A DNA stretch of 64,000 nucleotides from Pegea sp. RAD2-039. Lineage: Eukaryota; Chordata; Thaliacea; Salpida; Salpidae. A program made the translations under genes and the position numbers. Of this stretch, positions 1 to 64,000 are shown piece by piece. The notes under the pieces are model-generated. The model was not told where the DNA came from, searched no databases, and saw only the letters and a list, made by a program, of their open reading frames with translations. Location of the stretch: contig JAQGEQ010000071.1 in the NCBI GenBank assembly GCA_034620365.1, positions 1,240,001 through 1,304,000 of the forward strand. Direction: 5' to 3'. Each line of letters starts with the position of its first letter. The stretch's first letter is position 1.

Positions 1-546
1 TCAAGACCAGGTGATTTTATATTAATCTAAAAATATTTATAGAGTTTTCCACAGGTTTGACTGGTTTTGTTTCTGCGGCTAAAATTTGATAAACTGTTTT
101 TATAGCTACCTTATGAATATAATATTGCTCTAAAAATTAAAGTTTATAAAACTAGAAACTGCAAACGGTAAGTTACATAACCAAGCTCAAATTGTATATT
201 TATAAGATTAAAAGAGTTTTATTACAATAAATATTCCATGATTTTACTTCGAAAAATAGTGTTCAGTGTTAAAAAAATCAGGTTACAAACATAATTGAGT
301 TTCGATAAAAATGCTAAAATAAGTAATTTTAGGTGCTGAATGATCCTGTTATGAAACATCTCTACGGTGCCGAAAGCTCTTCCACTGATGAAAGTTTGTG
401 ATATTTTAGACTGTGTCGGAGTGATAAATAAATCATTCATTTTTAGTTTACAAAAAGCTATTTTCACATTGGAATTTTTAGTTTGTGAAATATTGGTTTT
501 TATTTTAAGTAACTGTTTTCTTAATTACTTTTTGATTTTTTTTTAG

Positions 547-3500
547 ATTTAAACAAAGAAGAAGTTTCATATGTTAGATTTTCTGCATTGCTTCCCCCAG
601 CTCCTAAACTGAAGCGAAGTGCAACTTCCAAGATTAGAACTCTGATTCATAAACTAGGAACCAACCAATCCAACGCTTTTGGGTATGCAGTGACAAAATT
701 TATAGAAGAAACTAAGTAAGTAGCTACTTTTAATAGCTTATTACCAGCTGTAGCAATTAGAAAGTTTCTCTGCTAAGTTATCAATTGCTTCTAAATTATT
801 GCTTCAATCAAATATACCTTGAAGTGTCAGGTTAATTAAAAATGTGTAATCCTAGATCAGACCAGTGACTCTGAACGTCTTTGGTCAAGGATTGTTTTAA
901 AGATTTAAATTTAAAAGATTAATTGTTCTTCTGAACTCATATAGCTTTATGATGTTAAGAAATACTTTGATAAGCCAATTGAGTAAAAAAATTGACCAAA
1001 TCTGTTCATAAATATTTCATATTTATTAATTTAATAAAAGGCAACTTTATCAAAAGCTTTTTATAAGTTTAAAAGAATAGTTACAGATAGATTATCAAAC
1101 CAAAGAAAATAAACTTTTAAATTCATTAATTTGGTATTGAACTTTATCTAAATGTTTATATATAGAAACTATAAAAAATTAATAAGATATTTTTATATAC
1201 CAACGCATAAAATTTATTAAATATTTGAAAGTTTCACACAATTATTTAAAACTATTTACTCATCTTGAGGTCGATTGTAAATATTTCTATCTTTTAGAAA
1301 GTTAAACGAAACAAGACCATTGGTTTTAATTCATGACGTCAGAGGATTTATGACCGATATCAAGTTATGCTTGCTATTAAACCCAAATTTTAATTTTCTT
1401 AAAAAAATTAAGGAAATTGCTGCTGAAAACTTCCGTCAAAACATTGGTAAGCCACAACTAGTAAACTTTTTATTATTTTCAAACAAGTTCTAACTGATGT
1501 TAACTCTTTTAGATCCTCTTTTACATTGCTTAAAAAATGACTAAATTTCGATTTGCTTGCTTAAAACTGTGAAAATCAATACTTTTAACTAAAAACTAAC
1601 ATCTTATAGATGGGTCAATTGATGACTGTTTGGAGAGATTAATTTTGTTACCGTTACATCGTGTCATTTATCGGCGACTTATCATTTCTTATGTTACATC
1701 TGGCAAACTAAAGTTATTAGAAGAAGCTTATGCAGTAAGTATATCTAAAGTTTTATTTCCATTCGTGCTTCAAGCATAACAATTACTAAATTACCGAAAC
1801 TTAATATCTAAGTGCAGAGAAAAGGTAGTGCATATAACTAGAAGTATTTTCTCAATACTTTGTGTTGCTAGCCTTTTTAAAGATCAAGTGACTAATTTAA
1901 ACAATATGAACATTAGTAAGACATTTTTGAAATTTTATTTAATTATTATAACCTAAAATAAAAATTTTTATAAATTTTATTGCTTTTCTAATTCACAAAA
2001 GTTAAGCAATAATTAATTGACCAAAACGTTTAGATGAGAGGCCAAGTTAGAGCGTTTGTAAAAAATTAAACAAGTTTTGAATGTAAAAAAAAGATCTTGA
2101 AAATTTTAAATTACTTTCAGATAAATAAAACAAAAACGGCATATGATTTGGGACTTCAAAAAATTTTTACTCCTCCAAATGAAGAAGACTTAAAGCTGAT
2201 AAAATCCTATTTTATCCAACTTCAGCAAACTTATTCTCCGTATATGAAATTGAAACATCTATTATTAGCTGTTACAACGATTTATAAATCAAGTAAGCCA
2301 AGTATTTGCTTATATTTTCAAATAAAAACCTTTTAAATTTGATTTACAAATTAAGTTTTTCGTAAAAAAGTGTTCTAAAAAGTATTTTAGTTAAATAATA
2401 CTTTCATAATCATGTCAGAGAACATTTGTAAAAATAACAAATTTTTTCTTATGTAAAGTATCTTCTTAATTGATCTCATTAAGATTTTCATGTGATGTTG
2501 ACAGAATTTTTTTAAATAACGAAAAATCGTTTATAACCTGTTTTATTTTTAACACTTTATCGACAAACTGATTTAAAATCATTAATCTATTTTGTCCCCT
2601 GATGTCTACGTAGATTTGAAAAATAATAAAACTGACTTTTTAGCGCAATCGTTGAGGTTATGCAAAACATTTTAAATTAAAGTAGAATGTATTCTAAAAT
2701 AAATTCTTGAAAAACCTATTGCTTGCAAATATTTAGTATAAGAGTTAGCAATCAATTTACTAGCAACTTAAGTTCTGTAGTTTAATTTTTTATACCAAAC
2801 ATCGTCTTAGATTTGATCTGATTAATTTGAATAAATTATATGTTGTTTTCTAGTATAGAGAAAACCATCTTTTTACAATTAAATGAGAATTTAAAAACAT
2901 TTGTTAACTGTTTAAATCTTAACAATAATTTTTAAGCTGTGGTCTATAAGAATTTTTGAAGCTCTAAAACCTAATCTTCATCTTTAGTTTAAGGTATCTT
3001 ATAGAATGGTGCTTTTGATGTTTTTAAACATTGCCGTGATCAAATATTTTTAAAATATCGATTTAACTGACAACTTGGTTTACGTAGATAGCTTCAATAG
3101 AAATTATATTTATTTCTTTAATTTAAAAAAACACACACTACTAGTACAAAAGATGCTTTTCTGTACGCTTCTAGATGTAGTTAATCCAATAAAATAAAGA
3201 TTTGTCATTTCAAAAATTTTTTTCAACTTTGATTTATCACCAGATAATCACACATTTTATCTTTGTAAATTTTGTTTATTTCTTTAGTTAGATTTAAATG
3301 TTTTTTTTTCATTCAAACCAGTATTGTATGAAAACTGTTTGTAAAAATTTGTATCATTGTTTTATCTGAAGCAAAAAGCTCATCGAGAAGCCAAAAAGAT
3401 CATCATGAAATTGGTGCTGATGACTTTTTACCTTTATTTGTTTATTCATTACTTCAATGTGAGTTTTTGGCTGCTGATATAGAAGCTCAGTATATCGACG

Positions 3501-6378
3501 GTTTGTTCAATATTTTTTTGATTTTTACGTTGTAAGGCCTTGTGAGTAATATTATCATTACATTTCTTGAAAAATATTAACATAAATAGGTCTCTTGGAT
3601 CAATCTTTACTGTTAGGTGAAGCTGGGTATTATTTAACAATTTTGATTAGTGCTGTCCAAGTTATCTTCAGTGTAAAGACGAGGCCAGCTGACCTTCCAA
3701 ACATTTGCGACTTACAAGTAAATAACATAAATTTCTTTTCACTTAGCAATTATCTATTTACTTAATAATTTCTTGATTATTCTTAAATTTGAATACATTT
3801 AAAAAATAATTTTTAACCTTCTTAGTGTTTTTTATTTAATAGAAAATTACTGATTGTAATGAGAGTTTCTCCATTTAAATTAAAAATTGATAATCACATT
3901 GAGAAATTAGAATAATGAATAAATAAAATATAGACTTTGTAATTTGTCTTCTTATTACTTTACATAATCTTAATATCATAATTGAATGGTAAATATTCAA
4001 GTTGTGTTCATTGTTTTTTTTGCAGGCATTTTTGAAAGTTGGTATCAAGGTAGATGAAAATAAAGAAACAATTATTTACAAAACCCTCCATGTTCCCCCT
4101 AACATGACCTCTCACAACCTTTGCCAAATGATCGCTTTGAAGTACAAAATAAAAAATCCTGAAGTTAGTTGATCAGTGCTCACAAAATAAACTTTATTAT
4201 TAGTTGTAGAAAATTTTTTTAGAATTTGTTTAAAGAAGTTAACAAGATTATAAATCAGTTGTTTGGTTTCAGGACTACTGCTTACACGTTGTAATTCGTG
4301 AGCAAGTTTGGCCACTGAAACCTGATGAATGTCCGCAGCTAGTAAAAACTGATCTAGTTACTCAGATTTCCAAGGAATCATTCAGATTTGTATTTATAAA
4401 AAAGTCAGCAAAAGGTAAGTTTTGAATGATAATACTTAAAGCAAATTACATAAAATGATTTGCTTTTAAATTCTATAAACAAAATTTAGTTGCAGAAAAA
4501 CAAACACCTAAAAAAAGAAAACAATCTCCTAAAAAGGAAGTATCAACGAAGAGTAAAACATCTCCTGAACGTTATTTTGAAGTAAAACCAACTAAAGAAG
4601 TAGAAATAATTGAAAATGAAGATTCAGCTAATTTAAAAAAAGAAAAAGAAAATAAGATATCAGCGAGGATGCAGTTTGACAACCCTACTTATGAAGATAT
4701 TCCTACAAAGATCATGATATATAAATCTTCAAATGTAACAACCTCTAAGTTAAACTCAGAAAATTCGATTTTACGAGACTCAAAACAAGATGAGTCTGAA
4801 GCAAAAGAGTCTGAAGAAGTCTGCGTGAAGTCTTCAAGTGAAATTATAGATGAAAGGACATCAAAAGAAACAACGGAAATTGAGCCAAGGAAGTCTTTCA
4901 GTGAAACAACCGAGCTCAAAGAGCAGGAAAATGTTTACGATAACAAGTCCTCAACAAGTGGCAAAGTTTTACGAAAAATAGATTGCTCAAAAGTTGATAT
5001 ATCCAATGATGAATCCAAAGTTCAAAGCTCAAAGTTTGAAACGGAACAAAATAAACTAGTTTTAAGTGAAGAAAAAATAATTGATGAAAAAATAAGTCAA
5101 GCAGAAGAAAATAAGCAAGTTGTTGAGCATCAAACGAATAAAAAAGAATTAAATAAACTAGTAACAAATGATATCAAAGAAAATCTTGAGAAAGTTAGCT
5201 CTTTAAGCGAAACGAATGAAAAAGGCGATGAAGTATTTGGTGAAGATTTTGAAAAATTTGTAATTGACTCAAAATGTTCAAACTCATCTATCAACCTCGT
5301 TGACGAAGAAACAAATAATGAACAAACTCAGGCTTTTATACATCCATCAACTCACAACTCAGAATCCAACTCAAAATCGGAGTTTAAATCTAGCGCAGAA
5401 TCTCTAACTGAATCCAATTCAGGACACAGCTCAAAATCAAGTTCAAAATCGGACTTTAAATCTAGCGCAGAATCTCTAACTGAATCCAATTCAGGACACA
5501 GCTCAAAATCAAGTTCAAAATCGGACTTTAAATCTAGCGCAGAATCTCTAACTGAATCCAATTCAGGACACAGCTCAAAATCAAGTTCAAAATCGGACTT
5601 TAAATCTAGCGCAGAATCTCTAACTGAATCCAGCTCTGAATGCAGTTCTGAATCTAGCTCAGAATCTAGATCTAAAGTTCGACCAAAAATCGGTTTCAAC
5701 GATCTTTCACCTGAATCAAATAGTTTTAAAAACGAAGAAGAAAACGTGAAGAATGCAGCTCCACAAATTGATGTCAAAACTGAAGCTGTTGACAGACTAT
5801 GTATTAAAGAGCCAAATACAACATGTCTTGAGACTAATGATGACGTAAACGTAAATATAGATGCTATCAAAGAAGATATAAAAGATAAACACTACAATAC
5901 TAGTGTAGAAATAATAGACAACAGTGTTGACGTAGATGAAAATGTATGCGATGAACTTGAAGGAAAATTACAATTACAACAGAATGGAGGAAATGATAAG
6001 TCTGATCAATTAGACACAATGAGTGAGAAAAACCGACTTAGTGATACCTCAAATGAAATAAATATTGAAGATCAATCAAGTGAATTCGATTATGTAAAAT
6101 ACAAAGGGTTTGATCCAAAATCTATAACAGTTACAATAAATCAAGATGAAGACATTAAAACACCAGTCAAAACCGATGAAGTGGAAACCTGGAGAAAAAT
6201 AAAGCCAAAAGTACCAGCAAAGAAAATGCAAAAGTCCTGTTTATCATCTGATAAAGTGAAAAAGCGAAAAAGCGAATTGTTCTTGGAGATGGACGAGAGT
6301 GCTTACATATCATGTTGCAACTCTGCCAAAGTATCTACATTGACGCAATTTTTTGAGTCAAAAGCAAATGCCCAATAA
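547..6378 (+). CDS. RIN: RIN-family Rab5 guanine-nucleotide exchange factor, 3' part (RH/VPS9/RA plus long tail)
   Basis: Partial gene whose 5' end lies left of the window. Exons: 547-715, 1298-1446, 1610-1734, 2121-2292, 3372-3500, 3590-3717, 4026-4163, 4273-4414, 4490-6378; joined they stay in frame for about 1012 residues to the TAA. The order matches Ras-and-Rab interactor proteins: a helical RH region, a VPS9 domain (exons 3-6) and a Ras-association domain (exons 7-8). VPS9 signatures visible are LPLHRVIYRRLIIS, TYSPYMKLKHLL, ADDFLPLFVYSL and LLGEAGYYLT, the last carrying the Tyr and Thr used in catalysis in this family. The expected role is activation of Rab5 on early endosomes downstream of Ras or tyrosine kinases. 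The SH2 domain expected N-terminally is not in the window. The first ten bases may be the end of the preceding exon (frame fits, donor weak). Unusual is the last exon: about 630 residues rich in Ser, Glu and Lys after the RA domain. Confidence 0.85.
5371..5658 (+). repeat. 72-bp coding minisatellite in the RIN tail
   Basis: Four head-to-tail 72-bp units start at 5371, 5443, 5515 and 5587. Each encodes 24 residues containing the segment DFKSSAESLTES. Units 2 and 3 look identical over the part read. Unit 1 has Glu for Asp, and unit 4 diverges in its second half. The length is a multiple of three, so copy-number change keeps the frame. Confidence 0.92.
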
Positions 6379-6457
6379 CTACTTTCTGATTTTAAAATGA
6401 TTCTTTGTTTTAAATAATCAAGTTTTTTTTGCTATTTTTTGTTCGATCTATGTACTA

Positions 6458-6463
6458 AATAAA
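6458..6463 (+). terminator. Poly(A) signal of the RIN-like gene
   Basis: AATAAA about 80 nt after the RIN stop codon, in an A/T-rich 3' flank. Confidence 0.6.
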
Positions 6464-8340
6464 AATAAAAATTAATCTGCATTCACTGTGTTTTAGGAAA
6501 ACCTTCTTTAGAAAGAATCTTTAGAAAGCTTTCAAAACTTGTTTTATCATATATACATGCAAAAACTCGAATCTAAATTAGATTAAAATTGAAAATAAAA
6601 CGAGAAAAGTAGTGTCTATGATTTACATAATTTGATTGAAAATTTAGTTTTAATATCTTATAGCCATTAAATAACCGACAAATAAAGTTTAAAAGAAAAT
6701 TAGTTCTATAACTCTATCAAAATAATTAGAATTAGTAATTGTAAGAGTTTAGATAAAATGTTCGTTTGAAGAACAGTAAATAAAGGAAAAATAAGAAAGA
6801 GATTTTTCAAGATAAACATTTTTAAAGCCAGTGAGGCTTATCTAAATTCATCATAAAATAAAAATTTGGTTAAAGTAATTTTATCAAGAATTAATTTAGG
6901 CCGCATAATGAGTTTGCTATAAAATATCAAGTTAGCTAGATTTGTACAAAATTAAATTTTAGCACATAGATCTAGCTAAGGTTAACCAATTTTAAAGTTC
7001 ATTACTAACGTAATACAGTTTGTTGTAGGTGAGATTAACGCAGTAGTTTATTTTTATCGAGCTAGTCAGGTTACTTTGAGTAAATAGAGTTTAAAAATAA
7101 CTAAAATGTTGTTGAGCAAAATTTAAGAAATTATTCTTTTTTGTAAATCGTCACGATACTAAAAGAAGTATATGCTCTCATTTGAAAATGTGAAGTGATG
7201 AATCATTTTCATTCAAATGTTTTTTTTTTTAATTTCAAAAAATAGGTAGCCTTGCTTACGTTTTAGATTATTTTTTAACTAAGCTTTATTTCATTTAATA
7301 GTTTTATTTTTTGGCTGAGTTATCCATCGATTTGTTTTAACTTTTTCGAGAGTAAAATAAATATTTTATTTATTTAGTGGGGTTACACTTGATATTTGAA
7401 ACATCATTTATTCGAACAGTTGATTATGTAACTTTTGACTGATCAAGAGTAACCTCTAAATGTTATGAAAGCTTTTAAATCGTTTGAATCAATAAAGTCT
7501 TCTGCTGGAGCTTTAGGCAAGCATTTATTTTATTTAAATGCTAACTATTTTTAAGCCTAAAAAGTTTCACTGGGTTTTAAATTGAGGCATCAAATATGCA
7601 AGTTGATGAATAAAATCTTGAAAGAAGAATAAATCTTTCTAAAAATGTTAATAGTAACAAATAAGATTTATTCCGATTAATCTAAAATCAAAATTTGCAA
7701 AGTTTTTCTACTTTAAACTTTTAACGGGCTATGAAATATAGTAAAAAATAACACATTATCTACTACCTAGTAATAATTTCTTTTAACATAATCTCTTTTA
7801 TTCTTTGCTTTATTGCATTTTTATCTTCCTTGATTACTTACAAATCTTGTAAAAATTTAATTTATAAACTAAAAGGTTGGAATCAGAATTGCATTTATTG
7901 TTTTGGTACAATAATTCCAAACTTTATTTTCTTTTCATCTATGGAATTAAAATAAAGCCGTGTAATCTAGTCTGGTATGTACTCTCAGTAAAGTTGATTT
8001 GCTTCATTAAAATTATCGCATATTTTTCTTCAATGAAAGCTATTTAAACAGAACAATATTATCTTATTTTTTGTAGTGTAGGTTGATTTGTTATCAAACC
8101 AAAAGTAATATGATTAAACCTAAAAGTGAGTTTCAAGTAAAAGAATATTCTGTGATCTCGGTAAACTAACAGATTTTCTGAAATTCATCGATTTAGTCGA
8201 TGTTTTAGTCTTTTTTTGTAAAATCTACAGCCTTTTTCTACTCTCATTTTTAGCATAAAACTAGATTTTGAAAAAGAGAATTCTAATTCATTCCGTTCTC
8301 TTCTTTACTTGGTACATCACAGCAATTGTTATCTGTGGCG
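6464..8340. other. Intergenic, no gene seen
   Basis: A/T-rich spacer between the RIN-like 3' end and the FAM43-like start. No convincing coding exon or repeat was found in it. Confidence 0.5.
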
Positions 8341-9579
8341 ATGTCGAGCTCTTCAACAAGCCGATTCTTACCTTTTGTTTTTACAAAGCAAAGTGTTATA
8401 TCCTCTAAGCTGAGAAAAATTTTCAATTCTACTAAGCTAGCTCTTTACTCTTTGGGCGCCTCACAAGAGCAAACTCATGATCTTGAATGGAGAAAAAGTG
8501 CAGTTGGAAAAGTTGAAGCAACTAAGAAGTTTGAAGATAAAGAATATAAGTGCAGGTAATAAAAGCTAAGGTTTTTATTTACTTGATTTTCGTTTAGCTT
8601 TTATATAGAAAGAATTCAAACAAATTTCACAAACTTAATTTTTACTAAAATCTAAACGAGAAAATGTAATTATTTTTATTACAATCTTCTTAAAGATTAA
8701 ATTGTATATTATAAATTTTTGCAAAAAGTTAATTATGCTAAATTTCAAAAATTAAGTATTTGATTATTAAAAATTTTCTTTTTAAGCATACTTAAACATA
8801 AATAGCTAACTTTGAACTGAATAAATTTTAAAACTTTTTTCATTAAAGAAAATATTTGATTGGTATACATTAATGAATCTTATGTATAAAAAATATCAAA
8901 CTACAGCCTTGTTTAAAATTAAACTGTGTTTTTCAGGTTTTTGACTCAATTCTCAATTAACACATTGAAACCAGAAGACTGCCACCGACATGTTTCTGAG
9001 GTAGCAAATAGCAAAGATTATACCTCTTTACCTAAAGTGCATATCACCCTATCTCAAGATTTAATCAAGATTGAAAATGTCGTTACCTCTTCATTAGAAC
9101 GAGATAGAAAGTTCAAAAGAAATAATATTATAACAGGGCAGAATGAGGGGAAGTACCTCAGGTTTCACAACTCGAAAGTAAATCGTATTATCTCCACGAA
9201 TGGTGAGTGGGTGGCAACAAAAAACAATCAAATGCAGACAAAGTTTAAGCCTTGCTGCGTGGAAGAAAGCTTTATACCAATCAGTAAAATCGCTTTCTGT
9301 AGTACTGTACCTCAACGACCAGATGTTATTCTGATTATCTGGCGAAACCATGGCAATCTAGTGTGCCGAGCGTTTCTACTTTCTAGTTTCAAAAGTGTGA
9401 AAGAAATGAAATACGGTATAGCGATGCGATTTGAACGGACATATCGTGAATGGCAGATGCAATTTTGTCGACGATCTTTCACCAAAAAGTCATTCATAGG
9501 AAGAAAAAAGAGTAGCCGTTTATACAAACCCAGGGGAGTGCATAGACAGCTTCATGCACAAAGATCTAGTCCTATCTAG
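8341..9579 (+). CDS. PTB/PID-domain protein, FAM43-like
   Basis: Two exons, 8341-8555 and 8937-9579, join in frame (AG|G, Arg) to give about 285 residues. The ATG at 8341 is the first in frame. The protein resembles FAM43A/B. The first exon has LYSLGASQEQ followed by KSAVGKVEATKK, which lines up with the YLGN...AVGKIW start of the FAM43 PID domain. The second exon has ISKIAFCSTV, VILIIWRNHG and FLLSSFKSVKEMKYGIAMRF, matching the later strands and C-terminal helix. PTB domains bind NPxY-like peptides or lipids as adaptors, but FAM43 function is poorly known. A basic tail rich in Arg, Lys and Ser follows. The resemblance is from memory of the family pattern. Another PTB adaptor family remains possible. 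Confidence 0.65.
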
Positions 9580-9813
9580 ATTTCTGAATACTGAATTTTT
9601 GAACTGTTCCAATCGTGGTAATTTAAAGTCATTACTTTTTAGCTGACTTGTTTTATACTTTTGTAAGTATATTCGTTTACGTATTAATGTTTTTGTATCA
9701 TTCATATGATTCAAGAGTTCATCAGTCGTAAAAGCGTTGTATAATTGTATGACTTACTTTTTTGAATAATTTGTAACGAATTCTGTAATGATAGCCATCT
9801 CGATTACGAGTAA

Positions 9814-9819
9814 AATAAA
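9814..9819 (+). terminator. Poly(A) signal of the FAM43-like gene
   Basis: AATAAA about 235 nt after the stop codon. Confidence 0.6.
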
Positions 9820-12800
9820 TATAAAAACTAAACTCTACTTGTAGATTTCCATGTCTATTTTTCACAAACTTTGTTGAAAGTAATTTAAATTTTGATTTAC
9901 CCTTCTTTACATTTAGAAAATCTAATCGAGCTACAAAAACCTTCTTTCATACAAGACGTTAAAACTGACATTTAAATGGCTAACATTTTTGTTAACACGT
10001 TTTTTAAGCTTTATTGTATATTTTTTTCCATAAACATTTTTAAATAATTTGCGAATATTTGCTGGTGAATTTTATGTAAGATTTCTTCTTCTATTAAACA
10101 TTTCCTCCTTTAAGTTTTTTGTTTTTAAGCTTTTCCAAAAGCTGAAATGTTAAAAATAAGAATTTGTGGTAGTAATAAAATGTTGTATAAGGATTAATTC
10201 TAGCATAGTTTTAAATAAAATGTGTTTTTTTGATTTCTTATATAAGTATTTTTATGAAGCTAAAATTAAACCATCATCACTTGCTCATAATTTTATTCTG
10301 AATCAGTTGTTAGTAAACAGCAGATTTTCAGATGGTTGTGAATAAGATGAAATAATTGTTTTGATAAATGTTTTGTCATAAGCATATACATTTTTGCATT
10401 TCACATTCATGAGATGTTTTCTAAATTATTTTTTTCAATAAATTTTCAAACCAAAAATCAGTCCAAAAATTTAGGCTAATAAAAAACGACAAAGTAAATA
10501 ATTTTGAGCAACTAAATCAACAGTTTTTTTATTTATTTATTCACGGACGAATATGATTCATAAATAATTTCATAAATTGATTCAAAATTCATTCCACCAG
10601 CAAAATAGAACATCAAATTTTTAGCCTGATTAATGACTGAGCTTAATATAAGTACGAGAAAGAGAGATAGGGAAAAATTTAAAACAAAACTAAGATTGCC
10701 TTTAGTTGGTTTAAAATCGTTTTTAAATTTTGCGATAAAATATTTTAAGTAAAACAAAAAATGTTTTAAAAGTTAAAATCTAATTTTTGTCACTGTTTAA
10801 GAATGGAAGCAAAAAATCAATAACATGATGCTTCCAAACAGCTGAATTTCAAAAAAACGCTATCGTTTTGTCTCTAAAAATGTTTGCGAATGAAATTTGT
10901 TTCTTGTTATTCACCTAGCAACTAGTAAGATAGTTACAAAATCAATAAACTTAACTACCTTTTTGCTGTCTTTCCAGTCAATTTTGTTGGAGCCAGAAAA
11001 AAAAGAAGTTGTTATCTAATGATACAACTTTTAAAACATCTTCAAAGCACTAGATTTTACTTTGTTATGATTCACCTAATATCTCTTAAATCATATAAAA
11101 TATAAAGCTAAACAATTTAAAAAGATATTTATATAAAATCACTTTTATGCTTTTAGAAATCTTAAAAAGAAACAATATTGTCTGACTATTTTAGTTTAAC
11201 ATAATAGTAAATAAGCAAACCTTTCCCTTAAATACTAAAATTTGTGATATATTCTCTGTTTATTTGGTTGATATGAATAATTTATATTTTGGTGATCAAT
11301 AAACAATTTTATTTCTTAAACAATGATGTTAATGTTTAACTAAAATCTAATTTCGTTTAATTTACAGGACAAGTAAGTAAATGATTGCCAGCTTTTGGAA
11401 TACAATTTGTATTTATATGCTAAAAGAATTTTCTTTTATTTAATGTATTATTACGACAACTGTTGCTGAAAAATTTAAGTACAAAAATATCCAACAACTG
11501 TAATATCAAAAACCTAATAATAAGTAATTATAAATCAATAATATAAATTAAATTAAATTATTTGCCATCATCTATTGACTTTTAAACACTCAAGCAATAT
11601 TTATTTGTTTAATCATTGAAAAGTGTTTTTAAGGACAGAATAATATTTTGGGTTAAATAGATGGTGCTTGCTTTAATGATGTTGAGATATAAATAAAATT
11701 TATCGACAGCGACAACTAATTTAGATTGCTTCATAAATTATTCAAACCTTTCTGTTCATCTTAATTCTTTAAAGTATATTAAAAAAAGTTTTTCTAAATA
11801 GAAATTAGTTTTCAAACACTAAGCTACAGAAGTCATTATATTTTATATGCCTTGTATCTTTTTTTGTACAGTTTAAATTTTAATAGCTTTTAGATTATCT
11901 TTGTCATGTATTGACAAAGTATTCATAGCTAAGCTTATTTATTTAAGCTAAGGTTTAAAAATAATCTATTTTAATTTTTGATAATTAAGGCTTTTATATT
12001 TTTGAAGTTCGAAAGTTTTTTGAACAACAGTGTGAAATAAAGAGATATTGTTTGCGATTTTTGCATATATGCTTATTTAATTCATTGAAATTATTTTAAG
12101 TTTTACAACAATTAAATGTCTATAAGTTTTTTTCTAGATGTTTATAAAGACTTTTTAAAAGGGTTATAATTTAGTTTTGTTATCTAGAATGAAAATACGA
12201 TAAATAATTTTGACTCAATAAGTAGCATCATGAAGTATATTATAATAAATCAGAAATAAAAGCATATATTATTTAAAAGATTTTTATAGTTTTAGTGAAA
12301 CCACTTGTTTATGTAAAATTAGTTCATCTTCAGAACCTTAAGTAAAAGGTTGATGCAGGAATAAAAAATCAAACAAAAAAACATAATTTACTTTAGCTCT
12401 ATAAGTTTTTATAATTATTCTTTACAAAATTATTTATCAAAATCTTTTTGAAGTCCTAAGATTCGTCATCCTGTAAGTTTCCCATTTTATTGCTAAATTC
12501 TTTCATATTATTAAAATATAAATCGTATTCCTCTTGTTTTAACAAATAGATATATCTTAACTTATCCTGCAACTAAATTTAACAAATTTTCACACTGATT
12601 AAATTAATTACAAACTTTCATGTTTGAGTATCAGATTTCTTGCAGCTGACCAACAATTATAATAACTTTACATTTTACAGTGTAAGATTTTACAATGCAT
12701 GATGACCTAAATGGAACATCAAAATTTGAATTACAAGCCGAAATAACAATAGCCTAACTGTGCAAATACTGTTATTTTCTAAAACTAAATTTCAATGAAT

Positions 12801-13422
12801 ATTAGTTTTACATTTTTCAATCAAGCTATGTAACAAATATGATAGAAAAAATGTTTCAGCTTGCTGAAATGAATCGATTTCATAAATTTGTACGACGACA
12901 CAACATCTTTATTAAATTTTTTGAAAAATAATTTTTTTTTATAAATAATTGATTTTAAAGAACAAATAATTTCAAACGACAAATAAATATTTATATGAAT
13001 TATTTGCAAAATGTAGAATTTGTATTAATAAAATGAAAGCTTTATTCCGGCTAAAAATTCTAGTTCAATCACACTTTTAAAAAGGTACCCCGAGTTTTTG
13101 AAGTTCAAACTATTTAAATAAACAAGAAAACTTTTTCAAGATTTATCATTAACTTCCACTTTTAAGCGAACATATTCCTGTGTTTGATATAAGAATATAG
13201 TTTTATCAAATTGAAGAAATCATCAGAAAAGTACAAAGTTATCGAAATCTACAACTTAATAATTTATTGCTGTTGGAATTTTCAATTATTGAGCTGAAAC
13301 ACTTTTAAATCTTCAGCTTTGATATGAAAAATGTCGATAAAATGACTGATTATTAATCACAAACATCAAACACGAACAAAAATAGCAAAAATCAATAATG
13401 TAGGGAGCTTGTCAGTTTTTGA
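9820..13422. other. Intergenic, no gene seen
   Basis: About 3.6 kb of strongly A/T-rich sequence. The short open frames here are low-complexity and resemble no family I know. Nothing else was recognised. Confidence 0.5.
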
Positions 13423-13968
13423 TCATTTTTTATTCATGACAGCTTCCATCATCAATTTCTCGAACTCTTCAAATGTTATGCCTCGAGTAAATAGAGATAG
13501 ATCCACAATAGTTTGTTCTGCCACTATTCGGAGCTGATCGTTTGTAGCATTTGAACCCATTATCACTGAAAGTGCTTCTATAAATTTGTCTTTAGTTATT
13601 TTTCCATCTCTATCTGTGTCATACAAAGAAAATGCAAACTTGAGCTTGCTTCTCAGACTCCCATAGTCACTATCTATCTTAAAAGCACTTTTGCTGCGTC
13701 GAAACGTGGCAAGAATATTGACAAACTTCTGAAAAATCAAATTCTCATTTTCATTGAAGAAAGTTTCAATGATTCTATCTGCTAATGGATTAAACCCTAA
13801 ATCTTCAATTTGCATCAAATCATCTTTTGTTAAATAACCTTTTGACTTTTTATCTAAAGATTGAAAACGTAAGAAAAGATGATTCAATTTCTGTTCAGAA
13901 AACCCTGTTTCTTCCATCATAATTCTTATTTCTTCTTCCTGTAACCCTCTGGAATGATTCGAACCCAT
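13423..13968 (-). CDS. CHP1: Calcineurin B homologous protein (CHP1-like), intronless
   Basis: One uninterrupted frame of 181 residues, starting MGSNHSRG (N-terminal myristoylation consensus). Family landmarks are EETGFSEQKLNHL, RFQSLDKKSKG, FNPLADRIIETFF and LKFAFSLYDTDRDGKIT. CHP proteins are myristoylated EF-hand partners of NHE Na+/H+ exchangers and inhibit calcineurin. The usual length is about 195 residues. CHP1 binds calcium through EF3 and EF4. Here EF3 (loop 117-128) keeps D117, D119 and D121 but has Lys128 where the family has the bidentate Glu. EF4 (loop 157-168) has Leu, Leu and Thr at positions 1, 3 and 5. Calcium binding is therefore probably weak or lost. The lack of introns among intron-rich neighbours suggests a retrocopy, although the frame is fully open. 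Confidence 0.85.
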   Translation of the reverse strand: MGSNHSRGLQEEEIRIMMEETGFSEQKLNHLFLRFQSLDKKSKGYLTKDDLMQIEDLGFNPLADRIIETFFNENENLIFQKFVNILATFRRSKSAFKIDSDYGSLRSKLKFAFSLYDTDRDGKITKDKFIEALSVIMGSNATNDQLRIVAEQTIVDLSLFTRGITFEEFEKLMMEAVMNKK

Positions 13969-16319
13969 TTCAAGTGTTTCAAATACTTTTGAATTCTATA
14001 GAATTTTGAGAAGAACAAACAAACTGACTGATTGATAATTTGACAGCAAGCTAAAGCGTGTTTATTGAAAATACCATTCGTATAGCTTGATTAGATTTAA
14101 TTAGTTTTAAAAGTAGACTAGCACTGGAAGTTAAATTAGTTCCTGGAAATACTAATACATTATTCATAAAAAGTTAAAGAAATTTCCCTTATTTTGATAA
14201 AAATAATTATTTTGTTTTAAAAACTGATAACTGGGTTAAACCTGCTTATTTCAATTCTATATTTTTTAAATTTTTATGTTTCTATTATAATTGTTTCAAC
14301 AATTTCGAAAGCCTTTAAAGCTTTCTTTACTCTGAGTATAATTTGAAAAGTAACTTATATTACAGATGAACGGTTAAAGGTATAAACAGTTTTATAAGTA
14401 AACGATAATTTAGCTTTATATCATTTAAACATTTCGAATTTGATATGAAAGTAAGTTATTTATGAGTTTTAATTTAACGTTTATAAAAATCATATCACTG
14501 CAAACAGCTTACTCTGTCAATTTTCACCTTTTCTTATGATTAGCTGAATGCAAAACTTAAATAAAATATAAACCTTGAAACAAGCTACTTGTGCTAAATG
14601 CTCGTCTTGAAAAGATCTTAAATTAAAATAATGCTACAAGATCAAATAATAAGAAATTTCCCAATTTTATGATCAGAAGTTGAAAAGCATGTCAACTTAA
14701 AGGGCTAAAAGAAAATTGATCATCACCTTACCAAGAAATACTCTTTACTCGTAATCAGTTACAGAAAGAAAAAAATAACCTATGTTGACAAAAACAAAGT
14801 TTAAGATTTTGTTTACTAAGTTTAACTTGTTTTTTTTCGAGTTAGACTATAAATCGATTGAAGCAGTTTTATATTTTGCCATGAAATACTACCTAGATGT
14901 CAATAAAACTGTTGATGGTCAAAAATGTGAAGGTTTTTGAAAATTACTATGAGTTGCTATCTTCTTCTATGTCACGTGAAGTAAATCATTTGAGCGTGAA
15001 GTACTAAATTTTAATCAATAATTTAACTAATCTAAAATTATTCAACTGTAATATTTTAATAAATCTGAGATTTATCGTAAAGAGTATTTACAAATTTCCA
15101 ATAAAAGAACTAATTCAAAAAAGTTGAAGTAAGTTTTTGTTTACTGCAAAACATAAAAACAAGTGAAATAACACTAACTTGGAAGCAACTAAAATAATCA
15201 ATTATGCTTAGTGAAAGCAAATACATCAAAGCTTGTGCTTGTCACTCTGATAGATTCTTATAAGTATACTTTCTCCCTTTTTTCCAAGTGGCAAATAGAA
15301 AACATGTTTTTATGAAGAGCTTTTATCTAAGCTCTTGTGGCTTTCTCTACAGCAATTAAGTTAAAAACAAAATGTTTTATGAAAAGAAATTTTAATTAAG
15401 ATTGAATAATCTTAGATAAAGCATATAGAAAGTATTGTTGTTTTTAAAATTGTTGTTTTTATCATTTAATAAATTTCATCTAATACTTAAATCAAATTTG
15501 TTGCAAATTTTTCTCATGTTGAAAAAGCAAACTTAAATCTTGATGTAATTGAACGCATATATTTTATTCAAATTTCCACTAGTTTTAAAGAAAACACAGG
15601 GTACAAATTTAATTGTTCAATTTGTAATTTTTTGTTGAAATTTTGCTTGATGCAGTAAGATACCGGATGTTTAAGCTCTTTTCTTCCTTTTTCTTTTCCT
15701 GACTTTTAAGCAAAAATGTTTATCGATAATATCGAAAATTAATTGTGACAATTTTTTTTGTGCTTTTTACTTTTCAAGTTGTAGAATTGAATAAGTAAAA
15801 AAGTAACAGATTTATAATAAAAATATCATGAATATTATTTACTGTATATAATTAGTTTTTTGTTCCAATTTTTTGTCCGAAAGAATAGCGACTTAACAAA
15901 CAAATTCAAATATTTTATTTGGCTTCACTTGATGTATAAACATTCTTTCTTGCTCTATTTATATTCAGCGCAAAGACTGGTTAAAGATTTGTGCAATCAA
16001 TTTATAGTTAAACGAGTGTAGGTGTGAGTAAAGAATATCTACATTACTGATGAAGCAGTTATAGCTGTAAAAACATCTTGTGACCCTTTGTTGAGGTTAA
16101 TAATAAGCCATAAAATCTTAACACCTTTAAAAGTAAAAATACCGAGTAAAAATAGCAAATATGCTTCAAGAAATTTTTCAAACATTAAGCTTTTTTAACC
16201 CTTTCAAAGAAAAGTGATGAGAAAAATTACTAAAGACAAATGGTTTTTTTGGTATTAATGAGATTCAAAATCTTTGAAAGGAGATTCAGTTATAATTATG
16301 ATAAAAATGAAGTCACATC
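13969..16319. other. Intergenic, no gene seen
   Basis: A/T-rich spacer that holds the 5' flank of the CHP1-like gene. No exon was recognised. Confidence 0.45.
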
Positions 16320-16999
16320 AGATACTTCAGCAAGTGAAAAAAAGTAGGAGCTGCTTTATGATCAAAAGTACAACGAAGAACTTTGAATGGCTCTAATCAG
16401 AGATCAAGAAAGGATCCACATGTTTTAATTCTAATGAAGGCGGAAGTTGCACCGAATTGCAACTGGAGAGATATGGGTATTTCGGTAAAGAAATGACCGT
16501 AGGTAGTGTGAACTTGACTGAACTAAGATAAGGTTACTAAAGATGCGTCCAGACTTAAGGTTGGAGGTAGGTGCTAGCAAAGATGTTAAGTACTATTTGG
16601 TATTTCTTATGTACATCATTAAGCAAAACTCTTAATTCGAGATTCTTTAGCTTCAGTTAAAGAGTACCTCAAGAACGCAATTTACTGAAGATGCCTTGTA
16701 AGTCAGGACCAGGGCTTTGAAACTTGGTACGCGGAAGCTGATACAGAATGATGAAAGTATAAAAAGAGTTGAAGTGATGAAGTCTAATCCGATTTATGCG
16801 TGAAGTAATAAAGAGAATAATCTGCAAATTACTTCACCGAAAGCAGTCCAGAAGACATTATAATGATCGGGAAGGAAGAGGAGGAAGAGTGGGAGAAATC
16901 TGGGAAGTTTTGTTGCCGATAGGGAACTGGCTACAAGCTTTTGCGGCTTGAAGATCAAAAGTTGTCGATCTGAAGAGCAGGAGAATAGCAACGACGAGG
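16320..16999. repeat. Unclassified dispersed repeat, copy 1
   Basis: A relatively GC-rich island. Positions 16611-16999 match 62427-62814 in inverted orientation with only about nine differences over about 390 bp by eye. Positions 16320-16610 resemble 62815-63150 far more loosely, sharing phrases such as GATCAGAGATCAAGA. Neither copy keeps a long open frame across the shared block, so it looks like a mobile or duplicated fragment with decayed coding remains. The family is not assigned. Confidence 0.75.
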
Positions 17000-18420
17000 T
17001 CTGCTGCTCGACCAGGTCATCAAAAAGTATGTCTTCAAGGCATCACAGATAGGACCAGTTGTTCAACCATTTTCAACAAATTTACAGCCTTTTGAAAATT
17101 GCCTTGTTGCTCATCATTTTTTCATGTTTTATTTTATCTATTTTATTGATTAATTCTACATGTCTTATAGCATATCAAAATAAAACAGTGTGATCGAAAA
17201 GATAGTGAAAAGGTTTTATGTATCATAAAATTAATAATGCTAAAATATTCTCCCTTATTTTGAGGAGCAAACACACTGGCTTTTAAGTAGCTTAATTAAG
17301 CACAAATGCGGATTTCTTGCACCTTTGCAATTAGTAAGAATATTCATTCTCAAAGTAAGTTTTAATAATAGATTTTGAGATTATATTGTTATCAGATTTA
17401 GTTTTGTTGGTCAATAATTTTTTAATACTGAATTAGAAAAAGACTGACTAAATAACACTGTACAGTTAGAGCCGCTTTCACCAGTATTAGAAATCATAAT
17501 TCTATTTAGCATTTAGGCAGGAACAAGAAATTCAACATTTCAATTTAATAATTATAAAGATACTTTTAATTAATTTTGTATACCGTCACTTTCAAAGCCA
17601 TCATTTTGATTCAGCTATTTTTATGAAAATCTATTTAATGATGAGCTGTATTTTCCAGACATAAATTTCTGTATAATGTGATCATAAAACTATTTTTTTT
17701 CGGAAATGTCTTATATAATCGAATTATTTATACTTATAATTATTATATATTTTTTTAAAGAATATATATAATAAAATAATACAGACTAAAAGAATCTTAC
17801 TTCCACTTAGACATATTTGCTGTTTTTAACCATTTTTGTTTTAGTCCCTTTTATAATGATTTTCTGAAATTTTCTTGACATAATCACGCTTATCAAATTT
17901 TAAGTTGTCGATTATATTTAAATTTCATTTCCCAAAATGGTTAGAATAGTTCTTAACTTTGATTATATAAAGCTTTTACATTTATAAATTTTGAGTTATT
18001 ATTTAGTCTTTGTTTTTCGGAAGTTATTTCTTTTGCATTTAGAAAATTTCAATTATAGTGAAAAATATTTTTTACATTCTAATTTTTTATTCCTATGTAA
18101 AATACTTTAAATGTGAAGATTAATGTCTATTTTTATGGTTTAAGAGTATATTCTATTTTATTACTTGATTTTGTTGTTGATATTTTTTTTTCTTTAAAAG
18201 GTAATATAACTATTTTTTAATAATTGTAATTCAAAGTTATCTAAATATTTTATTAAAAACTATTTATTGATTTTTAAAAGTAATTTAATTATTATATGAT
18301 GCTTTGATTTTATATTTAGATTTTTGATATTAATATGAGTAGTTTTATAAATTTTTTAATAAATTTATCACCAAAAAAAATGATTAGATGTTTAAAATTT
18401 GTACAAATTTTGTTTTTAAT
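17000..18420. other. Intergenic, upstream of DDX27
   Basis: Very A/T-rich spacer with no exon recognised. It should contain the DDX27 promoter, but no specific element can be named. Confidence 0.4.
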
Positions 18421-18450
18421 TTTTATAGGTATTAATTTATAGCTTATAAT

Positions 18451-21400
18451 ATGACTGATTTAGTATATACCCTTTATAGTGATGATGAAATTGACATAGA
18501 TCCTGAAGAAAGTAGTGATGAAGAGGTACAGAAACTATGTTTATCTTTTATCTTATTTCATATAAATTACATATAATTATATATGTATAAATTTTAATTA
18601 TATATTATATTATTATGAAATCAGCCTTGTAAATTCTATGTTTATATTCTTATAACAATTAAATTCATTTATAAATATTTTGTGTGTTTTCTAAATTTAT
18701 TGTTTTCTAATAATTTATATGATTTTGATAATTATATTTTTTCTTAAATGTTGAATGAAGTAATTATTGAAATAGAGTTAGAGCATAAATATAAAATCAT
18801 TTTAGTAAAAAATAGCTATCTCATATATTTTGTAAATATAATAAAAACTTGTTGTTTTACTAATGTAAAGTTCTTTCTAAATGGTTATTATTTAATTGCT
18901 CTTTTAGATCACAGTTGTAACTAAAAAGCAAAGAACAAAAAAGAAAGCTGAAGCAAAGCTTTTTAGTTCTGGATTTCAATTTCAGCATGAAACAAACAGT
19001 TTATACCAGCAATCAGCAATTGAAGATGCTATACAGTCTGCTTTAAAAAAAAGAGTATGTTGATTTCTAATCATAATGATTTATTTAAAAGTTTCTCTAA
19101 TTACATTCATTTAAATAGTTTATTCTAGTCGATGTATTTAAAAGTAATTTTTAAATGTTTATTTATTTCATCAAAAATTTAGTTTTATTTACTCATTGTA
19201 AAAAGAAATAAACTCAATGATTTCAAATGATAGTGTTTAAATGAATAATATATAATTACTAAGAACTAATAGTTTAATGTTATATTATTTCATAAAAATA
19301 AAAATCAACATTAAAAAAATTGTCCTTAAAATAAAGATTATTGCATTAAAATATTTAACAATTAAAATTTATTTTGTATAATTCATATATTTGCATGGAA
19401 ACAGTTATTTTTGAAAGTTTAATGTCTCATTTTTAATGACATTTATTTTATAAATTTAATTTCTAATTGACTATTTGTAGAAATATTTTAAAACACTTTT
19501 AATTGTACATATGTTGTATTTTTGTAAACAGTATTTCTTTATTAATTTATATGTATCTTTTACTATTTGTTTAATTTTCAGAAGCCTAGAACTACAGTAG
19601 AGGAAAAAATTCTTGAATTACGTTCACAAAAAGAATCAAACTCAACAGTAAGATGTGTGAATAGCTAAATCTTTACAACTTTTAATTTTAATTGGAATTT
19701 TTTTAACATGACGATTTATTCTAATTTTTTCAGACTGAATTAAATTCAGTAAAAGTTATTGATGTAAAAGATGAAGATCATCCAGAAGATTTAGTAGAAA
19801 GTGATGAGGATCTCGAAGTAATTAGAGGTATGTTTTTATACCTTTTTAATGAAAAACTTAGCAGTTTTTAAATGATTTAAAGATACTCTGAGACTTAAAC
19901 AGAAGAAAGGCAAACAGAGTATCAATGTTGAAGACTCCAATGAAGCAGCTATTCCATTAGCTGAAGTGAAAGATGAATCTACAGAAGATAAAAGCATTAC
20001 ATGGAATCCTGATATTTCATTTGCGGTTCGTTGTATAATCAAACAGAAATAATCTCTACATTGTACAAGGATCAAACAATCATCAATTCCATTTATCATT
20101 TAGGAAATGAATCTTTCAAGACCTCTTTTAAAAGCTATTTCTGCAATGAATTATATAACACCAACTCCGATTCAACAAGCAGCGATCCCAGTTGCTTTGC
20201 TTGGAAGAGATGTTTGTGCATGTGCTGCTACTGGAACTGGTTTGTTCATTTTCATTCATGAATTTATCTTTAAGCTTTTTATCAATACCTTTGTGTGCAG
20301 GTAAAACGGCTGCGTTTATGCTTCCTGTATTAGAAAGACTCATCAACAGACCCGCTTTATCTGCGGTCACAAGAGTCTTGTGTCTTCTTCCCACTCGGGA
20401 GCTTGCTGTTCAAGTTTTCGCTGTCACTAAGCAACTCACTCAATATACAACTATCAGAGTTTGTTTAGCTGCAGGTTCGACATGACACTTTTTTTAAAAA
20501 CAAATTTCAAGAATATTATTAAGAGAGCAAATATTGAAATCTTTTGATGCTTTCATCTTCATCAAGGTGGAATGGATATTAAGAGTCAGGAAGCTGCGAT
20601 GAGAACGAGTCCAGATATAATTATTGCAACTCCAGGAAGACTTATAGATCATTTGCATAATACGCCCTCATTCACTCTGAACAACATCGAGATTCTGATC
20701 TTAGATGAAGCTGATCGGATGCTGGATGAATTTTTTGAGGAACAAATGAAAGAGATCATCCGATTATGCTCTCATCAACGCCAGACGATGCTCTTTTCAG
20801 CTACTCTCTCAAATGAGGTCATTTAATTAAACAAATTTCAGAAAAAATAACTTTTATATCTTTAGGTGGAATCTTTAGTCGCTGTTTCTTTAAAGAATCC
20901 AGTCCGGATCTTTGTCAATTCTAACACGGATGTTGCTCCGTTTTTGCGCCAAGAGTTTATCCGGATTCGACCAATGAAAGAAGGAGATCGCGAAGCTATT
21001 GTAGCTGGTAAGTGAAGTCCTCATCCTGATACCTCGATGACAAATCGTATTTTAGCTCTTTGTAGTCGCTCCTTCCTCACAAATGTCCTGATCTTCACTC
21101 AAACTAAGAAGCAGGCTCACCGGATGCACATTCTACTCGGGTTGATTGGAATCAAGGTATTTGTGAGTCAATGTCAGCTAGATACTGATGATTGTTTAAC
21201 GACAGGCGGCAGAACTTCACGGAGATTTGGCTCAAAGCGAACGATTGAAGAGTTTAAATCGTTTCAAATCAAATGAAGTTGATGTGTTGGTGTGTACGGA
21301 TGTTGCATCACGTGGTCTTGACATCGACAATGTTAAAACAGTGAGAAGATTTCTAATTGATAAAAATCGTTTCGTAGTGAATTGCATCAAGACCCTGCTT

Positions 21401-22513
21401 CTAGCTCGATGTTATATTGGTCGGTTTAGTTTCTAAACTCCAATAAACAAAACCAAGCCAAGAAAACTTATCTCAGATACAAATGTGAAGTTTGGTGGTT
21501 AAAGGTGCTGAGGTGTCGTCACCTTATAACACATACTGACTAAATAGTTGCTTGCTCTCTCTAAAAATTCAAAATCTTCCAATTCCTTGCATCAGGTTAT
21601 CAACTTGACGATGCCAAACACTCAACAGCACTATGTTCATCGAGTCGGTAGAACAGCTCGTGCTGGCAAGACTGGTCGCTCAGTCTCGTTAGTTGGTGAA
21701 AGTGAACGGAAACTGTTGAAACAAATCGTGAAGTTTGCCAAAACGTCTGTCAAAAGTCGAGTGGTTCCAGCTGGTCGGTTTCTTTCAAAATATTTCGAAA
21801 TATTTTTGTCATTTTCGTTTTTTAGAGGTTATCAATAAATTCCGTAAAAAGTTGGATGATTTGGAATGTGAAATTGGCGAGGTATTGAAGATGGAAGCAA
21901 ATGAGAAGAAGATCTTGTCCACGGAGAATCAAGTTAATAAAGCTGAGAAGATACTGAAGGGAGAGGAAGATGCAAAAAGGGTCTGGTTTCAGAAACGAAT
22001 TGATCGTCAGCTGATTAAAGGTAGTTTGCCGACTTTGTTGAAATCATCAGATTTTTACTGATTGTAAATTATTAGCTGAAAGAATGCTTGGGGTTCATTC
22101 TGAAGTCGGTAAGCGCTCTAAAAAGAAAATGCATCAAGAACAAAAAGCTGATAGAAATAATGTAAGTTTCTCTTTTGTGTCCACATTTCTCATGATTTAA
22201 AATCATTCTTATTCCCAGGCTGATGATAGAATGCAGAAAGAATTAGAAAAATCAACTCAATACAGACACAGAATTGAAAAAAGAAAGCGAAAACCAAAAC
22301 GTGTTCGAGCTTGTGTTGAAACGGCTCCTCCTGCTAAAAAGATGAAGAAGCAAACGAAGAGAAATGGAGGACTGTTTGATGGCGACCTGACTAATACCAG
22401 CAAGAAATCGGTGAAGAAATTCCGCAACATGTGAGTTCTTGGTTTTAATGTAAACAATTTTAAAATTGTGAATTTGTAGTAAGAAAAGTGGTGGTCATCG
22501 AAAAAAGAAATAG
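18451..22513 (+). CDS. DDX27: DEAD-box RNA helicase DDX27 (yeast Drs1 family)
   Basis: Sixteen exons: 18451-18525, 18908-19054, 19582-19647, 19734-19827, 19883-20025, 20104-20239, 20301-20474, 20567-20817, 20866-21007, 21056-21156, 21206-21340, 21596-21773, 21826-22020, 22076-22161, 22219-22430, 22480-22513. They join in frame to 722 residues (human about 796). The N-terminus is acidic. Q motif [14 protein letters not shown], motif I AATGTGKT (217-223), Ia PTREL, Ib TPGR, II DEAD (325-328), [15 protein letters not shown] and [12 protein letters not shown] are all present. The C-terminus has the DDX27 coiled coil ([13 protein letters not shown]), VWFQKRID and a Lys/Arg-rich nucleolar tail ending GHRKKK. 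DDX27 acts in the nucleolus in 60S ribosome and 47S rRNA processing. Many introns are only about 48-70 bp. Several donors are weak (GTACAG, GTCATT, GTCGGT), but the frame and motifs support them. Confidence 0.95.
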
Positions 22514-23068
22514 ATGAATGAAAATTCGTCAACAAGATTTCATTAAGATGCATTTAATGATAAAAGTTGAATATTATCGTGACTAGACTCAACGATTTCA
22601 GTTTTTATTTTTATATTGAAATTATTTTGACAGAAAGTGAAATAACAGAAATTCCAGGATAACTTGTTGTAATTGCTAAATTATACAGATTAGTCAAATA
22701 TATTTCTTATAAAAAATTATCAAATACTAAACTAGTTTCATAAAACATAATTTAATACTTTGAAACAAATCTGATTAGAAGTGAAAGAGTCGAATGATCT
22801 TAGAAATAAGAAATTGATGAGTTATTTAAAACATCAATATAAAAGTGAAGTTAAAAGTAAATAAAAATTAATTCAATATAATAAGCTGGTTGAAGAGCTG
22901 AATTTAATCATAAATTTCTTAATTCCCAGAAAAAAGTCCCAAAATGATTTATCACAGATTTGCTTATTAGTCAAAAAAATCCGAAATATTTAAGTTGCAA
23001 GCTTTCAGCACAAGCTCCCAAAGCTAAGATCAAATGGAAAGTGTTTTGGTGAATGTATATCTGGCAAG
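22514..23068. other. Convergent intergenic spacer
   Basis: 3' flanks of DDX27 (+) and the Myomaker-like gene (-). No exon and no canonical AATAAA for DDX27 was found. Confidence 0.4.
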
Positions 23069-24369
23069 TCAGCAACAGCTGCACAGAGATTCACACTCAT
23101 ATAAGCCACCAGTTGCTTTTATTTTTGTAAAAAATGATCTAGTATTATCTTTCTTCTTGGTGCAGTTGATAAAACTCAAAAGACATGTAATTGAAGCTGC
23201 AAAAATAGTATGAAATGCTGCATGAAAATACTCCCCACCAACCCTGCAAACAGTGATTACATTACCAACAGCTGCTAAAATTTTCATTAGTGCCAATTTA
23301 TTAGTTTTTATAAAACTAAAAAAATGATTCTAACTTACTCGTAACTTAGAACAAATTTGAGCACTAGTGCAAGCCCCAGTAAAAAGAATCCAGGCAACAA
23401 GCTTTTTTTCCAAGTATCAAACTTCGGTCGTAAAGATTTTTTCTTAAATGTTTTCAGCCCCTAACAATGATGCAAACTGTTTTTTGACTATTAAAGTGTA
23501 TTTTATAGAAACTCAAAAGATGTAATTTCATAGGATTTATCTTTATAAGATTTCTAAAAGTTTCTTTTATCTGATAAAGAAATATTTTATAAGCTCGATA
23601 CATAAACTTTTGAAAGTTTTCGGATAAAAATTACATAAGTTTTGTACATACCCATGACACAACAAATACTCCCAAAGCAGCTGATAAAGGAATAGCAAAG
23701 GCATCCCTATCAAGAGAACCTGCTATGAATATTCGAACATTACTCATATAACCAATTGAAGTACAAAGAAATCTTCTGCAAGCAAAAAATATTTACTTTG
23801 AATTGAGGCTTAAGTTGAAACAGCTTAAAAATCACTTTAAAAAAATATGAAGCAGCTAAGACAACAATATTTCACAAAGTAGACTAAAAAAAGGTTTAAC
23901 TAACTTGACATCTGGATTCAAATCAGCTATTTCAATTACTGTGTAAACAGCTGATAGCACTAAGGCACAGTTATGAAAATAATCAACGATTTTTCGTATT
24001 TGTGAAACTTCATTATTTCTATCTAGAACTTGAACAACTATCGAATCAAAAAAGGGTAACTGCATAATATGAAACATCTGTTTAAACAAAAAATACTTTC
24101 ATTAAAATAGTTTTTATTGATAGTTGATAATAATTTTCATATTAAACATTTAACCAAGTGCTTCAAAATGACCAACTTTAAAAGAATTAAAACTTTTGAA
24201 ACTGTTTTTCATTAAATAAATAATTTAGACTCACAGCCACTGAGACAAGTGTAAATAAATATATAAACGAATGTGTCTTTAAATTCTTCTTCTTTGCCAT
24301 AACAATTGGAGCTACAAAAGCTTGAGTAGTTGTTATGCTAATAGCTTCACTTGAAACTTTGTTTCCCAT
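23069..24369 (-). CDS. MYMK: Myomaker-like (TMEM8 family) seven-pass membrane protein
   Basis: Five exons on the minus strand: 24235-24369, 23905-24077, 23652-23775, 23339-23460, 23069-23243, giving 242 residues (human Myomaker 221). Phases at the junctions are 0, 2, 0, 2. Residues line up along the whole Myomaker sequence: FIYLFTLVSVAMFH with YLFTLFFVALHH; IVDYFHN...IADLNPDVKR with ILEYFSV...LADFDEPKR; LLPGFFLLGLALVLKF with the IGPGLCFGALALMLRF segment; and YFHAAFH (H192, H196) with YVHSFYH. The tail ends CESLCSCC, like the Cys-rich, palmitoylated Myomaker C-terminus. TMEM8/Myomaker proteins belong to the CREST group of putative membrane hydrolases, and vertebrate Myomaker drives myoblast fusion. 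Whether this protein fuses cells is inference. TMEM8A/B, the broader family, is the alternative, but the Cys tail and lack of a large ectodomain favour the Myomaker type. Confidence 0.8.
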
Positions 24370-27300
24370 TTCAAAATTTACGAAAGCTAAGATAAATGAT
24401 AAAAAAATAAGCTTACAATAAACGTTTTTTATAAAACACTTTACCTTTTTGTACGTTTAAAGACTACAAGAATTTAGTTTAGAGACTATTTCTGCGAACA
24501 TTTAAGATAAGCAAATGTGTCTGATGTGAAGCAATAACTTACAACTAACAGTCTCATCCACCTGCTTATTCAGCTTTATACTTAAACTTTGAACACCCAA
24601 GAGACAGAACTGAACTGAATTAACAATTAGCAGCAAGCTTTTTCAGATGTTATTTTTAAACAGAATGATGAAAACTATCAACAAATACTATTCCATTAAT
24701 GAGTAAGAATAGTTTAATTTTATATTCAAGTTTAGTTTTAAAAATTTTAAACGTTTTTAGGATACTGAAATACTTATTAAATTTTATGAATAAACTAAAA
24801 CTGTTGATTAACATTTAAGTAATTAAAATTATTTTAAAAATTATTATTTAATAAAAACTTCATATGATTATTTTATGAATCTTTTTGAGTTAAAGTCAAA
24901 TGTTTTTTTTCGAATGCTGAAAGTAAATATAATCTGTTGTAATCACGAAAACTCTAAAACTCAAAACATTTTTTGGAGTAAATAATAGTTTAAAAGTTTG
25001 CAAAATTTCAATATCAACTAAAATCTTTGAAAAGTTTTTTGACAAAACATTCATTTAATTAGTCTTCCTAATTTGAATCACATCTATTAATAGTGTCATA
25101 TAAAAAGACTTTAGTTTACATAAAGTTATCAAAACCTATTTAATTTGAATATTATACATCAACATCTTTAAAAACAGTTTACATATGAGATTATGGAAAA
25201 ATATATTGACAAAAGTTTCTAAATCAACAGATTATTTCTTATATATCATAAGACTTATGAAAATATTTTTCAAGCAAAATATTAATTTATTAATTAATTT
25301 ATCTTAACGCAGACCGTTTTATTATAAATTTGGTTTCAATTACGACGTAAACAGCTGAGGAAACCACAAATGAATCTAACCATTTTCATGTTTCAGTTAT
25401 TCAAAAACAATTTTTTTTGCTTTTCAATGAACAGTTGATTACATAAGCTAAGATTTATTTTGAATAAAATCTTTTTCATAATTTAATATCAATTTGAAGT
25501 AAATAATATTTTACTATTAAATTGATATAACATTTATGTATTGCTTCAGTTATTACATCACCAAAGCGACTTAAAATACTGTTATAAAAATCCTTAAATA
25601 ATAAAAGACAGCTGATAGAAATATATTTAAATGCGATTGTTGTATTATGTAATTTAGTAAAATCGACAAAAAATAAGTGAAAAACCTTTTTGTAATTTGT
25701 TACTTAAGCAATGTTTCATTAGCCTAATTTTCTTGCTATCATTGATAGCATCATTCATAATAAAAGTAACTGCAAAGTACGTTCAAATAAGTAGTTACAT
25801 ATTAAATAGTTAAAAGTTGAAAACAAAGTATTCATTTTTTTACAGTTAATAATAATTATAAAACTAAAGTTATGAAAAAAGCATATTTATATTTGATTAG
25901 ATTTAGTTTTATAATGATTTTTAGGAACAATAGATTTTAAAAGATTATCAATTCTCTGTGCTCACCTGGAATTGTAATTGGAAGTATGACTTAGGAGACT
26001 GCAACTTTGGTTTAAATCACGAATAGAGCGTAAAAACAAGGTATAGTAGGATGGAGCAGCTTAACCTATAAAAAATCGTAGATCAATTCCCAAACTTCTA
26101 CTTAACAGTGAAGAGTTCTGAGTTTGTCGACTTGAGGGGGCTTACTACAAGTATGATATGTAGAAATAGTTATAATTTTGTTGATTTATTTGGTAATTTA
26201 AAAGGTTTAAAAAGTGTAAAACAAAAAAGCAAATTTACAGTTATTTTGGAATTGCTATCTCATTTCAAATAGTTAATCGATATTTGTAAATTCAGTTTTT
26301 AACCTTTTGGCTCAATTGAAACTTTTACCAAGAAGCATCATTTAAGCCCTCACTGTGAGCAATGAGACTTGTTCAGTAATTGTATTGTTTACAACAATAG
26401 TATTTTAGTTTGATTATGAGCTTAACTATTGTTTTCTGCTAAAGCGACCACATTAAGTAAGAAATTGGCTAATGTATCAGCTGATATTTAAAATCTGCTG
26501 ACTATATTGGTATAACAATTTAAATGAAAAATTATCAAAAAATAAAGTTTTAAAAATGAGCTGCGTAAGATGAAATATGCTGAAATGTGTTTTAATGTGA
26601 AACATTCAAACTGATCTATCTGACTCTAAAAATGTTAACAGTTTTCATTGCTTAAACAATTTTATAAAATATTTAGCTACTAACATCGTCTCTTCATGTG
26701 TCAGTTCCTTATGCATATGATATCTTCTTATCAAAACAAAATTTCAAAAAGAAATTGTCAAATCCCATTAAAAATTAGTATTTAGGAAAATGGATTCATA
26801 ACTCACCCTGAAATTGGTAACAAAAACCTTAATAAAAATTCCAGTCAGAATAATTTGTTTTTTCAACATAAAGTCAAATTTTATACCTAAAGCTAAGATA
26901 AAGACATTTTTAGACACGAAAATTAATCTTTTTACTAAAATATGAGTTAGTAGTAGAATACGTTTGTAGAAACGCTATTAATCGAACTTATGAACACCTT
27001 AAATACTGGTGACAGAATAATTGTTTGCAGTTATACAATTCTTTTGAGTTGTATTTCTAAATTTCAGTCAACTAATTCTTTAGACTGAATTTTTTAAATA
27101 TTTATTTCTTAAAATATAACTTTTGAAAAGCTTATATGAAAATATTTTGAAAAAAATATTCTTAATATTTTATGTAATATTCTTAATAAGTAAAAATAAA
27201 ACAAACGAATTTCTAATTATTTATGTGAAGAATCAAAAGAGTAAGCAACTATGTATCTATGCAGCTGTTTAATAATTTGTGACTCATAAATTGACGATGA

Positions 27301-27704
27301 TTTGAGATTCAGTTGTTGTTGTAAATGCATAAGCTGCCAAAATGGTATTTAAGTATGCTAAATATTATCCCAATTTAAACTGTTGTCATTGGTTATTAAA
27401 TCATATAGAAATGATATATTTAGCAACTCGTTGATAGGTCTACATGAAATAAAAACATAATTGCTGATTTGATTAACTACCAGTCTTATATATAAAGTCT
27501 TAGCAGTTTTTCAAATGCTATTAGTGTTATTAAATAGAGCAAGCTTTTAATACAGTATTGTATAATGAGTTTTATTTAAGTTTTTGAAAGTTTTGTATAG
27601 TTGAGATGAGAATACAAGATTTTTTAAATTTATTTATTGTGTCAGTAGATACTTAAACACTTAAAAAGTAGTTTTAGTTTGAATTTTAGCTGTAAAACAC
27701 CATT
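24370..27704. other. Shared upstream region of two divergent Myomaker-family genes
   Basis: About 3.3 kb between the two start codons. Mostly A/T-rich. A short richer segment at about 25960-26150 stands out in composition but encodes nothing I recognise. If the two genes share control elements they would lie here, but none can be named from sequence alone. Confidence 0.5.
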
Positions 27705-29380
27705 ATGCTTTTGATCAAGATCATTTCTCCGTTTATTGGATCAGTGGCAACACTGACTTTACTTGTACCAATTGTATATGCTTTCAAAAAAAGAAAATAT
27801 TTGCTAGCGCTAATATTCTTGGTTACGATGCTATCACAATTTGTAAGTAAATATTACATCAGGTTTATTTTTGAACTAATTGAAATAATTTATGTCTTGT
27901 TTAAAAAAAAGATTCTTACAGATAAGTTTTCTTGATATTTCATTTAGTATAAAAAGGCTTACTGTTAGAAATATATTTTGTTCATTCTTGATTATTCAGA
28001 TATTTTAAAATAAATTTTAAAACTGTAAATACTTTCAGGTTAATACTCTGTTCATGACTGTTAAAGATCAGTTGAAACAGGCAGATTTAAATGACTTGGA
28101 AAGATATATTCTGCTACAATTTAAATTTGATTGGGTTCCATCTTGGTATATCCTTTCTATAGCAAAATTTTCTCTACTTTTATCAATTTCATCAAGCTTT
28201 CTTGATTCGATGTTGGCGTTTGGGGTAGTGGAGTAAGTATCACCGAATTTTACATTTTCAAGTTGTACTACAAAGTTGTAAACTAAAAAATATTAAATTG
28301 TATCAGGTAGGCTCGATTCTTAAAATTATAACATAAATCATAAAACAAATTGTTACAATAGAAATCTAAATATTCTGTAATATATAAATATGTTTATTTC
28401 ATGCTTAAACTCTACAAATATCAATTTGAGTGAAGTATTTTTTTGAAGCTTTATAAAATACAGTAATTAAGTATTAGTTTAAATTAAAAAGGTTACAAAA
28501 AGAAAAAGAATCAGGAAATTATTTTAAACATGTTTAATGATTATTTCTTATTTACAGATTTATTTTTCATGTTACTTACGGTATTGGTACTTTTTGTTTT
28601 GCAATCCTTCAAGAGGTAGAAGTCAAATTTCTTTTTATAATCTGTAGCACTATTCCTTTGGTGACATCTATTTTACTTTGGGTGAGTTATTCATCAATAT
28701 TAACCTATATATGAGACAATCAATGCCATTAGTTTTTACTTTAAGTAAATATAATAATAATTATTATAAAGAACATAATAATTATCTTTTATATTATTAA
28801 CGTTCTATGTAATTGTTCACTGTTATATTGTATGACTTCTGAAATGTTATGTGTTACATCTTTTCTTTCTCTATTTCTAACTTAATGGGTATTATTTGTG
28901 TTCACATTTATTTTAATCAATAGATATAAAAATAATAAATAAATGAATAGTTTCAAATATTTTTCAAAAAATGTAATCCTAAATGTAACTGTTGAGGTTT
29001 CAACAATAATTATTTGAATATTTTCTTTACTTTTTTTAATATTTTAGTTTATAAGAAACCGCGATGGTTTCAAATTATCGGACCACAAGGCTTTGTTTCT
29101 GCATAGAATCATTCCTGGCATAATCTTGTACATCACTGCTATATTTTGTCATGAAGTTATAAAAGAGTAAGTTTCTTTTATCGATTTTATCTAGATATTA
29201 AATCTGTTTTTTTTTTATAAATTTAGTTTACTGTAGTAAATAGAATCTGATTAAAGTTTTTTGAAACAATATTTTTTCAGCTTAACATATCTCGGGTCCC
29301 AAGTGTGTTTTTACTCATTTTTATCCGTTAGTTTCACTGTACTTTCTGGATACAAGTATAAAATGACAAACGATCAGTAA
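27705..29380 (+). CDS. Divergent Myomaker/TMEM8-family paralogue
   Basis: Five exons: 27705-27842, 28039-28232, 28558-28681, 29048-29166, 29281-29380, giving 224 residues with about seven hydrophobic segments. Exon phases (0, 2, 0, 2) match the Myomaker-like gene at 23069-24369. Exon lengths are close: 138/194/124/119/100 against 135/173/124/122/175, with exon 3 exactly 124 nt in both. Sequence anchors are LVPIVYAFKKRK against FVAPIVMAKKKN, FLVTMLSQFVNTLF against YLFTLVSVAMFHIM, and HRIIPGIILYI against KSLLPGFFLLG. It lacks the paired His (YLGSQVCF where the neighbour has YFHAAFH), lacks the early Phe-His and lacks the C-terminal Cys cluster, ending KMTNDQ. The TMEM8-type fold is likely kept, but metal-dependent or palmitoyl-dependent functions probably are not. 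The sequence is weakly conserved, so the family call leans on gene structure. Confidence 0.7.
28800..28930 (+). mobile_element. Old LINE 3'-UTR fragment in an intron
   Basis: Intron 3 of the Myomaker-family paralogue contains a stretch resembling 44785-44900 in the same orientation (shared TGTTCACTGTTATAT, ATGTGTTACATCTTTT, then TTTCTAACTTAATGGGTATTATTTGTG-like sequence). It ends in A/T-rich AATAAATAAAT-like bases as the LINE copies do. Probably an old 5'-truncated insertion. Confidence 0.55.
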
Positions 29381-29435
29381 ATAGCACAAATGTGGATTAA
29401 ATAAGAATTGTCAAAGTTATGATTGTCTGTCATCT

Positions 29436-29441
29436 AATAAA
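29436..29441 (+). terminator. Poly(A) signal of the Myomaker-family paralogue
   Basis: AATAAA about 55 nt after the stop codon. Confidence 0.65.
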
Positions 29442-31367
29442 AACAATCTAAAATCTTAAAAAAAATATTTTTTTCTACTATTAATTTGAATATTTTGCTT
29501 TTATTCTGTCTATCTGATTACTTTCTTATAATATGACATACTCTGGAAAAGTAGAAAAGATAATATAAAAATATTTCTTACTCTGATAAACCTTTTTATT
29601 ATTTATTTCATAATAAAAAACCAAAGTTACACAAGTTTGTTTTTTCATTATGTATTATACCTAATAATCTTCTTGTATTAATGTTTTGTTTATTAATTGA
29701 AGCAAGTTTACTTGAGTAACTTAAAGAAATCACATTAAATTTTATTAATTAAATTTTATATAATTTAGTGATAATTAATATTTACAATGTAAGTGATCAT
29801 AGCACTAAGAATATTAACTGCTGAAAGTGTTGAAGCACTTTATGTATATCCTAAATTTCTGTTTTTAACTTTCTGTCAAAATAATTACGATAGAAAATAA
29901 AAACTATATTATCATTAAAAACCAAAATTATTCAATGCAGTCACGACAATATTCTACTTTTTGTCATACGAACAATTAAATAAAATTTATTCAAATCAGT
30001 TACTTTTAGATCCAATCTAAATTTATAGATGTTTTTCAATAACCGCCACTTTTCTTACTACAAATTCAAAATTTCACAGTTGACCATGTATCAAACTAAA
30101 AGCAATTACTCACATGTTGCAAAATTTCTTTACCGACTTCATTCTGGTGTTAGTCAGGTCGCCATCAAACAGTCCCCTATTTTCTTTGTTTGCGTTTTTG
30201 CATTTTAGTAGGAGTAACTGTTTCAACAATACAAGCTCGACCATACTTTATTTAAGATTTATGTTTTCGACTTCCAGTCTGTATTGATTTGATTTTTATA
30301 GTTTTTCTCCATTCTTTCATCACCCTGGAAATAAAAAAGTATTTTTTAATAAGTGAAGCTTTTTAAGTACAACTGTTAGATGATTAAGGTGTCAGAGCTG
30401 ATTGATTCTCATTAATACTAACAAATTGTTTTTAAAAGAGAAATTTTTAATGTCAGCTTGTCACCAGAGAATGAATTAGTATTTCAGATATCTTACTCAA
30501 GCTGGAAGTATAACTGTTTTGAGTATATAATGGATTTGACGAAAATCAGTATACAGCTTTTAGGCTGCGCCTAAGAAATAAGAAGTTTTGTTATCGGAAT
30601 TTTATAAATAACTGGATTAGTCATTACTAACTTTTTATGTAACTTGTATAAAAATACAAGGTATGTGTGTTAAAGTAAATTTTTTAGATGTGTATTTGTG
30701 TGATTGTTATTCATATTGTTTTAGATTTTCCAGAAGACCTCATGTAAATTACTCGAATCTATTCAATACTTGTATAGCTTCATATACATAAGATGTAAAT
30801 TTGATTTATACTTGAAATTTATTGACAGATGATTAAATATATTCAAATGATTTTATTAGTCAGATGTATGTTGTTGTTTTTTTTGAGGATGATTTAACTA
30901 AATAATGGCATTATTATCAAACTATTATTATAATTTTATACACGCAAACTTTTTATCAAAGCAAAATTTCTGATAGTTTACATAAAGCAATATTTCACAA
31001 TGAAGCCTAAACAAGTAAAATTGTTTAATATTTACATTTTTTACATAACTTCGTTTCTATAAAATATCTAAATACTGAAACTTAGTCTATTGGTTTCTTT
31101 TATAGCATTATTCGTAATTTCACTATTTGATCGTTTAAAATCAGAAAAAAAGTTAATTTTCAATATTTCATATGCTAACTTTTTATTTAATACATTGTTT
31201 TAAAAGTATAAAATGCTTTGTATCTTTACGAATTTTAATTTGAACCATATTCTTATAGTAAAGGGTGGTGGCCCGCTTTTGATACTTAATACGATGTGTG
31301 ATAAATTAGTTGTTGTATGTGGTTGTTGAAGCTGTTTTTAGTCATTTCTCTTTTGATTGGGTTTTTT
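29442..31367. other. Intergenic, no gene seen
   Basis: A/T-rich spacer upstream of the adaptor gene. No exon or recognised repeat. Confidence 0.4.
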
Positions 31368-31383
31368 AGAGTAGAATTGAGTA

Positions 31384-34300
31384 ATGCTAATACCGTTTGC
31401 AGTATTTTGTGCAATTTCTGTTGTTGTTATGGTCTTTTTGACTGTTCTTTGCTTTGGTAAAAAGAAAAAGAACAAAAGGTAAGTAATATAATATTATTTT
31501 ATAATACAATTTAATGTTTTTTCTTTATTTTTTAAAAATTCTTATACTTTTATTTTTATAATTGAATTTAATAAAATTTCTTAACAGTTAGGGGATAGTT
31601 CTTTCAAAAGTATTATATTTTATTAAAATAAAATTAGTATAAGTATAATTATAATTATTAGAGATTAATAGCTAAGATGCCTTTAAAAGTAAGAATTTTT
31701 ATTATTGTTAAAATTTTAATTCATCTATTACCAAAAGTATTTTTGCATTTTTAAGTGTCTTTTATATGTTACTTCTTAGTGCTATTTTTAAACTAACAAA
31801 TTTTGTATGTGGGCTAACTTCATACAGATTTGTTTATAATGAATTTCAATTTTAGTATCATAGAAGTTCATAGTTATGGTTTTAAATAAGAACAATAATT
31901 AGATTAATTAAAACTTTTTAACTTAAGATTGATAAAAAATTAAATTTTAAAATTAGAATATGCTAATTTTTAACTTTAAAGCATAAATAAAAATTTTTAT
32001 TTCAAAGTTAAAAGCTTTTATTTTTTATACAAATTAAAATACTTAACAAATTTTAATTATCAGTTACTTCAACTTGCTTTAAGCAAAACACCTTTAGTAT
32101 TGTTTCTATAGATGAAGTTTTAGCAATTAATATAGTTTTTATTTGAATTTTTTTATAGACTTTCTCTGAACGTTTTCTTATAGCTTGATATTTCTAACTA
32201 TAAATATTTTAGAAAATGTTAAATTCTTTTATAGGTTTTAAAAAGCTTATATATTAAAATTATTTTAAATCTTATCAATGGAAAAATACTAGACACTTAT
32301 GGTTTTATTCTAGTATTAATTTTTCTACATGTTTAATGATTTTTGAAGTAAATATATTTTACCTTCTAACAAATTTGAATTTGTATCAATTTTTTAACTA
32401 GAAGTATAGATTTGGAAAAAGTTAGCTATTCCCAACAAAGTGGTAATCATGGTGAGGAAAATGAGGATCCTTATGCTAGTGTGAATCTTTCAGCAGTCAG
32501 AAACACCAATGGATCAGATATTAAGATTTCAAGTAAACATTTTTGAATAGCTTTTCATAATAATTAATATTCTGAATTTCTTAGTTTTATCATCTCATAT
32601 TTATGATTTGGTTTAGTTTATTAATTGTTAAGTTAATGTAAACTTCCTAACTATTTATTAAATTTCTTTGTTTTCTTTCTACTGATTTATATAGACCAGT
32701 CTTGTCAAAGTACAAGGACCTTACCAGATATACCACCTCTACGGACTGGATCTTTACAGCGTCCTAATTCTTATAGTGATCATTCAAGCTTAGCTTCTGG
32801 TAAATGACTTTGTTAATTTATCAATTTTTATAAATTCAATTTTTCTGAAACTCATTTACATTAGTCTACATTTTAGATCTAATTTTTTAATGTACTAATT
32901 TTAGGTGAACTTGGCAGAAAACAGTCTAATAGTCCTAAGGGAAGAAGGTTGCCGACGCCTCCAAATATCGATGATAAAAACAGCTTGCAAACTGTTATTC
33001 CCTTTTTCATTTTTTGCTTAAAAGCTTTAAAAATAATATTTTTTACGAAATTATTCAAACATAATGTAGCCCAAAAAGTTCTTTTGTTATTTAAATAATT
33101 ATATACAGTTCTAAATTAAATTCTGAAATATAATCTCATTTGTCTATTTTTAGGATGATGATAATGTTTATGCAAAAGTTAATGACCCGAAGAAGCCTTC
33201 ATCTCAGGTACGAATGAAGATTAAGACTTTAGATATCCGAGAAGGAAGTGGTGACTCTTCATTTTATGCAAAAGTTAGCAGCTTGAAGATTTTTATCATC
33301 TTTATAGTTTGTTTCGGTTTCAACTCATACACAAACTCTCATTAATATGTATTATTGCATCAATGAGTATAGTTAGCAGCTTTTGATTTGACTTTAGTAA
33401 ATAAGAATACAAATTAATAAATTTTAAAAGTTTATTCACAAACTATTTTTTTAACTACTAAAAAAACAAATAAAGTTGATCAGTACAAAAAATATCTTTG
33501 TGTGCTGCTCTACTGAATTAAATAATAAAATATAATTTATAATCGACTAAATAAACTGATACTTACATTTAATGTTTTGTAAATTGATATCTAAATATCC
33601 TTCAATGATAGAACTTTATTTTATCTTCATTATTTAAAAACCCAAATCAATTTTAAAAGTTGATTTCTTTACCAACTTCAAAATGTTTTAAATAACAAAA
33701 CCCAAACCATCTATTAAAACAGATTTGTTATTTCTGCTCCTGAAATTTTATTTATTGTTAGGTTGGTGAAGTTGCTGAAGATGCTGATTTATATGCTCAA
33801 GTTAATGATAACCACCAGCAGGTTGCTTACTTTGTTTCATATACCTACTTCCTTTTTACTAAATAATTTCTTACTTCCTTTTTAGAGCTGGATAACATCA
33901 TCTGGAGAAGGAAATCCCTCCTCATCCTCCCCACCACCAACATCTGCGATCCGACAAAGCTCCCAAAATAAAATAACTGCTTTCACTACTAGTGGCCCTG
34001 AATACGCAACAATCGATAAAGTTAACAAAAAACAAGGGACCGTGTTAAACGTAGCCAAAGAGAAAAGTAAAATATTTGTTTTTCTCTCCAGAAAATGTGA
34101 AAAATGAAGTTTGTGAGAAATATTTATTTGCAAATATGACATGCTGTATTAATCACACATCTACTAAAAACTTAATTGTGTAATAACCATAACTTTTGGT
34201 TGATATCAAATCCGTATTTGCATTTTATTTCCTCATTTTATTTGCTTAGAAAACTTCTTTTCTATTTTACTTAAAATTGCATTCAGCTATTGTAGAAGTG

Positions 34301-35383
34301 AACTTACAGAAAGTCTTTCAAAACTTTGTATTTAGGCATTAGTGAAGAACCACCTGCTCCTCCTATACCAGATCGAAATTTTATTGATTCAGATGATGAA
34401 GATGCTCCTTTAGAAGAAGATATTCATCCATCTATTAATTCTTCGAATAATGTAATTTTTTTCAACGTCTTTTTTCAACATGTTAATTAGAATTTATATT
34501 AGACCTCGAAAACAGATGGGCCTACTTATGATAAAGTTTGTTTTCGTGAAAGTCTTGATCATTTAAGACAAAGACAAGAAGCTGAAGATGAAATAAGTTC
34601 AAATTATGTCAACATTAAGTCAGCTCAAGCTACCAGCTTGTTAGCATGTAATGTTCCTGAAACCCAACAAGCTCTTTACGCTCAAGTGAGTCATAAATGA
34701 CATCCTAACAATATCATACATTAGGTACCACAAATTTATTGTTTTAAGTTTTAAAACTCAACCTATAAGGTGTTGTTTACAACAAGTGACTTGTAATAAT
34801 CGATTTTTGCTCAAACTCTTTTTTTATCAAATAAATTTGGATTAATTATTTTTCTCTGTTCTTTTTACTTTTAGAGGAAGCTTTTAAGATAATCACCGAC
34901 AAAAACTCCTCTATTTTTAGGCATTTAAAAAAAATCAATTCTTAATTTTTTGGAGTTTTAATTTTAAAACAATTATTTAAGAAAAGTTTTTTTGATTTAA
35001 AATGTTTTTATAAAATATATTCTTTAAATACTTGGAAATTTTGCTATAATTTTTAGTGTACTTTTGTAAAATGCTTTTATTTAATCATGTCATGTTTGTA
35101 TTACGTGGTAATTTTGTTCATTATTTTTATCTCTTGTTTAATACTAATAACTTAAGCTTTCTCACTGATTAATTTGTAGATTGATGAACCAGTAGAAGCT
35201 GTTTATGAAAGTGTAGCTGGTTCAATTGATGATAATTCACAACCATCATCGGCAAATGTTCCAAACCATTCTGCTTCTGATGAAAATTCTCTAAATAGAA
35301 ATAACAATCAACAACATATTATCTCAGTTTCACCGCGATCAGAATGTGATCTTCATCACTATGAACAAATCATTAGAAAATGA
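31384..35383 (+). CDS. PAG/Cbp-like transmembrane adaptor with about ten tyrosine motifs
   Basis: Ten exons: 31384-31478, 32402-32532, 32695-32799, 32905-32993, 33154-33273, 33762-33821, 33886-34066, 34336-34451, 34503-34685, 35180-35383; joined in frame to 427 residues (human PAG1 432). A short N-terminus leads into one membrane helix (about residues 2-23), a juxtamembrane Cys and a Lys-rich stop-transfer segment, then a long disordered cytoplasmic tail. Tyrosines in YxxV/I-type contexts: Y56 (YASV), Y146 (YAKV), Y178 (YAKV), Y191 (YAQV), Y240 (YATI), Y308 (YDKV), Y334 (YVNI), Y358 (YAQI), Y369 (YESV), Y421 (YEQI). Proline motifs include LPDIPPL, LPTPPN and APPIPDR. PAG1 is a raft adaptor that recruits Csk and Src-family SH2 domains when phosphorylated. 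Architecture and length fit, but there is little residue-level identity, so another adaptor (LAX- or NTAL-like) is possible. The donors after exons 4-6 are weak. Confidence 0.65.
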
Positions 35384-38300
35384 TCACTACAACTTTACTT
35401 TTTTAATTATCAGTTAAGCTGGTTGACTCTTTGCTTTTTATACGTTTGCTGGGAGCATTTTGGAACAATTTTCTTGTTTCGCTTCTGAAAAATTGAAATA
35501 AGATGAGATATTATTTCTGGTCCTTTTTTCAATGGTACATTTAGTCATATTTTATGTTGTATCTTTTCTTTGTTTTTATTTCATTTCAGGTTTTGATAAA
35601 CTTTTTTTTTGGAAAAAGAAACATTTCTTACCATTTTTCTGTTTCAAACACCATCTTATAAACATCTAGTTTATGAGATAATTTTCATTTTCTTATTATG
35701 AATGTAAACCTTGAAATTCATCTCTTTTTGTTCTGATTTTAAAACTTGTTGTGCTAACAAATGATTCCATCCTGGTCTCATTTGTGCTAATCATCTGTGA
35801 GATTGATTCATTTTTGTAAGACTTCAACTGAATTATAAGAAGCTGAAGTATTTTAATGTTGACATTTTTCTTGGTTTCTTTTTCGCTTTTTTATTCTTGA
35901 AGTTTTTTTGGTTTGTGACAATTTTATTCTTTTAATATCTGATAGAATATTAATGATTAAAAGAAACTGCTTTTCATATATTATGAATATTTTTATAGTT
36001 CAGATTAATTTCAGATATCTCTAACAGTGGTTTTTAGTCCTTCTAATTTCAGTTTCATCAATTTTACTTATCTTTAGAAATCCTGAAAAAAAACTTATCT
36101 GATATAGATCTTTATTTATCTAATCAATTCCATGATAAGTAAGAAGAATAATCTTTTTTTGTGAATTAAAATTATATTTTGTTGGTGAATTTTCAATTGA
36201 TATGATTTAGAATAAATACGGAAATTTTTGCGATAATTTGTTGTTTTCAAGAAAACTCGTAAAATTTCGTATAGATAAATAAGTTACAATTATTATCTGT
36301 GGAAATCTTAAATATTTTTTCTATTTAAAGGATTGAAAACAGTTTGTATAATTACAAAACAAAAATGTTAGAAAAAGTCCAAACAAAATAATGAATTAGC
36401 TATTAGCTATCTCAAAGTAAGTTATCTGTAAATATAAGCAACAAATTAATGTGGAAATTATCAGTTGATGTTTACAGGAAAATATAATCAACGATTTATC
36501 AACCACACATTACTATCATTAGATTTACTTTTGAAACAAATTCCTTGAATTTATTATCTTACATTTGATTTAGTTCACAGCTCTTATGTTTATAGTAAAG
36601 TAAACATACAATCTCCTATCACTTCAGCTTCCTTCGTATATCAATTTTTTATTACATTAAATATAGCAGAATCAATTCCCAGTAATTTCTAATCAATACT
36701 TTACAAGCAAAATTTATAAACAAAAACACATAAGGTATATTTTGTGAAATATCTTTAATTTAACATCTAACATTAACTTTGAGAGATCCAAAGATAATTC
36801 ATTTTCCTTTTTATTGAACTCTATACTAAGTTTTCATCAAAAGCGTTTAAAATCAATTTGTGATTTAATTACGTGAAGGCAGAAAAGGATTTTGTTTAAT
36901 TGAAATAAGAGTAATTTGATTGATTTTCTATTAAGAATTGTTTTAATTTAGTTTTTTTCCTGGAAAATATTTTAAAGTTTTATAAAAAATCTCGTAAGCC
37001 TAGTAACTACTAATAAATTATGCAATTACCAAGGTTGTTTTATCTAAAAATAAATGCTGATTTTGAGAAAAAACAGCTTGTTAAAAAAAAGAAGTTCAAG
37101 TAATTCCAAAACATTCTACAAGTTTGATATTTTATTAAAAATAATTTGTAGTAAATTAAAATCAAATATTTCATTCTCACCGTATAAAATATATCGTTTT
37201 CATTTGTCAAATTTATCAATATAAGGAGTTTTCAGCTCCTTGAATTTCACTCAATGAAGAAATCGATCCAAGTCTTCTTCCTTTTGTCTGATTTTAATTA
37301 TCTAAGATAAATATGAAGATTGAGTAAAAGATTTGCAAGAAGGATTGATATTATCTATTTATCTTTAAGGATTTGTTTCGGATTTGCATGTCTTTTTTCA
37401 TCATTTCATGTATCAACAACTTTGATTTTTCTAGATGTATTTACAATTTGTTAAATTTTAAACAAAAATATATAAAATTTGAATCAAATTCAATCTTTTC
37501 AAAGTGATTGAGATAAATCTAGTTCTTGATTTATGTTGATTTAATGCAATGATTTTATTAGCCATTTATAGTTTTCTGTTTTTCTTTATAAATAATTGCA
37601 AAAGTCCAAAAAATATAGGAAGATTACAAGAAAAATAAATAAAATGTTATTTTAACGAAAGCATAGTGAGTTTTGCATCAAAAGTTTTCTGATTTAAGCT
37701 TTCAAATTGTCTTTATCTGTTGAAAACAGTAGTTGCCAGGTCTTTGACTTACTTTGTTTCTTTACATTTTAGCGCCAGCTAGTGACTATCTTAAATTTAT
37801 CTATAAAAAGAAAAATGTTGTTTTTTGGCATAAAAACAGATAACTTATTGACAAAATGATAGGCTTTGATAAAATACATTTTTACGAGTTTTATCACTAA
37901 TTTTTATAAAACACAGCATTTAAACAACAAACTATCAAACTTTTTTAGCTTTGAGAGTTGTAAAATTGAGACAACAAAATGATATAGATTAGTTTATACA
38001 ATTATAATATTATCTGATTAAACTTTAGATAAAAATTGATTTTCTATCGTTTTAGAAAAATGACTTACTATAATACATATGAGTATTTATTTTAATACTA
38101 AGTGTTATTTGATAATCTTCTAAATGATGTAATCAATTACTTTAAGCCTTTTCTTACATTATAGAATGAATAAAAAGACTCATAAAATGAAAAGTATTAC
38201 GGACAATTTAATAATCTCCTAATATACTTTATGTTCTTTAGTTGACAAAAATTGCAGCACTAATCCATTTATTTAAAACTTCAAATTCTGATCCAGCTTG

Positions 38301-39468
38301 GTTTATCACTATAGACATATTTTACAAGTCTGTTGTTTATGGTATAAACAGACTTATCACAAAAAAAAACAAATTGTATAGGTATGCTGTAACTTAAAAG
38401 TCATTTTAGATTTAAAATTTAAGTCTTTTTAAAAAATAAGAAAAACTTCCTCGATATACCAGTAGATGTTTTAACAAACGTTTCGAAATTAAAATAGTTT
38501 CTTTTTGAAATAACAACTTATTTAGTTCTAATGTAAGGTTGATTGACTTATCACACTATAGTTTCAAAAAGTGTTTTTTAAAAGCAAAACAACTTTTAAT
38601 TAGTTTTTGTCAAAAATATTTTTGTACAGTAGTCAATAATTGTAGACGAGTTTATTCAAAATCGATGAAGATGTAAGCTTATAATTGTTAAATAAAGTTA
38701 GTTTCAAAACTTTACAGGAAACATTATGAGATATTTTACAACTCTATTTTCAAAAGTTTAAAAGATCATTTCCGAAACACTCACTAAACATTTCAAAATA
38801 CAAAATTAACCTTAAAGCTTGGTTGTTTAGTTGCTGATATTTTTTCAATTAAGGGAAAAGGAAACTTTAACACATTGAAGTTGAAATAAATGAAAAACAG
38901 TTTTTCAATAACAGATGATCAATGTTTTGAGTAAATGAGAAATTTTTTTTTATGGAATGTATCAAATTAAGAAGTAGTAAAAATAAAACTATTTAAAGTA
39001 AAAACAATCTAGAAATAATTTAATAATTTTTATTAAATAGTTTATTTTAGCTTTAAAAGGTTTATTATTTCATTAATTTGATTTCTAACTTTTCATTAGG
39101 TGTCCTTTAAAAAATATTGATTAAAAAAGACGATATCAGCAAAGTTTAAAGTGCATAGTACAACGTTGTTTACACACATTCTGTTGTGAGCTTAGTTATA
39201 TCATGATAGAACAGCAATAAAAACCCAGTGTGAAGTTTGAGCTCAACCTTTTTCTCGTTCATTTAGTTCATACACAGACTATAGACAGACATGTGCTTAA
39301 AAAGTAGAGCAGCAAATAGCGAAAGCATACGTAGCTTAGAAAAGATTATGACAAGCAGTTATTTCAGTTTGAAAAAAAAACAAAACTTGAATTATTATGC
39401 ATATGAGTTCTCTTTTTGTCAACTTGTGTGGTATTTCGTTATATAAACTTTATCAAAAACTTTCTCGC
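35384..39468. other. Adaptor 3' flank and intergenic spacer
   Basis: About 4 kb. The first 800 bases are T-rich and could be a long 3' UTR, with an AATAAA at 36211. The rest is A/T-rich, and no exon or repeat was recognised. Confidence 0.4.
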
Positions 39469-39546
39469 AGGCAATGAGTTAGTTGGTGATAATGTAATTA
39501 TCCTGTAAACTAAAGTTTTAATAAAATCAATTATAACTGTCCTAAA

Positions 39547-40368
39547 ATGGAAACTACTTATGAGAAGCTAGGCTTAGCCAACAAAGACCTTTGCGTCCTA
39601 AGTGGAAAAGAAATTGAATTAAATCGAGAAAGAAATCGTTTGAATAACCATCGCCAAGTAGTTACTCATTATTTATGTCTTGTGAAATTTTATTTTGTTT
39701 TAAAATCTATCTGTTTAGTCACAAAAACATCGACAAAAAAAGTTTAAATTCTTAATAATATTCAACCATATTTGATTTGTAATTATTAGATAACCAGAAC
39801 AAATTATTTTGAATATTTGCTTATATCCAATTGAAATTCTCAAAATATATTTACCTTAAAAAAATTTTTTGAGGGTATTTTCTTAAACACCTCATTAGAG
39901 AGCAATTTTTAGATTTAAAAGTGAAACACAGTGATAGTATTTTAAATTTAGTTTTTTTATAATTTGATGAATATTTTTAGTATTAGTTTTATGATATTCA
40001 TTTTTATTGAATTGTAGGTATTTCTCGATGAACTGAAACGCATTGAAAGTGAACTTGATGATGTAAATACAAAACTTTCTACAATCAAATCTGAACATTC
40101 GAAAGTATCCTGGAATGTTACAAAACTTCGTTTCAAGTTGTTTTTCGAATTGATTTATAGATGCTTCAATCAAATTTGTGCTTTATTATCTTTTTTATTC
40201 TTTAATAGTCTTCATGTTATTTATGTAACGCTTTCACTTGGTGCTAGCCTTGCAAAAACCATCATTGAAACTCACCAAAGAGATAATCTAGCTACTGAAG
40301 AAGCTGTTAAGCTTGGTATTGTATATGTATCACAAAATATTGATGATGATTTAAAAAAGATTAATTAA
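39547..40368 (+). CDS. Uncharacterised 153-residue protein: coiled coil plus hydrophobic segment
   Basis: Two exons, 39547-39657 and 40018-40368, join at phase 0. I do not recognise the family. Residues 1-75 are charged and heptad-like (KEIELNRERNRLNNHRQ, then FLDELKRIESELDDVNTKL). A hydrophobic stretch of about 35 residues follows (LFFELIYRCFNQI through LHVIYVTLSLGASLA), then a soluble C-terminus ending NIDDDLKKIN. This suggests a small tail-anchored or single-pass protein with a coiled-coil cytosolic part. The splice junction is good (CAA|GTAGTT, TTGTAG|GTA). An AATAAA at 40883 could end the transcript. The hydrophobic part could instead be an unspliced insert, but I saw no alternative splice pair that keeps the frame. 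Confidence 0.55.
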
Positions 40369-40882
40369 TAGTAGTGAAAAGCAAACAAAGGCTTTTTTGG
40401 GCAGCCTATCAGATTTGCAAAAATGAAAAGCTTAAAACAAATTGCAAACATTTGTAACATCTCTGAGAAATAACTTTTGCTCAGTGAAGCGTGGCTAGCT
40501 TTCATCAGAAGCTTCGGCATTGATAAAATTACTTTAAACTATATTATGAAACTATTTCATGATAAAGTTTTCACTGTTTTGTTTTGAACTTTGCAATGTG
40601 GAAACTATTGTTGTTTATTCCATTGGCTTAGTGTTTGTTACAATTTTAAGCTACTTGAATGATGTTATCAGATATGTTGATGAAACTTGATATTTTTCTT
40701 TCACTTTTTCACTATTGACCAAATTTTCATTGATTAATTTCACTGTTCAGTACTCACCTATTTTTGTCGTAATTTTCTGGTAAGGACTTACTAGTTTTAT
40801 TGAAGTATTTTATCGAATATATAATTATCGTACTAGAGATTTTATGAGTTATTTATTGTCTTACCATTTTGATTTGAAGATC

Positions 40883-40888
40883 AATAAA
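40883..40888 (+). terminator. Candidate poly(A) signal
   Basis: AATAAA about 515 nt after the stop of the coiled-coil protein gene. Confidence 0.4.
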
Positions 40889-42040
40889 AATAATAACTAA
40901 AAAGATTTTAAACTTTCATCTTTCATTTGATTTCTTTTTAGAGTTGTGTAATGCTTAAAAATGATTCTACCTAAGTTATTTATATGGTCAAAATAATGAT
41001 TTTACTTCAAATTTACAGCAATAACTAGTGGTTTATAAATCATTTTAAATTCAATTATGGCAATTTATTGTATACTTGCCAAAATCAGTATCATAAACTT
41101 GATCTTTATGTAAAATCTACAAATTTTCATTAATTCAAGTACTATCAGCAAACAATAAACCAAATATTTGTAAATCATCGATAAGATTAATCTCTGAAAT
41201 TACAGCTGTAGTTAAATAGGTAATTACGTAAATTTACATAACTACAATGATATTATTTATTCTTTAACTTTGCTATGATTTAATGTTTTTTATAAAAACT
41301 ATTAAGCAGACTTTGAAAATGAGAATAATCAGGCCATCTGGGATGTGCTCTGAGTGATGATGAAAAACAAAACAAAGCAAGACACAGTGAAATGCGAAAG
41401 AAATATACGAGCAAGACACAGTGAAATGGAATAGAAAAAGCCTTTAGGGTTTCTTTCTTTTCTTTAAATATGGTTTAAATGACAAACATAAGTATTTAAC
41501 GTAGCAAATAAACAACAATAAATATTTTTACAGCTTTGAATACTTATTTATTGAATAATATAAAAATATCTTACTTTATAGTAACAACAAGGACCAATTA
41601 TTAACCCAATGAATAATTTAAAACAACAAGCTTAAGCATTAGATAAAAACAATTTGAATTATCAGAAAAGAGTAGAGTAATAACACAAGACATACAGCAC
41701 TTACTAAATTTACCAATTTCTTATGATTAGAGTTGTTAGTAAATAACGTTCAGCAGTATAAATAATCATTTTTAAAATCAAGTCAAATCCTTTGAAAATC
41801 AAAAGTGTTTATAGTTTCAAATTTACTGTTTAAATCAGTTACAAGTATGTGCTTGAAATTTGTTTCACAATGCTTCTTATTTTCATCTCAAATTATTCCA
41901 CAGTATCAGCCTCATTTTTCAAAATCATTCGGATTTTTTTTATAGTAATTAGTGAGGACATTTAACTCCAAATTTGCTTTTGTTGATTAACTTCCTCTTT
42001 CAAAAAATATATAAAATTTTATTTTTATATATTTATATAT
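40889..42040. other. Intergenic, small direct duplication only
   Basis: A/T-rich. Around 41375-41435 the phrase GCAAGACACAGTGAAATG occurs twice within about 40 bp. No gene seen. Confidence 0.4.
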
Positions 42041-42425
42041 TTCTCCATTAGTCCCTCCCTCAAGTTATATCAACTTAGAAGACATAAATTACATCTTAAT
42101 AAGCCCACTCCACCAGCTACGTTAACCAGATTAAGTTTTTTCTCATACCGCACAATCAGTACATGGAACAATCTGCCATCAGAGATTGTCATGTCAAAAT
42201 CACTTATGCTGTTCAAGAAAAAGCTGAATTGTTATAATATCGCCAACATTGCCATTTCTAAACTGTGAATTTTTCTCTTTTACAATACTATGATTCTGTG
42301 CAATTCTTCATTGTCATATACTTTTTTGTTTACACGTCAAATAGATCTAATTTGTGAGAATGTGTGTTAGCGAGAGGTGCTCTCTTTAGGCACCCTCCTT
42401 CGCATTTATCGTAATAAATAAACAA
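42041..42425 (+). mobile_element. 5'-truncated LINE copy, 3' end only
   Basis: Matches 51196-51585 in the same orientation with about six differences in about 385 bp, so it is a young insertion. It covers the last 75 or so codons of ORF2, the stop, the 3' UTR with the AGGTGC...GCACCCT stem-loop and a TAATAAATAAACAAAT tail. Confidence 0.92.
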
Positions 42426-43349
42426 ATATACTATTCTATAAGAATTTAAAATGATATCCAAAATAAAAACTTTAAGAGATTTTGAGAAGTTTAAAAGTCG
42501 TAAATATCTAACAAAAGCGAAGTTAACTATGAAATAATTCTTAAAAAATATCTACACAAAATACTTGTTATGTAATTTTGATGGCATTTAGTCACATGGC
42601 TTAATCAGACTGAGGTAAATCTTTGAGGTAGATAGTAAAAATACCAACTTTGAATACAAAATAATTATTTGTTTTTTGTATATTTCATTTGTTTATTCAA
42701 CTAATTTGCCCACAAGAACAGCTTCTGTTTGCTCAGTAAGTTTACAAAAGCTTTTTCGTTTGTACTCTAATAAATGCAAGACGACAGTTGTACGGAGATT
42801 GCAATACTATTTTTAACAAACTTGCATAATTTTTAAAAATATATTCTAATTAAAGGAATGTTATATAACGAGTAATTAGAGAGGTATAAGCAAGAAAAGT
42901 TTTAGTCTAAGAAGTATTCTATAAAGAATACCAGAGATTTATGTAGACAGCTAGCCGGATGCACTCTAAGATTCACTATAAATCATTCCAAAAAACAATT
43001 CTTAAACTTTAGCGTAATTGTCAACGTCAGACATTTCTTTATAACTACTTTCAGGACAAGTGATTATACTTTTTCTATTTCAATTATTTATTAGTTTAAT
43101 TATTCAATTATTTTCATCTACATAAAAAGTAAGGTAATGTTTCATAATTTAAGAATTTCTATGAACTTACCTGAAATTTTCACTTTTATTGTCGAATTTA
43201 TTTTGCTGCTACTGGTTAAGTTCGTTTTGTTGGATACATTAAGCTGGATCTGTAAGATAATATTCAGGGATGATTTCAAAGAGTCACAATTGAGCTTCAA
43301 GCATTAAGAGATTAGTAATTAAGCTTCCATTCATCTATACCACCCTTGA
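42426..43349. other. Intergenic, no gene seen
   Basis: A/T-rich spacer between two LINE fragments. Nothing recognised. Confidence 0.4.
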
Positions 43350-44960
43350 TTGATGAAGTTTAAAATATCAGTAATCCTAAAAGAGCTGAGCTTTTCAACC
43401 TTAGCTTTCATAAAAGCTAACGATTCTACAAATATCATTTTCATGGCAAAGAAATCAAATCTTTTAGATGACTTTGTTATCATTGATCTTCACATTTTTA
43501 CTGCCATTTACAATATAAAAAACAAATTAACTAAAGCACCTGAAAAATTTCTTGTTATTTTGTTTAAGGTTCGATATTTAAAAATATCCAACCTGTATTA
43601 CACAGCTTCAACTCTTCGTTATGCTTTATACATTCCCAAAAACAAGTTCCATCATTTTACCAGTCTATAAAAAGAAGATAGAAATAAGTCACTAAATTAC
43701 CGATGACTATCTATTGGAATCTTTTTGTTAAATCCTTGAACTGATTCTTTTATAAAAAGTCCTGAGTCATCTTCTCCACAATAACATATTTTCTAAATAT
43801 TCATTTCGAATTCTGACTCAAAGATCCTCCAGTGACCAGCTGTTGTTAAATCCCCACCAGTGGTTATGTTCCTCTCTAAATAATCTGACTACTTATGTCA
43901 TTTATACAGACATTTGCAAAACTTTTGATTCAGTTTCACATCCCATTTTAGTAAAATTATTTACTTATTTTAATTTTAAACCTACTACGATTTCTAGGAT
44001 TGTGTAATTTCTTAAAGACAGACAACAACAAGTTATCATCAATAACTTTATTTCAGATTCTTAGGGATTTTTGTTTATGTTTTGTTTATTCTGCTATTTT
44101 CTTTAGAGTTTAATGACCTATAGCTTCAATCTAGGCAACTCAAAGTCGTCACTAACAGATATTTCCACCTGTCAATAAATAAACCCTTAAACTCTGACTA
44201 ACTTTATTTCTAACTATCTGATTTCTATCTATATCATTCTGATATTTTTTGATATTATCACTCTCATGATTTCTCTCATTTTAATTTCTGCGATTTATTT
44301 AAAGATTACATCCTGGGAGCTCCATGCATCCTCGGAGCTTCATCGTTTAGAATTAATCTAATCAATAAAACTGAGTAGACTAATCGGTTTTCAAATAAGG
44401 CAGTTGTCAGTGTGTTTGTGTATTCAGATGACATCAAGCTTAGATCTTGCAATCATTCAAAACTTCAAACTGCACTACACGCTGTAGAAAACTGGTCTAT
44501 GAGTTGGCAGCACACAAAGTCTGAACTTAGAACTTTTTCTTGTAAACCAGCTGCAAACTCCTTGAACCAATACTCCATCAAGTAATTTATTATTCAATGA
44601 ATATCTTAGGTTTTAGACCTTGGCATTACTCTATCATTTGACTTTAAATGGCACAATTATGTTTCCAAAATCTTTGGAAAATTAATCAATTTTTGATTAA
44701 GCGTTGTTCAAGCAGAAGTTGAACCGTTATAATATTGCCACCATTGTCATTTCTAAACTGAATTATTCCTTTTTAATATTATTATAATTGTATGTAATCG
44801 TTCACTGTTATATGCTTTGAGGACAACTGAAATGCCATGTGTTACATCTTTTACTTTCTTTTTAACTTGATAGATGTTATTTATGAGATTGTGCATTAGC
44901 GGGAGGTGCTCTCTTCAGGAATCCTTCTTCGCATTTATTGCAGATTGGAATCTTCTTTCT
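43350..44960 (+). mobile_element. Decayed LINE copy with reverse transcriptase (second subfamily)
   Basis: An older copy of the same LINE lineage. Segments read as a CR1/Jockey-type reverse transcriptase: YIPKNKFHH and KEDRNKSLNYR (fingers), VIYTDICKTFDSVSHPIL (motif A, with the catalytic Asp), LGAPCILGAS where active elements have GVPQGSVLGP (motif B), and SVFVYSDDIKL where the 50.4-kb copy has YADD (motif C). Frames change several times and stops are present, so it is not functional. The thumb region is deleted (about 44690). The 3' UTR at 44770-44940 differs from the other two copies but keeps the GGTGCTCTCTT end. This LINE differs enough to be a separate subfamily. Confidence 0.8.
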
Positions 44961-45392
44961 TTCATCATTACAGGGAATTCTGAGCTTTAAATTATGCTAG
45001 AGGAGACCTACTGGAGTAATTTGTTTATAAATGATATGAAATATATGGAAGATACTTCATAATAATTTCTCTACTTATTCTTTATTTCATATTTTAATTT
45101 ATTATAACTTGCATAATTTCTCTTTGCATTTTTTTCTTTGCACTAGGCAATATCGAACTGTCACTTCAATTTTTCTTTACAGTTATATCGCCCTATGTTC
45201 GCTATAGGAGCTTTATAATTCATCAATTGCAGCCATGTTTTAAACATAAAAAGTTTCATTTTTAGTTATAAAATTGTGAGGTTCAAAGCTTTTAAATACT
45301 TCCTACTTATTTAAATCAAACTTATGAATAAATTGAGGTAACTAAAAGAAGGTTGTATTGAATTGTTTAATATCTGAACATACACAAATCTA

Positions 45393-45638
45393 AGAGAGCA
45401 AAATTTTTGTACAAAAACACAAACAAAAGCATCTAGCAAAAGAAAGAGATGAGACGGAAAGAAATGTCCAGTTAAAAATATCAACTATGGTACATTTGGG
45501 CCATAAAGATAATGTTACAACTGGTTGTCAACCAACTTTCAGTCCACCTGCTATGGGCGCTGCTTGGAACATTGCTTCTGCTAATGCTAGGATAAAAAAT
45601 CAAAAAGCAAAGTTGCCTCGTCAAACAATAGTGTAAGA
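45393..45638 (+). CDS. Possible terminal exon of an unrecognised small protein
   Basis: An open frame richer in G+C than its flanks runs to a TAA at 45636-45638. From the ATG at 45487 it encodes about 50 residues (MVHLGHKDNVTTGCQPTF..., then AMGAAWNIASANARIKNQK), and it is open upstream to 45393. It points toward the DUS3L 3' end. A splice at 45637 to an acceptor at 45687 would extend it by a few residues, overlapping the DUS3L terminal exon on the other strand. No family recognised. It could be the last exon of a longer gene, or chance. Confidence 0.3.
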
Positions 45639-45709
45639 AATCCATTAAAATGTTTTTAAGTTTTTTTTTGTTGATTTCTTGTTTCAGACTAATTCCAACA
45701 AATGTGAAT

Positions 45710-48250
45710 TTATTTATATGAATTAGCTTTGTGTTTGGGCAAGAAGGTGAAAGAATCTGGAACCTTCCCGAGCAACATCTCACTAAAAACTAATCTGTCA
45801 GGATAAAGTTGATAGAGATGATGAAGCAAACCTGATCTTTACCCAATCTTCACAATTGTTGCTTGCAAATAAAGTCTCAAGATCATCTCTTCCAACATAC
45901 TTCGAAGGACGTTCGTTAATACGTTGAGGAGCTTGCTCCAATAATCCCAATGGAATGTATCTGAATCAGAAATCAAAATCCAAGTTGGAAGCAAGCGGAT
46001 TAAAGACTCACCTGTATAAGAATGAGAGCCATTCAAGAAGGAACCTCCGAGTTGTTTCCACTCCCTTCGTATCACTTCCCCAGTGCATCAATCCTTCGTT
46101 AGTAAAGTCCTGGAGGATGGTCAGCCTCTCAGAGCTGGATATATCCCAATCCCTACGCTCTTTGATCTCTGTGAAGATCCAGGGCTTGATAAGGGCACCT
46201 CTGTAATTGACATCTTTAATTCCTGCAACATCCAATCACTGGGACCTACTCACCGTCCAAACATGACTCCGGATATTGAAGTATTGTCCATGACAGACCA
46301 GTAGTCCTGTTGGGTTAACACATCGCCATTTCCAAACAAAGGCATTGGGGCGGCATACTTAGCACACCGATCCACATACGACCAATCAGCGATCTTTGTA
46401 TATCGCGCTTCACGGGATCTTCCGTGAATCTTTACAACAATAAGTCACGTGACTGATAAAGATCAAAGTGAGATCACTTACAGTGACAAGATCAACTCCG
46501 AGATCACGCAGCTTCGGAATGATCTCATGAGCCGTGTTTTTCCGGGATTCGACTCCGGTTCGCATCTTACACGTCAGCGGGATATCGAGGACATTACGCA
46601 TACAAGACACGATATCAAACAACTTTTTGGGTCTTCTCATCAAAGCAGATCCTGCTCCCTGTTCATCAACAAATTAATTTAATCCCTGGATGAGGTTGAC
46701 TCACTTTCTTGTATACTAGATCAATAGGACACCCCATATTGATATCTACAAAATCGATCTCACATTCCTTGTTGATCAATTCAGCGCATTTAGTCATTGT
46801 ATCTGGGAAAGCTCCACAAACCTAAAGATCAAAATAGTTTAAATTGGATCATGATCCGGAGCAGTCAGTACTTGGATTCCAAAGATGTCTTCACAAGGAT
46901 GTCTTTTCAGCAACGCCCATTCAGATAGCTGAGCTTGAAGAAGGTTAGTGGACATAGCCATCTCACCACAAGTTACGTCCACACCTTGCCGTTTGCAGAC
47001 CACCCGAAATGGTAAGTTGCCACACTGGTCACGAACATGTCAACTTCATCGAGGCTATCATTTACGAATTCTTACTGTTGTCAAGGGAGCGAGGAAGAGC
47101 TTTTCGCGAAAGTCGATCGTCTTCTTTTCAGAGTTGCGCAGAGGAAAGAGATCACAATTTGTGAGAGCTCCCAGATGCGGAGTCTTATCATCTTCCTTGA
47201 TATTTGAAGATTCAGAATGATCAGCTTCGTTTTCAGCAACTTTCTCTTCTGAGATTTTCTTCCTTTTTGTATTTAATTTGTTCAAATGGTCGAGAGTTGC
47301 TTTGCTATCAGCAAAAGGAAATTTGCGTTTTCTCAGCGATTGTTTTAGCTCTTGTGAGATTGTGTTGCCCATTTCAAAAGAGTTGATCTCATCTTGAACA
47401 AGATTCACATAACCTGTGAAATTGAAGCAAAAATGAAGAAAAGTTTAAACAATTTGTCAATTAGCTAAACACTACCTTTGCCTTCCTGATATTCAGTGTG
47501 GTCTTGAGCATATCTGCAAGCAAAACTGTACTTGCAAATGCCTTGTCGACGATAAGTTATACATTCTTTTCCTATATCTTCAGGTTTAATTTTTAGATAA
47601 GCTTCTATATCGTGCAAAAATTTACAGTTTTCTTGAAAACTACAAGTGCCATGTTTAGTTGCCTACAATAAAGTTCACAAGTATTGGTTTAAAATAAATT
47701 GAAAATTGGTTTGTTTAAGATTACAATTATAGTTTCTTAGCTATAAAGTTGTACATTTAAGCAGCTTCTATATAGTGCACAGAAAATTGTAACATGAAAA
47801 ACCTACAACACTGGGACAAAGCCTTTTGTCATAATTGTCCTTGTGATAATGTGGTCGATTTTTGTTTTGGCCTCGTCTTCTGTTCTTACTTTTGTCATTT
47901 CCTTCAGCAGGTTTAGTTATCTGAAATCATATTTGTATCATATCTAAAATAAAGACTAGTTTCTAAGGATAATTGAAAAGTTTAAAGAAAATAAATATAA
48001 TACTAACATTGGAAGATTCTTCTTTCTTAGAGATAACAGGAGAGGTTGTGACAATATATCTAAATGAACAAATGTTAAAGATGATGAGAATTTTATATAA
48101 AGTAAATCTATCACCAAAAATAATTTTATTCCAAAAATTAAAAAAATCAAATCAATAAAAGTACTTTTTATCTATTTTAGCAGTTCCATCACCACCACTT
48201 GAAACAAATCCAAGATAATCGCTTGTAATTAATGAAAAATCTGTTGACAT
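45710..48250 (-). CDS. DUS3L: tRNA-dihydrouridine(47) synthase, Dus3-like
   Basis: Twelve exons on the minus strand: 48165-48250, 48008-48059, 47807-47920, 47476-47662, 47076-47413, 46872-47024, 46705-46821, 46482-46658, 46254-46429, 46012-46200, 45832-45960, 45710-45782, in frame for 596 residues (human 650). N-terminal part: a basic linker ([11 protein letters not shown]) and two CCCH zinc fingers (C81, C91, C97, H101; C118, C127, C133, H139). The catalytic TIM barrel begins at KLFLAPLTT, continues with VTCGEMA, then [16 protein letters not shown] with the active-site Cys341, [30 protein letters not shown] and [14 protein letters not shown]. The C-terminus PKHKANSYK matches human DUS3L. It reduces U47 in the variable loop of tRNAs, and uridines in some mRNAs, with FMN and NADPH. 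COX17 lies 227 bp upstream on the same strand. Confidence 0.95.
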
Positions 48251-48477
48251 TCTTACGCTTAAATACAAATAAATAGTATTAGCAATATATTCATATTAAT
48301 GTTCAAAATAATGCTTACAAAACATTCCACACAAATACTCAGATATTAAACTAACTTAATTTGTATTATATTTTATAACTAACAAGTACACAGCATAAAA
48401 TGAACACAAGTTACAACAAACATAAAATATAATAAAATTTTGTTGCATAAAATGTTCATTTCAGAAAACATTTGGTT

Positions 48478-48672
48478 TTAAACATTGAAACCAAGCTTTC
48501 TCATACAAATAGTATGTGCTTCAATCAAATCTTGGCAGTTTTCTTGACCTTTCATCACCATGCATTCATCTCTAGCTAGTTTTTCTGGTTTACAAACACA
48601 GCATGGCCTCAGAGGTTTACCATCCTGATCAACAGGCCTAGTAACTGGAGTTTGAGCAGCTTTATCTGACAT
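48478..48672 (-). CDS. COX17: Cytochrome c oxidase copper chaperone COX17
   Basis: Single exon, 64 residues (human 63). It carries the copper-binding CCVC motif after KPLRP, and twin CX9C motifs (C-KPEKLARDE-C and C-QDLIEAHTI-C), followed by the conserved MRKLGF end. It delivers Cu(I) to SCO1 and COX11 in the mitochondrial intermembrane space for complex IV assembly, and would be imported and oxidised by the MIA40 pathway. The start Met begins MSDKAAQ, and the N-terminus is short and hydrophilic as usual. It is immediately upstream of, and on the same strand as, DUS3L. Confidence 0.97.
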   Translation of the reverse strand: MSDKAAQTPVTRPVDQDGKPLRPCCVCKPEKLARDECMVMKGQENCQDLIEAHTICMRKLGFNV

Positions 48673-48699
48673 ATTAATTAACTAATTTGTTCTTTTACT

Positions 48700-50427
48700 T
48701 CTAAGAAAAAAAACATAAGTTATAATTTGTTATAACTTTTCATAAACTAATATTATAAACTATTTTTAAAATATTTATAGAAGTTAAAAATGAGTAACTA
48801 AGATGACTTTAACTTAAGAACTAAGAAAAATTAGATGACAGTTTTAACTCAAAGTTAATAAACAAAATAATGATAAGACCATAAAAAGTGGATTATCATT
48901 GATCTTATTAATTATTCTAGCTACAGTTCACCCTAAGAAAATTAATAATATGTTTATAAAAACCCCAAGAAGGTTCTGAAGTAGTTTCAAAAAACTACTT
49001 GACTGTTATTATAGACTAATTATCAAAAGATTGTTTTCAATTTCAAAATTTGAAGCACTTATTATAATATGGATCTGAATAGAAGGGCCAATATCACATT
49101 TTTATTAAAAAAAGGTTAAAACAGTTTTAATTTGTTTGAAATATAAAAGATCTTTATTTTCAAACCACATATTTCCAGTAAAACAGATACTTTTTAATAT
49201 TTAAGGACTAATTAATATAAATTCACAGTTAGAAGTAATCTTTCAAACAAAATTATTCAAATGATGCTGAAATAATGAAAGCAGTGAATACAAAAAGATT
49301 ATTTTCTAAAAATGTAAAAACATGATGTTAGTAACAATTCTCTTCAACAATATTTAATTTGATTTCTTGACAGAAAAGTTGTTTAAATAAAACAGCAGCT
49401 CCAAGCTTGATGAATAAATCATACTCTAAGAGCATGATCTTATTTTCAAAAATAAGTGATTACAACAAGCATCGTCAACTAGTAATAATTAAATGAATTA
49501 ATGGAAACATATCAAAATTACTACATCAACTAAAGGTAAAAAATTAAGCAACATTGAATTAGCTAAAAATAAAATATTAAAGAATTATAAAATATATGAG
49601 GTAGTTAAGACATTTTTTATTCAAATGAGACTTTAATGATTAAGATGAAAATTCTGCTAATATAAAAATTATTTTAAGCAAGTTGATAACTTAATGCAAG
49701 GTTATAGAAACAATTCCATGCTCAAATTGCACAAATCAAAAAAATAAAAAAATTTATACAAACAGAATTAGAAACACAGTTATTGCAGTTTGCATTAAAC
49801 ACTTCATATTCAAGGCTTATCATTAAAGGTTGTTTCTTACTACATGTGGCGAAACAGGAATAAAATATATTTTCGACAAAAGTGAGATAAAATGGAGTTT
49901 TTAAAAGTTGGTATGATTAATTAAAATTAAAATTTTTTAAAAAGCAACTGCAAATATTTGGTTTCTTTAGTCAAAAAATGTTTTCCTATATAATTTTAGC
50001 TAAAATCATTTTTCAATTCTATAGTGAAAATTAAATTTTTAGATAATATTGTTAATTAAACTAGAATTAGATGGAAATCATCCCGATATATATATTCATA
50101 AAAAGCAGCTACATTCATCTATCAGTATATATTTATCTATCAGTATACATTCATCTTCTGCTCTTATACATTGATAAAACCAATATAAGCTGCAAAATTT
50201 AACAATGAAGTTTCCTTTCATGAATCAAAATATTTGTTAAATGTTTGCCACTTTAAAAATTTTTTAATTAACCAGTTTGTAAACTCTAAGTTTAAACAGT
50301 TAATTAATTATCTTTATGCCTATCTTACGAGCTATAATATTTAGCCATTCCCAATCTATGAAGTACGCTTTCAGAACAACTTAATGAGTTAGATTTTTAA
50401 GTTTTAGTTTATCAGTATTTACATCGT
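48700..50427. other. Intergenic, no gene seen
   Basis: A/T-rich region between COX17 and the LINE. There is a small duplicated phrase (ATCTATCAGTATA) near 50115-50145. No exon recognised. Confidence 0.4.
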
Positions 50428-51591
50428 TTGTATGCTTGTGTTTTTATTACCAGTGTAGAAAGATCTACTCCTAGTAAAGTCACCAGCGGCGTTCCTCAGG
50501 GTTCCGTTCTGGGTCCACTTCTCTTTTTGATTTTCATTGAAGACCTCATCAGAAGACTAATAACAGTAGACAATGTCAGTGTGTTTGTGTATGCAGATGA
50601 CATCAAGCTATTATCTGGTTCTCACTCAAAACTCCAAACTGCACTAAACATTGTAGAAAACTGGTCTGCGAATTGGCAACTTAAAATCCAGCCAACAAAG
50701 TCTGAAGTTATAACATTCTCCCGTAAGCCAGCTGCCAACTTCAGCAACCAATACTACATCAATGGATCCATTCTTGAACGAGTATCCTCAGTCATAGACC
50801 TCGGCATTACTCTGACATCTGACTTCAAATGGCACAGTTATGTTTCCAGAATCTTTGGAAAATCTATCAAGCTTGTCCACCTCATCATAAAGACTTTTAA
50901 TTCTAAAGATCCATGGTTTTTCGTCAACCTTTTCAAACTGTACATACGCCCTATTCTTGAATACAATGTCAGTGCATGGATGCCATATCAAGTTGGTGAT
51001 ATCAGAAAAATCGAATCTGTTCAGGCAACATTTACGAGATTGGTTTGCAGGAAACTTAATATCAAATACGAGAGTTATAAGCGTCGTCTCAGCTTCTTCA
51101 ATCTAGATACTTTGGAAATCCGAAGAATTAAATACGACCTTATTCTGATTTTTAAAATTATTCACAACCTAATTGATCTTCAGTTTGATGACTTTTTCTC
51201 CATTAGTCCCTCCCTCAAGTTATATCAACTTAGAAGACATAAATTACATCTTAATAAGCCCACTCCACCAGCTACGTTAACCAGATTAAGTTTTTTCTCA
51301 TACCGCACAATCAGTACATGGAACAATTTGCCATCAGAGATTGTCATGTCAAAATCACTTATGCTGTTCAAGAAAAAGCTGAATTGTTATAATATCGCCA
51401 ACATTGCCATTTCTAAACTGTGAATTTTTCTCTTTTACAATACTATGATTCTGTGCAATTCTTCATTGTCATATGCTTTTTCGTTTACACGTCAAATAGA
51501 TCTAATTTGTGAGAATGTGTGTTAGCGAGAGGTGCTCTCTTTAGGCACCCTCCTTCACATTTATTGTAATAAATAAATAAATAAATTACTT
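50428..51591 (+). mobile_element. 5'-truncated LINE with open reverse-transcriptase C-terminal half
   Basis: The frame 50428-51423 is open for 331 residues, starting inside the reverse transcriptase: SGVPQGSVLGPLLF (motif B), VFVYADDIKLLS (motif C with catalytic YADD), IQPTKSEVITFS (motif D), DLGITLTSDFKW (motif E) and a CR1/Jockey-type thumb and C-terminal region (KIESVQATFTRLVCR, LRRHKLHLNKP, RTISTWNNLPSEIV). Everything before motif B is missing, so it cannot move by itself. The 3' UTR has a small stem-loop (AGGTGC...GCACC) and an AATAAATAAATAAAT tail. Frame integrity and near identity to 42041-42425 indicate a recent insertion. The clade call is from motifs only. Confidence 0.9.
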
Positions 51592-52243
51592 ACGTATAAA
51601 AAGTGCATTAATAGTTAATCAAATTTATTTATTTTACAAAGTAACGCATGAATACGAATATCAAATTATGCAGCTCTAATAGAAAACAAAAGACAAAATG
51701 ACCACAGAAAAATGAAAATAAAACATCTTATATACAGAGATATTTCAACTTAACCAAAAGTGAAAAGTCAGAACACAGCAAAAACATAATAAAATAACAT
51801 TAAAGATATGATCTAAGTGAACTTTTTGACAAATGAATTATAATGCTGCCAGTCTCGCCATTTCCTTAAGCTACTTTGTATTCTTGATTTATGATATGAA
51901 TTTTATTATACCCTTGCAGTGCTCTTACTTTTTCTGCATGAGTTATGTTAAACTGTAATTCTTAAGACATTTTTATTATCTTTCTGGATTCATAATGTTT
52001 TTTGTTTGCTATAAGGGCGTTTTTATAAGGATGTGATGATGATTTACTGATCGTGGAACCTCTATCTTTGTTTCGAAGTTTGCAATTCAATAAGCTCTCA
52101 CATATTAGTTGTTTGAGCTAATTCTTGATATTAGGATAAACTATTTTTCACTGAGTTACAAGAAATACAATAAAATTTTACAACGAAAAACGACAATCAA
52201 ACAGGAACCACGAATGAAAAGTTAAAATGGTTCTTTAAGTTGT
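51592..52243. other. Intergenic, no gene seen
   Basis: Spacer between the LINE tail and the 3' end of the GFR-like gene. Nothing recognised. Confidence 0.4.
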
Positions 52244-55191
52244 TCATCCCTGTGTTTCCTCTGACATTAACTCGCGATTGCAATCGGTTTCTGTAGCAAG
52301 GTCACCTGACTTTGTATTTAAGGAACTTAACTTGTTTTCCAAAGTTTTTCTGTCTTTTTTTCTTTTTTGAAAGCTTAACATGTTGAAGTTTCTGAAAAAT
52401 AAAAGTAAGTAAAAGTCACCCAAAATTTAATTCATTAGTTAAACAAGTTAGTTTTCAGCTGAGCTAAAATAAGATAATAAAAAACTTAATATGAGCAAGG
52501 TATTAGCAAAGTAATTATTGTTATTAAAATTAAGTCATTATTTTTTATAATCCTTGTAAGATAAGCAGTTACTATAAAGTGAAAATAAAAATTAATTTAA
52601 ACATAATTTTTGATTTATTGAATGAATTTTTCTGTTGAAACTATGGCTGTTAAAATCATAAACCAACCAGCTCTTTATTGTCTTGCATTAAGTATACATG
52701 AAGTAAAAATAACAAACCCTGTTTTAATCTTAAAAATGATGAATCCAATTACTAGGATCAGCGTCAGGAAAAGTATCAGAAAGAGGATAACTGAAAAATT
52801 AATTTTTAAGTTGTTTAATTGCAAGCTATGCTTATACGCGAAGTAATTAAAAGAACTACAAATTTAATTTAAATATTTACTTTAAATGCCAATAAAAGCT
52901 ACCGAATTTGTTGAGGAAAAGCTCTAGACATTGTTAAGCAATGTTGACACAGTTTTAAAAACAGTAAAATCAATAACTACTTATCTATGTAAACAAACTA
53001 TTGAGCTGCCGATGAATTTATTTGGATAATAAGGGCAGACATAGAAATGAGGTTGAAGGCTTTCAAAATATTGCATTTTTTAAATACATCTTACTTATAT
53101 GGAGGATCTAACAGAAAAATATCATTCGATCTTTAATTAAACTTACTTAATGTATAATGAGTAGAATGAGCTGGCTTTATCCTTCGGTTACTATTTGAAT
53201 CAGTTTCATTACTTGCTGCTGTAGCTTCGTTCAATGGAACATCTATTTTTAAGCATAGAAATCAGAGTGGCTTTTGTTTTTGGTCATTTGTAAGTTAACA
53301 CAAAATTAAAAACCCTACTAAATTTGATTTGTTGTAAATTGAAACTTCCACCTACTTATAGATGAATCCTCTGTTTCTTCTGTAGGATTGCTTATTATGA
53401 TTGAAGCTAAAAATAAAAATAAACGATGGCTGAAGAAATCTTAGTTTATATTAAGCAGTACTTTTCATATCAATTTTAAATTCTCAAAAATAGAAATAAA
53501 ACCTATTGTCGACTTCATCGTTGATGCAGCAGGAATATCGGAGGTTGTTTCAATAATTATTTTGTGTTGTACTGAACCTGATGATTAAAGGTTAGCTAGT
53601 ATTTTGCTTAAAGTGTTACAGATCATATAAAAAATAGTGGCCAATACTTAACGGTCATATATTTCTACTTGTTTAAGCTTAGTGTATTTTTAACTAGACA
53701 AAGTAATAAAAATCTTCAGAAAAGGCCTTCCAAAACAAGTTTTTGGATGAAAAACACTAACAAAATACTTCTTTTCAAGAAAAATTAATAAGGTTCATTT
53801 CCAGAATAGATTGCAGTGTTTTTTAACTATTCTTGTCAATCTTAAAATGTAAAATCGATTCAACCGAATAAATTGATCTGTTGCAGTTTAATAATAAAAC
53901 TATGTTTCCTAATTTAAATTGGTGAAAAAAAAAAATTAAAACGCTTAATTGAATTTCAATTAATGATAAAATTAAAAGTGGAAAGTTTAGAAAGCCAAGA
54001 AGCATGCAACTAACTTTGGTATCTTTATTATCGATATTGTTAACATTCAAAACTACTTAAAATTAGTCACAATGTTAGAGCTAAACTAACCTTGAAAATT
54101 CCTCAAACTATATATAAAGTTAGAGGTAAAAAGAAAAATAGACTTTAATTTTACTTTATAACATCCTATTGTCAATTCAGAAATTTATAAAATTACAAAT
54201 AAAAGCAAATGCAAGAATCATAAACATAATGAACAAAGAATTTTAATCAATGTCAGTAACTGTCAAAACTGACATAACAAAATAGTGACATTTTATAAAC
54301 TTCGGACAGCATGGTGCAATTGTAAAACTTAAAAACGCATAACTTACTCAGACAAGGATTTGCAAATAGCATATTGAATATCTCTCGGCACTTTTGCTAA
54401 ATAAAAAGTAATATATTAAAGTTGAGTTGATGTTTAAGTAGTTACTTTTAATTAGAGTAATCTGAACCTTTATTAAAATTCTTCAATATTAGTATGTAAT
54501 ACATTTTATCAAGGTATTTTACTTTACTTTATAGCAGCTAAAAAAGAGTCTAATGATGAAAAACTGTCTTTAATGTATATAAGGTTTTTTATTATTATAT
54601 AAATTTCCAATTAAGTAATATCTATAAATTAATTTTATGTAATAAGCAGCTTTAGTTATCAGTATTAGCGACATTAATAAAAAAATCTCTTACTTTTTTT
54701 GAACTTTTTGCTACTTCTAAGCAGTCACAGATACTTATACCTTCGAAATTAGCTAACACCCTGTTAGATGAGTCCTTACATTGCGGTCGCCTCTCATCTT
54801 TAGCAAAACATTTTGCCTCGTAAAACTGAGGAAAAGTGATAATAACAACGTTTTACGAAACGATAAAACAAAAATTTCTTTTCCAACTGGTTTTAAATCA
54901 AAAAGAATTTGAACATGTTGAAAATATTTCATAAATTATAAATTAAAATTGATGAAAAATTGAAGTTCTACAAAATTTATTTTATATGTTCATCATACTT
55001 TCTGATTCATAGTTGATCATTTAAGCTATTTTTTATCTACTTACATGGCAACTGGTTTTCAAGTAACTGAATTGCTTGCGACAAGCCTTATTTCCAACAC
55101 ATACAGATTTAAGTTTCAAGCAATTAAGTTTAGTGCTCACAGAAGTTACAGCAAAACTTAAATAACATATACATACTAAAATTTTAATCAT
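52244..55191 (-). CDS. GFR-alpha-like single-domain type I membrane receptor
   Basis: Eight exons on the minus strand: 55045-55191, 54694-54825, 54348-54396, 53503-53577, 53356-53406, 53147-53242, 52718-52790, 52244-52391, in frame for 256 residues. There is a signal peptide (residues 1-19). One GDNF-receptor-alpha-type domain carries ten cysteines at 24, 31, 37, 48, 55, 65, 82, 84, 96 and 108, with the typical ACRKQFSYLKTSC, CDC and FANPC spacing. A Ser/Thr-rich stalk with NETD and SNP follows, then a membrane helix (about 184-204, ILFLILFLTLILVIGF) and a basic tail of about 50 residues. Most vertebrate GFRA proteins have three domains and a GPI anchor. GFRAL is transmembrane and GAS1 has two domains, so this is a compact variant. 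Its ligand (GDNF/GDF15-like or Hedgehog) is unknown. Call rests on the Cys pattern. Confidence 0.7.
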
Positions 55192-58100
55192 TGCAAATTA
55201 CTGCAAAAGCTGTACCTATTACAAACTTTTTTTTAATTATGTTGTTAAAACACTAAACAGTTAATAAATGATGATAGCGATACTTAAATAATACTATTCA
55301 AAAGTTTATTAATATAATGATAAATTCTGTATAAAGCATTTAGTTGTACAAAAGCATCACAAAACAAACTATTCAACGTCAATAAAAATAAATTTGATAT
55401 AAAAGATTTATTTTACTCAAACAAAAGCTCAAATTTTCAAGAGATCTAAAAAACACGCAACTAAATCTTGAAACTGCCTTGAAACTAGTATGTTTGTATT
55501 TACAACACGTCATATATACCTCACTGCGCAATTCCTTCTACATTTGTTTTTCTTTAAAACTACAAATGATTTGAGGCTACTGCAGTATAATTCAAACATC
55601 TGCTTTAGAATAAAGATTTTATGTTTTTTTGGTTTACAGATTTACAGTTTAAAACTTTGTTGATGAAATATCAATTTCTAAGAAAATGTATTAATCGATT
55701 CAATACTGTGATAAATTGCATAAAAAGGTCTAATTAAAAAAAACAAAGCATCACTTATTTTAGATCAATGTCATAAACTAAGAAACCAGCTATCAAGTTT
55801 TGTCAGTTTGGTTAAATATAACTTGTACACATAAGTCATTAAATCAAACAAGTATTTTGAGAAAAATGATAAAGCGTTTGAAAAATAGTTCATAGTTTGC
55901 ACTCATTGATGTTAAATAGATCAAATTATTTGCTGAAACAAGTAAAAAATCAATGTAAGGCCTTTAAAAGTAACTAGCAATTATGATTTCCTAAACTCTT
56001 TTGAATTACAAATCAGAAACATATTTGTAAAAGAATAGTATGTTGTTGCTTAATGTATGCACTTGAGTGAACTTTAATTGAACTTATGTAAAAAACAAAA
56101 AAAAAGACATTTGTCAATCAAGTTTTGATCTTTTAAGTACAATTACATCGTTTATTTAACTTAAGATGAAATTAGTACGATATGCAATCGCTTAACATCG
56201 ATACTAGCAAATGGAAAATTCTTGCAGCAGATCGCTCTAAATGACATTCTTTTAAAAATCAACATCAACAAAGAAGAAGAAACTTTTAAAACGTTTCTAG
56301 TTCTATTGGATTTCACGGTGTGTTGCTTTGTATTTGACAAAAATTCTGAGAACACCTAACATGGTTGTTCTCGACCAAAGCAGACCACTATTGTTATTTA
56401 ACTTCATCTAAAATAACTAAACTACATTATCTCGTGTAGTTAAATATTGTTTCATTATTGTTATGTTCTTAAATTGATCGACATCTTTTTACTTATTAAT
56501 TTTTTTGGAGATCAATCTTATTGGAAATATCGTTGTTAAGAAACGGAAGTTGGTTACTTAAAACAAATTAAGTTTGTAGAATACCGAAGCTTCAGATGAA
56601 AAAAAAGTCTTTTTTATATTTTATTTTCTATAAACTTTATTTATTCTATTACTGTAACTGAATATTAAACTTAAAAAAGACTTTGTTTGTGCGTTGCTCA
56701 AAATTATAGAATAAATTTCACGCTCCAAAAAACCATAGTAAGATTTTTTGGATGCTTTTATAAATCGTATCGAGCCAAAAACTTTCAAAAAGTATATAAA
56801 AAGTTAAAGAAAATCGTGGACATTAAAAAGTCATATGAGTTATTCTACATGAAAACATAAAAACAATTTCTTCAAAATCACATTCATTAAATAAGGTTTC
56901 ATTGTAAGCTTACCAATCAAATTTTGTAAGATAGAAATGTGTAAATTAGACATTTTTTCGTATTTCAAAAAACTGTTACATAAAGATGAGCTTTTCATAA
57001 ATTACATTTTCTCAGAACTATTCTTTCTACCTACCAATGATGTTATATTGTTTTTCTGTTTTGCTCATGAATATCTTTAAAACAAGCAGAGCATTAAGGA
57101 ATTTGTAAAATTAAAACAAATTAATCAAGCAATATCAAAATAATTTATAATTCAAAAAATATTTTCTTATGTCAAAATAGATAAAGTATTTACTTGGAAA
57201 TAAATGAAAAAAGTTGTGACCAAAAGCAATCGTCTTCAAAATGTTGGTGAACAATAAATTAAATCAAATACTTAAATAGTTCAAGAAAAATTCATAATCA
57301 GTTTGATGATAGAAGTGTTCGTTTAACTTTATTGGATAATAAGAATAAATGATACAAGTCCAACAAGAACATCAAACAAATTCACTACAAAAAACATTTG
57401 TTTTCATTGTTGGAAACTTCAATAAAACACGATAAAAGTTTAAATACATTTATTTATTTCTATCGTACAACTCAAAAGTATCAAAAATAAGAATTAAAAA
57501 CATTAAGTTTTAGCTTTTGGTAAAAAAACCAACAGCTTGAAGATATGTCAAAATTTTCAATCTATTTCATTAAAAAACTGCTTGAATAATAAAAATAAAA
57601 ATATTTTTAACTTTTTTCTTTAAACACACATTGACTAGCGATTAGTTTGGAACATCTTTAAAACAATTTAGTCTTATATTATCCCTTTTTCTTTTTTTAG
57701 AGTCCTATAAAACCAGCTTGCTTACACATAATTACAAACAGCAACCAAAAAATTGATCTTTCTCAAGCTAAGAATGTCAAACTTTACTTGATAATCAGCC
57801 ACGCATGACTTTGATTAACCTTTTAGTTTATGCTTAAGTGCTTTCTCGATATTCAGCCTGTGTGACAACAGTTTCCAAGATATTGGGTTTTAAATACTCG
57901 GAATTACAATAAATGAATTTTATCGATTATCTGAAGCTTATAACTGGAACAAGTTTTTTTTTCCTAAACTTTAAAAAAAATCAGTTATACAGCTAATGAA
58001 AACTCTAAATAAAAGAGTAAACTAGAAAGACACATATACCAACTGGCAATAAGTAAATTTATAAAATAAGCAAATGACTTCTTTTTTACTTAAATAAATT

Positions 58101-58972
58101 ATCAATAATTTGTATCATTTCACTTTTAAAAACAGTTCATTAAACAATTTTCACAAACAAACAATAAAAATCGCGGCTAAAGAGTGAACTTCCTATTACT
58201 AAAAACTTCTTAAAGTTTAGTAGAAAATAAGTCATTTGCAAAATATAGTGATTACGGTTACAATTCCATGAAAACTTGAATTGGAACCATTGAAATTGTA
58301 AAAGCAAAATGTTTTAATGCTTAAAATTAAACGATACTGTCTAAATTTGGAAAAACTTTAAAGTATTGTAATGCGATTTATTTATAAATAAAGTTTTACA
58401 AATTTAATTTCACATTTCAGTTTCTTAAGTTCTTTTTTCTGCAAAATATGACTTTCACGGGAATTTTTTGAATCTCTAATCGATACTAACATAAAGTTTT
58501 CTTTCTCAACACTTCACATAATTAAATCTTCGAAAAACATCATAATTGGAATTTAGTTTCAGCAAGTCTAAAAATTTTAGTGTACAGCGTTATCATCGAT
58601 TATCTTCTGAACTTGTCCTTAGAGTATACTGTTTTTAAGTCTTGCTTGGTTTAGACACCAGTACTCAAGCTTGAAAAATCAATAATTGCAAAAAATTTCT
58701 GCATAAACAAACATAAATCTTAAAGAATTTGTTTTTTTTTATATTGATAGTCTGAACTGAAATTTTTAGTTAATTTTACAAAATTTTTAAACTGATTTAC
58801 TTTATTTTGCAGTAATTTCGATTGAAAGCAAACAAATACATTTTTCATAATTTTAAAATGAGCCAAGATTAATTTTAAGTTAATGTTATCTAACATATGT
58901 AGTGTAAGTTTGTTCTTTTTTTTCTAATTATGTTTAATCTAATTGCTTTGACTTTAACTGAAACCTGAAAGA
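55192..58972. other. Intergenic, no gene seen
   Basis: About 3.8 kb, A/T-rich. A slightly richer patch at about 56160-56360 gives a short minus-strand frame with no recognisable similarity. No repeat identified. Confidence 0.4.
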
Positions 58973-58978
58973 TTTATT
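58973..58978 (-). terminator. Poly(A) signal of the amylase gene
   Basis: AATAAA on the minus strand only about 6 nt beyond the TAA stop, implying a very short 3' UTR. Confidence 0.5.
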
Positions 58979-58983
58979 TGTAT

Positions 58984-61754
<2,771 letters not shown>

Positions 61755-61756
61755 CT

Positions 61757-62426
61757 AAATCAATATTCTTTCAAAATAAATCTTTTATTTGTTAGTTGGA
61801 AAGATAAAAATAAAAATAGTTAAAAAATAATGCCAGCTATATTTGTAGTATTTGCAGGTAACATCTGTTTTTAGTGTTTAAAAGTTCTTTTTATACATTT
61901 ATTGTGAGAATTTTCCATATGTTTCAGCGTAAGTGGTTGTGTAACTTTGTTTTGTTAGATCTTTATTGCAATTGTTTTTTTTGTCGAATTTGCTGAAAAA
62001 AAGGTTTAGTAACTCATCTAAACTGAGCTAAATTTAACTGTTATACTAAATAAGTTATTAAAGGTAACTTACAATTTTGTAACTTGTTCTTACTGTGGTT
62101 ATTTTATCAACTTGTTACATTTAAACTTAAAATGTATGTGTTATTCTCTTATCTGTGAATTTTATCGTTTATAGTTTGAAACTACTTATACGCCATAAGC
62201 CATGTAAACAAATTTGTTGAGCTTATGGGTTTAAACAAAGCTTCATTTTAGCTAATTTGTTTGAATTTTACTTTATTCAATAAATGAAATATTTTCAGAT
62301 ACAAATATTTAATTATCATTATAACTATTAATAACGATTTTACAAAAACTAGTTGAACTACTAGTCCTATCCGTAGCAGCTTCTTTTTTATGAGGATACT
62401 TTTTGACAATCTTGTAAATCTAAAAA
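61757..62426. other. Amylase upstream region
   Basis: A/T-rich 5' flank of the amylase gene up to the repeat boundary. No exon or named promoter element seen. Confidence 0.4.
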
Positions 62427-64000
62427 CCTCATCGTTGCTATTCTCCTATTCTTCAGATTGACAACTTTTGATCTTCAAGCCGCAAAAGCTTGTAGCCACT
62501 TCCCTATCAGCAACAAAACTTCCCAGATTTCTCCCACTCTTCCTCCTCTTCCTTCCCGATCATTATAATGTCTTCTGGACTGCTTTCGGTGAAGTAAGTT
62601 GCAGATTATTCTCTTTATTACTTCACGCATAAATCGGATTAGACTTCATCACTTCAACTCTTTTTATACTTTCATCATTCTGTATCAGCTTTCGCGTACC
62701 AAGTTTCAAAGCCCTGGTCCTGACTTACAAGGCATCTTCAGTAAATTGCGTTCTCGAGGTACTCTTTAACTGAAGCTAAAGAATCTCGAATTAAGAGTTT
62801 TGCTTAATGATGTACCGACTTCCATGGAATCCACTGCTGTTGCCAGAGAACACTCATATCTCTTTAGTTTTAGCTCGATGTTGGTTCCGTCTTCATCTGC
62901 TTCATAGTGGAAGCGTTTGGATGCTCTACTTAATCTCTGATTGGAGCCAATCAAATCTCATTTTTATTTAAAGCTAGTGAAGCAGTATACCGTTTTTTGT
63001 TTTCCTGTTCTACTGAATTATGAGGTTTAATCTCTTCTTTATCATGATTTGAATGTCTGGATCATCTTCTTGATCTCTGATCAAAGCCAGTAGAAGCTTT
63101 TCTTTTAATCGTAAGTAGATCTTCTCCTACATTTTCACACACTGAATTATAAGATGTAACTTCCTCTCCATCATAATGCAAATATGATCCTTCTCTCAAT
63201 TCCTGATGAGAAAGAATATAAGTTGCTCTATGTTCTTTGGATCGTTAATCATCTCAGTAGACCATCTCCTACTGTCCTTTTCATTCCTTACTGATTGATT
63301 ATTAATGATGGCATGGGTTTTGATTTTCTATAAAGCCAAGTACTCAGAGGCTTGGGTAGTCAACACGGCTTTCTCATCATTCTTTCCTGTCTGACTGTTT
63401 TCTAGATGACCCTATTTGAAGATCATATAACCGACTATAAGATATTCTCTGTTCACGATTAAGTTCACAATTACCCAAATTGCTACGATAATCTCATGTT
63501 TATTTCTTAGTTAAATGTTAAGCCTTTTGTAGTCCTTCTAACTCAAATACAGCCTTAATAAGAATTTTGAGGAAATCTCTTCCCAGCAACCCCTCTACAT
63601 AAAGGTTCTCCGCATCAAACAGCTTTATATTCTTGAACTACTTCTTTAACAGCTGGAGATTGCAAAATTACTTACTTTACAAGCACTGGATGGTTTTGTC
63701 ATTTCCTCTTTGAGTTAATTCAGACCTCAGTGAATCTTCAAGCTCTAAGCGACTTTTTGGCATATAAAGCTTTTTCACAATCTCTACAAGAACATCTACC
63801 CTTTCATGGTTCAATTTCTTCAAGAGTTGAGCGGAACGCAGTATTCTAAAGATTCGTATTAAAGACTAATAGCTGCGGTTTCTGATTTCTTCAGCTACGT
63901 AGCTGCTTCCTGAAAAACATTTTCTGAAGAAGACAGGCCTGAATATAATACCTTTTCCCAACACGTAGAATACGTAAATGATCTGGTTTGATATTTTATA
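62427..64000. repeat. Unclassified dispersed repeat, copy 2 (inverted), running off the window
   Basis: Positions 62427-62814 are the inverted, nearly identical partner of 16611-16999. From 62815 to the window end the sequence stays richer in G+C than the flanks. On the minus strand it has several short stretches that look like decayed coding sequence, with degenerate internal repeats of roughly 130 bp (for example around 62940-63080 and 63080-63250). It could be a retroelement fossil or an expanded gene fragment. The family cannot be assigned from what is visible. Confidence 0.6.

Follow-up and report, generated by a model that had tools for sequence, protein, structure and literature searches.

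Myomaker (Mymk, TMEM8C) is called a seven-pass protein in the literature. It has been reported to have arisen from Tmem8 in the common ancestor of tunicates and vertebrates and to be required for the multinucleation of muscle (PMC11441980, PMC8805411), and its presence in tunicates is already published and not new here. A review places its action at hemifusion (PMC10377500), dimerization of the protein has been described (PMC12517348), and multinucleated post-metamorphic muscle is described for both ascidians and thaliaceans (PMC6589888). CREST was defined by three hydrolase motifs, SxxxH, an Asp, and HxxxH, and the same source characterizes vertebrate TMEM8c as a single-domain protein of about 220 residues that is without the CREST Ser and Asp (Pei et al. 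2011, PMC3146951). TMEM8 itself is a multidomain protein, and its transmembrane domain (DUF3522) is common to it and Myomaker.

We compared these systems with a pair of genes, here called gene 1 and gene 2, found in the window, by which we mean the whole 64-kb stretch of DNA analyzed (GC content, 28%), and searched the genome from which it comes (105.7 Mb in 387 contigs). The reading that we favor, at a probability of roughly 60%, is that gene 1 is a Myomaker orthologue and gene 2 an old, divergent, non-fusogenic duplicate from the Myomaker/TMEM8 lineage.

Gene models of the pair and the Myomaker-type gene

The exon borders of both genes are predictions and were rebuilt from the DNA (Table 1). 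The rebuilt models agree with the original prediction of two intact five-exon genes that lie head to head about 3.3 kb apart and encode 242 and 224 residues. The exon lengths, counting the stop codon, are 135, 173, 124, 122, and 175 nt for gene 1 (minus strand) and 138, 194, 124, 119, and 100 nt for gene 2 (plus strand); the start codons are separated by 3,336 bp, and all eight introns have GT-AG borders. The matching junction phases (0, 2, 0, 2) and the exon 3 of 124 nt in each gene were likewise confirmed. In same-composition Markov controls, 16.4 in-frame stops were expected for gene 1 and 12.8 for gene 2; none was observed in either gene, a comparison that somewhat overstates the case because the models were chosen for open frames. 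Additional support for the exon borders of gene 2 comes from a third gene, on contig C84, since its phases are identical. Both products had also been predicted to span the membrane seven times. At the threshold used, seven hydropathy peaks were found for gene 2 and for the C84 gene, as predicted, but only five for gene 1 and for this genome's own TMEM8, so that the seven passes of gene 1 are taken from the alignment with the solved Myomakers.

Table 1. Positions of the predicted exons, the spacer, the candidate control sites, and the related genes elsewhere in the genome (window positions unless a contig is named)
Feature	Position	Strand	Details
Gene 1 exon 1	24235..24369	-	Start codon 24369-24367; intron after residue 45, phase 0
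Gene 1 exon 2	23905..24077	-	Contains H48
Gene 1 exon 3	23652..23775	-	124 nt; contains R117 (mouse R107) and P132
Gene 1 exon 4	23339..23460	-	
Gene 1 exon 5	23069..23243	-	H192xxxH196 and cysteine-rich C-terminus (SLCSCC)
Gene 2 exon 1	27705..27842	+	End aligns with gene 1 intron 1 to the nucleotide
Gene 2 exon 2	28039..28232	+	End aligns 3 nt from gene 1 intron 2 (intron-blind alignment)
Gene 2 exon 3	28558..28681	+	124 nt; end aligns with gene 1 intron 3
Gene 2 exon 4	29048..29166	+	End aligns with gene 1 intron 4
Gene 2 exon 5	29281..29380	+	Without HxxxH and without C-terminal cysteine cluster
Spacer between start codons	24370..27704	.	Codon score and self-match search
Candidate E-box CACCTG	24559-24564		Upstream of gene 1, -190
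Candidate Ebf-like site	24595-24604		Upstream of gene 1, -226; two mismatches
C84 gene (predicted)	C84:581803-583822	-	248 aa; exons 141/257/136/122/91 nt; phases 0, 2, 0, 2
Own TMEM8 transmembrane domain	C114:202990-203538	-	Pfam E 9.0e-44

The Gene 1 product matched DUF3522 in Pfam with an E value of 4.7e-13 (50.1 bits, against a curated cut-off of 29.3). Its best match in the PDB was Ciona Myomaker (E, 1e-17), with mouse Myomaker at an E value of 2e-10, and its identity to the Ciona robusta and mouse proteins (PDB 8t05 and 8t03) was 28% and 27% over 194 and 199 residues, respectively. At the CREST positions, gene 1 has V44 in place of the TMEM8 Ser and H80 in place of the Asp and has kept H48, H192, and H196. 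R117 aligns with mouse R107, the residue altered in one deposited Myomaker structure according to the PDB alignments. A cysteine-rich C-terminus is a defining, modified motif of Myomaker. The tail of gene 1 is cysteine-rich, as are those of the mouse and Ciona proteins (compared tails, STLCCTCV and SIACCIC), and gene 1 differs from these two Myomakers in that its tail and the loop that follows H48 are longer. With 242 residues, a single domain, and neither the Ser nor the Asp, gene 1 also fits the description of vertebrate TMEM8c. Guides against zebrafish mymk were sited in exons 3 and 5 in one report (PMC5504296), and the segments corresponding to these guides, translated by hand, lie in exons 3 and 5 of gene 1, respectively. 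The classification of gene 1 as Myomaker type was thus borne out by its DUF3522 and Ciona Myomaker matches, HxxxH, R117, the cysteine tail, and the loss of Ser and Asp. Weak matches of gene 1 on contigs C322 and C156 (E, about 0.6) were taken as noise.

The genome's own TMEM8, on contig C114, differs from both genes of the pair: its transmembrane domain lies inside a 620-residue open frame, intronless there, and follows a long N-terminal region, whereas genes 1 and 2 are single-domain genes with four introns. Inspection by eye found the Ser, the Asp, and all three His retained in this copy. It is closer to mouse Myomaker (E, 1.2e-27) than gene 1 is, so that the orthology of gene 1 is supported by its motifs, its length, and the match to Ciona more than by distance. 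By sequence and motifs, gene 1 is the tunicate orthologue of Myomaker. Searches of the genome for further copies with the Ciona query and with the own TMEM8 query each led to one place, the C114 gene; the Ciona query and PF12036 missed the short exons of gene 1, so other split genes may have been missed as well.

Homology, residues, and origin of gene 2

Gene 2 had also been assigned to the Myomaker family. Its product had no DUF3522 match in Pfam at E values up to 10, and no relevant match was found in Pfam or the PDB when it was used either alone or as a profile with the C84 protein; we regarded weak matches to LapA, Apo-VLDL-II, DUF4131, DUF5489, and PDB 2euc as noise. A BLASTP comparison of genes 1 and 2 gave a 40-residue stretch with an E value of 0.005 in a one-sequence search, which we did not count as proof. 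When gene 2 was searched against its own genome, a weak match on contig C84 (E, 4.8e-4) resolved to a five-exon gene that has one unusual donor, GTGATT, and an exon 2 of 257 nt. Of the relatives found, the C84 protein was the closest to gene 2 (BLASTP E, 8.7e-21; 29% identity). Identity between the two genes at the first, second, and third codon positions was 0.49, 0.62, and 0.37 over 214 codons, and this pattern, in which the third position is lowest, suggests that they have been constrained at the protein level.

The profile of gene 2 and C84 was then compared with a profile of gene 1, Ciona and mouse Myomaker, and the own TMEM8, which yielded an hhalign score of 34.0, a probability of 42%, and a nominal P value of 2.7e-4. 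None of 150 column permutations that kept the hydropathy class reached this score (mean, 16.7; standard deviation, 3.7; maximum, 31.3), and the reversed gene 2 and C84 profile scored 15.3. For the C84 protein alone, the hhalign probability was only 11%. Intron positions were compared through this profile alignment, which was built without any intron information and was used because a four-protein MAFFT alignment had misaligned the middle exons, as judged by eye. The introns of gene 2 were offset from those of gene 1 by 0, 3, 0, and 0 nt, and in 200,000 trials no set of four introns placed uniformly at random matched as well. For the C84 gene, the offsets were 0, 12, -12, and 0 nt in profile mode and -18, 6, -12, and 0 nt when C84 was aligned alone, with 4 and 10 of 100,000 placements, respectively, being as good under the same uniform null. 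The profile score and the intron positions together support gene 2 as a remote homologue of the TMEM8/Myomaker lineage. The homology part of the earlier family assignment stands, but the DUF3522 match and the Myomaker hallmarks are absent.

In the profile alignment, the residues of gene 2 opposite H192, H196, and R117 of gene 1 are Q199, Y203, and A126, and T53 lies opposite H48 within a gapped stretch. The C-terminal end, YKYKMTNDQ, contains no cysteine. Gene 2 is similar to the Ciona and mouse Myomakers in size and hydropathy pattern and has the intron positions of gene 1, and the aligned residues P144, W152, and P175 are kept, but the three His, the arginine corresponding to R107, and the cysteines of the tail are missing. 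None of the three CREST motifs is present at the aligned positions, and the tested Myomaker hallmarks (HxxxH, the arginine, and the cysteine tail) are missing. On this basis gene 2 is not classed as a Myomaker, but by descent it is a member of the lineage.

A tree built on the profile alignment tentatively placed gene 2 and C84 beside gene 1, with supports of 72 and 87 on the neighboring branches, from six sequences with long branches. In the approximately unbiased (AU) test, the best placement of gene 2 and C84 was on gene 1 (p, 0.79), followed by the internal branch (0.43), TMEM8 (0.21), and Ciona (0.10), none of which was rejected, and placement on mouse Myomaker was excluded (p, 0.013). 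A plain MAFFT alignment of the six proteins instead gave a tree with gene 2 and C84 joined to TMEM8 at 52%. A duplication behind gene 2 is supported, as had been proposed; that it was local is plausible, although the nearest relative found is on another contig and the trees leave room for an origin from TMEM8. As to its source, adjacency to gene 1 and the shared introns favor Myomaker over TMEM8, the latter point because the own TMEM8 has no introns there. Descent of gene 2 and C84 from an intron-bearing TMEM8, with the position next to gene 1 being secondary, would agree with both the AU p value of the TMEM8 placement and the MAFFT tree, but it appears unlikely given that the TMEM8 domain is uninterrupted in its 620-aa frame while gene 2 has the intron positions of gene 1, that gene 2 has the single-domain size of a Myomaker, and that the likelihood is best on gene 1. 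We tentatively infer that gene 2 descends from Myomaker rather than from TMEM8.

Intergenic spacer and possible functions

The spacer contains no frame of at least 60 aa with a positive codon score other than those of the two first exons, and the region from 24700 to 27600 gave two short matches elsewhere and otherwise matched only itself. Rfam gave no matches in the 64-kb window at the gathering threshold. Ciona Mymk is reported to need MRF and Ebf sites that lie close together, at -136 and -116, within a 508-bp intergenic region (PMC11441980). A candidate E-box and a candidate Ebf-like site, the latter type being scored against a consensus, lie upstream of gene 1, and a pair of this kind no more than 300 bp from a start codon was found only there. 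Within 500 bp of the gene 2 start there are one CAGCTG, two other CANNTG sequences, and no Ebf-like site, and a second Ebf-like match, at 25962 in the middle of the spacer, overlaps an E-box. Background frequencies in the window are about 0.58 per kb for the E-box type and about 0.5 per kb for Ebf-like sites, and the sites at gene 1 are close to this, so the pair is a weak candidate that may have occurred by chance. The suggestion that the two genes share a control region was not upheld by this distribution.

Under the favored reading, the product of gene 1 would be a multi-pass membrane protein with a single domain, and its most likely role is to drive early hemifusion as muscle cells merge after metamorphosis. 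Gene 2 would be an old and divergent duplicate from the Myomaker/TMEM8 lineage, with a dispersed relative on C84, that has kept the intron positions and the seven-pass hydropathy but in which the three CREST histidines, the counterpart of R107, and the cysteine-rich tail are gone; its product is most likely a non-catalytic, neofunctionalised membrane protein and not a second fusogen. The proposal that the pair forms a two-part fusion system finds little in its favor in a gene 2 that has none of the Myomaker hallmarks tested. Gene 2 could nevertheless be a dedicated partner or regulator of the gene 1 Myomaker, for example, one that pairs with it in the membrane and is co-expressed in multinucleated muscle. 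This role is possible because Myomaker, the protein to which gene 2 is homologous, is reported to dimerize (PMC12517348), and it would be in keeping with the head-to-head adjacency of the two genes and with the description of Myomixer as vertebrate-specific (PMC8805411), which leaves room for another tunicate partner. We consider it improbable, however, since the E-box and Ebf-like pair, itself weak, occurs only at gene 1, the closest relative found for gene 2 sits on a different contig, and Ciona Mymk alone is reported to be able to induce the fusion of human myoblasts (PMC11441980).

It is still harder to credit that gene 2, perhaps together with C84, is a pseudo-fusogen that this tunicate lineage derived from a Myomaker copy, a partner of Myomaker that would tune or complete muscle-cell fusion and would correspond, independently, to vertebrate Myomixer. 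The parallel is conceptual only, in that each would be a second membrane factor beside Myomaker: Myomixer/Myomerger is described as a single-pass microprotein, whereas the product of gene 2 is 224 residues long and shows seven hydropathy peaks. That gene 2 is unrelated to Myomaker and that the matching phases and exon lengths are coincidental would agree with the lack of relevant single-sequence or Pfam matches and with an hhalign probability below 50%, but this is very improbable given that no shuffle reached the real score, that no random intron placement was as good in an alignment blind to introns, and that the C84 gene repeats the intron and phase pattern.

Among the matches listed (titles and abstracts) for the literature on Myomaker, TMEM8, or Mymk in tunicates, ascidians, Ciona, and salps, there was no tunicate Myomaker paralogue. 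Gene 2 and C84 would make up a diverged set, with at least two members, that goes unrecognized by the searched profile libraries and that has the gene architecture of Myomaker with none of the tested Myomaker marker residues in gene 2. Gene 2 would mark a third stage in the loss of an ancestral hydrolase site, from TMEM8 (Ser, Asp, and three His) to Myomaker (three His only) to gene 2, and the set would offer natural variants with which to ask what residues are needed for fusion. Expression of gene 2 together with Myomaker, if it occurs, would also bear on how tunicate muscle fuses without the vertebrate-specific Myomixer.

Surroundings in the window and genome

A search of viral contigs with the gene 2 and C84 profile produced 222 pattern matches, none of which was confirmed. 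COX1, sought in the genome for the ascidian mitochondrial code, gave no match. The fusion of cellulose synthase to GH6 is a hallmark of tunicates. On contig C14, a cellulose-synthase match (72351-72821; E, 1.4e-5) and a GH6 match (74494-74718; E, 1.2e-4) lie on one strand about 1.7 kb apart and are a candidate for such a fusion. Together with Ciona Myomaker as the best PDB match of gene 1, these markers point to a tunicate as the source.

Within the window, DEAD-box helicase exons (DEAD and Helicase_C) at 20104-21835 on the plus strand lie tail to tail with gene 1. Also on the plus strand, a stop-to-stop frame of 639 residues at 4459-6375 had no Pfam match at an E value of 0.001, and the region 5355-5891 on the strand opposite to it had a much higher codon score. 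A 340-residue frame with a reverse transcriptase match is present at 50401-51420 on the plus strand. The minus strand carries an EF-hand protein frame (13426-13995), dihydrouridine synthase exons (46253-46673), and frames with trefoil and alpha-amylase C-terminal matches (59143-60045), which lie in a run of coding-like frames reaching 61602.
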